Positions 1-39,074 of a stretch of DNA of 39,074 nt are shown here, piece by piece; the stretch's first letter is position 1, and each line of letters begins with the position of its first letter. The notes under the pieces were generated by a model. That model made no database searches and was not told where the DNA came from. It saw only the letters and a list, made by a program, of their open reading frames with translations. Source of the DNA: Alphaproteobacteria bacterium (lineage in GTDB: Bacteria > Pseudomonadota > Alphaproteobacteria > Rs-D84); contig JAFUTJ010000010.1 in assembly GCA_017471445.1 (NCBI GenBank), forward strand, positions 1-39,074, read 5' to 3'. A program made the position numbers and the translations under genes.

Positions 1-694
1 CATAGTCTTGTGTCATATCAACTGCGGCGGTTAATTTTATATCGCGCACATATGAAAATGGAATGGTTGTATTTGTGGTTATTAATGTATCGCTATCATC
101 CACCCGCCAACGATTATGCACACCCCCACACGCCGCATTTGCTGGTGTTGTAAACATTTGTCCATAACCAATTTGTACACCGTCCGGTGCCGTACCACCA
201 AATTCCCCACAATCGTATGTTACCCTATATTGTTTCGGTATACAGAACTTTACATTTTCTGGCAATTCGGCATTCGCCGAATTGGCAGTGAATAGTGAAC
301 AGAGAATAGTGAATAGCGGTAATTTGCACGCATGCCGTTCATGCAGCATATTATTATGGATTGCCACGCTATCCTGCACGACATTCTGTCGTGCGGGTAA
401 ATCATGACAAAGCGTGTTTTTATCGCGACATGTCACAGTGTTTCCCGATGCGAGTTCCCCGTCTGCAATCGGCCCCCGCAAAATGCGTTGCATTGTGTTG
501 GTGATGTCGCGGGGTGACAGTGCGCCAGCACTGACGGGGCGGGTTGTGTTGCGAACCGTTGTGTAACCCTTCCTGGTGCTGGCGCGTCCCCCCTTCCTTT
601 GGAGTGGAATTCCATACACATTATGGGCAACATTCTCTAAACCAGAATTCTTGCAACTGAACTCTGCATCCTGCAAACCGCACACTGTTTTCAT
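1..694 (-). CDS. Secreted/surface protein, partial (C-terminus beyond left edge)
   Basis: An open frame of at least 231 codons starts at 694 and runs off the window. I chose 694 because a strong Shine-Dalgarno (AAAGGAG, 6 nt upstream) precedes it. Residues 1-115 are basic and low in recognisable structure. A signal-peptide-like stretch follows at about 116-141 (HACKLPLFTILCSLFT, then ANSANA). The segment after it (VTYDCGEFGGTAPDG ... KLTAAV) resembles an InlB-B/Flg_new-type beta-grasp repeat of bacterial surface proteins; this is a pattern match by eye. An internal ATG at 349 would put the signal peptide at the N-terminus, as normal secretion needs, but it has no Shine-Dalgarno. The hydrophobic core is encoded by a TTCACTATTCAC-type repeat also found between genes at 33389-33490. 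Either the gene has a long lineage-specific N-terminal extension, or repeat DNA has joined two parts in frame. Confidence 0.55.
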   Translation of the reverse strand, partial: MKTVCGLQDAEFSCKNSGLENVAHNVYGIPLQRKGGRASTRKGYTTVRNTTRPVSAGALSPRDITNTMQRILRGPIADGELASGNTVTCRDKNTLCHDLPARQNVVQDSVAIHNNMLHERHACKLPLFTILCSLFTANSANAELPENVKFCIPKQYRVTYDCGEFGGTAPDGVQIGYGQMFTTPANAACGGVHNRWRVDDSDTLITTNTTIPFSYVRDIKLTAAVDMTQDY

Positions 695-800
695 GCTTTC
701 TCCTTTCTTTTATTGAATAAAAATGCTGTGCAAATTTACACAGCAGGAGGCTAGAAGCTATTACAAACAGAAATAGTGCGATGCTTTCGGTATATGACAT
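621..800 (-). CDS. Possible small hydrophobic protein or leader peptide (59 aa)
   Basis: An ATG at 800 is preceded by GGAGG at ideal spacing. The peptide begins MSYTESIALFLFVIASSLLL, a single membrane-spanning segment, followed by a basic stretch. It ends at 621, inside the first 74 nt of the downstream gene in a different frame. A terminator-like hairpin (724-745) lies within its coding region. It could be a real small membrane protein or a translated leader that controls the gene below it. No family was recognised and only the start signal and hydrophobicity support it. Confidence 0.35.
   Translation of the reverse strand: MSYTESIALFLFVIASSLLLCKFAQHFYSIKERRKHENSVRFAGCRVQLQEFWFRECCP
718..745 (-). 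terminator. Hairpin plus T-run, possible attenuator before the gene at 694
   Basis: On the minus strand TGCTGTG pairs with CACAGCA (7 bp, 8-nt loop) and is followed directly by TTTTT. It lies inside the small ORF at 800-621 and about 25 nt before the start codon at 694. It therefore sits where a transcription attenuator would. Confidence 0.45.
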
Positions 801-969
801 CGTCCCTCCTGCCAGAACGAATCTGATATACAGGAGATTTGTGTTGTCCAATTGTTGGACACTGTTTGTTTTACGGGCTTCTAACCCCGCCGCGAAATTC
901 GCGTACATGCCATGCTAGCAAAAATATTATTTTATGTAAAGTTCGGGCAATGCAAATTATATGCACATA

Positions 970-1698
970 TTATTTTATTTTGTCGCCATTTTCGGCGTTA
1001 AAGCGTTCCCGACCCACCGTGATAATTTTATTTGCGTATGTTGGGCGCAACTGTTTTTTTACCGATGTGCGCCAATATGCGTCGCCGTTTGATGTGTCAA
1101 TTGCGTACAGGTTGCCATCTGTTGCGACAACGAACAGTGCGTTATCTGTAACAATAAAATCATGCGCAACGCCAATTGGTGTGCACCACTGTTTTGCGCC
1201 GGTTGATGCGGATATTTTACATAATGCATCGCCCAGTCCGCCCGCATAGACATACTTGCCATAAACAACGGGTGATACAACAATATCAACCAAAGACGCG
1301 CCGCCGGTCATATTGCTGGGGCGGAAAATGTCGGCAACCCATACCGCACTGCGCGTCGCGGGATTTATTTTCACCAATTCACCAGTGGACAATCCAGAAT
1401 AAACAAACACACCACTGCACACCGGTGTGGCGGTTGTACGCACAGAATTCGCCGTTGGAAACCCGGCAAAGACCTTACGTTCGCCATTCCAAATATTATT
1501 TTTATCATCACGCCGGTATGGGCATTCGGTCGCCGGTTCAATATCAATGTTTTCAGCCAGTTTTGGAATACTGTCGCCACGAACGTTTACATCGCCCGAA
1601 TTAAATATGTCGGTGCGTACACCGGGTAATATCGGATCATGTTTATCACATGCGACAACGGCAATCATACAAATGACAACTAAGGCAAAGCGGCGCAT
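970..1698 (-). CDS. bamB: BamB-like outer-membrane assembly lipoprotein, short
   Basis: BamB is the PQQ-type beta-propeller lipoprotein of the BAM complex, which helps insert beta-barrel proteins into the outer membrane. The product starts MRRFALVVICMIAVVACDKH, a lipoprotein signal peptide with Cys17 as the likely lipidated residue. A GGGGG run 4-5 nt before the ATG at 1698 fixes the start. Propeller blades are visible as repeats ending in W (KINPATRSAVW, KISASTGAKQW, AIDTSNGDAYW). The gene lies 19 nt after a YfgM-like gene, the usual yfgM-bamB order. At 242 aa it is much shorter than the roughly 390 aa of E. coli BamB, so it should lack several of the eight blades. I see no continuation in another frame downstream. 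Confidence 0.8.
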   Translation of the reverse strand: MRRFALVVICMIAVVACDKHDPILPGVRTDIFNSGDVNVRGDSIPKLAENIDIEPATECPYRRDDKNNIWNGERKVFAGFPTANSVRTTATPVCSGVFVYSGLSTGELVKINPATRSAVWVADIFRPSNMTGGASLVDIVVSPVVYGKYVYAGGLGDALCKISASTGAKQWCTPIGVAHDFIVTDNALFVVATDGNLYAIDTSNGDAYWRTSVKKQLRPTYANKIITVGRERFNAENGDKIK

Positions 1699-1717
1699 AA
1701 ATCCCCCCGTTTTATGT

Positions 1718-2368
1718 TTACCGTAACATCTGCGCATTTGCAGAAATAACCGCCGGCGCATCTGAATCATCAATAATTTTATCCAACCATTTATTCGCCG
1801 CATCGCGATTGCCACCGGCCAAGTACTTCTGGGCCACGGTTAACATTGCCGAATAATAAAATGGCGATTTCTTGGTTAATGCCGGTGATAAATATTTTTC
1901 AACGTCTTCTGCCGACATTTCGTCACCGCGGGCATTTATATAGTGCATGCGTGCCAAATCACGCATATCGCGCGACGCGCCATGTTCAACCAAATGTTCC
2001 AGTTTCTTTATGTCGCCATCAATTGCATACGCCTGAAACAAGGCCAGGTCCGCATTCGCCGTACCGCCATTTTCCCCAATGGCAGCCAATGCGTTTACAT
2101 CCGCCGCCGCGATTGCATTTTCGTAATTAATTGCCGCGGCAATTTTATTTGCGCGATGTGCCCGCATTCCAATTTCAACCCCGGTAACTGCAATCATTAA
2201 TACAATTGCCAACGCCGCCATATGCCGCCAGTATTTTTTTACAAAGCGTACGGTTTTTTCATTATTAACCTCTTCCCATACTTCGCGATATAATGCGTCT
2301 TCGGCGTATTCTTCGCGGGTCTTTTTCGGCATTTTTACATTCTTGTTGCGTTCGGTTATTGATGCCAT
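1718..2368 (-). CDS. YfgM-like tetratricopeptide membrane protein
   Basis: The 216-aa product has a charged cytoplasmic N-terminus, one membrane segment at about residues 51-68 (HMAALAIVLMIAVTGVEIGM) and a periplasmic helical region of TPR_21/YfgM type (LARMHYINARG, SPFYYSAMLTVAQKYLAGG). In E. coli YfgM is an ancillary SecYEG/PpiD partner encoded just upstream of bamB, and the same order is kept here. AGGAG sits 7 nt before the ATG. The match rests on topology, size (E. coli 206 aa) and gene order. Confidence 0.75.
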   Translation of the reverse strand: MASITERNKNVKMPKKTREEYAEDALYREVWEEVNNEKTVRFVKKYWRHMAALAIVLMIAVTGVEIGMRAHRANKIAAAINYENAIAAADVNALAAIGENGGTANADLALFQAYAIDGDIKKLEHLVEHGASRDMRDLARMHYINARGDEMSAEDVEKYLSPALTKKSPFYYSAMLTVAQKYLAGGNRDAANKWLDKIIDDSDAPAVISANAQMLR

Positions 2369-2386
2369 GAACTTTCTCCTGTTATC

Positions 2387-2414
2387 TTGATATATTTTAT
2401 TTTACTGGTATACT
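2387..2414 (+). promoter_or_regulatory. rpoH promoter, predicted leaderless transcript
   Basis: TTGATA (2387-2392), a 16-nt spacer and TATACT (2409-2414) preceded by TGG make an extended -10 promoter. The ATG of rpoH is at 2424, so a normal start site would leave only about 3 nt of 5' UTR. No Shine-Dalgarno is visible. Confidence 0.65.
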
Positions 2415-2423
2415 ATAAAAGTT

Positions 2424-3332
2424 ATGAAAAAGCAAATCAAGAACGCTTTACCGGCCGTTACAAATACCAGTATCGTTGCTGCCCGTGGGGTCAGCGATGA
2501 AAATGGCCTGGCCCAGTATATTCAAACGGTGCAAAAAATCCCGGTATTAAGTGCCGAACAGGAATACGAATACGCAACAAACTGGGTAAAGACGCATGAT
2601 GCGATTGCGGCAGAAAAATTAGTGGCCAGTCATTTACGCCTGGTCGTGTCGGTCGCATACGATTTTAAGAATTATGGTATTCCCGTGGCGGATTTAATCG
2701 CATCGGGCAATATGGGCCTGATGCAGGCGTTACAGAAATTTGACCCAGAAAAGGGATTCAGGTTTTCAACATATGCCATGTTTTGGATTCGGGCGGAAAT
2801 ATATGAAACAATTCTGAATAATTGGTCAATTGTAAAAATCGGAACATCGGCGAATCAAAAACGGGTTTTCTTTAATCTGGCCCGGGCAAAACGTGCATTG
2901 GGTATTATGGACAATAACCTGAACGATGATCAGACAAAGCAAATTGCAAATTATTTATCGGTACCGGAATCTGATGTATCGCGTATGGCACGCCGCGTTA
3001 ATGCGCGCGACGTATCATTAAACACGCCCATGCGCGATGATACAGATGGTCGTGACATATTGTCCAATATGGCCGATGAACGCGACAGTATCGAAGAAAA
3101 CGTTGAACGCATGGAATTTCGACGGCGGGGTTATGAAATGCTGCGGCGGCATTTGGCCGAATTGCCGGAACGCGACCGCGAAATATTACGGGCCAGACGA
3201 CTGGCCGAACCGGCACAAACATTGGAAGCATTGGCAAAAAAATACGGCATTTCACGTGAACGTGTCCGCCAGATAGAAGAACGCGCATATAACAAATTGC
3301 GCGATGCAATTTTACAAGAATCACAGGGCTAA
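2424..3332 (+). CDS. rpoH: RNA polymerase heat-shock sigma factor sigma-32
   Basis: RpoH directs RNA polymerase to heat-shock and protein-quality-control promoters. The 302-aa length is normal for the family. Region 2 is complete (residues about 66-130: LRLVVSVAYDFKNYGIPVAD and NMGLMQALQKFDPEKGFRFS). The RpoH box that separates sigma-32 from other group 3 factors is present at 145-155 (QKRVFFNLARA). Region 4.2 is at the C-terminus (LEALAKKYGISRERVRQIEE). Transcription probably starts only a few bases before the ATG. A porin-like gene follows after 10 nt and is probably co-transcribed. I do not see the usual upstream thermosensor leader. Confidence 0.96.
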   Translation: MKKQIKNALPAVTNTSIVAARGVSDENGLAQYIQTVQKIPVLSAEQEYEYATNWVKTHDAIAAEKLVASHLRLVVSVAYDFKNYGIPVADLIASGNMGLMQALQKFDPEKGFRFSTYAMFWIRAEIYETILNNWSIVKIGTSANQKRVFFNLARAKRALGIMDNNLNDDQTKQIANYLSVPESDVSRMARRVNARDVSLNTPMRDDTDGRDILSNMADERDSIEENVERMEFRRRGYEMLRRHLAELPERDREILRARRLAEPAQTLEALAKKYGISRERVRQIEERAYNKLRDAILQESQG

Positions 3333-3342
3333 AAAAAATACA

Positions 3343-4362
3343 ATGAAACAGAATATATCAATATTTGCGATTTTGTTTTTATCGTCGATTTGTGGCGCAC
3401 ATGCATTAGAATACAATTCTGGGAACATGACATTAAAACTTACCGGATATGGCACAGCAGGTTTTATAGAACCAGATTTTAATCAACCTGATTTTTTGGG
3501 CGATTTTCGCGCACGTGGTCAAATGAACTATGAAATGGATAACGTGCGGACATTTGGGTTGGTATATGCAATTGATGCCGCCGCATTGGATGAAGACGAC
3601 TATATGCGCGAAGCATTTACTTTTTTAGAACAACGGGGACTGGGGCGTATTGAATTGGGTTTTACCGATTCTGTGGCACGAAAGTTAAGCGTCGGATTAC
3701 CCGATGTTGGTGGAATGCGCGTTAATGATAAACCGTTGTTTTATAAAAAGATTCGTCCCGATGGTGCATTTATTTCTGATACAACATTAACAACCGGACG
3801 CGATGCGTTTCGGTTGAACGTCGTGTCTGCGTCAATGCGCGGTTTGCAATATGGTGCATCGGTTGCCGCGTTTGCAGATGATTATGACTATTCAATTGAT
3901 GCTGGGATAAAAATTCGTCGCCCAGCGGGCAAATTAAAAACGGCGTATTCTTTTTCTGCGTCATTTACCGAAAATGTGGACGGGTTTACAACCGATGCAT
4001 ACACCGCACCGGTGTTTGCCGACTGGCGTGCCCAGGGTGCAATTGGTATGAATTTACAATATAACAGTTGGATTTTGGGCATGAACGTACGCGCGATATA
4101 CGATGAAAACCCGGTTGGAATTGTATCGGATGGTATATCGGCCGGCACCGGTATCAGTTATGATTTATTAAAATACAGTGTTTCTTTATCATATATCTTT
4201 TCCGACACCGGTATTTGGGATTCCGACACTGACAATTACGACGCACATACCGTTATTGGTTCTTTTCGGTATAAATACAGCAGTGATGTTGATTTCTGGC
4301 TGTCCTTGGGGATGACAACAGATACGCCATTTGTATCGGTTGCATTGCGATTGAATTTTTAG
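3343..4362 (+). CDS. Porin-like outer-membrane beta-barrel protein
   Basis: The 339-aa product starts with a Sec signal peptide (MKQNISIFAILFLSSICGAHA, cleavage after AHA). It continues with alternating polar/aromatic beta strands typical of a 16-18-strand Gram-negative porin (LKLTGYGTAGF, RGLGRIELGFTDSVA, FRYKYSSDVDFWLSLGM). It ends in VALRLNF, with the terminal Phe that BAM recognises in outer-membrane proteins. It lies 10 nt after rpoH with only a weak AGGG before its start, so coupling to rpoH is likely. Substrate specificity cannot be read from the sequence. Confidence 0.75.
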   Translation: MKQNISIFAILFLSSICGAHALEYNSGNMTLKLTGYGTAGFIEPDFNQPDFLGDFRARGQMNYEMDNVRTFGLVYAIDAAALDEDDYMREAFTFLEQRGLGRIELGFTDSVARKLSVGLPDVGGMRVNDKPLFYKKIRPDGAFISDTTLTTGRDAFRLNVVSASMRGLQYGASVAAFADDYDYSIDAGIKIRRPAGKLKTAYSFSASFTENVDGFTTDAYTAPVFADWRAQGAIGMNLQYNSWILGMNVRAIYDENPVGIVSDGISAGTGISYDLLKYSVSLSYIFSDTGIWDSDTDNYDAHTVIGSFRYKYSSDVDFWLSLGMTTDTPFVSVALRLNF

Positions 4363-4391
4363 TGTGATATATCGATACGTTGTTTATTTGT

Positions 4392-4432
4392 GTAAATATA
4401 CCGGCAAACGCGTTATTTACGGTACCTTTTTT
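4392..4432 (+). terminator. Possible terminator after the porin gene; gap 4363-4583
   Basis: GTAAATA (4392-4398) pairs with TATTTAC (4414-4420), and a run of six T follows a few bases later. It is imperfect because the T-run is not adjacent. In the rest of the gap (4433-4583) I see no convincing gene. Confidence 0.35.
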
Positions 4433-4577
4433 ATCACGATATGGGGGGTATATTATCGCCGGTATTTTCACCCAACATACACATACCCGCCGCATCAAAC
4501 GCCATAAACATATGATGCGACGAATCAATAACATGAAATTTTTTATATGGGCTGCGCAATGCATGGCATACAAAATA

Positions 4578-4599
4578 AAAAAATGCCGCATACGCGGCA
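4578..4599 (-). terminator. Rho-independent terminator of the gene at 4610-5812
   Basis: On the minus strand TGCCGC and GCGGCA form a 6-bp stem with a 4-nt loop, followed by a run of seven T. It lies 11 nt past the stop codon. Confidence 0.75.
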
Positions 4600-4609
4600 A
4601 AATATATTT

Positions 4610-5812
4610 TTATGGACACTGTTCTAATTGATTCAGAACATTCTGAACATCGTTGTTTATCGAAACTGTTGACACGCGCCCCAGGCCATCGGTATACGTA
4701 TAATGGAACTTTTGATTTGCAAATTCTGGCATTGCGTCATACGCCTGAACAAATGGGGCCAGCATTGCCGTAAACCATTGCCGTCCACGGCACAGGCAAC
4801 CATTGCGAACATCGGCCGCAACAACCGCCGTTGACGTATTTGGGTATTTAGAATCTAATTCTTCGTCTGTCATCATCAGACAACGCGTTCCCAATCCATA
4901 GAAATTTGCATCATCGGCCATAAATTTATAAACCAATCCGTCCGATGCCCCCGCGCGTTTTAGTGAATAAACCATCCCGTCGGTACAGCATGCACGTGAT
5001 GCATTCATTAACATTTTATACCGTGCGACCAATGGTGCCGCCGCCGAATGTGTGGCATCAATATTACCAATGTACCGGGCCGCAGAAATAAAATCAGCCA
5101 TATTTGCGTTACGTATTTGACTGCTGCGCGGTGCAACGATTTCACGCATAACAGGTTTACGCCGCCATATTTCACATTCATCATCGGTATCAAATGGACA
5201 CCCATCATCGGTACCAAATGTTGCACGCACAATTTCAGACATATCTTGTTGAACATATTCATGACGTGGTGCGAAAATCGCATCATCTGTCCACAGATTT
5301 TCTGTTGGTCGCTGCGGCGATAATAATTCTTCGACACGCGCCCGTGTTGCCGCGGCATCGGCCATGTTTTGATTATACAGTGCAATTGCGTCATCGGTAT
5401 ATAATTCTGGTAATGGTTCCAAGAACCAATCACTGAAATCTTTGTCATATGGATTTGCAATTGAATCATCCCATATTGGTATACCAGTGTGCCAGTCAAC
5501 CGTTTTATCATATGCACGAGATTTATATTTACCATGCGTTCCATCCCACAGGGCCGGACGTGAATCATGTTCAATTGGCTTTACACTGAATAACTTTACC
5601 GAACGCGTCGGAATATTTGTTGGGTAAATATATTTTTGCGAAACCGCCGCATCATCAACAATCGGCGCCAATGGTACAATCGCCGCATTCATATCGGACA
5701 CCGCCGGGCGCATTGGTTCAATATCGCATGCGCCATCGGTACAATCCGACGCATGCGCCGCCATGGCAAACGCAACAATCATTACAGACGACAAGAACTT
5801 AATACATCTCAT
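4610..5812 (-). CDS. Secreted protein of unknown function (400 aa)
   Basis: I do not recognise a family. The N-terminus (MRCIKFLSSVMIVAFAMAAHA) is a clear Sec signal peptide with an AHA cleavage site. The mature protein is acidic, rich in Asp, and has scattered Cys residues in the second half, including a CC pair (ASRACCTDG) and CLCRG, compatible with disulphides in the periplasm or outside. There are no other membrane segments. The C-terminus QLEQCP is not a barrel ending. Its promoter ends 9 nt before the ATG and there is no Shine-Dalgarno, so the mRNA is probably leaderless. A terminator follows, so it is a single-gene unit. Confidence 0.7.
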   Translation of the reverse strand: MRCIKFLSSVMIVAFAMAAHASDCTDGACDIEPMRPAVSDMNAAIVPLAPIVDDAAVSQKYIYPTNIPTRSVKLFSVKPIEHDSRPALWDGTHGKYKSRAYDKTVDWHTGIPIWDDSIANPYDKDFSDWFLEPLPELYTDDAIALYNQNMADAAATRARVEELLSPQRPTENLWTDDAIFAPRHEYVQQDMSEIVRATFGTDDGCPFDTDDECEIWRRKPVMREIVAPRSSQIRNANMADFISAARYIGNIDATHSAAAPLVARYKMLMNASRACCTDGMVYSLKRAGASDGLVYKFMADDANFYGLGTRCLMMTDEELDSKYPNTSTAVVAADVRNGCLCRGRQWFTAMLAPFVQAYDAMPEFANQKFHYTYTDGLGRVSTVSINNDVQNVLNQLEQCP

Positions 5813-5821
5813 AATGATGTA

Positions 5822-5849
5822 ATTTTATCATAAAAACCCACATTATAAA
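5822..5849 (-). promoter_or_regulatory. Promoter of the 5812-4610 gene, predicted leaderless
   Basis: On the minus strand TTTATA, a 16-nt spacer and TAAAAT preceded by TGA form an extended -10 promoter. The -10 ends 9 nt before the ATG, leaving about 3 nt of 5' UTR. Confidence 0.55.
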
Positions 5850-5891
5850 ACATAATTTTGCAGTTGTTATTCAATAATAATTATGTTTATA

Positions 5892-5909
5892 GTGTGAATG
5901 TATTCACAC
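5892..5909 (+). promoter_or_regulatory. 8-bp palindrome at the predicted transcript start
   Basis: GTGTGAAT and ATTCACAC form a perfect inverted repeat separated by 2 nt. A plausible promoter (TTGCAG 5858-5863, 18 nt, TATGTT 5882-5887) would start RNA at about 5894. The palindrome is either an operator overlapping the start site or a 5'-terminal mRNA hairpin. It precedes a good Shine-Dalgarno (AAGGGAG) for the gene at 5928. Confidence 0.45.
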
Positions 5910-5927
5910 CCAAGGGAGAAAACAAGC

Positions 5928-6977
5928 ATGAACAAATTATCTATATTCGCAATAATCGCCACGATTGCAATACCGGTTATGGCCGATGAAACACCAAAAA
6001 CCGATACAACCACTGAAACCGAATCTATCGCTGCACAATATGGCACCAATGACACAGATATATCGGCGCAGTTAACCCAGATTCAAGAACAATTAACACA
6101 AATGCAATCTGATATTTCGGCGCAACGCGAAACATTAATGGCGCAACAAACACCAAACGCGCCAGAAACACAAGATGATAATGTTACATATTCTGTGAAA
6201 TCAAATTCAGAAATTCATTTCCCACATGGCATGCAAATTGGCGTTGGGTTATCGGCAACATCGGGGTTGAATGGTTTTGTTGGGTATGCGAATAAGAAAT
6301 TTGATTCATTTTGGTGGAAACGCGTTGGTATACGCTTTGACTTTGCAACGACAAAACCATTAAAGTCCATGATTAACCGTGTTATTGATAATGCAATGGG
6401 TGACGATGGGGTTGATATTGGTGATAATTTAACCATCAATGATGGCGCGTTAAAGGCGCATCATTTTGCCGCAATGGTTGATATATACCCATTTGGCGAT
6501 ACATGGTTCCTGGGTGGATGGCGCGTTTCGGGTGGTTATTACATGGGAAAAATGGACTTATCGGCAAACCTGGCCGGGCATGTTGACGGTGTGCCGGGTG
6601 CCGCAACCGAATTTAAGTTAATGGACACAACATATCGTTACAATGGTGGCGATATAACCGGCACCGCACATGCAAAATGGAATTTTCATGGGCCGTACGT
6701 TGGCACAGGATTTGATTTAGGACTGTTTGCCGGTATCAAGATTTACATGGATGCAGGTGTTGTATTCACAAACCGTGCCGCCGAATTATCATTGGATGTT
6801 CCGTTAACCGATAAATTACAGGTATGGGATGGTACCACATGGCAAAATGTTGATAATCCGACGTTGCAATCGGCGTTTGATGATGCAAAATGCGACGCAT
6901 TGGCCGATGCAAATGACGAATTAAATGACTATAAATTCTATCCTATGATAAAAATCGGACTGATGTATCGTTTTTAA
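5928..6977 (+). CDS. Outer-membrane beta-barrel protein with N-terminal coiled coil
   Basis: The 349-aa product has a signal peptide (MNKLSIFAIIATIAIPVMA) and a Thr/Glu-rich linker. A short coiled coil at about residues 43-70 (SAQLTQIQEQLTQMQSDISA) follows. The rest looks like a beta-barrel with strands such as GMQIGVGLSATSGLNGFVGY and IKIYMDAGVVFTN, and the end MIKIGLMYRF carries the aromatic terminal residue of outer-membrane proteins. The coiled coil may reach into the periplasm or trimerise. The start at 5928 follows AAGGGAG. No close family was recognised. Confidence 0.65.
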   Translation: MNKLSIFAIIATIAIPVMADETPKTDTTTETESIAAQYGTNDTDISAQLTQIQEQLTQMQSDISAQRETLMAQQTPNAPETQDDNVTYSVKSNSEIHFPHGMQIGVGLSATSGLNGFVGYANKKFDSFWWKRVGIRFDFATTKPLKSMINRVIDNAMGDDGVDIGDNLTINDGALKAHHFAAMVDIYPFGDTWFLGGWRVSGGYYMGKMDLSANLAGHVDGVPGAATEFKLMDTTYRYNGGDITGTAHAKWNFHGPYVGTGFDLGLFAGIKIYMDAGVVFTNRAAELSLDVPLTDKLQVWDGTTWQNVDNPTLQSAFDDAKCDALADANDELNDYKFYPMIKIGLMYRF

Positions 6978-6989
6978 TAAAAATACAAT

Positions 6990-7016
6990 CGCCCGCAGAA
7001 ACATGCGGGCGGTTTA
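6990..7016. terminator. Bidirectional terminator between convergent genes
   Basis: CGCCCGCA (6990-6997) and TGCGGGCG (7004-7011) form a GC-rich 8-bp stem with a 6-nt loop. Moderately T-rich sequence follows on either strand. It separates the barrel gene from the VirB6-like operon. Confidence 0.65.
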
Positions 7017-7019
7017 ATT

Positions 7020-8348
7020 TTACGGCGTTGAACGTTTTGATTTTATTTTATATCTTATTTCACGGAATGTATCTTTTGCCTTGTCATAATTACTTTTTGC
7101 ATTTGATAGCAATTGTTCGCCGTCTTTTACAACCTGGGTTCCGAATGATGTATCAATACTGCCCCCCAGGTTTTTGGCGATTTCTTGCCCCTTGTACGCA
7201 ATATATGCAATCAATGCCCCAGTCAACATCAATGTTATAAATCCGCCACTTTCCACGCTGGGGACGTCGCCCAATAAATTTGCATCAATTGCACCCGCCA
7301 TTAATGCGCCACACAATCCAATAACAACAGACAATGATACAAAATATATTGTTGCGTTTATAAAACGCATTACCTGTTTTTCAAGTTTTTCCGTCTTGAA
7401 TAACCCCAAGAAACCATTATAAATATTACCTGCGATTCCCTTGTACGACGTTTTATTTGTTGTTTCGGCAATTGCGGTAAATGGCAACATTAACACCGCC
7501 AAGAATAAATCGGCAATAACACCAAATGCCGTAACAGAAAATTTCCATAACAAAAACCCGAACAGAATTATACACGCCACCCCGGCAACGAATGTAAACG
7601 CACTGTGCCCAATTCCGGCAACCATCCAATGCCAACCGGCGGCAATTCCAGTTGCCGCCAATGCAGTCATACGCGACGGTACGCACATTATATCGGCGGC
7701 ATTTGATGCATCAATCATTATGTCCGAACTGGCGTGAATGCGTGCATATTCGTGTATTGCATTACATGTATCGGGTAACGTTGTGCCGATTGTTACGGTT
7801 ATTGCGTTTAATATCACATCTGATAAATATGCACCGATTGTAATTATTGGCCCAACAATCATCATAAACACCCGCGCCAACCCAAATTCCAAAATGGCAA
7901 TCCATATTGCCATAATTGCGCCTTTTTTAACAAGTTCTGTGACCAATTTTTTTACATCTGATGTCGTGGTCATCATGTTGTACGTTTCCATAAAAATCCA
8001 GAATGCATATGCAATAATCATGAATATTATCGCGAACCGAACCAATACAGAATCCAATACATGTGCAACAAATGATAATGCATTTATAAACGCCAAACCA
8101 ATACGCGCATCAATCGGTACCCCATCATGAACCAGCGGGTTTTCATCACCCGATGGGAAAAAGTTTTCCAAATCATTTTTCAGGTTCCCAATTACTTCGG
8201 CGCGGTTATGTTCGGTTGCCCATGTGCCGTAATCACCAATATCACCAACCACATTAGATATTGGTTCACATTGCGCCGCAATCGGTATTACAGCAATAAA
8301 CATTACAACAAATATTCGCGATAAAAATGTCTTTACGTATTGAATCAT
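7020..8348 (-). CDS. VirB6/TrbL-like polytopic membrane protein (paralogue 1, last in operon)
   Basis: VirB6/TrbL proteins form part of the inner-membrane channel of type IV secretion systems. This 442-aa member has a signal-like N-terminus (to about residue 27) and several membrane helices. The motif RVFMMIVGPIITIGAYLSDV is shared with the other four paralogues here. A cysteine pair lies in the following loop (DTCNAIHEY ... IMCVPSR), and an LPF motif in a late helix (LFLAVLMLPFTAIAE). It ends in a basic tail (KIKSKRS). Its ATG at 8348 lies 1 nt after the stop of the preceding gene, so translation is coupled. No other T4SS channel gene adjoins it. Confidence 0.75.
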   Translation of the reverse strand: MIQYVKTFLSRIFVVMFIAVIPIAAQCEPISNVVGDIGDYGTWATEHNRAEVIGNLKNDLENFFPSGDENPLVHDGVPIDARIGLAFINALSFVAHVLDSVLVRFAIIFMIIAYAFWIFMETYNMMTTTSDVKKLVTELVKKGAIMAIWIAILEFGLARVFMMIVGPIITIGAYLSDVILNAITVTIGTTLPDTCNAIHEYARIHASSDIMIDASNAADIMCVPSRMTALAATGIAAGWHWMVAGIGHSAFTFVAGVACIILFGFLLWKFSVTAFGVIADLFLAVLMLPFTAIAETTNKTSYKGIAGNIYNGFLGLFKTEKLEKQVMRFINATIYFVSLSVVIGLCGALMAGAIDANLLGDVPSVESGGFITLMLTGALIAYIAYKGQEIAKNLGGSIDTSFGTQVVKDGEQLLSNAKSNYDKAKDTFREIRYKIKSKRSTP

Positions 8349-8349
8349 G

Positions 8350-9783
8350 CTATTTTTTACCCAAGGCTTTGGTTATACCACCGAATATTTTATTTGGTAA
8401 TGACCATGCGGTTTTTCCGAAATCTTTGACCCATGCACCAAAGTCAAATTGTTCTTTGCCGCCGACGTTTAATATTTTATCAACGCGTGGTGACACCGCA
8501 TAGAAATACAGTACAAAAATCCCAATCATCATCATTATGAAATCCCAACCATTTGACATAAAGTCAAACGCACCCGGGTATACGCGTTCCACCGCCATTT
8601 TACGCGCGTTAAAGCAATCGCGGAATTTGTCGCCATCCATTTCACCATCGACCAGTGCAACCTGCTCGCATTCGGTAAACACGGTTATAACCGATTGTGT
8701 TTTTGCGTCTGGGTTTTCCGGTGACATTCCAATCAACGGGGGTAAAATCGCACTGAAACCATCGCGCGGCCCAGGAAAATATTCATCGGCCGCGAATGAA
8801 ACAGCCGCAAAAATAATGACCGTCTTTAATGTTATACCAACAATCTGAACAGCCGACTTTACAACCATATCAAATGCCTGGGGTAATAATCCAGATGCCA
8901 TTTTCCAAACCGGTTCAAACGCGGCGGCGGCAATTAAAAATGGCAAGAATATTATTATAAATATCAACTTGAACACGACCGACAAAATCTGGAAAAACAA
9001 GTTAAAGCCGATAATCAAAAACATTAATACCAACCCCAGTCCGGCAACCCATGTAAACGCGCCCCCGCCCAGGCCCATCCACGCATAATTCATTAATGAA
9101 AAACCACCCGCCGCCCCGGCCAGCATAACCGAATTTACATTTCCCATAACACACATAAATGGTGACATTATCGGATTTAATATATCATTTGTATCGGTCT
9201 GTTCCAACGCGTTGCACGTCGCCGCGGTATTAACAGCACTGGCCGCCATTGATAATTCGGCCCCAACATACATAACGGGTCTGATTGTTATATTTGCAAC
9301 CGTGCGCAGTGCATTTGTCCCCCCCATCCCCAGCGCACCAATTAATGCACCACAAATCATAACACGTGCACCCTGACGCCAAACCTTGTCAAACCAGGCC
9401 TGGAATTCCAATTTTTTTTCTGATGTGTCCAGGTTCGCCGTCTTTTTTGTTGCATCAAACAGGTATTGTGCAGTATATATAAACAGAAATATTCCAAAAC
9501 CAATTGCCATTAAAATCCATAAATTTCCGACAATTGCGTTCCAAAACATTTCTGTACCACGACCAATAATCCCGAACAGTTCACGAATATACCCACACAG
9601 GAAACAACCGTTTGCATTTGCAATATCGCCATCGGTTGCGCCAATTGCGTTCAAGAAACCATCAACACTGGTGTATGTCAGCGATGCCCCACCAATCGAT
9701 GACGATAAATACCAAATACCCAACCCCAGGGCAATACCACCCATGATTAATCGTATTGCAATGGCAATCAGTTTCATCTTCAT
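8350..9783 (-). CDS. VirB6/TrbL-like polytopic membrane protein (paralogue 2)
   Basis: 477 aa. An N-terminal helix is followed by a CxxC motif at C60/C63 (CFLCGYIRELF), at the same residue numbers as in the divergent paralogue at 12266. The family motif here reads RTVANITIRPVMYVGAEL. A loop cysteine pair (ATCNALEQ ... PFMCVMG) and a late FLPFLIAAAAFEPVWK segment complete the shared architecture. A cytoplasmic tail (WVKDFGKTAWSLPNKIFGG) ends the protein. Its start overlaps the stop of the gene before it by 4 nt (ATGA). It is probably an inner-membrane component of a T4SS or of a derived apparatus. Confidence 0.75.
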   Translation of the reverse strand: MKMKLIAIAIRLIMGGIALGLGIWYLSSSIGGASLTYTSVDGFLNAIGATDGDIANANGCFLCGYIRELFGIIGRGTEMFWNAIVGNLWILMAIGFGIFLFIYTAQYLFDATKKTANLDTSEKKLEFQAWFDKVWRQGARVMICGALIGALGMGGTNALRTVANITIRPVMYVGAELSMAASAVNTAATCNALEQTDTNDILNPIMSPFMCVMGNVNSVMLAGAAGGFSLMNYAWMGLGGGAFTWVAGLGLVLMFLIIGFNLFFQILSVVFKLIFIIIFLPFLIAAAAFEPVWKMASGLLPQAFDMVVKSAVQIVGITLKTVIIFAAVSFAADEYFPGPRDGFSAILPPLIGMSPENPDAKTQSVITVFTECEQVALVDGEMDGDKFRDCFNARKMAVERVYPGAFDFMSNGWDFIMMMIGIFVLYFYAVSPRVDKILNVGGKEQFDFGAWVKDFGKTAWSLPNKIFGGITKALGKK

Positions 9784-10958
9784 TTTTTGCCACCACTTGC
9801 TATTGTTTTTATACCGCGTTTGACATTATCAACAACATTTTCACCAAGTTGCATAACATTGTCAGCCAATTCTTCACTTAACCCGTTTTCAGACCCAACA
9901 TTAAACGCATTCAAAACCATTTGTGTTACCTTGGGTATTTGAGAATACACAAAGTCTAATACATATACCAACACAACCGCCTGAATCAATGTAATCGCCC
10001 CCAGATTTGTTTCATCTAAATCGGCGGCAAATACATTACCACTTAATATCAAATCCATTAAATCCGCAGTTGATGCACCCGGCACAGAAAAGAATTTCGC
10101 CAACACAACAATTATTATAGTGTATGTAATTGTTGCCGCAGCCAATGCAATAATCGCATTAATTAATTTTTTTATTTGACCTGTCCCCAAATTTTTCCCA
10201 AGCCCAGACATCCATGATGGGACACCGTCGGCATTCTTGAATGACACCATCATTAAAGACACCGGAAAAAAGAACGCAAAGAATGTCATTGCAATAATTA
10301 TATCTGCGAAATAACAACAGAAACGAAAGAATAATTTTGCAAATCCCCATAATAAACTTAATCCCACAAAAAACAATATAATGTGTTTAATCAGTGCACC
10401 AATCCCCAGCAATGCCGACCATGTAAACGCACTGTCCATTACGGCAATGCCCAATTTCATATATGCCTGAAATTGGGTTATTGTTGTTTTCATCAATAAT
10501 ATTATGCTGTCGCGTAAATCTTTGCGAAAGAAACCGGTATCGTCCATGGGTTCTGGGACATATGTAACCGCAGCATTAACGGCATCTGGGGTGGTTTTTA
10601 TCATTGATTGTGAATATATTGTCGCAATTGTTGCAACCGGTTCAAACGTAACCTGGGATACAAGGCGCGGAACCATAATCCCACCACCCAATAAAGTCAA
10701 TGCCACCAACGAATTTATCATTACTGGGCGAATTGATTTTGTAAACCATGGGTCTGGGGAATCGCTTTTCATATTTTTCCATACGGCATTTATCACAAAG
10801 AACGCAAATAACACACAAAATAGAATCATACACGCAATTACAAATTTATTGTACACCGCCGCCGCAGATGTTGAAACAATGCGAAACAGACGGTCAAATA
10901 CCGGGCAACCCCAACATTGCACTGTATTATCAATTAAATTGTTTAATACACCGTTCAT
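9780..10958 (-). CDS. VirB6/TrbL-like polytopic membrane protein (paralogue 3)
   Basis: 392 aa. It begins with a CxxC motif at C15/C18 (CWGCPVFDRLFRIV) ahead of the first membrane helix (FVIACMILFCVLFAFFVINAVW). The family motif reads RLVSQVTFEPVATIATIY. A Phe-rich helix with FFFPVSLMM and then SWMSG matches the late LPF...W block of its paralogues. It lacks the loop cysteine pair that the other four have. The stop of the preceding gene and this ATG share one base (TAATG), and it overlaps the next gene by 4 nt, so all four minus-strand paralogues are translated as a unit. Confidence 0.75.
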   Translation of the reverse strand: MNGVLNNLIDNTVQCWGCPVFDRLFRIVSTSAAAVYNKFVIACMILFCVLFAFFVINAVWKNMKSDSPDPWFTKSIRPVMINSLVALTLLGGGIMVPRLVSQVTFEPVATIATIYSQSMIKTTPDAVNAAVTYVPEPMDDTGFFRKDLRDSIILLMKTTITQFQAYMKLGIAVMDSAFTWSALLGIGALIKHIILFFVGLSLLWGFAKLFFRFCCYFADIIIAMTFFAFFFPVSLMMVSFKNADGVPSWMSGLGKNLGTGQIKKLINAIIALAAATITYTIIIVVLAKFFSVPGASTADLMDLILSGNVFAADLDETNLGAITLIQAVVLVYVLDFVYSQIPKVTQMVLNAFNVGSENGLSEELADNVMQLGENVVDNVKRGIKTIASGGKK

Positions 10959-12196
10959 TATTTCCGTTTTCTGAATATGTTACGCGCCTTGGATACCATT
11001 GTTGCCCAATCTGTTTTCGCGTTTTTATTCAAATCGCCCATTCCCGAACCAACATAGGCGTCTAATTGTTCGCGTGTTAACTGAAATATCTTAAACATTA
11101 AATAAAATGTCAAAATCCCAGACAACCATAATATTGAATGTCCACCAAATCCAATTGCACCATTTGCAATCGTCGGCACATTACTGTGCGCAGAACCACC
11201 TGCGGCAACACTAAAAACAGATGTATTCCATTGAAACAACGCCTTTACAACGGCGACATTTATCGTCATTATAAATGCACACGCAATCATTGTTATTATT
11301 AATTGCTGTAACGCCTTAATCACACCGTCAAATGCAGGCATTATGTCCATCCACTTATCGCTGGGCTTTACAACATATGTCAGTACGCTGAATGGGTACA
11401 AAACCAAAGACATACCAAAGTTAAATATTCCCTGAATCACCAACATTGCCATGAATAAATTGCTGGCTACGAATGTGAATACCAATAATATTCCCGTAAC
11501 TAAATTCATAAAATCTTCGCCGCCGTGCGGAACCAATGTAATTAACCCACGCAGCCCACGTGTAATAAACTCAAAACCACGTTCAATAACGCGATTGTTT
11601 GCACGCGATAAATCTGATACCGGCTGAATCAAAAAATCACACGACGACGGTGATATCCATTCTTTTGCAATAATGTCTGGGGGACATTCGACTGTGCGCG
11701 ATTGTGTACCAGAATCGTTAATTGTTTCTGTTATTGCGTGTGTATATAATGCCCCAATTTGTAAAAATGGATTAATTAGCCAATTTGTCATATATACCGG
11801 CTTAATCGGCAACAGAACCGTAACCGCAATAATTGCACGTATACATGGGCGCAGTGCCCCCTGGGCAATTGTCATGCCGTCGGTACCCGCCGATAAATCG
11901 CCACCACCCGAAAATCCAAAAAATGATACCCATATTTTTGGAAAGAATAGTTTTAATCCATATGTGGCCAATGAAATTGCCAAAAATCCCCAAACCAACA
12001 CATATATTATGCCGGTACCACCGCCAACAAAAAAATCATACCCGGCTGTGGCAACCGACATTAACGCATCCAGCACCAATGGCACAAACGGCGACAAATC
12101 CAGTTTCTGGGCCAAACTGTCTGCGAACGATACACCCGGCATCACGCACATTGCCGCGGAACATGCAAACAATATAAAGTTATTTTTTCGCAACAT
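10958..12196 (-). CDS. VirB6/TrbL-like polytopic membrane protein (paralogue 4, first in operon)
   Basis: 412 aa from the ATG at 12196, chosen because a signal peptide starts there (LRKNNFILFACSAAMCVMPG, cleavage near SFA) and a promoter lies just upstream. The mature protein has several membrane helices. The family motif is degenerate (MTNWLINPFLQIGALYT). A cysteine pair occurs in the following loop (VECPPD ... SSCDFL). The late block reads SLVLYPFSVLTYVVKPSDKW. It ends in a basic tail (ARNIFRKRK). It leads a four-gene operon of its own paralogues. Confidence 0.75.
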   Translation of the reverse strand: MLRKNNFILFACSAAMCVMPGVSFADSLAQKLDLSPFVPLVLDALMSVATAGYDFFVGGGTGIIYVLVWGFLAISLATYGLKLFFPKIWVSFFGFSGGGDLSAGTDGMTIAQGALRPCIRAIIAVTVLLPIKPVYMTNWLINPFLQIGALYTHAITETINDSGTQSRTVECPPDIIAKEWISPSSCDFLIQPVSDLSRANNRVIERGFEFITRGLRGLITLVPHGGEDFMNLVTGILLVFTFVASNLFMAMLVIQGIFNFGMSLVLYPFSVLTYVVKPSDKWMDIMPAFDGVIKALQQLIITMIACAFIMTINVAVVKALFQWNTSVFSVAAGGSAHSNVPTIANGAIGFGGHSILWLSGILTFYLMFKIFQLTREQLDAYVGSGMGDLNKNAKTDWATMVSKARNIFRKRK

Positions 12197-12218
12197 TCTC
12201 TTAATATACTTGCATTCA

Positions 12219-12251
12219 ATTATATCACAATGCGACAAATTATGATATAGT
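12219..12251. promoter_or_regulatory. Divergent extended -10 promoters between VirB6 paralogues 4 and 5
   Basis: On the minus strand TGATATAAT (12227-12219) is a perfect extended -10 for the four-gene operon, giving a 5' UTR of about 15 nt. On the plus strand TGATATAGT (12243-12251) serves the gene at 12266 with a UTR of about 8 nt. The elements lie within 35 bp of each other, so both sets could be expressed together. Neither has a clear -35. Confidence 0.55.
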
Positions 12252-12265
12252 TAAAGATATAAATT

Positions 12266-13552
12266 ATGTCGCGATTAAAGAAATTTTTAATTGTTTTTAT
12301 GTCTTTTATGCCATTTGCCGCCGGGGCATTGGCACCGGTTGTTGTGGCCCTGGTTGGTGGGATTGCCGCAATTGCCGGTTTTTCAATATATCGTACGAAT
12401 TTTCCGGTTGATATGGCCGGGGCATTAAAATTCTTTTCAACATGTTGGTCGTGCCACATGTTTTCAGATGTAATGGCCGTAATGTCAAATGCAATTCCCG
12501 GTGTGTATCATGCGATTGGATTGACGGTAATACCATTCGCCGCAGGATTAACCGCCGTATGGTTTGCATGGAAATTATTAAGCGGTTATTTTAATCAAAA
12601 AATTGACGACCCATGGAACACCGCCGGCAGTTTTGGAACCATGCTGATAAAACTGACATTTGTCAGCGCATTGTTAATGGCACCATTACCACGCATGTTA
12701 ACCAGTATTGCAATTGAGCCAATATTTAACATTGGTCTGTCAATTAATCACGTGGTTGGTGATACCGAAAACTTTAATACATGTGTTGTTGCAACCGCAA
12801 TTGCCGACCAAACCAGTATTGATTCACACAGTGCATCCCGTGGGGCATTTTCACCAAAATTGCGGCACAATTTGGCATGCGAATTGGCCGATATACATAA
12901 AATAACTGCATTGGGAATGACAACCGGTTGGACCATGTTGAATATGGCATTTGATTCGCAATATATGCATAAAATTATTTTTGGAATACCAATTTTTCCA
13001 AATGTGCCAGTATTCTTTGCAGGATTGACGGTGCTGGCTTTGTTTTTTATGGCATTGTTGCCGATACCAATGTATTTCTTGGAAACATTTATAAAATTAT
13101 CGCTGGATTTGATAATGTTACCGTTGATGTTATTGTCTTGGTTATTCCAAGATTGGAAAATATTCCCACAAGGCAAGAAAAATATACGCAAAATTATTGA
13201 TGATGTGGTTCAAGGAACGGTTGGAATCGCAATGACGTGCGTTATGTTAATATTTATGTTGATGTTCTTGGATGCGGTTGCGGGTGGATGGAACAACACA
13301 GGCGGTTTGTTGACAGCCATTGAACAAAACGATTCGTCGATATTAATGGACGGATTGATGATGCAAAACGACAGTTTGGTCACAATGATATTAATGGGAT
13401 TATTCTTTTTCATGTTTATGTCCATGATTCCTGCACTGGTCAAGACATTCTTTAATGTTCAGGTATCTGACGAATTTTATAATACTGCAAAAAAGAACAT
13501 TAATGGGATTCGCGAAAATGTGAATAAATGGCGGGCCGCGTTAAAAAAATAA
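12266..13552 (+). CDS. VirB6/TrbL-like polytopic membrane protein (paralogue 5, divergent)
   Basis: 428 aa. N-terminal hydrophobic segments (residues about 5-40) precede a CxxC at C60/C63 (CWSCHMFSDVM), exactly as in the paralogue at 8350-9783. The family motif RMLTSIAIEPIFNIGLSI is the clearest of the five. A loop cysteine pair (NTCVVATA ... NLACELAD) and the late block LIMLPLMLLSWLFQDWKIFP follow. It ends in a basic amphipathic tail (NVNKWRAALKK). It diverges from the four-gene operon, whose promoter elements adjoin its own. Confidence 0.75.
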   Translation: MSRLKKFLIVFMSFMPFAAGALAPVVVALVGGIAAIAGFSIYRTNFPVDMAGALKFFSTCWSCHMFSDVMAVMSNAIPGVYHAIGLTVIPFAAGLTAVWFAWKLLSGYFNQKIDDPWNTAGSFGTMLIKLTFVSALLMAPLPRMLTSIAIEPIFNIGLSINHVVGDTENFNTCVVATAIADQTSIDSHSASRGAFSPKLRHNLACELADIHKITALGMTTGWTMLNMAFDSQYMHKIIFGIPIFPNVPVFFAGLTVLALFFMALLPIPMYFLETFIKLSLDLIMLPLMLLSWLFQDWKIFPQGKKNIRKIIDDVVQGTVGIAMTCVMLIFMLMFLDAVAGGWNNTGGLLTAIEQNDSSILMDGLMMQNDSLVTMILMGLFFFMFMSMIPALVKTFFNVQVSDEFYNTAKKNINGIRENVNKWRAALKK

Positions 13553-13603
13553 AAAATCAAGTCCTTTATTTAACCACCCCCACTTTTTTGTTCATACCGA
13601 ATC

Positions 13604-13612
13604 TGATATAAT
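13604..13612 (+). promoter_or_regulatory. Extended -10 of the gene at 13621, predicted leaderless
   Basis: TGATATAAT ends 8 nt before the ATG, so transcription should start at or next to the start codon. There is no Shine-Dalgarno. Confidence 0.6.
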
Positions 13613-13620
13613 TCATACCG

Positions 13621-14130
13621 ATGACAACGTTTCCGATTCTTTATTGGCCACATGCCACAACCGATACCCCAGATTATCAACTGGCGCGCAAGGTCATAAA
13701 TAACGCAACTGGTATAATGCCGGACGTTATAATGGGCGATTTGAACCTGGCCGAAATATTTGCCGAAAACAAAGATGCCGCGGTGTATTATCCGGTATTT
13801 TGCGAATCAACCGGTTGGTGGGGCGAATTATTGGGTGCAGATGCCGTTGTAACTGATAAATTGATTATTTCCCCAGAATGTCAGGTTATGGTCATTCGCA
13901 ATTGCAAAAATGCGTCAACGCGCGGGGCGAATCAATTACTGGCGGCGGAAATTTACCCGGCCAGTGGTTTTTTCAAGAAAATGAATTCATCAATCGCAAC
14001 CGTTGCAGACATGTTGGCCACCGACGCAGGAACAATACTGGCTTTATTTTCTGGCAAGAATCAATCACAATTTGTAAACGTCTTGGAATCCACAGGTAAT
14101 TCATATCTGGGATGTATTGGCCGATACTAA
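13621..14130 (+). CDS. Hypothetical protein (169 aa)
   Basis: I do not recognise a family. The protein has no signal peptide and no membrane helix, so it is probably cytoplasmic. Features are a conserved-looking ESTGWWGELLGADAVVTDKL stretch at about residues 63-82, a CQVMVIRNCKN strand, and a C-terminus with LESTGNSYLGCIGRY. Codon use resembles the neighbouring genes. It has its own promoter and terminator and is convergent with mreB. Its reading frame is supported by the promoter position and a clean terminator. Confidence 0.7.
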   Translation: MTTFPILYWPHATTDTPDYQLARKVINNATGIMPDVIMGDLNLAEIFAENKDAAVYYPVFCESTGWWGELLGADAVVTDKLIISPECQVMVIRNCKNASTRGANQLLAAEIYPASGFFKKMNSSIATVADMLATDAGTILALFSGKNQSQFVNVLESTGNSYLGCIGRY

Positions 14131-14138
14131 ATAAAAAC

Positions 14139-14158
14139 GCGCCATTTTGGCGCATTTT

Positions 14159-14160
<2 letters not shown>
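14139..14160 (+). terminator. Terminator after the gene at 13621
   Basis: GCGCC (14139-14143) and GGCGC (14149-14153) form a stem followed by ATTTTTT. It overlaps the end of convergent mreB. Confidence 0.7.
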
Positions 14161-15223
<1,063 letters not shown>

Positions 15224-15314
15224 TTAATATCGCTTTGCACTATAAAGCCTGAATGGCGAAAAATCAAGCACCCGAATAAAATTCATGCTTTTTTATTTGA
15301 TTATTAATATATTT

Positions 15315-15323
15315 TGATATTAT
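15315..15323 (+). promoter_or_regulatory. Extended -10 of rnpA, predicted leaderless
   Basis: TGATATTAT ends 10 nt before the rnpA ATG, with TTTGAT 16 nt further upstream as a weak -35. A start about 4 nt before the ATG is expected and no Shine-Dalgarno is visible. Confidence 0.5.
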
Positions 15324-15333
15324 ACGCATTGCT

Positions 15334-15690
15334 ATGAAAAGAAATACGATAAAAAAACATGATGATTTTAAGATGACGGATGCCAACCCGTCGGCGCGCA
15401 GTCTGTTTTTCACCGTTCGGGCAAAACCAACACTGTTCCCAGGTGATGCGCGTTATGGTGTTGTCGCGATAAAGCGGATTTTTCGCCTGGCGATTCGCAG
15501 AAATCGGGCAAAACGCCTGTTGCGCGATTGGATTGCACCATTTGAATCGATGTTAAGCCCGGGTATGGATTACGTATTTATTGCGCGTCCGGAAATTTTA
15601 ACCGCATCGCGGGACGAAGGACGCTGGGCAATGTACAAGGCGTTACGGTATATCTTAAAACATGACTGGGGCACGGGTAATGCCGCATAA
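15334..15690 (+). CDS. rnpA: Ribonuclease P protein component
   Basis: RnpA assists the RNase P ribozyme in 5' maturation of tRNA precursors. The 118-aa product is a normal size. It shows the central RNR signature (IRRNRAKRLLRDW, about residues 54-66) and the preceding YGVVAIKRIFRLA strand-helix. It overlaps yidD, the classic rnpA-yidD arrangement. The usual upstream gene rpmH is not present. Confidence 0.93.
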   Translation: MKRNTIKKHDDFKMTDANPSARSLFFTVRAKPTLFPGDARYGVVAIKRIFRLAIRRNRAKRLLRDWIAPFESMLSPGMDYVFIARPEILTASRDEGRWAMYKALRYILKHDWGTGNAA

Positions 15691-15922
15691 TAAACGTGTG
15701 CAAATTCCAATTCGCATTGCAAATGCATTGATAAAATTCTATCAAAATGCAATTTCGCCATTCACAGGTGGCCGGGCGACATGCCGTTTTACCCCAACGT
15801 GCAGTGAATATACCCGCATTGCAATTTCGCGTTACGGAATATATCGCGGTGTAAAAATGGGCATGCGTCGCATTGCACGATGTCGACCAGGTGGCGGTTA
15901 TGGGTATGACCCTGTGCCTTGA
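15680..15922 (+). CDS. yidD: Membrane protein insertion efficiency factor YidD
   Basis: YidD is a small membrane-associated protein that helps YidC-dependent insertion. It contains the family hallmarks RIANALIKFYQNAISPF, CRFTPTCSEY and the C-terminal GGYGYDPVP. I chose the ATG at 15680 (80 aa), which matches the family N-terminus better. An in-frame ATG at 15662 would add six residues. It overlaps the end of rnpA. Its TGA stop lies inside the -35 hexamer of the next promoter. The usual neighbour yidC is not in the window. Confidence 0.92.
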   Translation: MPHNKRVQIPIRIANALIKFYQNAISPFTGGRATCRFTPTCSEYTRIAISRYGIYRGVKMGMRRIARCRPGGGYGYDPVP

Positions 15923-15946
15923 CAAGCGTCGCGAATATGATAGAAT
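15919..15946 (+). promoter_or_regulatory. Strong accBC promoter
   Basis: A consensus TTGACA (15919-15924), a 16-nt spacer and TAGAAT (15941-15946) preceded by TGA give an extended -10 promoter. It drives accB with a UTR of about 42 nt and a Shine-Dalgarno (AAAGGAT). Confidence 0.75.
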
Positions 15947-15994
15947 TTCATAGATATGCGATATTATTTATAATAATTAAAAAGGATTAACATT

Positions 15995-16435
15995 ATGTCT
16001 TTTCGCGCAACTGTTGAATCCATGTCCAAGGTTATGGACGATATGGGTATTACAGAGTTAGATTTGGAACGCCAGTTTTTATTTGGTCTGTATCGAAAAC
16101 ACATTCATTTATCAAAGCAACAGATGGCGGCTGTTATGCCAAATCTGCCGGTGGCAGATGCCAAAAACACCACCAGTGAACATGCCGATGCACCAATATC
16201 TGGGTATGCGTTAAAATCGCCAATGGTCGGTGTTGTGTACCTGGCATCGGAACCGGGCGCAAAACCGTTTGTTACGGTTGGCGCAACAATTCACGCCGGT
16301 GACACCGTCGCATTAGTAGAGGCGATGAAAACGTTTAACCCGATTAAATCTGACAAAGACGGCGTAGTCAAAGAAATATTGGTAACAGACGGCGCGGCTG
16401 TTGAATTTGACCAACCATTGATTATTGTTGAATAA
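15995..16435 (+). CDS. accB: Biotin carboxyl carrier protein of acetyl-CoA carboxylase
   Basis: AccB carries the biotin that shuttles carboxyl groups between AccC and the carboxyltransferase in the first step of fatty-acid synthesis. The 146-aa product has a helical N-terminus, a linker (residues about 50-70) and a C-terminal biotinyl domain. The biotinylation motif VEAMKT puts the modified residue at Lys112. The family thumb is seen in KSPMVGVVYLASEPGAKPFV. It lies 11 nt upstream of accC, the standard accBC operon. Confidence 0.95.
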   Translation: MSFRATVESMSKVMDDMGITELDLERQFLFGLYRKHIHLSKQQMAAVMPNLPVADAKNTTSEHADAPISGYALKSPMVGVVYLASEPGAKPFVTVGATIHAGDTVALVEAMKTFNPIKSDKDGVVKEILVTDGAAVEFDQPLIIVE

Positions 16436-16446
16436 GAATAAAATAA

Positions 16447-17796
16447 ATGCCAAAAATAAAGAAAGTTTTAATTGCCAACCGCGGTGAAATTGCACTGCGC
16501 ATTATTCGCGCATGTCGTGATATGGGTATACGTACGGTTGCGGTATATTCAACCGCCGATAAAACGGCAATGCATGTACAATTGGCCGATGAATCGGTTT
16601 GTATTGGGCCGGCATCTGCACGTGATTCATATTTGAATGAATCTGCAATTTTGACTGCGGCATTGCTGACCAATGCAGATGCGATTCACCCGGGCTATGG
16701 TTTCTTGTCAGAACGCGCCGATTTCGCGCAAAAGGTTACCAATCATGGCCTGATTTGGATTGGGCCAGATGCGGAAATGATTGAACGCATGGGGAACAAG
16801 GTTAATGCGAAACAAACGGCAATTGAATGCGGTTTGCCGGTTGTGCCGGGGTCTGATGGTGCAATCACGTCATTGGAACACGCAATTGAAACCGCCGAAA
16901 AAATCGGTTATCCCGTCATGTTAAAGGCCGCCGCCGGTGGTGGTGGGCGTGGTATGCGCCCGGTTATGGATCCAACCCAAATGAAGGAAGCGTATCAATT
17001 AACACGCAATGAATCAAAAACTGCATTCGGTGATGATACACTGTATATGGAAAAGTTATTGTTGCACCCGCGCCATATTGAATTTCAGGTACTGGGGGAC
17101 AAACACGGTAATGTTGTGATATTTGGCGAACGCGACTGTTCATTACAACGTAAAAATCAAAAGGTTATGGAAGAATGCCCGGCCGCGGCACTGACCCAGA
17201 AACAACGCGACGATATGATTGAAATATGCAAATCGGCCGCGAAAAAAATGGGGTATACCAGTGTTGGCACTTTTGAGTTTATGTTCGAAGATGGCAAATT
17301 CTATTTCTTGGAAATGAATACACGCCTGCAGGTTGAACATCCGGTAACAGAAATGGTCTATGGCGTTGATTTGGTTCGTGAACAAATTCGCGTTGCCGCC
17401 GGTGAAAAATTGGGTTATACCCAATCAAATGTTATTCCACATGGGCACGCAATTGAATTTCGTATTAATGCCGAAGACCCAGAAACATTTGTTCCAAACC
17501 CGGGCAAAATAACAATGTATGCCCCGTCGGGTGGTATGGGCGTTCGCGTGGACAGTGCGGTTTACACCGGCTATACAATTCCCCCGACATACGATTCAAT
17601 GATTGCAAAGTTAATCGTATACGCACAGAATCGCCCGGCATGTATAATGCGCGCGGCACGTGCGTTGGACGAATTTGTTATCGAAGGAATAAAAACCACA
17701 ATCCCGTTACAGCAACGGTTGCTAAACAATCGTGATGTAAAGCAATTGAACTTTGATAATCATTGGCTGGAAAATTATCTAAAAAAACCAGAATAA
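16447..17796 (+). CDS. accC: Biotin carboxylase subunit of acetyl-CoA carboxylase
   Basis: AccC carboxylates the biotin on AccB using ATP and bicarbonate. The 449-aa length is typical. The N-terminal domain (KKVLIANRGEIALRIIRACR), the Gly-rich ATP loop (KAAAGGGGRGMRPV), the bicarbonate/biotin motif (ERDCSLQRKNQKVMEECPA) and the ATP-grasp signature (FLEMNTRLQVEHPVTE) are all intact. It is co-transcribed with accB from the promoter at 15919, with a terminator right after the stop. Confidence 0.97.
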   Translation: MPKIKKVLIANRGEIALRIIRACRDMGIRTVAVYSTADKTAMHVQLADESVCIGPASARDSYLNESAILTAALLTNADAIHPGYGFLSERADFAQKVTNHGLIWIGPDAEMIERMGNKVNAKQTAIECGLPVVPGSDGAITSLEHAIETAEKIGYPVMLKAAAGGGGRGMRPVMDPTQMKEAYQLTRNESKTAFGDDTLYMEKLLLHPRHIEFQVLGDKHGNVVIFGERDCSLQRKNQKVMEECPAAALTQKQRDDMIEICKSAAKKMGYTSVGTFEFMFEDGKFYFLEMNTRLQVEHPVTEMVYGVDLVREQIRVAAGEKLGYTQSNVIPHGHAIEFRINAEDPETFVPNPGKITMYAPSGGMGVRVDSAVYTGYTIPPTYDSMIAKLIVYAQNRPACIMRAARALDEFVIEGIKTTIPLQQRLLNNRDVKQLNFDNHWLENYLKKPE

Positions 17797-17804
17797 AATG
17801 TCCG

Positions 17805-17827
17805 CACCCGAATATCGGGTGTGTTTT
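17805..17827 (+). terminator. Terminator of accBC
   Basis: CACCCG (17805-17810) and CGGGTG (17816-17821) form a 6-bp stem with a 5-nt loop, followed by TTTTT. Confidence 0.8.
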
Positions 17828-17882
17828 TATATTCAATTTTTTATTTTACCGTATGGCAATGCCATATGGGCGTCACAGCCCA
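17824..17882 (+). repeat. Relic of the structured leader family; rest of gap 17883-18056
   Basis: TATTCAATTTTTTATTTT followed by TATGGCAATGCCATA and TGGG-8 nt-CCCA matches the start of the leader at 26301-26370 closely, including the first two hairpins, but lacks the -10 region. No intact gene follows. A short stretch near 17962 (AATGCGCACAATACCAG) resembles the NAHYTG-coding part of the Cys-rich surface genes and may be a decayed remnant. I see nothing else convincing in the gap. Confidence 0.5.
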
Positions 17883-18056
17883 TCAAAAAGTATTCACGTA
17901 ATGACCAATTTTATATTTTTGATTGTTTTTGATGGATTTATACTTAATACATATACCAACGAATGCGCACAATACCAGACACGGCATACGGGTCAACAAT
18001 GGGAAATTAATCCCAACAAATTAGAAAACATTTATTACCGATTAATATTATAAAAA

Positions 18057-18076
18057 ACGCCGAATAATTTCGGCGT
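18057..18076. terminator. Terminator of ppiD
   Basis: ACGCCGAA (18057-18064) and TTCGGCGT (18069-18076) form an 8-bp stem. On the minus strand it is followed by TTTTTTA, 9 nt past the ppiD stop. Confidence 0.8.
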
Positions 18077-18084
18077 ATTATTAT

Positions 18085-19497
18085 TTATTGTGTTATAAAA
18101 CGTTTATATACACGTTCATTTACCTTGGTTGGGTATTTACGCATCAAAAACGCATTATAGTCATCTGATAACTGGCGCATTGCCATTGTTTCCAATTCGG
18201 TACGAACTTCGGCCATTTTTTTCGTATCAATCGTCGGCGAACTTTCAGAACGCACCGCCAACACATAGAATGCATCGTCTGATTCAACAATTGTATTTGT
18301 TCCAACCGCATTATTAAATGCCGCAACCAATACATTTGTTGGCGCACCATTTGTACGTGTTACGTCCGCATGTACAGATTTTGACATTTCTTTGCCATCG
18401 TTCAGATTTACCAAAATTTCATTTGCATTAACATATGCCATGCGGCGCGCGGCATCACGTGCCCATGCATCGGCCAATGTTGATTTAACATCGTCAAATT
18501 CCGCATTGTGTTCTGGTATTACTTTATCAACACGAACGATTATAAACCCATGTTTTGTTTCAATCAGTTCACTTTCCGCACCTTCGTCCATACGGAAAAT
18601 GCGTGCAATCATTTTATCGTCCAGGTTTTCATCCGCCGGGCGGTGTGCCATGTCAAATGCATTAACCTGAACATGTTTTGCATTATTGTTTTTCGCCGCC
18701 GTTGACATTGATTCGCCCGCGATTATGTCATCTTCAACTTTTACGGCAATATCGTAACCTGTGCCATAACTGTCCGGCTTGTCCATTTCTGCCGGAACCA
18801 AGACATATGAAACACTGCGCATTTCGGCAACCGTGTGCGGATTTTGCGCATAGAATGTTTTCAGGTCTTCTTCGGTTGGCTTTCCCACCGTGAAATCCGA
18901 AAAACGTACCGTTGCATATTCAATGTTGCGTGTTGCATACCGTGCATTATATAGCGCATCCGCCGCAAATTGTGGTGTCTTCATCGGCACAGAAATCGGC
19001 CCCAGAACCATTGAACGCAAAACCTGGTTCCGCAAGACGGCGGCAAAATCCGCCTCGGAATACCCAGATGCGTTCAGCACAGAATCAAACTGTAATGTTG
19101 AAAATGCACCATTTATCTGAAATTCCGGAAATTCACGTATTTCACGTGCAATTGCATTATCAGACACCACAAACCCCAGGTCATGCGCACGATTCTGGGC
19201 CATTTGTTGTGTGGTTAGTTGTGTTAAAATTTTCGTCTGAAATGCAGATGACGCATCTTGGTCGGCATAAATGGCACGCATTTCTTCACGCGTCATACGG
19301 GCCAGTTCACGCGACTTTTCGGCATTGAATTGATTAACACTGATTGATTGGCCACCAACACGAACCAATGTGGTATCACTGTATCCGCCGCCAAAAATCC
19401 ATTCTGCAACACCCCATCCAATAAAAGAAAAGGCCAATATTGTGATTAAAATCTTTGCAACTGGTTTATCGGCCGCATTACGTAAATATTCTAGCAT
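18085..19497 (-). CDS. ppiD: PpiD-like periplasmic folding chaperone (SurA_N/parvulin)
   Basis: PpiD is an inner-membrane-anchored periplasmic chaperone near the SecYEG exit. The 470-aa product begins MLEYLRNAADKPVAKILITI, continuing into one membrane helix (to about residue 34). A SurA_N-type chaperone domain follows (about 45-200), then a parvulin-like region (EEDLKTFYAQNP, VSYVLVPAEM, KHGFIIVRVDKV) and a C-terminal helical part. The ATG at 19497 follows AAAGGAG. It lies divergent from tpiA, as in other Alphaproteobacteria. The YfgM-like protein at 1718-2368 is its known partner in E. coli. Confidence 0.88.
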   Translation of the reverse strand: MLEYLRNAADKPVAKILITILAFSFIGWGVAEWIFGGGYSDTTLVRVGGQSISVNQFNAEKSRELARMTREEMRAIYADQDASSAFQTKILTQLTTQQMAQNRAHDLGFVVSDNAIAREIREFPEFQINGAFSTLQFDSVLNASGYSEADFAAVLRNQVLRSMVLGPISVPMKTPQFAADALYNARYATRNIEYATVRFSDFTVGKPTEEDLKTFYAQNPHTVAEMRSVSYVLVPAEMDKPDSYGTGYDIAVKVEDDIIAGESMSTAAKNNNAKHVQVNAFDMAHRPADENLDDKMIARIFRMDEGAESELIETKHGFIIVRVDKVIPEHNAEFDDVKSTLADAWARDAARRMAYVNANEILVNLNDGKEMSKSVHADVTRTNGAPTNVLVAAFNNAVGTNTIVESDDAFYVLAVRSESSPTIDTKKMAEVRTELETMAMRQLSDDYNAFLMRKYPTKVNERVYKRFITQ

Positions 19498-19565
19498 TTG
19501 TTCTCCTTTTGCGTTACCATAGCAAAACAATTGACAAAAAATCAATAAAAAAAGGGGAAAATCAG

Positions 19566-20267
19566 ATGAAAATAATCGCTGGAAATTGGAAGATGAATGG
19601 AACGCGTGCGGCGTTGGATGAAATGATTACGGCATTGGGAAATGTTGATACAAAAAATCGCATGATTTTATGCGTTCCGTTTACAATGTTACGCCCGGTA
19701 AATGGTGCTGTGAAAATAGGGGCCCAAGACATCAGCAGCCACGATCACGGCGCATACACCGGCGAAATATCGGGCGGAATGTTGACCGATGCGGGGGCAT
19801 CGTATGTAATTGTTGGGCACAGCGAACGCCGCGCATATCACAATGAATCAAACGCCGATGTATGCGCCAAGGCAACGGCGGCGTTACAGGCCGGTCTGGT
19901 GCCAATCATATGCGTTGGTGAAACAATGGATGAAAAAAACGCAGATCGCACCATGGAAATAATTGAACATGGTGTTCGTGAATCTGTACCACAATCTGGC
20001 GGGGACGTTATTGTTGCGTACGAACCACGCTGGGCAATCGGGGCAGGGTTGACACCATCTGATGACGAAATCGCATCGGCCCATACGTTGATTGCGAATA
20101 CACTGGCCGATATGGGGCGCGGCGGAACACCTGTGCTGTATGGTGCATCGGTAAAGGGTAATAATGCTGCGCAGATTATGGCAATTGACCACGTAGACGG
20201 TGTATTAGTTGGTGGCGCATCCTTGAAACCAGACGATTTCATACCTATAATAACCAGTGTTAAATAA
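19566..20267 (+). CDS. tpiA: Triosephosphate isomerase
   Basis: TpiA interconverts dihydroxyacetone phosphate and glyceraldehyde 3-phosphate. The 233-aa product shows GNWKMN at 6-11 (Lys9), the catalytic His85 in GHSERR, the catalytic Glu153 in AYEPRWAIG, and the phosphate-binding VLVGGASLK near the C-terminus. The start at 19566 follows AAAGGGG. It is slightly shorter than the usual 250 aa. GrpE follows 21 nt later, an unusual pair that is probably one transcript. Confidence 0.97.
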   Translation: MKIIAGNWKMNGTRAALDEMITALGNVDTKNRMILCVPFTMLRPVNGAVKIGAQDISSHDHGAYTGEISGGMLTDAGASYVIVGHSERRAYHNESNADVCAKATAALQAGLVPIICVGETMDEKNADRTMEIIEHGVRESVPQSGGDVIVAYEPRWAIGAGLTPSDDEIASAHTLIANTLADMGRGGTPVLYGASVKGNNAAQIMAIDHVDGVLVGGASLKPDDFIPIITSVK

Positions 20268-20288
20268 AAAAACAGCAGGTATATCAGT

Positions 20289-20804
20289 ATGAATGAAAAC
20301 ATTGTTGAAAATGAAAAAGTGTCTGTTGTCGATACCGAATCTGTATCGCCCCCAGAAAACACACCGTCGGTTGATGAATTAAATGCAAAAATCGCCGAAT
20401 TAAACGATAAATATTTACGCATGGCGGCGGAACTGGAAAACACGCGGCGACGTGCCACGTTGGATTCTGATGCCGCCGCGCGCAATCGCGCAATGGGTGT
20501 TGCACGGCATTTCTTGCCGGTAATTGATGCAATCGCCGCGGCAATGGAACACACACCGGGCGATGATGGCATTATTGCAATGTCACGCGCAATGGATGCA
20601 GCATTAACCCAAATTGGCATTGTAAAAATTGAAACGGTTGGAAAAATGCTAAATCCGCAATTTCATAACGCGATTCAGGCGATTGATGCCCCAGAAACAG
20701 ACGAAAAAAAAAGCGAACCAAACACCATTGTACAAGAAATGCAATCGGGATACATGTTTGGCGATACGGTTTTACGACCGGCAATGGTTATTGTTGCAAA
20801 ATAA
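20289..20804 (+). CDS. grpE: Nucleotide exchange factor GrpE
   Basis: GrpE releases ADP from DnaK in the Hsp70 cycle. The 171-aa product has an acidic disordered N-terminus, a long helix (about residues 28-62: ELNAKIAELNDKYLRMAAELENTRRRA) and the C-terminal beta-wing signature ending in YMFGDTVLRPAMVIVAK. It shares a transcript with tpiA rather than with hrcA or dnaK. It is a heat-shock protein in most bacteria; no RpoH promoter was identified here. Confidence 0.95.
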   Translation: MNENIVENEKVSVVDTESVSPPENTPSVDELNAKIAELNDKYLRMAAELENTRRRATLDSDAAARNRAMGVARHFLPVIDAIAAAMEHTPGDDGIIAMSRAMDAALTQIGIVKIETVGKMLNPQFHNAIQAIDAPETDEKKSEPNTIVQEMQSGYMFGDTVLRPAMVIVAK

Positions 20805-20806
20805 AA

Positions 20807-20830
20807 ACACCGCCATGTGGCGGTGTTTTA
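20807..20830 (+). terminator. Terminator of tpiA-grpE
   Basis: ACACCGCC (20807-20814) and GGCGGTGT (20819-20826) form an 8-bp stem with a 4-nt loop, followed by TTTTA. Confidence 0.8.
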
Positions 20831-20883
20831 TCATAAAAAAATCCAAAACATCCGGTGGAAAGAATACCAAAAAAAACCGATAA

Positions 20884-20910
20884 AAAAATCACCCATGCCA
20901 AATGCATGGG
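20884..20910 (-). terminator. Terminator of the rpmE/IMPase-like operon
   Basis: On the minus strand CCCATG and CATGGG form a 6-bp stem with a 7-nt loop, followed by TGATTTTTTT. It lies about 28 nt past the stop at 20938. Confidence 0.7.
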
Positions 20911-20937
20911 CGAACACCAGAATCATTTATGTATTTG

Positions 20938-21654
20938 CTATAACTCAACCTTGCCATTACTGGCCACCAGGTCTGAATCCATTGTTATTTTACCGCCCGC
21001 CTCGCGTACGATTAATTCACCGGCGGCGATTTCTGCCCAATCCAATGGGGTGGAAACATACGCATCAAACTTACCCGCGGCAACCCATGCCAAATCCAAC
21101 GCCGGACACCCGGTACAGCGAATATTCGCAACACCACGCGGTGCGGGAACATCATTTACCGAAACGGTTAAATCCGCCGGTTCTGATAAATTTGATACAC
21201 GTATACGCGCCGAATGAAATGTCGAAAATACATACGCACCGGCCCCGGATTCCGCATAATACAGCCGTTCATCAATTGGCGAATAAACCAATGCGATTTT
21301 TGTTTCATCAAAACTGCGCAGTGCAAGCGATATTGCAAAATGCGAATTACCACGCACAAAATTTGCGGCCCCAGACAGCGACAGTATAAATTCATCACGC
21401 GATTCACCATCACGCGAAACGTTCGGCGTCAACAATCCCGCCGCAGGCCGAACCAATAATAAATCAGATAATATGCTTTCTTCTATTCTGGCGGCGGCCT
21501 TGGCCACAAAGTCACGCGCACCACGCAAAGACTGTTGCAGGTTTTCAACCTCTCCAAAATCGTGGCGCAAACCAATTGCTGTCCGTTGCAATGCTGCAAA
21601 CATTTTGTTCAGTTCAACAGAACCCTTAATCAGCAAATCCATGCCCGCCCCCAT
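20938..21654 (-). CDS. Inositol monophosphatase family protein lacking the catalytic metal motif (SuhB-like pseudoenzyme)
   Basis: The fold is that of SuhB/IMPase: after the motif come NFVRGNSHFAISLAL and, near the C-terminus, AAGELIVREAGG. The defining metal site is gone. Residues 91-99 read LSLSGAANF where active enzymes have DP(L/I)DGTxNF, so both Asp ligands are replaced. The upstream Glu-Glu motif is absent, and the later W-D reads WAE. Hydrolysis of phosphate esters is therefore unlikely. The reading frame is intact over 238 aa, which argues for a non-enzymatic role. E. coli SuhB also acts in rRNA antitermination without needing its catalysis; whether this protein does so is inference. 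It follows rpmE by 15 nt. Confidence 0.85.
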   Translation of the reverse strand: MGAGMDLLIKGSVELNKMFAALQRTAIGLRHDFGEVENLQQSLRGARDFVAKAAARIEESILSDLLLVRPAAGLLTPNVSRDGESRDEFILSLSGAANFVRGNSHFAISLALRSFDETKIALVYSPIDERLYYAESGAGAYVFSTFHSARIRVSNLSEPADLTVSVNDVPAPRGVANIRCTGCPALDLAWVAAGKFDAYVSTPLDWAEIAAGELIVREAGGKITMDSDLVASNGKVEL

Positions 21655-21669
21655 TCAGACATAAAACAA

Positions 21670-21882
21670 TTAGAAATTAAAGCCCGCAAATTTATTCTTG
21701 AATTCCGCGGCGCGTTGCCCTTTGTCACCGGCATTCGTGCGTTGACCCGTCCATGCAGAATGATTCAAATTATCGGTGGACAAAACCAAGTCTTTCTTTA
21801 CAGACGAATACATTTTAACCGTTTTGCCGTCCGTCATTGTGACGTTGATTTCATGATATTCTGGATGAATTCCTTGTTTCAT
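21670..21882 (-). CDS. rpmE: 50S ribosomal protein L31, zinc-free type
   Basis: The 70-aa product begins MKQGIHPEYHEINVTMTDGK and contains LSTDNLNHSAWTGQ and the C-terminal AAEFKNKFAGF, the L31 pattern. It has no cysteines, so it is the C-minus form that does not bind zinc. It heads a two-gene unit with the IMPase-like gene. Confidence 0.93.
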   Translation of the reverse strand: MKQGIHPEYHEINVTMTDGKTVKMYSSVKKDLVLSTDNLNHSAWTGQRTNAGDKGQRAAEFKNKFAGFNF

Positions 21883-21912
21883 AGCATAACCCTTTTATCT
21901 TTTAGCCCCACG

Positions 21913-21940
21913 ATTATACAATTGATTTTGACAAAAGCAA
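21913..21940 (-). promoter_or_regulatory. rpmE promoter
   Basis: On the minus strand TTGCTT, a 16-nt spacer and a perfect TATAAT (21918-21913) precede rpmE, with a UTR of about 24 nt. Confidence 0.65.
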
Positions 21941-21986
21941 GAAATAATAGAATTTTTATGTTTTTTTAGCGAAACGGTATACCAGA

Positions 21987-22454
21987 TTATTTGTCTTTAC
22001 GTTTACGAAATTCATCCAATGACACAACACGACCATTATCTGGTACGGTGTTTGGTCGCCCGTCCAATGGTAATTCCATATCGTTATCGGCATCACCTGG
22101 GGTGGGACGCGGATGAAACGTTAACATAAAATCTGCCGATGGGTCCTTGAATTCAACCAGCGCAGAAAACGGCACACGAATAAAGAACGGCCGCCCATCA
22201 AACGTTAATTGTACACCAAATTCTTTATCAGACACGTTTAAGTTATTGTATGAATATTGCAATACAATTGTCATGATGTCTGGGTAACGCATGCGTAAAA
22301 AATCTGGCAACGACACCCCGGCATCGCGCGTCTTGAATGTTATAAAGAAATGCGCGCCATCGCCCAAACCATTAAACTGGGCATGAATCAGTGCGTCTTT
22401 GACCACAGATTTCAGTGCGTTGTCCAACAATGTTTGATAATCAATTCGTGCCAT
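21987..22454 (-). CDS. sspB: SspB-type ClpXP adaptor (alphaproteobacterial)
   Basis: SspB delivers ssrA-tagged and other substrates to the ClpXP protease. The 155-aa product shows the core fold HFFITFKTRDAGVSLPDFL, MTIVLQYSYNNLNV and FFIRVPFSALVEFKDPSADF. A variable linker follows, ending in a basic tail (DEFRKRKDK) that should serve as the ClpX-binding peptide. I chose the ATG at 22454, spaced properly from AGGG. Another ATG at 22463 is too close to it. The gene follows recF by one base and is translationally coupled. Confidence 0.9.
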   Translation of the reverse strand: MARIDYQTLLDNALKSVVKDALIHAQFNGLGDGAHFFITFKTRDAGVSLPDFLRMRYPDIMTIVLQYSYNNLNVSDKEFGVQLTFDGRPFFIRVPFSALVEFKDPSADFMLTFHPRPTPGDADNDMELPLDGRPNTVPDNGRVVSLDEFRKRKDK

Positions 22455-22455
22455 T

Positions 22456-23544
22456 TTATTCATTCCCTGGTTGGCACAGTATATTACTTATTTCACCATC
22501 AGCGCAAGCGACAAATACCGCATCAGGACAATCGCGAAATGTTTCTGGCTCTAAACCGGTCGCCCATACCTGGGCATCGGCCGCACCCAATTCAGAAAAC
22601 AGTCGCGCCCGTGCCACCGAATCCAGGTGCGCCGCCGCTTCGTCTAATAATATCAGTGGCCGATTTCGCGTTTTTGTGTGGATTAACTTTGCATGCGCCA
22701 AAATTAAATCAATCAAAACAGTTTTTTGCTGGCCTGTGCTGGTTACGTTAGTGGGCAAATTTAATTTTTGATTAAAAACCCCAAAATCAGATTTATGTGG
22801 CCCATCCAGAACCATTTTATCACCAACCAGTGTACGATTTTCAACCAAATAACCGGTATATTCGCGTTCTGCATCACCGGCCGGGATACCACGTATTAAC
22901 ATCGATTCCACCATTCCGGCAACAGATACCGCCGCATCACGCAAAAAGAAATTTATTTCCCCGGCATATTGCACACGCGCCGCGGCAACCGACACAGCGG
23001 TGGCGGCAATTTGCGCATCAATTGCGTTTAACCAATTATTGTCGCGCCCATTTTTTAATGCAAATGCACGTTCTGATAACAATTTTGATAAACGTGCAAC
23101 ACGCCCACCATGCGCGGTATCAAAACTGGCCGCCAGACGGTCAAAAAACGCACGGCGTTCCGATGCTGTATCAACAAATAATCTGTCTTCACGCGGGGTC
23201 AGCCATACTATTCGCATGTGTGATGCCAATTGTCCAATTGTTGCCGCGTCACCATCAATCATTGCGCGGCGTGGTGCATCACCACCGGTAAAAGAAATCG
23301 AAATTTCTGTATCATCGGCCAATGTGGCGAATACGGCAAAACCACCATTGCCACCGAATCGCGCAATATCGCCCATCGCCGCACCACGCATACCATGATG
23401 CCCCCCCAGCATTGACACCGCCTCTAATATCGCGGTTTTTCCCGCACCATTGGGCCCGGTTATTATAACATTACGACGACCGTGCGTATTAATACGACAC
23501 ATTTTGTGGTTTCTAAAATCCGTAAGACACAGGGATGTAATCAT
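22456..23544 (-). CDS. recF: DNA replication and repair protein RecF
   Basis: RecF is an SMC-like ATPase that loads RecA at single-strand gaps with RecO and RecR. The 362-aa product has Walker A GPNGAGKT at 30-37, the family N-terminus SLCLTDFRNHK, an ABC-type signature region (NVTSTGQQKTVLIDLILAHA) and Walker B LILLDEAAAHLD. The start at 23544 lies only 9 nt from the 3' end of tRNA-Cys and has no Shine-Dalgarno. Longer in-frame starts would run into the tRNA. It is not next to dnaN or gyrB as in many bacteria. Confidence 0.93.
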   Translation of the reverse strand: MITSLCLTDFRNHKMCRINTHGRRNVIITGPNGAGKTAILEAVSMLGGHHGMRGAAMGDIARFGGNGGFAVFATLADDTEISISFTGGDAPRRAMIDGDAATIGQLASHMRIVWLTPREDRLFVDTASERRAFFDRLAASFDTAHGGRVARLSKLLSERAFALKNGRDNNWLNAIDAQIAATAVSVAAARVQYAGEINFFLRDAAVSVAGMVESMLIRGIPAGDAEREYTGYLVENRTLVGDKMVLDGPHKSDFGVFNQKLNLPTNVTSTGQQKTVLIDLILAHAKLIHTKTRNRPLILLDEAAAHLDSVARARLFSELGAADAQVWATGLEPETFRDCPDAVFVACADGEISNILCQPGNE

Positions 23545-23553
23545 ATTAAAAAC

Positions 23554-23627
23554 TGGAGGCCAGGGTCGGAATCGAACCGGCATACAAGGATTTGCAGTCC
23601 TCTGCATAACCACTCTGCCACCTGGCC
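23554..23627 (-). tRNA. tRNA-Cys (GCA)
   Basis: A 74-nt cloverleaf with encoded CCA: acceptor GGCCAGG/CCTGGCC, anticodon GCA in the loop CTGCAAA, T-arm GGTTCGAATCC. It is followed after 9 nt by the recF start codon, so both are likely on one transcript. Confidence 0.95.
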
Positions 23628-23682
23628 TTTCACTTGTGCCTGGCAATACTACGCAAAAAAATATTCTAATTCAACATAAAAA

Positions 23683-23691
23683 TGATATAAT
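23683..23691 (+). promoter_or_regulatory. Extended -10 of tolC
   Basis: TGATATAAT lies 57 nt before the tolC ATG, with TTCTAA 16 nt upstream of the hexamer as a possible -35. The resulting leader carries the Shine-Dalgarno-like AGAGAGAG. Confidence 0.55.
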
Positions 23692-23748
23692 GTTCATAAA
23701 GTTTGATTTTTCTGACTAAAAAAATATTAATAGAGAGAGAATATAATT

Positions 23749-25077
23749 ATGAAAAAAATTGCGTTTTTCCTTTGCTGGATGCCATTTGTTGCAACGGCGG
23801 CAACCAATGATTGCGCCACCCGCACAACGGTACCAGATGATGTGATGAACCTGCACCAGGTTATAAATATGGGACTGTGTCGAAACCCACAAACGGCGGC
23901 GGCGTACATGGCCGCAGAATCGGCACGTTTATCCAAGAATGCCGGGTATTCTGCATATTTGCCGGCGGTAAATGCATCGGCATCGGCTGGGCGCGATTGG
24001 AAAAACAAAGAATGGGGTGATTGGTCATATGGCGCATCGTTATCGGCGTCATGGCTGATATTTGATTTTGGTAAACGTCTGTCCGACCTGAATCAATTGG
24101 CGGCGACGTGGCGCGCAACCGGGTTTGATTATGACGAAAGTGTACAAAATTACGTATACGGCTTGATTGGGGCGTATTACAATTTGTTAAATGCAGATGC
24201 AGACGTTACCGCGGCCGAATCTTTGCGCACGGTTGCAAAAACCGCACACGACACGGCATCCAAGAAATACAAGGCCGGTTCTGTTGCACGCGCCGATGTA
24301 TTAAAGGCAGAAACAACATTGGCAACACGTGAACTGGAATTGGAACGTGCAAAAAATAACCGTGAAATCGCCAAGGGAACACTGCTGACCAAAATGTCTT
24401 TTCCGGCAAACCAAGAAATAACAATTGCCGATATGCCAAAAGAATTTGGATCCGTTTCGGAAAATCGCACAATTGATGAATTATTGGCCCAAGCAAAAAA
24501 AACACGGCCTGATTTATTACGCGCAACCGCAAATAAAGATGCCGCGTGGCATCGGCGCAATGGCGCGTTCTTAAAAAATCTGCCGTCAATATCGGCGACG
24601 GGTTCAATTGGATGGAATGACGATAAAATTGATTCGTTTGCCCGGACCAGTCGCACCAGCGGCAGTATCGGTATCCGTGCATCAATGCCAATATTCGCAG
24701 GATTTGCGAACCTGTATGATTTGCGTGGTGCCCAGGTGAACTATGAACGTGCCGAAATGCAAGAACGCACCGCACGCGATAATGCCGACCTGGATGTGTT
24801 TTCTGCGTATCAGAATTACAAAACGGCACAAACAGTATTAAAGCAAACACAAACACTGTTGGAATCGGCCACGGAAAGTGAACGCGTCACATCTGGTATG
24901 TACAAGGTTGGACGTGCGACCATGCTGGATTGGCAACAGGCACAATCAGAACTGGTTGATGCACAAAAACAAAACAATGCGGCAAAATATGATGTGTTTA
25001 CCAAACGCGCGGCGGTTGCACTGGCTGTGGGCGATATTCGTGCCGGTCTAGACAAAGGAGATGAAACAAATGAATAA
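23749..25077 (+). CDS. tolC: TolC-family outer-membrane efflux protein
   Basis: TolC trimers form the outer-membrane and periplasmic duct for efflux pumps and type I secretion. The 442-aa product has a signal peptide (MKKIAFFLCWMPFVATAA) and the two-fold repeated OEP structure. The repeats begin at LHQVINMGLCRNPQTAAAYM and TIDELLAQAKKTRPDLLRAT, with barrel strands (WSYGASLSASWLIFDFGK, SGSIGIRASMPIFAGF) and long helices in each half. The downstream membrane-fusion gene overlaps its stop by 8 nt. No inner-membrane pump is encoded next to them. Confidence 0.92.
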   Translation: MKKIAFFLCWMPFVATAATNDCATRTTVPDDVMNLHQVINMGLCRNPQTAAAYMAAESARLSKNAGYSAYLPAVNASASAGRDWKNKEWGDWSYGASLSASWLIFDFGKRLSDLNQLAATWRATGFDYDESVQNYVYGLIGAYYNLLNADADVTAAESLRTVAKTAHDTASKKYKAGSVARADVLKAETTLATRELELERAKNNREIAKGTLLTKMSFPANQEITIADMPKEFGSVSENRTIDELLAQAKKTRPDLLRATANKDAAWHRRNGAFLKNLPSISATGSIGWNDDKIDSFARTSRTSGSIGIRASMPIFAGFANLYDLRGAQVNYERAEMQERTARDNADLDVFSAYQNYKTAQTVLKQTQTLLESATESERVTSGMYKVGRATMLDWQQAQSELVDAQKQNNAAKYDVFTKRAAVALAVGDIRAGLDKGDETNE

Positions 25078-26263
25078 AAATAAAAACTTAATCACACGAA
25101 CCGCTGGATGGTTATGGCGTAAAAAATGGTGGATTTTAATTGCAATGGTCGTATGGATTATTTGCAGTATGTTGTTTGGTGGTAATAAATCACAACGGGC
25201 CGAATATGCCACCGCGGTTATAATGCGTGGTGACATACGCCAGGTTGTAACCGCAACCGGTGAAATACGCCCAGTAAACACAGTCAGCGTCGGTTCCCAG
25301 GTTTCTGGTACAATTGACAATTTGTATGTTGATTACAATTCCAAGGTTACAAAAGGCGAAAAACTGTTGACAATTGAACCGTCTGTATTACAGGCATCTG
25401 TTGACGAAGCCAAGGCATCGTTGGATTCTGCGGTATCACAACGCAACTATGCAAAAAATGAATACACGCGTAACAAGACATTGTACAACGCAGGTTATAT
25501 TGCACGTTCTGAAATGGAACAGTCACAAACAAATTATGAACAGGCCGAATCCGCGGTTGTACGTGCACAATCACAATACGACAAGGCCGTAACAAATCTT
25601 GGGTATGCGACAATCGTTTCACCTGTTGATGGTACGATTATTTCGCGCAAGGTTGATGTTGGACAAACGGTTGCGGCATCGTTCCAAACGCCAGATTTGT
25701 TCGAAATCGCCGAAGATTTGTCAAAGATGCAAATTGAAACATCCGTGTCTGAGGCGGACATTGGTATGATTCGTGAAGGGCAAAATGTAACATTTACTGT
25801 TGATGCATACGCAAATCAAACATTCGCAGGTATGGTACGGCAAATTCGCCTGTCACCGACAACAACGTCAAATGTTGTCGTTTATACCGTTGTAATTGAT
25901 GTTGATAATTCTGATTTGCGTTTAATGCCCGGAATGACCGCATTTGTTACAATTATCGTTTCTGAAAAAACAGATGTGTTGAAAACGCAAAATTCGGCAT
26001 TATTGTTGCGTAACTTTGATGGCATTGTTGATAACCCGGGTGACGCAACACCGGCGACACATTTGGCGGTAATGCGTGATAAAAAAATAACCTTGATTCC
26101 GTATACCAAGGGATTGGCCACGGCAACAGAAACAGAAATAATATCTGATGAAATTCGCGATGGCGACAAATTGATAATTGGCCGCATGGGAAAATCTGGT
26201 AAATCATCCGGCAATAATAACCGACGTGGCGGAATGCGTGGGCCCGGCGGTGGTCCAATGTAA
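25070..26263 (+). CDS. Periplasmic adaptor (membrane-fusion) protein, MacA/HlyD type
   Basis: Adaptors of this family join an inner-membrane pump to TolC. The 397-aa product has one N-terminal membrane anchor (about 20-38), a split lipoyl domain (GEIRPVNTVSVGSQVSG and NLGYATIVSPVDGTIISRKV) enclosing a coiled-coil hairpin (about 105-170), and beta-barrel and membrane-proximal domains. A Gly/Arg-rich tail ends the protein. The start at 25070 is spaced correctly from AAGGAG. The ATG at 25061 abuts the Shine-Dalgarno. MacA is the closest match in style, but no macB follows. Confidence 0.88.
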   Translation: MNKNKNLITRTAGWLWRKKWWILIAMVVWIICSMLFGGNKSQRAEYATAVIMRGDIRQVVTATGEIRPVNTVSVGSQVSGTIDNLYVDYNSKVTKGEKLLTIEPSVLQASVDEAKASLDSAVSQRNYAKNEYTRNKTLYNAGYIARSEMEQSQTNYEQAESAVVRAQSQYDKAVTNLGYATIVSPVDGTIISRKVDVGQTVAASFQTPDLFEIAEDLSKMQIETSVSEADIGMIREGQNVTFTVDAYANQTFAGMVRQIRLSPTTTSNVVVYTVVIDVDNSDLRLMPGMTAFVTIIVSEKTDVLKTQNSALLLRNFDGIVDNPGDATPATHLAVMRDKKITLIPYTKGLATATETEIISDEIRDGDKLIIGRMGKSGKSSGNNNRRGGMRGPGGGPM

Positions 26264-26274
26264 TAAGAAAACAG

Positions 26275-26300
26275 CGCGATATTCATCGCGTTGTTTTTTT
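26275..26300 (+). terminator. Terminator of tolC and the adaptor gene
   Basis: CGCGAT (26275-26280) and ATCGCG (26285-26290) form a stem with loop ATTC, followed by TTGTTTTTTT. Confidence 0.75.
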
Positions 26301-26303
26301 ATA

Positions 26304-26331
26304 TTCAATTTTTTTATTTTTCATTTATAAT
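26304..26331 (+). promoter_or_regulatory. Promoter of leader copy A
   Basis: TATAAT (26326-26331) is a perfect -10; TTCAAT 16 nt upstream is a weak -35. A start near 26338 would place the first hairpin at the very 5' end of the RNA. Confidence 0.5.
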
Positions 26332-26337
26332 TGAACC

Positions 26338-26512
26338 ATATGGCAATGCCATATTGGGCGTGAGAACCCATATAACGCCGTTACAAAACATAACGGAAAG
26401 TCTGCCAACCATTAACAGAATGGTTGGGGTGTGGTGAATATATTGAATAAACCACGCAATTCGTTCAGGGTATTTTTTTATTTATCAACGACAGAAAAAA
26501 ATGGGGAATAAT
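26338..26512 (+). ncRNA. Structured leader, copy A (switch region deleted)
   Basis: Successive hairpins: P1 ATATGGC/GCCATAT (338-354), P2 TGGG/CCCA with an 8-nt loop (355-370), P3 CCGTTA/TAACGG (378-396), P4 CCAACCAT/ATGGTTGG (405-427) and P5 GTGTGGT/ACCACGC (429-457), the last with the loop GAATATATTGAATAA (positions relative to 26000). The order equals copies B and C. Relative to B it lacks 35 nt between two GCAATTC repeats, which removes the CTCCAACC segment and the terminator hairpin. The gene it serves is a relic. Confidence 0.65.
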
Positions 26513-26810
26513 ATGAAACCATTGTGTAAGATTCGGACGTTTGCGCCACGTCGCACCGGCAAATGCGCACTATACCGGTGCGGGTACACCGGATGTTGGC
26601 AACTGCCCGTGGGAATGTGATGCGGGGTTCGGTCATACATCCGACGACCGGTGTTTGCCGCTGTGTCGGATTGGTGAAACCGCAATGAATGGCATAAACA
26701 TATACGCCGAAAAGCACACCAAATATGCCATGGCCGTACCACGCGGTGGCGCGACATGTTGGATTAGTGCCACACGCGACAATGGCGGGAAATTGGTTCC
26801 GGTAAATTAG
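26513..26810 (+). pseudogene. Cys-rich surface protein gene with 500-nt internal deletion
   Basis: The first 30 codons of DNA match the gene at 32566 (ATGAAACCATTGTGTAAGAT; CCACGTCGCAC). The sequence then jumps to the part coding for the C-terminal domain (GCACCGGCAAATGCGCAC). Relative to the 32566 gene exactly 500 nt are missing, joined at the 4-nt identity GCAC. This shifts the frame, and translation from 26513 stops early. The C-terminal 80 codons (from PANAHYTG to GGKLVPVN) remain open and well conserved. A TTG at 26541 could start them, but it would give no signal peptide. Confidence 0.75.
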
Positions 26811-26822
26811 TAAAAAAACATA

Positions 26823-26851
26823 TTGCCAAAAACGCGTGAATGCGGTATGAT
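26823..26851 (+). promoter_or_regulatory. Promoter of the VirB2-like gene
   Basis: TTGCCA (26823-26828), exactly 17 nt, then TATGAT (26846-26851). The predicted 5' UTR is about 68 nt and contains a long hairpin. Confidence 0.7.
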
Positions 26852-26874
26852 ATATGGCATACAGGGAAATAAGC

Positions 26875-26991
26875 CGTGCACCAAAAAACCACCGTTTTTT
26901 TGTGCACGCAATGAAAGGAGAAAAAATGCAGAAAACCAAGGTTGTTAATATAACAAAACACTGCACAAAAAAACGGTCATTTTTTTGTGCA
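26875..26991 (+). promoter_or_regulatory. Two hairpins with mutually complementary arms around the VirB2-like start codon
   Basis: Hairpin a (26875-26908) pairs CGTGCAC...AAAAAAC with GTTTTTT...GTGCACG around a 4-nt loop. Hairpin b (26962-26991), inside the coding region, pairs TGCACAAAAAAA with its complement around a 6-nt loop. The 3' arm of a (26891-26906) is perfectly complementary over 16 nt to the 5' arm of b (26962-26977). The Shine-Dalgarno (26914-26920) and ATG (26926) lie between them, so two exclusive folds are possible. Confidence 0.6.
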
Positions 26992-27321
26992 TGTGTTATT
27001 GCCGCAATAATGGTATGCGGGACCGCGAATGCCGCAGACAATAGTTCATTTTGTGAATTGGTAAAGCAATTACAAAGTGTGTTCAAGACATTGCGAACAA
27101 TGGCATTTGTTGGGGCAGGTTTTATATTGGCCAAATATGGATGGGATGCAATTTCCACCAACAAAATTGGCGGGAAAGATAATATTGCCGATGGGTTAAA
27201 AGCAATTGGGGTTCCAATGATTGTCGGATTTTCATTGCTGTTCGCGATTGGCGTTATAATCGGTTTCTTGATTGACGGACATACGATTATTAATTGCCCA
27301 GAATTGACCCAAGGATGGTAA
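26926..27321 (+). CDS. VirB2/TrbC-like pilin subunit
   Basis: VirB2/TrbC proteins are the small hydrophobic pilins of type IV secretion systems. The 131-aa product has a long signal peptide (FFCACVIAAIMVCGTANA, cleavage near residue 37), a short loop with one Cys (SSFCELVKQLQ), and two membrane helices (LRTMAFVGAGFILAKYG, and VPMIVGFSLLFAIGVIIGFL). These are separated by a polar loop (NKIGGKDNIADG), the normal pilin layout. AAAGGAG lies 5 nt before the ATG. Together with the five VirB6-like proteins it is the only other T4SS-type gene here. The family call rests on size and topology. Confidence 0.72.
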   Translation: MQKTKVVNITKHCTKKRSFFCACVIAAIMVCGTANAADNSSFCELVKQLQSVFKTLRTMAFVGAGFILAKYGWDAISTNKIGGKDNIADGLKAIGVPMIVGFSLLFAIGVIIGFLIDGHTIINCPELTQGW

Positions 27322-27348
27322 TTATAGATTATACCAAAGGATAAACGA

Positions 27349-27429
27349 ATGAGTATACGTAAAGAACACATCGTATTTGTAATAATGGTTATCGCAATAT
27401 TGGCATGTGGATATATGATTGCGATATAA
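27349..27429 (+). CDS. 26-aa membrane peptide downstream of the VirB2-like gene
   Basis: An ATG preceded by AAAGGA at 7-nt spacing opens 26 codons: four charged or polar residues, then a single hydrophobic helix (IVFVIMVIAILACGYMIAI). It lies 27 nt after the pilin stop and before the shared terminator, so it belongs to the same transcript. It may be a small T4SS accessory or regulatory membrane peptide. No family is recognisable at this length. Confidence 0.5.
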   Translation: MSIRKEHIVFVIMVIAILACGYMIAI

Positions 27430-27436
27430 AAATATC

Positions 27437-27467
27437 AAAAAAATACCGGTAAATACCGGTATTTTTA
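27437..27467. terminator. Bidirectional terminator between pilin operon and parB
   Basis: AAAAATACCGGT and ACCGGTATTTTT form a 12-bp stem with a 4-nt loop. The flanking A and T runs make it functional on both strands. Confidence 0.85.
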
Positions 27468-28340
27468 TTTAGTTAATTTTTCAACAATTTCATCTAAATG
27501 GACACGCGACGAAAACGATAAAACAATTTGCCCGCGGCCACCCCGACGCTGAACCAAACGCGCGGATGCACCGGTTGCATTGGAAATTGCGGTTTCAATT
27601 TTACGCACCGTTTGCGTATCAATCAAATTATTTACAAATGCGCGCGCATGTGTTGCACGCGTGCCATTTTTTACGCGCCGTTCGGTATCGGCAACCGATA
27701 ATTTATCACGAATAATTTCATTGGCGATAATGGATGGATTATCGGCAACGGCAATTGTACGTGCGTGTGATGCCGAAATTGCGCCGCGTTCCACCATTTC
27801 TTTGACATCGGCCGGCAACGCATTTATTCGCAACATATTACGAATATAGCTGGGGGATTTTCCAATCAGACGCGACACATCCGACAATTCATAACCGCAC
27901 GTGCGCATCAGGTTTTCATATGCGGCGGCCTCCTCTATCGGGTTCAGGTTTTCGCGTTGAACATTTTCAATCAACGCAATTTCCATTGCGTTTTCATTGG
28001 TCAAAGTCTTTACCAACGCCGGTATTTCGGTTAAACCGGCCAATTTGCTGGCACGCCAGCGCCGTTCACCGGCAACAATTTCATACATATACGGCCGATT
28101 CGCAACCGTGCGCAATAAAATCGGTTGTAAAACACCTTTCTCGCGTATAGAATCCGCCAATTCTGTTAATTCGGCATCCGAAAAACTCTTGCGTGGTTGG
28201 TCTGGATTCGCACCAATCTGAACCAACGGAACATGCCGAACAACGACGCGTTCGGTGCCATTCAATATTGATACATCTGGCATGGTTGCCAAATCCTGTT
28301 GTAAATCCGCCAAACCGCGTCCCAATCCAAATTTAGCCAT
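27465..28340 (-). CDS. parB: Chromosome partitioning protein ParB
   Basis: ParB binds parS sites and spreads as a CTP-dependent clamp to segregate the origin region. The 291-aa product has the CTP-binding domain (IGANPDQPRKSF; GERRWRA at 91-97; IENVQRENLNPIEEA), a helix-turn-helix (SRLIGKSPSYIRNMLRI) and a C-terminal dimerisation domain. It overlaps the end of parA by 8 nt, the standard operon. Confidence 0.96.
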   Translation of the reverse strand: MAKFGLGRGLADLQQDLATMPDVSILNGTERVVVRHVPLVQIGANPDQPRKSFSDAELTELADSIREKGVLQPILLRTVANRPYMYEIVAGERRWRASKLAGLTEIPALVKTLTNENAMEIALIENVQRENLNPIEEAAAYENLMRTCGYELSDVSRLIGKSPSYIRNMLRINALPADVKEMVERGAISASHARTIAVADNPSIIANEIIRDKLSVADTERRVKNGTRATHARAFVNNLIDTQTVRKIETAISNATGASARLVQRRGGRGQIVLSFSSRVHLDEIVEKLTK

Positions 28341-29118
28341 TGTTATTTGCCCCCTGCCCTGTTCTGTTTAATAATTCGGTTGCCACACGCAAATACGCCT
28401 GGGCACCGGGCGAATTAAAGTCGTAAAACAACGCCGGTTTGCCGTGACTGGGTGCCTCGGATACGCGAACATTACGCGGCACAACCGTACGAAATACCGT
28501 ATCACCAAACGCACGACGCACTTCGTTCTCAACCTGGCGTGTTTGGCCATAACGACGATCGTACATCGTCAACAAAACACCTAAAACATCCAATTCGTTA
28601 TTCCATTTTTTCTGGACAACTGATATTGTGTTAATCAATTGCTGAATCCCTTCTAATGAAAAGAATTCACATTGCATCGGAATTATAACACCGTTCGATG
28701 CCGTCAATGCATTCACCGTTAAATATCCCAACGCCGGTGGACAATCCAGCAATATATAATCATAATATTCCATCACCGGCTTTAACGCATCGCGCAAACG
28801 AAATTCACGATTTTCAACATCTAACAAATCAACCTCGGCACCGGCCAGTGCGGCACTGGACGGTATTATATGCATATTTGGAACCGCAGTCGACAATATA
28901 TTATCTGTGACGGTTGCAGTACCCATAATTACGCCATAAATACTCTGTTGGTGTGCACTGCGCAGAAAGCCCAGTCCGGTTCCGGCGTTACCCTGGGGAT
29001 CCAAGTCAATCAACAGCACACGTTTTTTTATCGCAGCCAGCGAACAACCAATATTTATTGCCGTTGTTGTTTTGCCAACACCGCCCTTTTGATTAGAAAA
29101 CGCAATTACTTTTGCCAT
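28333..29118 (-). CDS. parA: Chromosome partitioning ATPase ParA
   Basis: ParA is the Walker-type ATPase that moves ParB-parS complexes. The 261-aa product has the deviant Walker A KGGVGKTT (11-18, with the signature Lys11), Walker B (YILLDCPPALG) and the NQKGGVGKTTTAINIG start typical of Soj. A TTGACG-17-TATTCT promoter precedes it. Confidence 0.96.
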   Translation of the reverse strand: MAKVIAFSNQKGGVGKTTTAINIGCSLAAIKKRVLLIDLDPQGNAGTGLGFLRSAHQQSIYGVIMGTATVTDNILSTAVPNMHIIPSSAALAGAEVDLLDVENREFRLRDALKPVMEYYDYILLDCPPALGYLTVNALTASNGVIIPMQCEFFSLEGIQQLINTISVVQKKWNNELDVLGVLLTMYDRRYGQTRQVENEVRRAFGDTVFRTVVPRNVRVSEAPSHGKPALFYDFNSPGAQAYLRVATELLNRTGQGANNNG

Positions 29119-29143
29119 AACAAACCTATTTCTTTACGTAAAC

Positions 29144-29172
29144 AGAATATTAAATACAGAAACGCACGTCAA
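29144..29172 (-). promoter_or_regulatory. parAB promoter; gap 29119-29238
   Basis: On the minus strand TTGACG (29172-29167), a 17-nt spacer and TATTCT (29149-29144) give a near-consensus promoter with a UTR of about 19 nt. The remaining gap is A-rich and I see no gene in it. Confidence 0.65.
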
Positions 29173-29224
29173 GATATTAAATTTACACACAACAAAAACA
29201 ACGTAAATACAACACAATACCAAC

Positions 29225-29240
29225 AATTTCACATGAAACT
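29225..29240. other. Possible parS site at the end of rsmG
   Basis: The sequence AATTTCACATGAAACT matches the bacterial parS consensus TGTTTCACGTGAAACA at 12 of 16 positions, including TTTCAC and TGAAAC. It lies directly upstream of parAB. The central G-to-A change and lost flanks make it a candidate only. Confidence 0.4.
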
Positions 29241-29796
29241 ACAACTTTTTTGATATTATCGTTATAAACCCATCGCCGGTTTTTGACGGTATTAATTCAT
29301 AATCAAACGAATACTTCTGATTAGCGACCGAAATTTCGTTTTCAATTTCCCGGCCTTTTAGCAAAAAAAGCCGGTAATTTGTTTTATGAACATAATCTAA
29401 AATTTTAACCAATGGCGCAAATGCACGCGCCGTATAAATCACAGAATCGCACGATTGTAAATTTGGAACAAAATCTTCAACCCGTCCATGAAATATGGCC
29501 AGATTCGACAAATCCAATTCCGTTTTTAGCGTATTCAGAAAAGCAACCTTTTTACCAATTGATTCGACGCACGTAACATTCCAACCCAATATTGCCAAAA
29601 CAACACCGGGGAATCCGGCACCACTGCCCAAATCAATAATATTTACGTCATGCGGTAAAACATCGGCCAATTGCGCCGAATCGGCAATGTGACGCGTCTG
29701 AATTTCGTTTAGTGTACTTGGCGCAACCAGGTTCATTTTACCCGACCATTCGCGCAATATAGATTCGTATTTCAGAAATTTAACTTTACTATTCAT
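29239..29796 (-). CDS. rsmG: 16S rRNA (guanine527-N7)-methyltransferase
   Basis: RsmG (GidB) methylates G527 of 16S rRNA with S-adenosylmethionine. The 185-aa product has NLVAPSTLNEIQTRHIADS and the SAM-binding loop IIDLGSGAGFPGVVLA, followed by RVEDF and AFAPL. It lies upstream of parAB, the classic order. I chose the ATG at 29796, because the ATG at 29805 is part of the extended -10 (TGATATTAT, 29812-29804). The start then lies 7 nt after the -10, so the mRNA is probably leaderless. Confidence 0.92.
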   Translation of the reverse strand: MNSKVKFLKYESILREWSGKMNLVAPSTLNEIQTRHIADSAQLADVLPHDVNIIDLGSGAGFPGVVLAILGWNVTCVESIGKKVAFLNTLKTELDLSNLAIFHGRVEDFVPNLQSCDSVIYTARAFAPLVKILDYVHKTNYRLFLLKGREIENEISVANQKYSFDYELIPSKTGDGFITIISKKL

Positions 29797-29803
29797 GTAC
29801 AAC

Positions 29804-29813
29804 ATAATATCAT
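29804..29813. promoter_or_regulatory. Overlapping divergent -10 elements for rsmG and the TPR gene
   Basis: Minus strand TGATATTAT ends 7 nt before the rsmG ATG at 29796. On the plus strand TAATAT (29805-29810) or TATCAT (29808-29813) ends 7-10 nt before the ATG at 29821. The two start codons are 24 nt apart, so both mRNAs should be nearly leaderless and polymerase binding should be mutually exclusive. Confidence 0.45.
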
Positions 29814-29820
29814 AATTGCT

Positions 29821-31437
29821 ATGAAAAAGATACCCAGTTTATTTACATTTGTGGGTCTGATTGCCGTTATTACGGTAACAGGCGCATTGTTTTTTAACGC
29901 GTCACATCGTAACGATAATGTGACGCACGTTGACACACCAACAACGCGTTATGGTGCATTTCTGGCGGCACAACATGCAATGTATGTTAACGACTTTGCG
30001 CGTGCGGTCGATTTTGCAAATGTGCTGCACGATGTGGACTATTCGGTTGTAAATAATACAAAATTACTGTCTGATTTTTTAACTGGACATTTACCGGTTG
30101 GGGCCGACGCATTAAAGAACGAAAAAACGTTACCAATGCAATTAATATATGATGCGTATTTGGTACAAAATGAACGCTGGGACGAATTGTACAAGCGGCA
30201 CCGTGGCGATGAATCTGCCCTGTCTGCGCCATTGCGAATCTGGGCATCCGCCGCGGTTGACCGCCGGACCGAGGTATTAAAGTTTATTGATACACTGAAT
30301 ACAAATGATTCATGGAAATCTTTTGCCCGCGGCCAGGTTTATACCGCGGCGAACATGACCGATGCGGCGGCGGCCGAATTTGCAAATGTTCGCCCAGATT
30401 TTATGAACATAAACGATTATATGTATATAATGTCGTTCTATGCGCACAATAATATGGACGCGGCGGCAACACGCCTGCGCGATGCGTATACGTCATTTGC
30501 AGGTGGTGTATTTATGTCCCAGTATGATAATATTCCAGACTGGTCACAATTTGCCGGATTCCAAAACCAATTGGCATTCAGTTTGATTCAGAACGTATCG
30601 CATACAAACGTTATGATGTATTCAGACCTGGCCATATTGTTATTATCGTTTGCAGAGATTACAGGCCCCACCTTTGGCCCAGACAATGCCACAACAAATT
30701 ATTACAAGGGGCTGTATTTCTTTAACAATTCCGGTGATTTTGCATCGTATTTTAATAAAATTGAACGGAATAGTCCGTATTATCTGTTTGCGGGCCTGCG
30801 CATGGCAGAAAAAGATAAATCTGCGATAAAATTGCAACAGATATTGGAACAAAATCCACTGTTTACCCCGGCGGTTGCACGAATGATTGCGTATAATGTT
30901 CAGCATGGCGATAAACGTGCGGCACTGCGTACGGTAAATACAGCGATTGATAATCCCAATCTGTCCGATGCGGCACGCGCATTTTTTATAAAGGGCAGGG
31001 CGCAAATCAACTATACCTTTGGCGATTTTGACGCGGCCCAGTCTGATTTGCATGCCGCGGCGGATGTTCTGGCCATGGATGCCGATATTTTAAGCCTGCA
31101 AGCGAAAATTTGGGCGGCCCAGAACCGTGAAATTGAAAACGCGTATGATTACGCGATGGCATTGGTAAAACAGAATCCAACCGACATTGTTGCATGGGAC
31201 ACATTGGGGGCGGTTGTTGCCATCCGCGAAGGGCCAGCCGCGGCACTGGAAATATTGGCGCGAGTTGGTACAGTTGCAACAACGTGTTCGGCTTTGTTTG
31301 AACGCATGGGCGATTTATATGTCAAAACCGGTGAAAAACGGCTGGCACGCGATGCATACATGCGTGCAATTGAACTATCCGACGATGGTTTAACAATCCT
31401 GCCCGAATTAAACAAAAAATTAAGGAACGTAAAATGA
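29821..31437 (+). CDS. TPR-repeat membrane-anchored periplasmic protein
   Basis: The 538-aa product has an N-terminal membrane helix (FTFVGLIAVITVTGALFF), followed by a long all-helical region with degenerate tetratricopeptide repeats. The best ones lie near the C-terminus (AKIWAAQNREIENAYDYAMA, NPTDIVAWDTLGAVVAI, FERMGDLYVKTGEKRLARDA). It is probably a periplasmic scaffold, but I cannot name a function. It overlaps gpsA by 4 nt (ATGA) and so is translationally coupled to it. No Shine-Dalgarno precedes its ATG. Confidence 0.75.
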   Translation: MKKIPSLFTFVGLIAVITVTGALFFNASHRNDNVTHVDTPTTRYGAFLAAQHAMYVNDFARAVDFANVLHDVDYSVVNNTKLLSDFLTGHLPVGADALKNEKTLPMQLIYDAYLVQNERWDELYKRHRGDESALSAPLRIWASAAVDRRTEVLKFIDTLNTNDSWKSFARGQVYTAANMTDAAAAEFANVRPDFMNINDYMYIMSFYAHNNMDAAATRLRDAYTSFAGGVFMSQYDNIPDWSQFAGFQNQLAFSLIQNVSHTNVMMYSDLAILLLSFAEITGPTFGPDNATTNYYKGLYFFNNSGDFASYFNKIERNSPYYLFAGLRMAEKDKSAIKLQQILEQNPLFTPAVARMIAYNVQHGDKRAALRTVNTAIDNPNLSDAARAFFIKGRAQINYTFGDFDAAQSDLHAAADVLAMDADILSLQAKIWAAQNREIENAYDYAMALVKQNPTDIVAWDTLGAVVAIREGPAAALEILARVGTVATTCSALFERMGDLYVKTGEKRLARDAYMRAIELSDDGLTILPELNKKLRNVK

Positions 31438-32303
31438 TTGCGGCTGTCATTGGGGCCGGCGCATGGGGCACTGCATTGGGCATAACAATTGCACGCGGCA
31501 GAAATGATGCGATTTTATGGTCACATGGCGGTGACATTCACCATTTTGATAATGTTGAAATACCACGAAATATACGCGTAACACGCGATATGCACGACAT
31601 CCGTAACACGGACGTATGGTTTGCAGTAACGCCTGCGGCATATTTTCGCGAAACAATGATTCGGGCCCGGCCGTTCTATTCCGGTCAACCAATTATTATT
31701 TGTACCAAGGGCGCAGAACCCGACACCGGTGCATTTATGTCGGAAATTTTGCAAGATACAATACCAAATGCACCAGATATCGCCGTACTGTCGGGACCAC
31801 AATTCGCGCTTGAGGTTGCGAACCAAATTCCAACCGGTTCGACAATCGCTGGCACAGAAACCGCATGCAGGGCAGGGCGCACAATGTTATCACAAATGTA
31901 TCTGGAATCTTGTTCTGACATCATCGGTACCGAATTATGTGGCGTTGGGAAAAATGCAGTAGCATTAATTTCTGGGTTTACAACCGGGGCAGGGTACGGC
32001 GAAAACACACGCGCAATGATTTTTACGCGCGCATGGGGTGAAATTGTTGATTTGGGAATCGCATGTGGCGCGGAAATGCGAACGTTCTTGGGACTGGCCG
32101 GGATTGGCGATTTGTTTTTATCGGCAACATCCGATACGTCACGCAATTTTGCCGCCGGACGCGATATTGCACATGGTGTTTCCCCCACCGGCACGATAGA
32201 GGGGATAAACGCACTGGGGGCAATTTTACAACGCGCAACCAAGATGTCCACGCGTACCGATATTTTGACCGATATTGCCAATCGTATGGGATTGGCGAAA
32301 TAA
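31434..32303 (+). CDS. gpsA: Glycerol-3-phosphate dehydrogenase [NAD(P)+]
   Basis: GpsA reduces dihydroxyacetone phosphate to sn-glycerol 3-phosphate, the backbone of phospholipids. The 289-aa product has the Rossmann loop GAGAWGTALG (residues 7-16), CTKGAEPD, SGPQFALEV, the catalytic-lysine region GVGKNAVAL and GLAGIGDLFLSATS...RNFAAG. It is about 40 aa shorter than E. coli GpsA, with the shortening spread over loops. Confidence 0.93.
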   Translation: MIAAVIGAGAWGTALGITIARGRNDAILWSHGGDIHHFDNVEIPRNIRVTRDMHDIRNTDVWFAVTPAAYFRETMIRARPFYSGQPIIICTKGAEPDTGAFMSEILQDTIPNAPDIAVLSGPQFALEVANQIPTGSTIAGTETACRAGRTMLSQMYLESCSDIIGTELCGVGKNAVALISGFTTGAGYGENTRAMIFTRAWGEIVDLGIACGAEMRTFLGLAGIGDLFLSATSDTSRNFAAGRDIAHGVSPTGTIEGINALGAILQRATKMSTRTDILTDIANRMGLAK

Positions 32304-32307
32304 CGCA

Positions 32308-32336
32308 TTGCTTTACAAAAATCATAAAATTATATA
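32308..32336 (+). promoter_or_regulatory. Promoter of leader copy B
   Basis: TTGCTT (32308-32313), a 17-nt spacer and TATATA (32331-32336). A start near 32343 places the first hairpin at the 5' end, as in copy A. Confidence 0.6.
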
Positions 32337-32342
32337 GAATTG

Positions 32343-32565
32343 TTCTTGCACAGTATATGCACTGTGTTGGGCATAACAACCCATACAAAGTGTCCGATAA
32401 GTTTTATCGGACAGAAAGATATAGCACCAACCGTTATTCTGCGGTTGGGGTGTGGTGAATATATTGAATAAACCACGCAATTCTTTGTATTGTTGTTAAG
32501 CTCCAACCACTGCAATTCGTGCAGGGTATTTTTTATCAACGACAGAAAAAAAAGGGGGAAACAAT
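32343..32565 (+). ncRNA. Structured leader, copy B, candidate attenuator/riboswitch
   Basis: Hairpins: P1 CACAGT/ACTGTG (349-366), P2 TGGG/CCCA with an 8-nt loop (368-383), P3 GTCCGATAA with its complement (392-412), P4 CCAACCG/CGGTTGG (427-448) and P5 GTGTGGT/ACCACGC (450-478) with loop GAATATATTGAATAA. Then comes CTCCAACC (501-508), able to pair with the 3' arm of P4, and CTGCA/TGCAG (510-524) followed by GGTATTTTTT, an intrinsic terminator (positions relative to 32000). A Shine-Dalgarno (AGGGGG) and ATG follow. P1 and P3 differ in sequence from copy A but still pair. Confidence 0.7.
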
Positions 32566-33387
32566 ATGAAACCATTGTGTAAGATTCGGGTGTTTGTGCC
32601 ACGTCGCACTGTCAAAGTGATGTCGGTGATTTATGTACTGGCGGCGGTTGGCGGTGTCGGCACGGCCCGCGCCGCAACATGCGACGCGGGGTATTATTTG
32701 AATGCGGCGGGCGAATGCGTTGATTGCAATACCGGACTTGCCCAATGCGCCGGTGTATATTGCCCAGGTGACGATATACAACACGAATGCCCGACTATCA
32801 CCCAAAAACAAAAAGAAATGTATGAAAACATGTTTGGTGATGGGGCTGTTATAACAACGCAATTGCCGAAAACCGGTTGGAATTGTGTATTAACACACAA
32901 AACAAGCAGATACAACTGCACAAATTCACTTTATGTAACAGACAGATATGGAAATCTATATTTAAATGAATCGATGTATAATTCATCAACCGGATTATAC
33001 GGCGTATATAAACTATATTATCAGGCGGGGCCCGGTTACTATCTGTCGCCATATATTGGAACTTCATCTCATGTTTGGTACAATGGCGTAAAACCATGCA
33101 CCAATGCACCGGCAAATGCGCACTATACCGGTGCGGGTACACCGGACAGTCCGGATGGTACGATTATGGACGCAAACGATTGCCCGTGGGAATGTGACGA
33201 TGGATTCGGTCACACATCCGATGACCGGTGTTTACCATTGTGTCGGATTGGTGACACCGCAATGAATGGCATAAATATATATGCGGAAAAGCATACCAAA
33301 TATGCCATGGCGGTTCCACGCGCGGGCGGCGTGTGCTGGATTAGTGCCACACGGGGGCAGGGCGGTAAATTGGTACCAACCAATTAA
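32566..33387 (+). CDS. Cys-rich secreted surface protein
   Basis: The 273-aa product has an N-terminal region with a late signal peptide (VIYVLAAVGGVGTARAA, cleavage before TCDAG at about residue 38). A Cys-rich module follows (CDAGYYLN...CVDC...YCPGDD...ECP), resembling GCC2/GCC3 growth-factor-receptor-like repeats. Next come a variable middle (about 80-180) and a conserved C-terminal domain of about 90 residues with six Cys (DCPWECDDGFGHTSDDRCLP, LCRIGDTAMNG, VCWISATR). The C-terminal domain is nearly identical to those encoded at 26541-26810 and 38609-38818. It is probably disulphide-bonded outside the cell. The function is unknown. Confidence 0.75.
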   Translation: MKPLCKIRVFVPRRTVKVMSVIYVLAAVGGVGTARAATCDAGYYLNAAGECVDCNTGLAQCAGVYCPGDDIQHECPTITQKQKEMYENMFGDGAVITTQLPKTGWNCVLTHKTSRYNCTNSLYVTDRYGNLYLNESMYNSSTGLYGVYKLYYQAGPGYYLSPYIGTSSHVWYNGVKPCTNAPANAHYTGAGTPDSPDGTIMDANDCPWECDDGFGHTSDDRCLPLCRIGDTAMNGINIYAEKHTKYAMAVPRAGGVCWISATRGQGGKLVPTN

Positions 33388-33388
33388 G

Positions 33389-33490
33389 TGAATGGTTAAT
33401 AGTGAACAGTGAATAAGTATTTGCACACGTCGCATGGATAATTCCATACGGGAATTCATGCTATTTACTATACACTTTTCACTATTCACG
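33389..33490 (-). repeat. AGTGAA-type repeat with hairpin, second copy
   Basis: AATAGTGAACAGTGAATA, ATTTGCAC and an imperfect hairpin beginning GCATGG and ending TTCATGC repeat the order seen at 292-349 (AATAGTGAACAGAGAATA, ATTTGCAC, GCATG..TTCATGC). Mirror-image TTCACTATTCAC follows at 33478-33489. The copy here is non-coding; the one at 292-349 encodes a signal peptide core. Confidence 0.55.
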
Positions 33491-33512
33491 AAAAATGCGG
33501 CTATCGCCGCAT
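33491..33512 (-). terminator. Terminator of the acyl-CoA synthetase gene
   Basis: On the minus strand ATGCGGC and GCCGCAT form a 7-bp stem with a 4-nt loop, followed by TTTTT. Confidence 0.75.
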
Positions 33513-33516
33513 GTTG

Positions 33517-35199
33517 TTATTTTTCATCTTCCTTGGTACGTGTGATAGTATTCTTTATTGGGTCAACAATTGCAGATTTTGCACTGTCCAGCGTTCGGAT
33601 TAATGCACGACGTATTTTACCCGATATTGTCATCGGCAGACTGTCTACGAATTCAATTACACGTGGGCATTTATATGTTGCCGTACGCGATTTAACATGG
33701 TCTTGTAATTGGCGCACCAAAACATCGGTTGGTTGAAAGTATTGATTTAATACAATCGTTGCCTTGACCGCCATGCCGCGCGCCGGGTCTGGGATGCCGG
33801 TAACAGCAACCTCGCGAACAGACGGATGTTCCATCAGAACACTTTCCACTTCGAACGGGGAAACGCGATATCCAGATGTTTTTATCAAATCGTCGTTACG
33901 ACCAACGAACCAGAAATACCCATCATTATCACGATATGCAACATCACCTGTGTGATAGAAACCATCGCGATAAACAGACGCAGTTTGCTTTTCCCCGTTA
34001 TGGTACCCCTGGAACAGACCAACAGGGGCCCCATTTTGCACATTTACACAAATTTCACCAACGGTACCGTCCGAAACCGGCCGTCCCTTTTCATCTAATA
34101 ATTGGACATCCCAACCGGCCGCTGGCATACCCATGGAACCGGGTTTTGGTTCAATCCATTCATTATTAAACAGCATTACGCATGTTTCGGTTTGACCAAA
34201 ACCTTCGCGCATTTTTATACCGGTTGCACGCAAGAAACGTTCATAAACCTCTGGATTTAATGCCTCGCCTGCGATATCGGCCTTTTTTAATGATGATAAA
34301 TCATACTTTGTCAAATCTGCATGCAAAATCATTTTATACGCCGTTGGCGGCGCACAGAACGATGTTACATGATTTTCTGAAATCGCACACAGTAAATCAT
34401 GTGCGGTAAACCGGCCGGCAAAATCAAATATAAACACAGTGGCACCCGCCAACCATTGGCCGTACATTTTTCCCCATGAACACTTTGCCCAACCAGATTC
34501 AGACAAAGTAAAGTGAATATCATCGTCATTTAAGCGTTGCCAAAACAATGCCGTATTTATATGCCCCAGGGGATATGTATAATTATGCGCAACCATTTTC
34601 GGCATGTTTGTCGTACCAGATGTAAAATAAATAACCATTGTATCGGTATTTTCATTCGGTACACGCGCCATTTCATGCGGGAAAGTCTTTATTGCCGCAT
34701 CAATATCATCGGTTGTTAAAATCTGCATTTCATCATCACCCACAGCCGTACGAATTTCATTCATAACACAACCGTCGTCATATGCGATAATTGTGTGAAT
34801 ATCGGCGGTATCAATGCGGTATTTTATATCTTCGGCCTTTAATTGGTTTGTTGATGGAATTGGAATAATTCCAACCTTGTGCATGGCCATCATTAATACC
34901 CAATATTCCCACCGCCGCCGCAAGAACAGCAGCACCGTATCCCCCCGGCGCAACCCACGCGAAACCAAGAAATTCGCCACCGCACCCGACATTTCTGATA
35001 ATTCGCGAAATGTGATGTTTTTACGCACACCGTCATCATTTTTCCAAATAATTGCCAATTTATCCGGGGTTTCACGCGCAATTACATCAATTACATCGTA
35101 TGCAAAATTAAAGTTATCTGGCACAATCGGCACGGCATTTGTCATATAATCGGCATATGAATCAAAATGTAATTTCTTCATAAAACGTTGCGCAAACAT
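33517..35199 (-). CDS. AMP-forming acyl-CoA synthetase (medium-chain/acetyl type)
   Basis: The enzyme activates a carboxylic acid to acyl-AMP and then acyl-CoA. The 560-aa product has all ANL-superfamily motifs: YFTSGTTNMPK (191-201, P-loop), GFGQTETCVM, YHTGDVAYRD, FVGRNDDLIKTSGYRVSPFE (hinge) and the C-terminal MTISGKIRR with catalytic Lys528. The style resembles bacterial medium-chain acyl-CoA or propionyl/acetyl-CoA ligases; the substrate cannot be fixed from sequence alone. The start at 35199 follows AAGGGG. It is a single-gene unit downstream of tRNA-Pro. Confidence 0.88.
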   Translation of the reverse strand: MFAQRFMKKLHFDSYADYMTNAVPIVPDNFNFAYDVIDVIARETPDKLAIIWKNDDGVRKNITFRELSEMSGAVANFLVSRGLRRGDTVLLFLRRRWEYWVLMMAMHKVGIIPIPSTNQLKAEDIKYRIDTADIHTIIAYDDGCVMNEIRTAVGDDEMQILTTDDIDAAIKTFPHEMARVPNENTDTMVIYFTSGTTNMPKMVAHNYTYPLGHINTALFWQRLNDDDIHFTLSESGWAKCSWGKMYGQWLAGATVFIFDFAGRFTAHDLLCAISENHVTSFCAPPTAYKMILHADLTKYDLSSLKKADIAGEALNPEVYERFLRATGIKMREGFGQTETCVMLFNNEWIEPKPGSMGMPAAGWDVQLLDEKGRPVSDGTVGEICVNVQNGAPVGLFQGYHNGEKQTASVYRDGFYHTGDVAYRDNDGYFWFVGRNDDLIKTSGYRVSPFEVESVLMEHPSVREVAVTGIPDPARGMAVKATIVLNQYFQPTDVLVRQLQDHVKSRTATYKCPRVIEFVDSLPMTISGKIRRALIRTLDSAKSAIVDPIKNTITRTKEDEK

Positions 35200-35260
35200 C
35201 TAAATAACCCCTTTTCATATATCTGCAATGATATTACCATACAACCCATTTTTCAAGGCA

Positions 35261-35284
35261 GAAAAAAACCGGCAAAGGCGCCGT
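35261..35284 (-). terminator. Possible terminator of tRNA-Pro
   Basis: On the minus strand CGGC and GCCG form a short stem followed by GGTTTTTTT. The stem is weak. Confidence 0.4.
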
Positions 35285-35294
35285 TTTATATTCA

Positions 35295-35371
<77 letters not shown>

Positions 35372-35520
35372 TATGTGGCACACATATTAACACACAGATT
35401 TTATTTTACAACGATTTTTTATAGATTTTGTTGTTCTGCATATAATGTCGCCCAGAACGACATTGTCGTGTTTATTATTTTCGCGTTTGCAAATATGTTT
35501 TTATTTGTAATAATTTTCGC

Positions 35521-36528
35521 ATGAAAAAAAAGTTCCGACGTTCATTATTGAAATATATGGTATTACCAATTGGTGCCATTATGTTAGTGGCGGTGTATAT
35601 TTGTGATGTATATTCGCCCATTGATGAAAACAAAACATTCATTATAAACCGCGGGGACAGTGTTACGGGTGTTGCACGTCGCTTGAAAAACGACGGAATG
35701 ATTTTATCTGATGATATTTTTAAGTTTGCGATTCGCATAAATGGTGGCCGGGTGCGTCACGGTGAATATGATATTTCACCAAATACCGGGATGTGGCGCA
35801 TGGCGCGTATGATGGCACATGGCCATATTGCAACCACGAATGTCACAATTCCCGAAGGCTTTACCATTCAACAGGTGAAAATACTGTTATCAAATAACAA
35901 TGAACTGACCGGTGATGTTGAATGCGTTACCGGTAATATGTCTGATGTTTGTCAAATACATGACGGTGATATTTTTCCTGACACGTACCGTGTTGCGCGC
36001 GGAACAACACGTTTGGCGGTATTGGGCCTGGCCCAGAAAAAAATGTCAGACATTCGTGCGCGATGGGAACAAAATGGTCGCGTTGCACCGCGTCCATTAC
36101 GGGGATGGGATGAAATTGTAACATTGGCATCAATTGTTCAACGTGAAACCCCGCGTGCCACAGAAATGCCCATCGTGGCCAGTGTTTATATAAACCGACT
36201 GCGCCAAAACATGCGCCTGCAGGCGGACCCGACGGTTGTTTATGCCATAACGGGTGGTCTGGGCGACATGGGCGGCCGTGCATTGACACGTGAACACCTG
36301 AAAACAGAAAGTCCATATAATACGTATGCAAATGCGGGGCTGCCGCCGGGGCCAATTGCAAACGTTGGCATGGCGGCATTACGCGCAGTGTTGCGCCCCG
36401 CCGAAACAAACTATTTATTCTTTGTTGCCGATGGTACCGGTGGCCATCATTTTTCGCGCAACTATGACGAACATCGTGCGGCACACAATGCATGGCGCGA
36501 AATAAAAAAATCGCGCGCGCGACGGTAA
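35521..36528 (+). CDS. mltG: Endolytic murein transglycosylase MltG
   Basis: MltG cuts nascent peptidoglycan inside the chain and is thought to end glycan elongation. The 335-aa product has an N-terminal membrane anchor (YMVLPIGAIMLVAVYI), a LysM-like subdomain (FIINRGDSVTGVARRLKNDG) and the YceG catalytic domain. The catalytic Glu209 sits in ASIVQRE, followed by NRLRQNMRLQADPTVVYA and SPYNTYANAGLPPGPIANVG. A TTGCAA/AATAAT promoter ends about 6 nt before the ATG and there is no Shine-Dalgarno, so the mRNA is probably leaderless. Confidence 0.94.
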   Translation: MKKKFRRSLLKYMVLPIGAIMLVAVYICDVYSPIDENKTFIINRGDSVTGVARRLKNDGMILSDDIFKFAIRINGGRVRHGEYDISPNTGMWRMARMMAHGHIATTNVTIPEGFTIQQVKILLSNNNELTGDVECVTGNMSDVCQIHDGDIFPDTYRVARGTTRLAVLGLAQKKMSDIRARWEQNGRVAPRPLRGWDEIVTLASIVQRETPRATEMPIVASVYINRLRQNMRLQADPTVVYAITGGLGDMGGRALTREHLKTESPYNTYANAGLPPGPIANVGMAALRAVLRPAETNYLFFVADGTGGHHFSRNYDEHRAAHNAWREIKKSRARR

Positions 36529-36705
36529 AATGTCGTCATTTGTTATTTTTTATAATAATTGTTTGTTTTAATAATTGTGTTTATATAATCACACAAAATC
36601 CCAGATTTTCAACCGTTATACAGCATGCAAATCTGATTCCGAATCGGCAACGAAATCGTCGCGAATTATACCATAAAAATGGGCATACCGCAAAAATCTT
36701 TAACC

Positions 36706-36734
36706 TTGTGATTGGATTTTTATCATAGTAAAAT
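36706..36734 (+). promoter_or_regulatory. Promoter of the barrel gene at 36791
   Basis: TTGTGA (36706-36711), exactly 17 nt, then TAAAAT (36729-36734). The UTR is about 50 nt and ends in AAAGGA before the ATG. In the rest of the gap from 36529 I see no gene. Confidence 0.65.
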
Positions 36735-36790
36735 ATTCATTAACCAAGGCATCAGTTTTGGTTCCGATTAACAAAAGGAAAGGATATAAA

Positions 36791-37564
36791 ATGAAAAAAT
36801 TGGCTTTAACATCTTTGCTGGCTGTGGTTGCTGTGTCTGGTGCACACGCTGCAAATGTAATTGATGGTAATCCATTATATCGTCCGGACGCGGGACGTTT
36901 TGTCAGTGAAACAACCCTTGCGACACATACAAAATCAACAAATGTTGCGGCATTGGGCGAAGAATTTAGTTATGGTATAACAGATAAACTTTCAATCGGT
37001 ATTGCAACCAGTTTTGCGCAACGTGATTGGTTTGATGCAAATGAATGGTCTGATTTTGGTGTTGGCCTGAATGCGCGCGTATTTGAACATGACGGTTGGG
37101 TTGCCGATTTGTATGGCTCGTACGGTCTGGAAACAATTTGGGGTGACCATGCCAGTTTCTTGGACCAAGATTTAACATTCTATGATTGGACGGTCGGCGT
37201 TCGCGGCGGTTTCGTTGGCAATGGTTGGACATTGGCCGGACACGTTGAACACACATACACGAACACAGAATCGTTTAATTGGGATGACAAGGGTTTGCAC
37301 ATGTTGGCGGCCGGTGTTGATGCCCAGGTTTTGTTAAACAATTCTTGGAACTTGGTTGCCGGTGCCGAATATAATAAATCACTGAACCATTATAATGAAG
37401 TACATGGTTCATGGGACTTTATGTTTGGTGCGAACTATAACATTGATGCGACAAAATATGTTGGTGCATACCTGACCAAAGAAATGGAACACACGGCAAA
37501 CGACGGTGAATGGGATATTACCGACGGTTTTGGCGTTGCGGTTAAATTTGGTATTGATTTCTAA
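36791..37564 (+). CDS. Outer-membrane beta-barrel protein (257 aa)
   Basis: The product has a textbook signal peptide (MKKLALTSLLAVVAVSGAHA). A small barrel follows, with strands alternating hydrophobic and polar residues (KLSIGIATSFAQRDW, VADLYGSYGLETIW, WTLAGHVEHTYTNT, KYVGAYLTKEME) and ending in FGVAVKFGIDF with terminal Phe. Trp and aromatic girdle residues are frequent. The size suits an 8-10-strand OmpW/OmpA-like barrel. It has a strong promoter and Shine-Dalgarno, so it may be an abundant envelope protein. Confidence 0.7.
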   Translation: MKKLALTSLLAVVAVSGAHAANVIDGNPLYRPDAGRFVSETTLATHTKSTNVAALGEEFSYGITDKLSIGIATSFAQRDWFDANEWSDFGVGLNARVFEHDGWVADLYGSYGLETIWGDHASFLDQDLTFYDWTVGVRGGFVGNGWTLAGHVEHTYTNTESFNWDDKGLHMLAAGVDAQVLLNNSWNLVAGAEYNKSLNHYNEVHGSWDFMFGANYNIDATKYVGAYLTKEMEHTANDGEWDITDGFGVAVKFGIDF

Positions 37565-37566
37565 AA

Positions 37567-37594
37567 ACGGTCGGCATATGCCGACTGTTTTTTT
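37567..37594 (+). terminator. Terminator of the gene at 36791
   Basis: GTCGGC (37570-37575) and GCCGAC (37580-37585) form a stem within AAC...GTT, followed by TTTTTTT. Confidence 0.8.
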
Positions 37595-37604
37595 GCAAAT
37601 AATG

Positions 37605-37630
37605 CGCGGACGATATATACGTCCGCGTTT
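37605..37630 (+). terminator. Second hairpin after the barrel gene; gap to 37830
   Basis: CGCGGACG (37605-37612) and CGTCCGCG (37620-37627) form an 8-bp stem with a 7-nt loop, followed by TTTGTGTG. It is a possible back-up terminator. From 37631 to about 37798 I see no gene. Confidence 0.45.
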
Positions 37631-37798
37631 GTGTGTCTTTATATTGTTTTCATATACACGATTTATACCGGCAAAATTTATATAATATTCAATCTGAATC
37701 ATGGTGATAATGTGGTGTGCGCCGGTAAAAACACCAATACAATACCGTGCCGGGCAATGTGAATGTTGCACAACCTGTTTTTAACGTTTTTTTATTTC

Positions 37799-37828
37799 TT
37801 GATTTATTAAAAGTCTTTTATGCATAAT
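37799..37828 (+). promoter_or_regulatory. Possible promoter of leader copy C
   Basis: TTGATT (37799-37804), an 18-nt spacer and CATAAT (37823-37828). RNA would start near 37835. Confidence 0.45.
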
Positions 37829-37834
37829 ACACAC

Positions 37835-38056
37835 GATATGATTTCGGTCATGTTGCGGTGTAGTAACCGGTAATAAAAATAGGTTGTGCCCCATTCATGG
37901 GAATTGGGACGCATTTTTCTCCAATCCAAACACGGGTTGGAGGGTTGCGAATACTCTGAATAAGCACACTATTTTTTACCTATTTAATAGTTACTAACCT
38001 CCAACCACCGATAATCCGTGTGGCAATTTTTTTATTAAAAAAGGCAGGGGGAAACC
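37835..38056 (+). ncRNA. Structured leader, copy C, candidate attenuator/riboswitch
   Basis: The hairpin order is that of copies A and B, with diverged stems. P1 is ATGA/TCAT, P2 is CGGT/ACCG, and P3 pairs CCCCATTC with GAATTGGG (one mismatch). P4 CTCCAATCC/GGGTTGGAG spans 37919-37942. P5 has the 15-nt loop GAATACTCTGAATAA (37949-37963). Further on, CCTCCAACC (37999-38007) is perfectly complementary to GGTTGGAGG in the 3' arm of P4. A terminator-like CCACCG/CGTGTGG hairpin plus seven T follows. A Shine-Dalgarno (AGGGGG) precedes the ATG at 38057. Confidence 0.6.
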
Positions 38057-38818
38057 ATGAAAAAATTTTTTACACCAAACCGTTTATTACGTTGTCATGC
38101 GATATTTTTCGTCGTGTGTGTGCAATTTTGTATCGGTGGCACGGCACGCGCCGCAACATGCGATGCGGGGCAATACATGAACAATGGTGAATGTACACAG
38201 TGTATCTCGCCATATTACTGTCCGGGGGATGATTTAAGTTATGAATGTCCAGGAACCAATTTGACCAAGTCGGATGTTCTGAATTTGATACCTAATATTT
38301 CAGATTATGGGGATATATCGTATAGCACAACCGCCCATACTGTTACCCCAACATCGATAACAAATTGTTCTATGCGTCCAGTAAATGCATCAAATGATGC
38401 ATGCGCAAATATTTATACTGTTTTGGATTATTCTATAGATTCATCAGATTATACCAAAGCCAGTGGTACTACATTATGTCATGCTGCACAAATTGGTTAT
38501 TATTTACAAAATCACTATACTGGCACAGGTTATAGAAATGTTGCACCATGTACAAATGAAATTCCCGCCAATTCACATTACAGTGGCCCCGGCACACCGG
38601 ATGTCGGTGATTGCCCGTGGGAATGTGACGATGGATTCGGTCACACATCCGATGACCGGTGTTTACCATTGTGTCGGATTGGTGACACCGCAATGAACGG
38701 TATTAACATATATGCGGAAAAGCACACGAAATACGCCATGGCCGTACCACGCAATGGCGCAACATGTTGGATTAACGCCACACGCGACAATGGCGGGAAA
38801 TTACAGATGGTGAACTAA
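38057..38818 (+). CDS. Cys-rich secreted surface protein
   Basis: The 253-aa product has a signal peptide (AIFFVVCVQFCIGGTARAA) and a Cys module (CDAGQYMNNGECTQC...YYCPGDDLSYECPG). A middle region rich in Thr, Asn and Tyr follows; it is not similar to that of the 32566 protein. The conserved C-terminal domain (DCPWECDDGFGHTSDDRCLP, LCRIGDTAMNG, ATCWINATR) ends the protein. An 89-nt block of this domain (38609-38697) is identical in DNA to 33178-33266. Its stop codon overlaps that of the convergent gene by 4 nt. The function is unknown. Confidence 0.75.
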   Translation: MKKFFTPNRLLRCHAIFFVVCVQFCIGGTARAATCDAGQYMNNGECTQCISPYYCPGDDLSYECPGTNLTKSDVLNLIPNISDYGDISYSTTAHTVTPTSITNCSMRPVNASNDACANIYTVLDYSIDSSDYTKASGTTLCHAAQIGYYLQNHYTGTGYRNVAPCTNEIPANSHYSGPGTPDVGDCPWECDDGFGHTSDDRCLPLCRIGDTAMNGINIYAEKHTKYAMAVPRNGATCWINATRDNGGKLQMVN

Positions 38819-38832
38819 TTCCGTTCACCATC
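38806..38832. other. 10-bp inverted repeat over two convergent stop codons
   Basis: GATGGTGAAC (38806-38815) and GTTCACCATC (38823-38832) pair perfectly around a 7-nt loop containing both stop codons. There is no T-run, so it may slow or protect the transcript ends rather than act as a classical terminator. Confidence 0.5.
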
Positions 38833-39066
38833 TTTACGTAATTGATTATCAACAATACGCGCAAACTCTGTAAACGAAGTTCCTGTGGCATTCAGGACTT
38901 TGTTCAGCGTTTCCATAGACAGCCACCGCGGTTGGCCATATTTAGAATACCGTTTGCTTTTGTTAAACGTTGTTGCGTCCAATCCACAAAACCGCGCAAG
39001 GCCAGAATTTGACATGCCGTTATTATCTGCTATAATTGATAATGAATTCCAAATTGCTTTATGCAT
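38815..39066 (-). CDS. Short helix-turn-helix protein, like the N-terminus of S24/LexA-type repressors
   Basis: The 83-aa product contains NSGLARFCGLDATTFNKSKR, then YGQPRWLSMETLNKVLNATG and TSFTEFARIV. This is the pattern of the N-terminal DNA-binding domain of alphaproteobacterial S24-family (LexA/cI-like) regulators. Those regulators continue with a peptidase domain; this one stops after the HTH domain (tail DNQLRKDGERN). It could act as a stand-alone DNA-binding protein, or be a truncated regulator. Only 8 bases upstream are visible, so the promoter is unknown. Confidence 0.7.
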   Translation of the reverse strand: MHKAIWNSLSIIADNNGMSNSGLARFCGLDATTFNKSKRYSKYGQPRWLSMETLNKVLNATGTSFTEFARIVDNQLRKDGERN

Positions 39067-39074
39067 GGTGTCCC

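What the first reader, a model, noticed from the sequence alone, without database searches (positions are those of the whole stretch)
7020..13552. Five paralogous VirB6-like proteins without the rest of a T4SS
All five share a motif of the form R-x5-[IVF]-x-x-P-hh-x-hG after the early helices (for example RMLTSIAIEPIFNIG and RVFMMIVGPIITIG) and a late P-F/L...W block. Four share a loop cysteine pair and three a CxxC near the N-terminus (C60/C63 in two). Four are translationally coupled. Rickettsiales carry tandem virB6 copies in their rvh T4SS, but there beside virB3/virB4. Here the set stands alone, suggesting a hetero-oligomeric channel, with a VirB2-like pilin 13 kb away as the only other component seen.
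Basis: partly seen in the sequence, partly recalled or inferred. Interest (0 to 1): 0.75.

Follow-up and report, generated by a model that had tools for sequence, protein, structure and literature searches.

The report
Five-part VirB6 set, dispersed secretion system
A tiny-genome gut alphaproteobacterium related to Candidatus Enterousia carries five different VirB6 channel-base genes where most secretion systems have one; the rest of the secretion machine is present but scattered around the genome, and the five-gene set appears to have arisen separately from the well-known one in Rickettsia.

Summary
The five genes are real, paralogous and VirB6-like. The order-level orthologue of one passes Pfam's TrbL/VirB6 cut-off, and AlphaFold models of two (V2, V4) match R388 VirB6 best (Z 13.5 and 13.6). 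"Without the rest of a T4SS" is an effect of the 39-kb window. The same 0.91-Mb MAG (Candidatus Enterousia-like, GTDB order Rs-D84) carries VirB3-VirB4, VirB8-VirB9-VirB10, VirB11 and VirD4 at four other places. The five-gene set is complete in all 73 Enterousia-type loci that reach far enough, always in the same order, and is one co-directional operon in sister families; V5 is inverted in the window's lineage. Each gene has its own orthologues across the order. The set is not the Rickettsiales rvh array: not beside virB3/virB4, single-copy VirB4 and VirB9, and outside the rvh VirB6 proteins in a quick tree, which favours independent amplification. Best mechanism: V1-V5 are non-redundant subunits of one VirB6 assembly at the base of a T4SS, plausibly a one-of-each hetero-pentamer (VirB6 is a pentamer in R388 and Dot/Icm). 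The hetero-pentamer is inference only. New variant of a known kind.

The parts
7020..8348 (-). V1, VirB6 paralogue (442 aa), last gene of the coupled run; loop Cys pair C195/C222, no CxxC
   Evidence: ORF; profile-profile to V2-V5 with E 3e-22 to 5e-27; single orthologue in all 80 named loci
8350..9783 (-). V2, VirB6 paralogue (477 aa), CxxC at C60/C63
   Evidence: AlphaFold model matches R388 VirB6 7o3v_F Z 13.5, 250 aligned; order orthologue L018:8026-9585 hits PF04610 at 1.6e-5; CxxC in 80 of 80 orthologues
9780..10958 (-). V3, VirB6 paralogue (392 aa), CWGC at 15-18
   Evidence: Profile-profile V3-V4 2e-41 over 507 columns, V3-V5 3e-30
10958..12238 (-). V4, VirB6 paralogue (426 aa as called from TTG; likelier start ATG 12196)
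   Evidence: AlphaFold model pLDDT 77 matches R388 VirB6 Z 13.6 and DotA 9ngy Z 10.3; start positions
12266..13552 (+). V5, VirB6 paralogue (428 aa), CWSC at 60-63, transcribed divergently from V4-V1
   Evidence: Order orthologue L018:13625-15307 passes the PF04610 cut-off (36.6 vs 25.9 bits); orthologue in 22 of 23 same-genus genomes
12197..12265 (.). Short divergent intergenic region between V4 (ATG 12196) and V5, presumed to hold both promoters
   Evidence: Sequence read; function inferred
13621..14130 (+). 169-aa protein of unknown family, conserved downstream partner of V5
   Evidence: Present in 71 of 80 named loci, adjacent and co-directional with V5 in 69; no Pfam match
26926..27321 (+). 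Candidate VirB2-type pilin (signal peptide, two hydrophobic segments)
   Evidence: Homologues in 22 of 23 same-genus genomes; paralogue in own genome at C10:1624-1872; in G014 a homologue lies about 1.3 kb from VirB11. PF04956 only E 0.24

Best explanation
The five genes encode five non-redundant VirB6 subunits of one chromosomal P-type T4SS in a host- or partner-dependent gut alphaproteobacterium (order Rs-D84, Candidatus Enterousia group). Shown: VirB6 homology, the order-wide five-gene set, and presence of VirB3, B4, B8, B9, B10, B11 and D4 elsewhere in the genome. Inferred: the five proteins sit in the inner membrane and periplasm at the base of the machine, where a single VirB6 normally forms a pentamer, and assemble together as a hetero-oligomer, most simply one copy of each. 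They would act with VirB3/VirB4 below and VirB8/VirB10 around them to let substrates picked up by VirD4 enter the trans-envelope channel. Inferred from lifestyle only: the substrates are proteins delivered to a partner cell rather than conjugative DNA.
For: Paralogy. VirB6 fold: V2 and V4 models best match R388 VirB6, Z 13.5 and 13.6 with the next unrelated row at 8.9 and 10.6. PF04610 cut-off passed by the V5 orthologue L018:13625-15307. Profile match to VirB4-adjacent VirB6 of other alphaproteobacteria, 96.8%, 2.8e-10 over 235 columns. T4SS core in the same genome: VirB4 C3, VirB3 beside it, VirB9 and VirB10 C18, VirB8 C18, VirD4 C3, VirB11 C19. Non-redundancy: all five present, same order, in 71 of 80 loci, in two more on re-reading, and the other seven reach a contig end; the genomes are about 1 Mb, so idle copies should have been lost. 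Coupled junctions across the genus. Each V is its own orthologous group across families. VirB6 pentamer in R388 and DotA: PMC12857230. Interaction of the four VirB6 paralogues of Ehrlichia is the title of a paper cited in PMC7648143, not read here.
Against: No window protein hits PF04610 itself. No direct evidence that the five proteins contact each other. In stand-alone arrays of other alphaproteobacterial families the local copy number is 3 to 5, and Anaplasma has four (PMC7648143), so 'five equals pentamer' is not a general rule. Substrate is unknown; a relaxase was not searched for.
Confidence: 0.6

Rival explanations
1. The five VirB6 proteins are alternative subunits: each forms its own homo-pentamer, giving machines with different substrates or stages of use that share one core.
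For: Strong divergence between paralogues (14-17% identity to V5 in the window); V5 is transcribed apart from V4-V1, so two expression units exist.
Against: Four of the five are translationally coupled, all five are co-directional in sister families, and every complete locus keeps all five. Only one VirB4 and one VirB9 are found per genome.
Confidence: 0.2
2. The array is a Rickettsiales rvh VirB6 set, inherited or transferred from Rickettsiales, now separated from virB3/virB4.
For: Same copy number as Rickettsia (five, PMC2653234); dispersed T4SS genes; no VirB5 over cut-off; extra VirB8-like genes in many relatives.
Against: V profiles do not find VirB4-adjacent VirB6 arrays but do find stand-alone arrays in other families. 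The tree separates rvh from the V clade. VirB4 and VirB9 are not duplicated, against the rvh hallmarks in PMC11077975.
Confidence: 0.08
3. The five are VirB6-fold membrane proteins recruited to another envelope function and not part of this T4SS.
For: Physically apart from the other T4SS genes in the genomes seen.
Against: Array and T4SS core co-occur across the order; no second VirB6 was found by PF04610 in the own genome, and a P-type T4SS with VirB3/B4/B8-B11 is expected to need one. G022, where V5 is not found, also lacks VirB9 and VirB10 hits.
Confidence: 0.07
4. The T4SS including the array is a conjugation or DNA-exchange system rather than an effector system.
For: VirD4 resembles conjugation coupling proteins; a relaxase was not tested.
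Against: Genes are chromosomal, dispersed and present across a genome-reduced order, unlike a mobile element.
Confidence: 0.15

Closest known systems
rvh T4SS of Rickettsiales (RvhB6a-e)
   Same: P-type core, four to five divergent VirB6 paralogues in tandem, genes scattered over the genome, no VirB5 detected
   Different: Array not beside virB3-virB4; VirB4 and VirB9 single-copy; VirB6 proteins in a separate tree clade and not found by the V sequence profiles
Single-copy VirB6 of conjugative P-type T4SS (R388 TrwI)
   Same: Same predicted fold as V2 and V4 (Z 13.5 and 13.6)
   Different: One gene making a homo-pentamer, in one cluster with the other virB genes; here five genes apart from the rest and no VirB5 found
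DotA of the Dot/Icm T4SS
   Same: VirB6-like fold, pentameric protochannel (PMC12857230); V4 model Z 10.3
   Different: Single protein of a type IVB system, much longer
Stand-alone VirB6-like arrays in other alphaproteobacterial families (L150, L153, L154, L156, L202, L204)
   Same: Tandem VirB6-like genes without virB3/virB4 beside them, often CWxC near the N-terminus, closest sequence relatives of the window set outside its order
   Different: Form their own clade; local copy number 3-5; members often longer, one with a fused M23 peptidase; grouping of V2 with their small member rejected, p-AU 0.0006

Membership tests
VirB6/TrbL family (PF04610) | Recognised by the family sequence profile | tested here: inconclusive
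   Window proteins themselves give no hit; the order-level orthologue of V5 passes the cut-off at 36.6 bits and a V2 orthologue reaches E 1.6e-5
VirB6/TrbL family (PF04610) | VirB6 fold as in R388 TrwI | tested here: met
   V2 Z 13.5, V4 Z 13.6, above unrelated rows at 8.9 and 10.6. V1, V3, V5 not modelled, linked by profiles
VirB6/TrbL family (PF04610) | Polytopic membrane protein | tested here: met
   5-7 hydrophobic segments in each by hydropathy
VirB6/TrbL family (PF04610) | Essential conserved Trp | not tested
   Trp residues follow the conserved Pro in four of five by eye, but homology to the essential Trp was not established
P-type (VirB/VirD4) T4SS | VirB3, B4, B8, B9, B10, B11, D4 in the genome | tested here: met
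P-type (VirB/VirD4) T4SS | VirB2 pilin | tested here: inconclusive
   Candidate at 26926-27321 with paralogue on C10; PF04956 E 0.24 here, but 6.5e-8 for the candidate of a sister family
rvh T4SS of Rickettsiales | Multi-copy VirB6 | tested here: met
   Five
rvh T4SS of Rickettsiales | Duplicated VirB4 | tested here: not met
   One full-length VirB4 frame per genome
rvh T4SS of Rickettsiales | Duplicated VirB9 | tested here: not met
   One VirB9 per genome
rvh T4SS of Rickettsiales | Duplicated VirB8 | tested here: inconclusive
   Second partial VirB8 match in many relatives, a tandem pair in G010 (L211); only one found in the own genome
rvh T4SS of Rickettsiales | No VirB5 | tested here: met
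   PF07996: nothing over cut-off in 41 genomes; one weak match in own genome, 7e-4
rvh T4SS of Rickettsiales | VirB6 array beside virB3-virB4 | tested here: not met
   VirB3-VirB4 on C3, array on C21

The most novel reading that the evidence does not exclude
A second lineage of alphaproteobacteria evolved, independently of Rickettsiales, a T4SS whose VirB6 stalk base is an obligate one-of-each hetero-pentamer of five dedicated paralogues, giving an asymmetric channel base in place of the usual homo-pentamer.
Probability: 0.3. Interest if true: 0.78.

Novelty: new variant of a known kind. Interest (0 to 1): 0.5.

Why it matters
Why Rickettsiales keep four or five VirB6 copies despite genome reduction is an open question (raised in PMC2653234). 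A second, apparently independent case of exactly five retained VirB6 paralogues, in a different genome-reduced lineage with an otherwise mostly single-copy T4SS core, makes the hetero-oligomer idea testable by comparison and in structure. It also indicates that the Rs-D84/Enterousia gut bacteria carry a T4SS: the paper on their genomes suggests an obligate symbiont or parasite lifestyle but has no occurrence of 'secretion' or 'T4SS' in its main text (PMC12306168).

Tried and rejected
Pfam and NCBIfam scans of the window's five proteins: no informative match; a search of PDB sequences with the V2 profile: none. The order-wide V2 alignment was too divergent for a contig scan; a genus-level one worked. 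Idea that V2 is the shared ancestral member of all stand-alone arrays: suggested by best-hit HMM scores, rejected by AU test (long branches, quick tree). Comparison with TrbL singles failed because the extracted frames were not reliable. The careful tree did not finish; conclusions rest on the quick tree with SH-aLRT support only. Literature searches for a T4SS in Rs-D84 and for VirB6 hetero-pentamers in Rickettsiales found nothing in the held library. The structural second-look lists did not show other families above VirB6; absence there excludes nothing.
Full report
WHAT IS THERE. The window is contig C21 of a 0.91-Mb, 23-contig, 88%-complete genome. Its closest named relatives in a scan with V2 include several Candidatus Enterousia MAGs from animal guts; the genus is Alphaproteobacteria incertae sedis at NCBI and order Rs-D84 in GTDB according to PMC12306168. 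Five ORFs lie at the stated coordinates. I call them V1 (7020-8348-), V2 (8350-9783-), V3 (9780-10958-), V4 (10958-12238-, likelier start 12196) and V5 (12266-13552+).

PARALOGY. BLASTP links V1-V2, V2-V3 and V3-V5 at 1e-6 to 1e-7 and V2-V4 at 2e-3. In 4000 comparisons with shuffled versions none was below 1e-3. With family profiles from sister genomes every pair is linked at E 7e-17 or better. The exact motif string fits only V2, but its proline core is conserved over 30 proteins of the order. Coupled junctions hold in the window and across the genus.

THEY ARE VirB6. No window protein hits PF04610. The orthologue of V5 in a sister family passes the cut-off at 36.6 bits and a V2 orthologue reaches 1.6e-5. 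AlphaFold models of V2 (mean pLDDT 67) and V4 (77) have R388 VirB6 as best match: Z 13.5 over 250 residues and Z 13.6 over 251, with unrelated helical proteins at 8.9 and 10.6. For V4 the DotA protochannel also appears (Z 10.3). Foldseek E-values are weak (0.034 and 0.006) but probabilities are 1.00. A joint V profile matches VirB6 proteins that sit beside VirB4 in other alphaproteobacteria: 96.8%, 2.8e-10, 235 columns. V1, V3 and V5 were not modelled.

THE REST OF THE T4SS. It is in the genome: VirB3 and VirB4 on C3 near 107.7-110.4 kb; VirD4 on C3 near 61.4-63.6 kb; VirB8, VirB9 and VirB10 side by side on C18 near 53-57.6 kb; VirB11 on C19 near 128-129 kb. A candidate pilin is in the window at 26926-27321 with a paralogue on C10; in relative G014 a homologue lies about 1.3 kb from VirB11. 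VirB5 was not found over cut-off. The same core occurs across the order.

THE SET IS EXACTLY FIVE. Of 80 named loci fetched through V2, 71 read V5- V4+ V3+ V2+ V1+; L060 and L102 also have V5, first hidden by an over-long V4 frame; the other seven reach a contig end (positions). This sample is conditioned on V2 being present. In sister families (L017, L018, L020, L021, L022, L027) all five run in one direction, so V5 was inverted in the lineage of the window. The 169-aa gene after V5 is conserved in the window's genus (69 loci). Several members in sister families are longer (500-875 aa in L017 and L018); the window's are close to bare VirB6 domains.

RELATION TO rvh. Rickettsia also has five divergent VirB6 (PMC2653234). 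The hallmarks given in PMC11077975 are duplicated VirB4, VirB8 and VirB9, multi-copy VirB6 and no VirB5. Here VirB4 and VirB9 are single; VirB8 has extra relatives in many genomes, for example a tandem pair in G010; the array is not beside virB3-virB4. V profiles do not find VirB4-adjacent VirB6 arrays, while they find stand-alone arrays in other alphaproteobacterial families. These other arrays were found by a V2 profile, so their similarity is partly by selection. A quick tree puts V1-V5, the other stand-alone arrays and the rvh-type proteins in three groups (SH-aLRT 92, 91, 90), with V1-V5 each tracking the order's families. Grouping V2 with the small members of the other arrays is rejected, p-AU 0.0006. 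Branches are long, so independent amplification is favoured, not proven.

MECHANISM. VirB6 is a pentamer at the base of the stalk in R388, and DotA forms a pentameric protochannel (PMC12857230). Strict retention of five coupled, divergent, single-copy VirB6 genes in genomes of about 1 Mb, next to a mostly single-copy core, is best explained if each supplies a distinct subunit of one assembly; one of each would give a hetero-pentamer. This last step is inference. Copy numbers of three to five in other arrays and four in Anaplasma (PMC7648143) argue against a universal rule. Delivery of proteins to a partner cell is inferred from the symbiont or parasite lifestyle proposed in PMC12306168.

VERDICT. 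Observation mostly right, 'without the rest' wrong beyond the window, interpretation partly supported. New variant of a known kind.

Noticed in passing
window 26541-26810, 32566-33387, 38057-38818: Three copies (one a fragment) of a secreted Cys-rich protein family sharing a C-terminal stretch around GFGHTSDDRCLPLCRIG; one lies just before the candidate pilin.
   Followed up: no
L156:6726-9818: A VirB6-like array member in another alphaproteobacterial family carries an N-terminal M23 peptidase domain (E 2.4e-26) fused to the VirB6 region.
   Followed up: no
L211:3561-4196 and 4196-4891 (G010): Two adjacent VirB8-like genes away from the VirB8-B9-B10 cluster; partial second VirB8 matches occur in many Enterousia-group genomes.
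   Followed up: partly
L150, L154, L155, L202: Stand-alone VirB6 arrays in other alphaproteobacterial families are followed by a conserved HTH regulator (MEEIIFPNQIR...) and a very large protein of unknown family.
   Followed up: partly
G022 (same genus, 96% complete): Has VirB4, VirB11 and VirD4 but no V5, VirB9 or VirB10 hit: a missing contig or a decaying T4SS.
   Followed up: no
window 4610-6977: A secreted 400-aa protein and an outer-membrane-like protein lie after V1, where several relatives have a UvrD-type helicase gene.
   Followed up: no
L206 (G000:C19:151839-152144): Weak VirB5 profile match (E 7e-4, below cut-off) in the own genome only.
   Followed up: no
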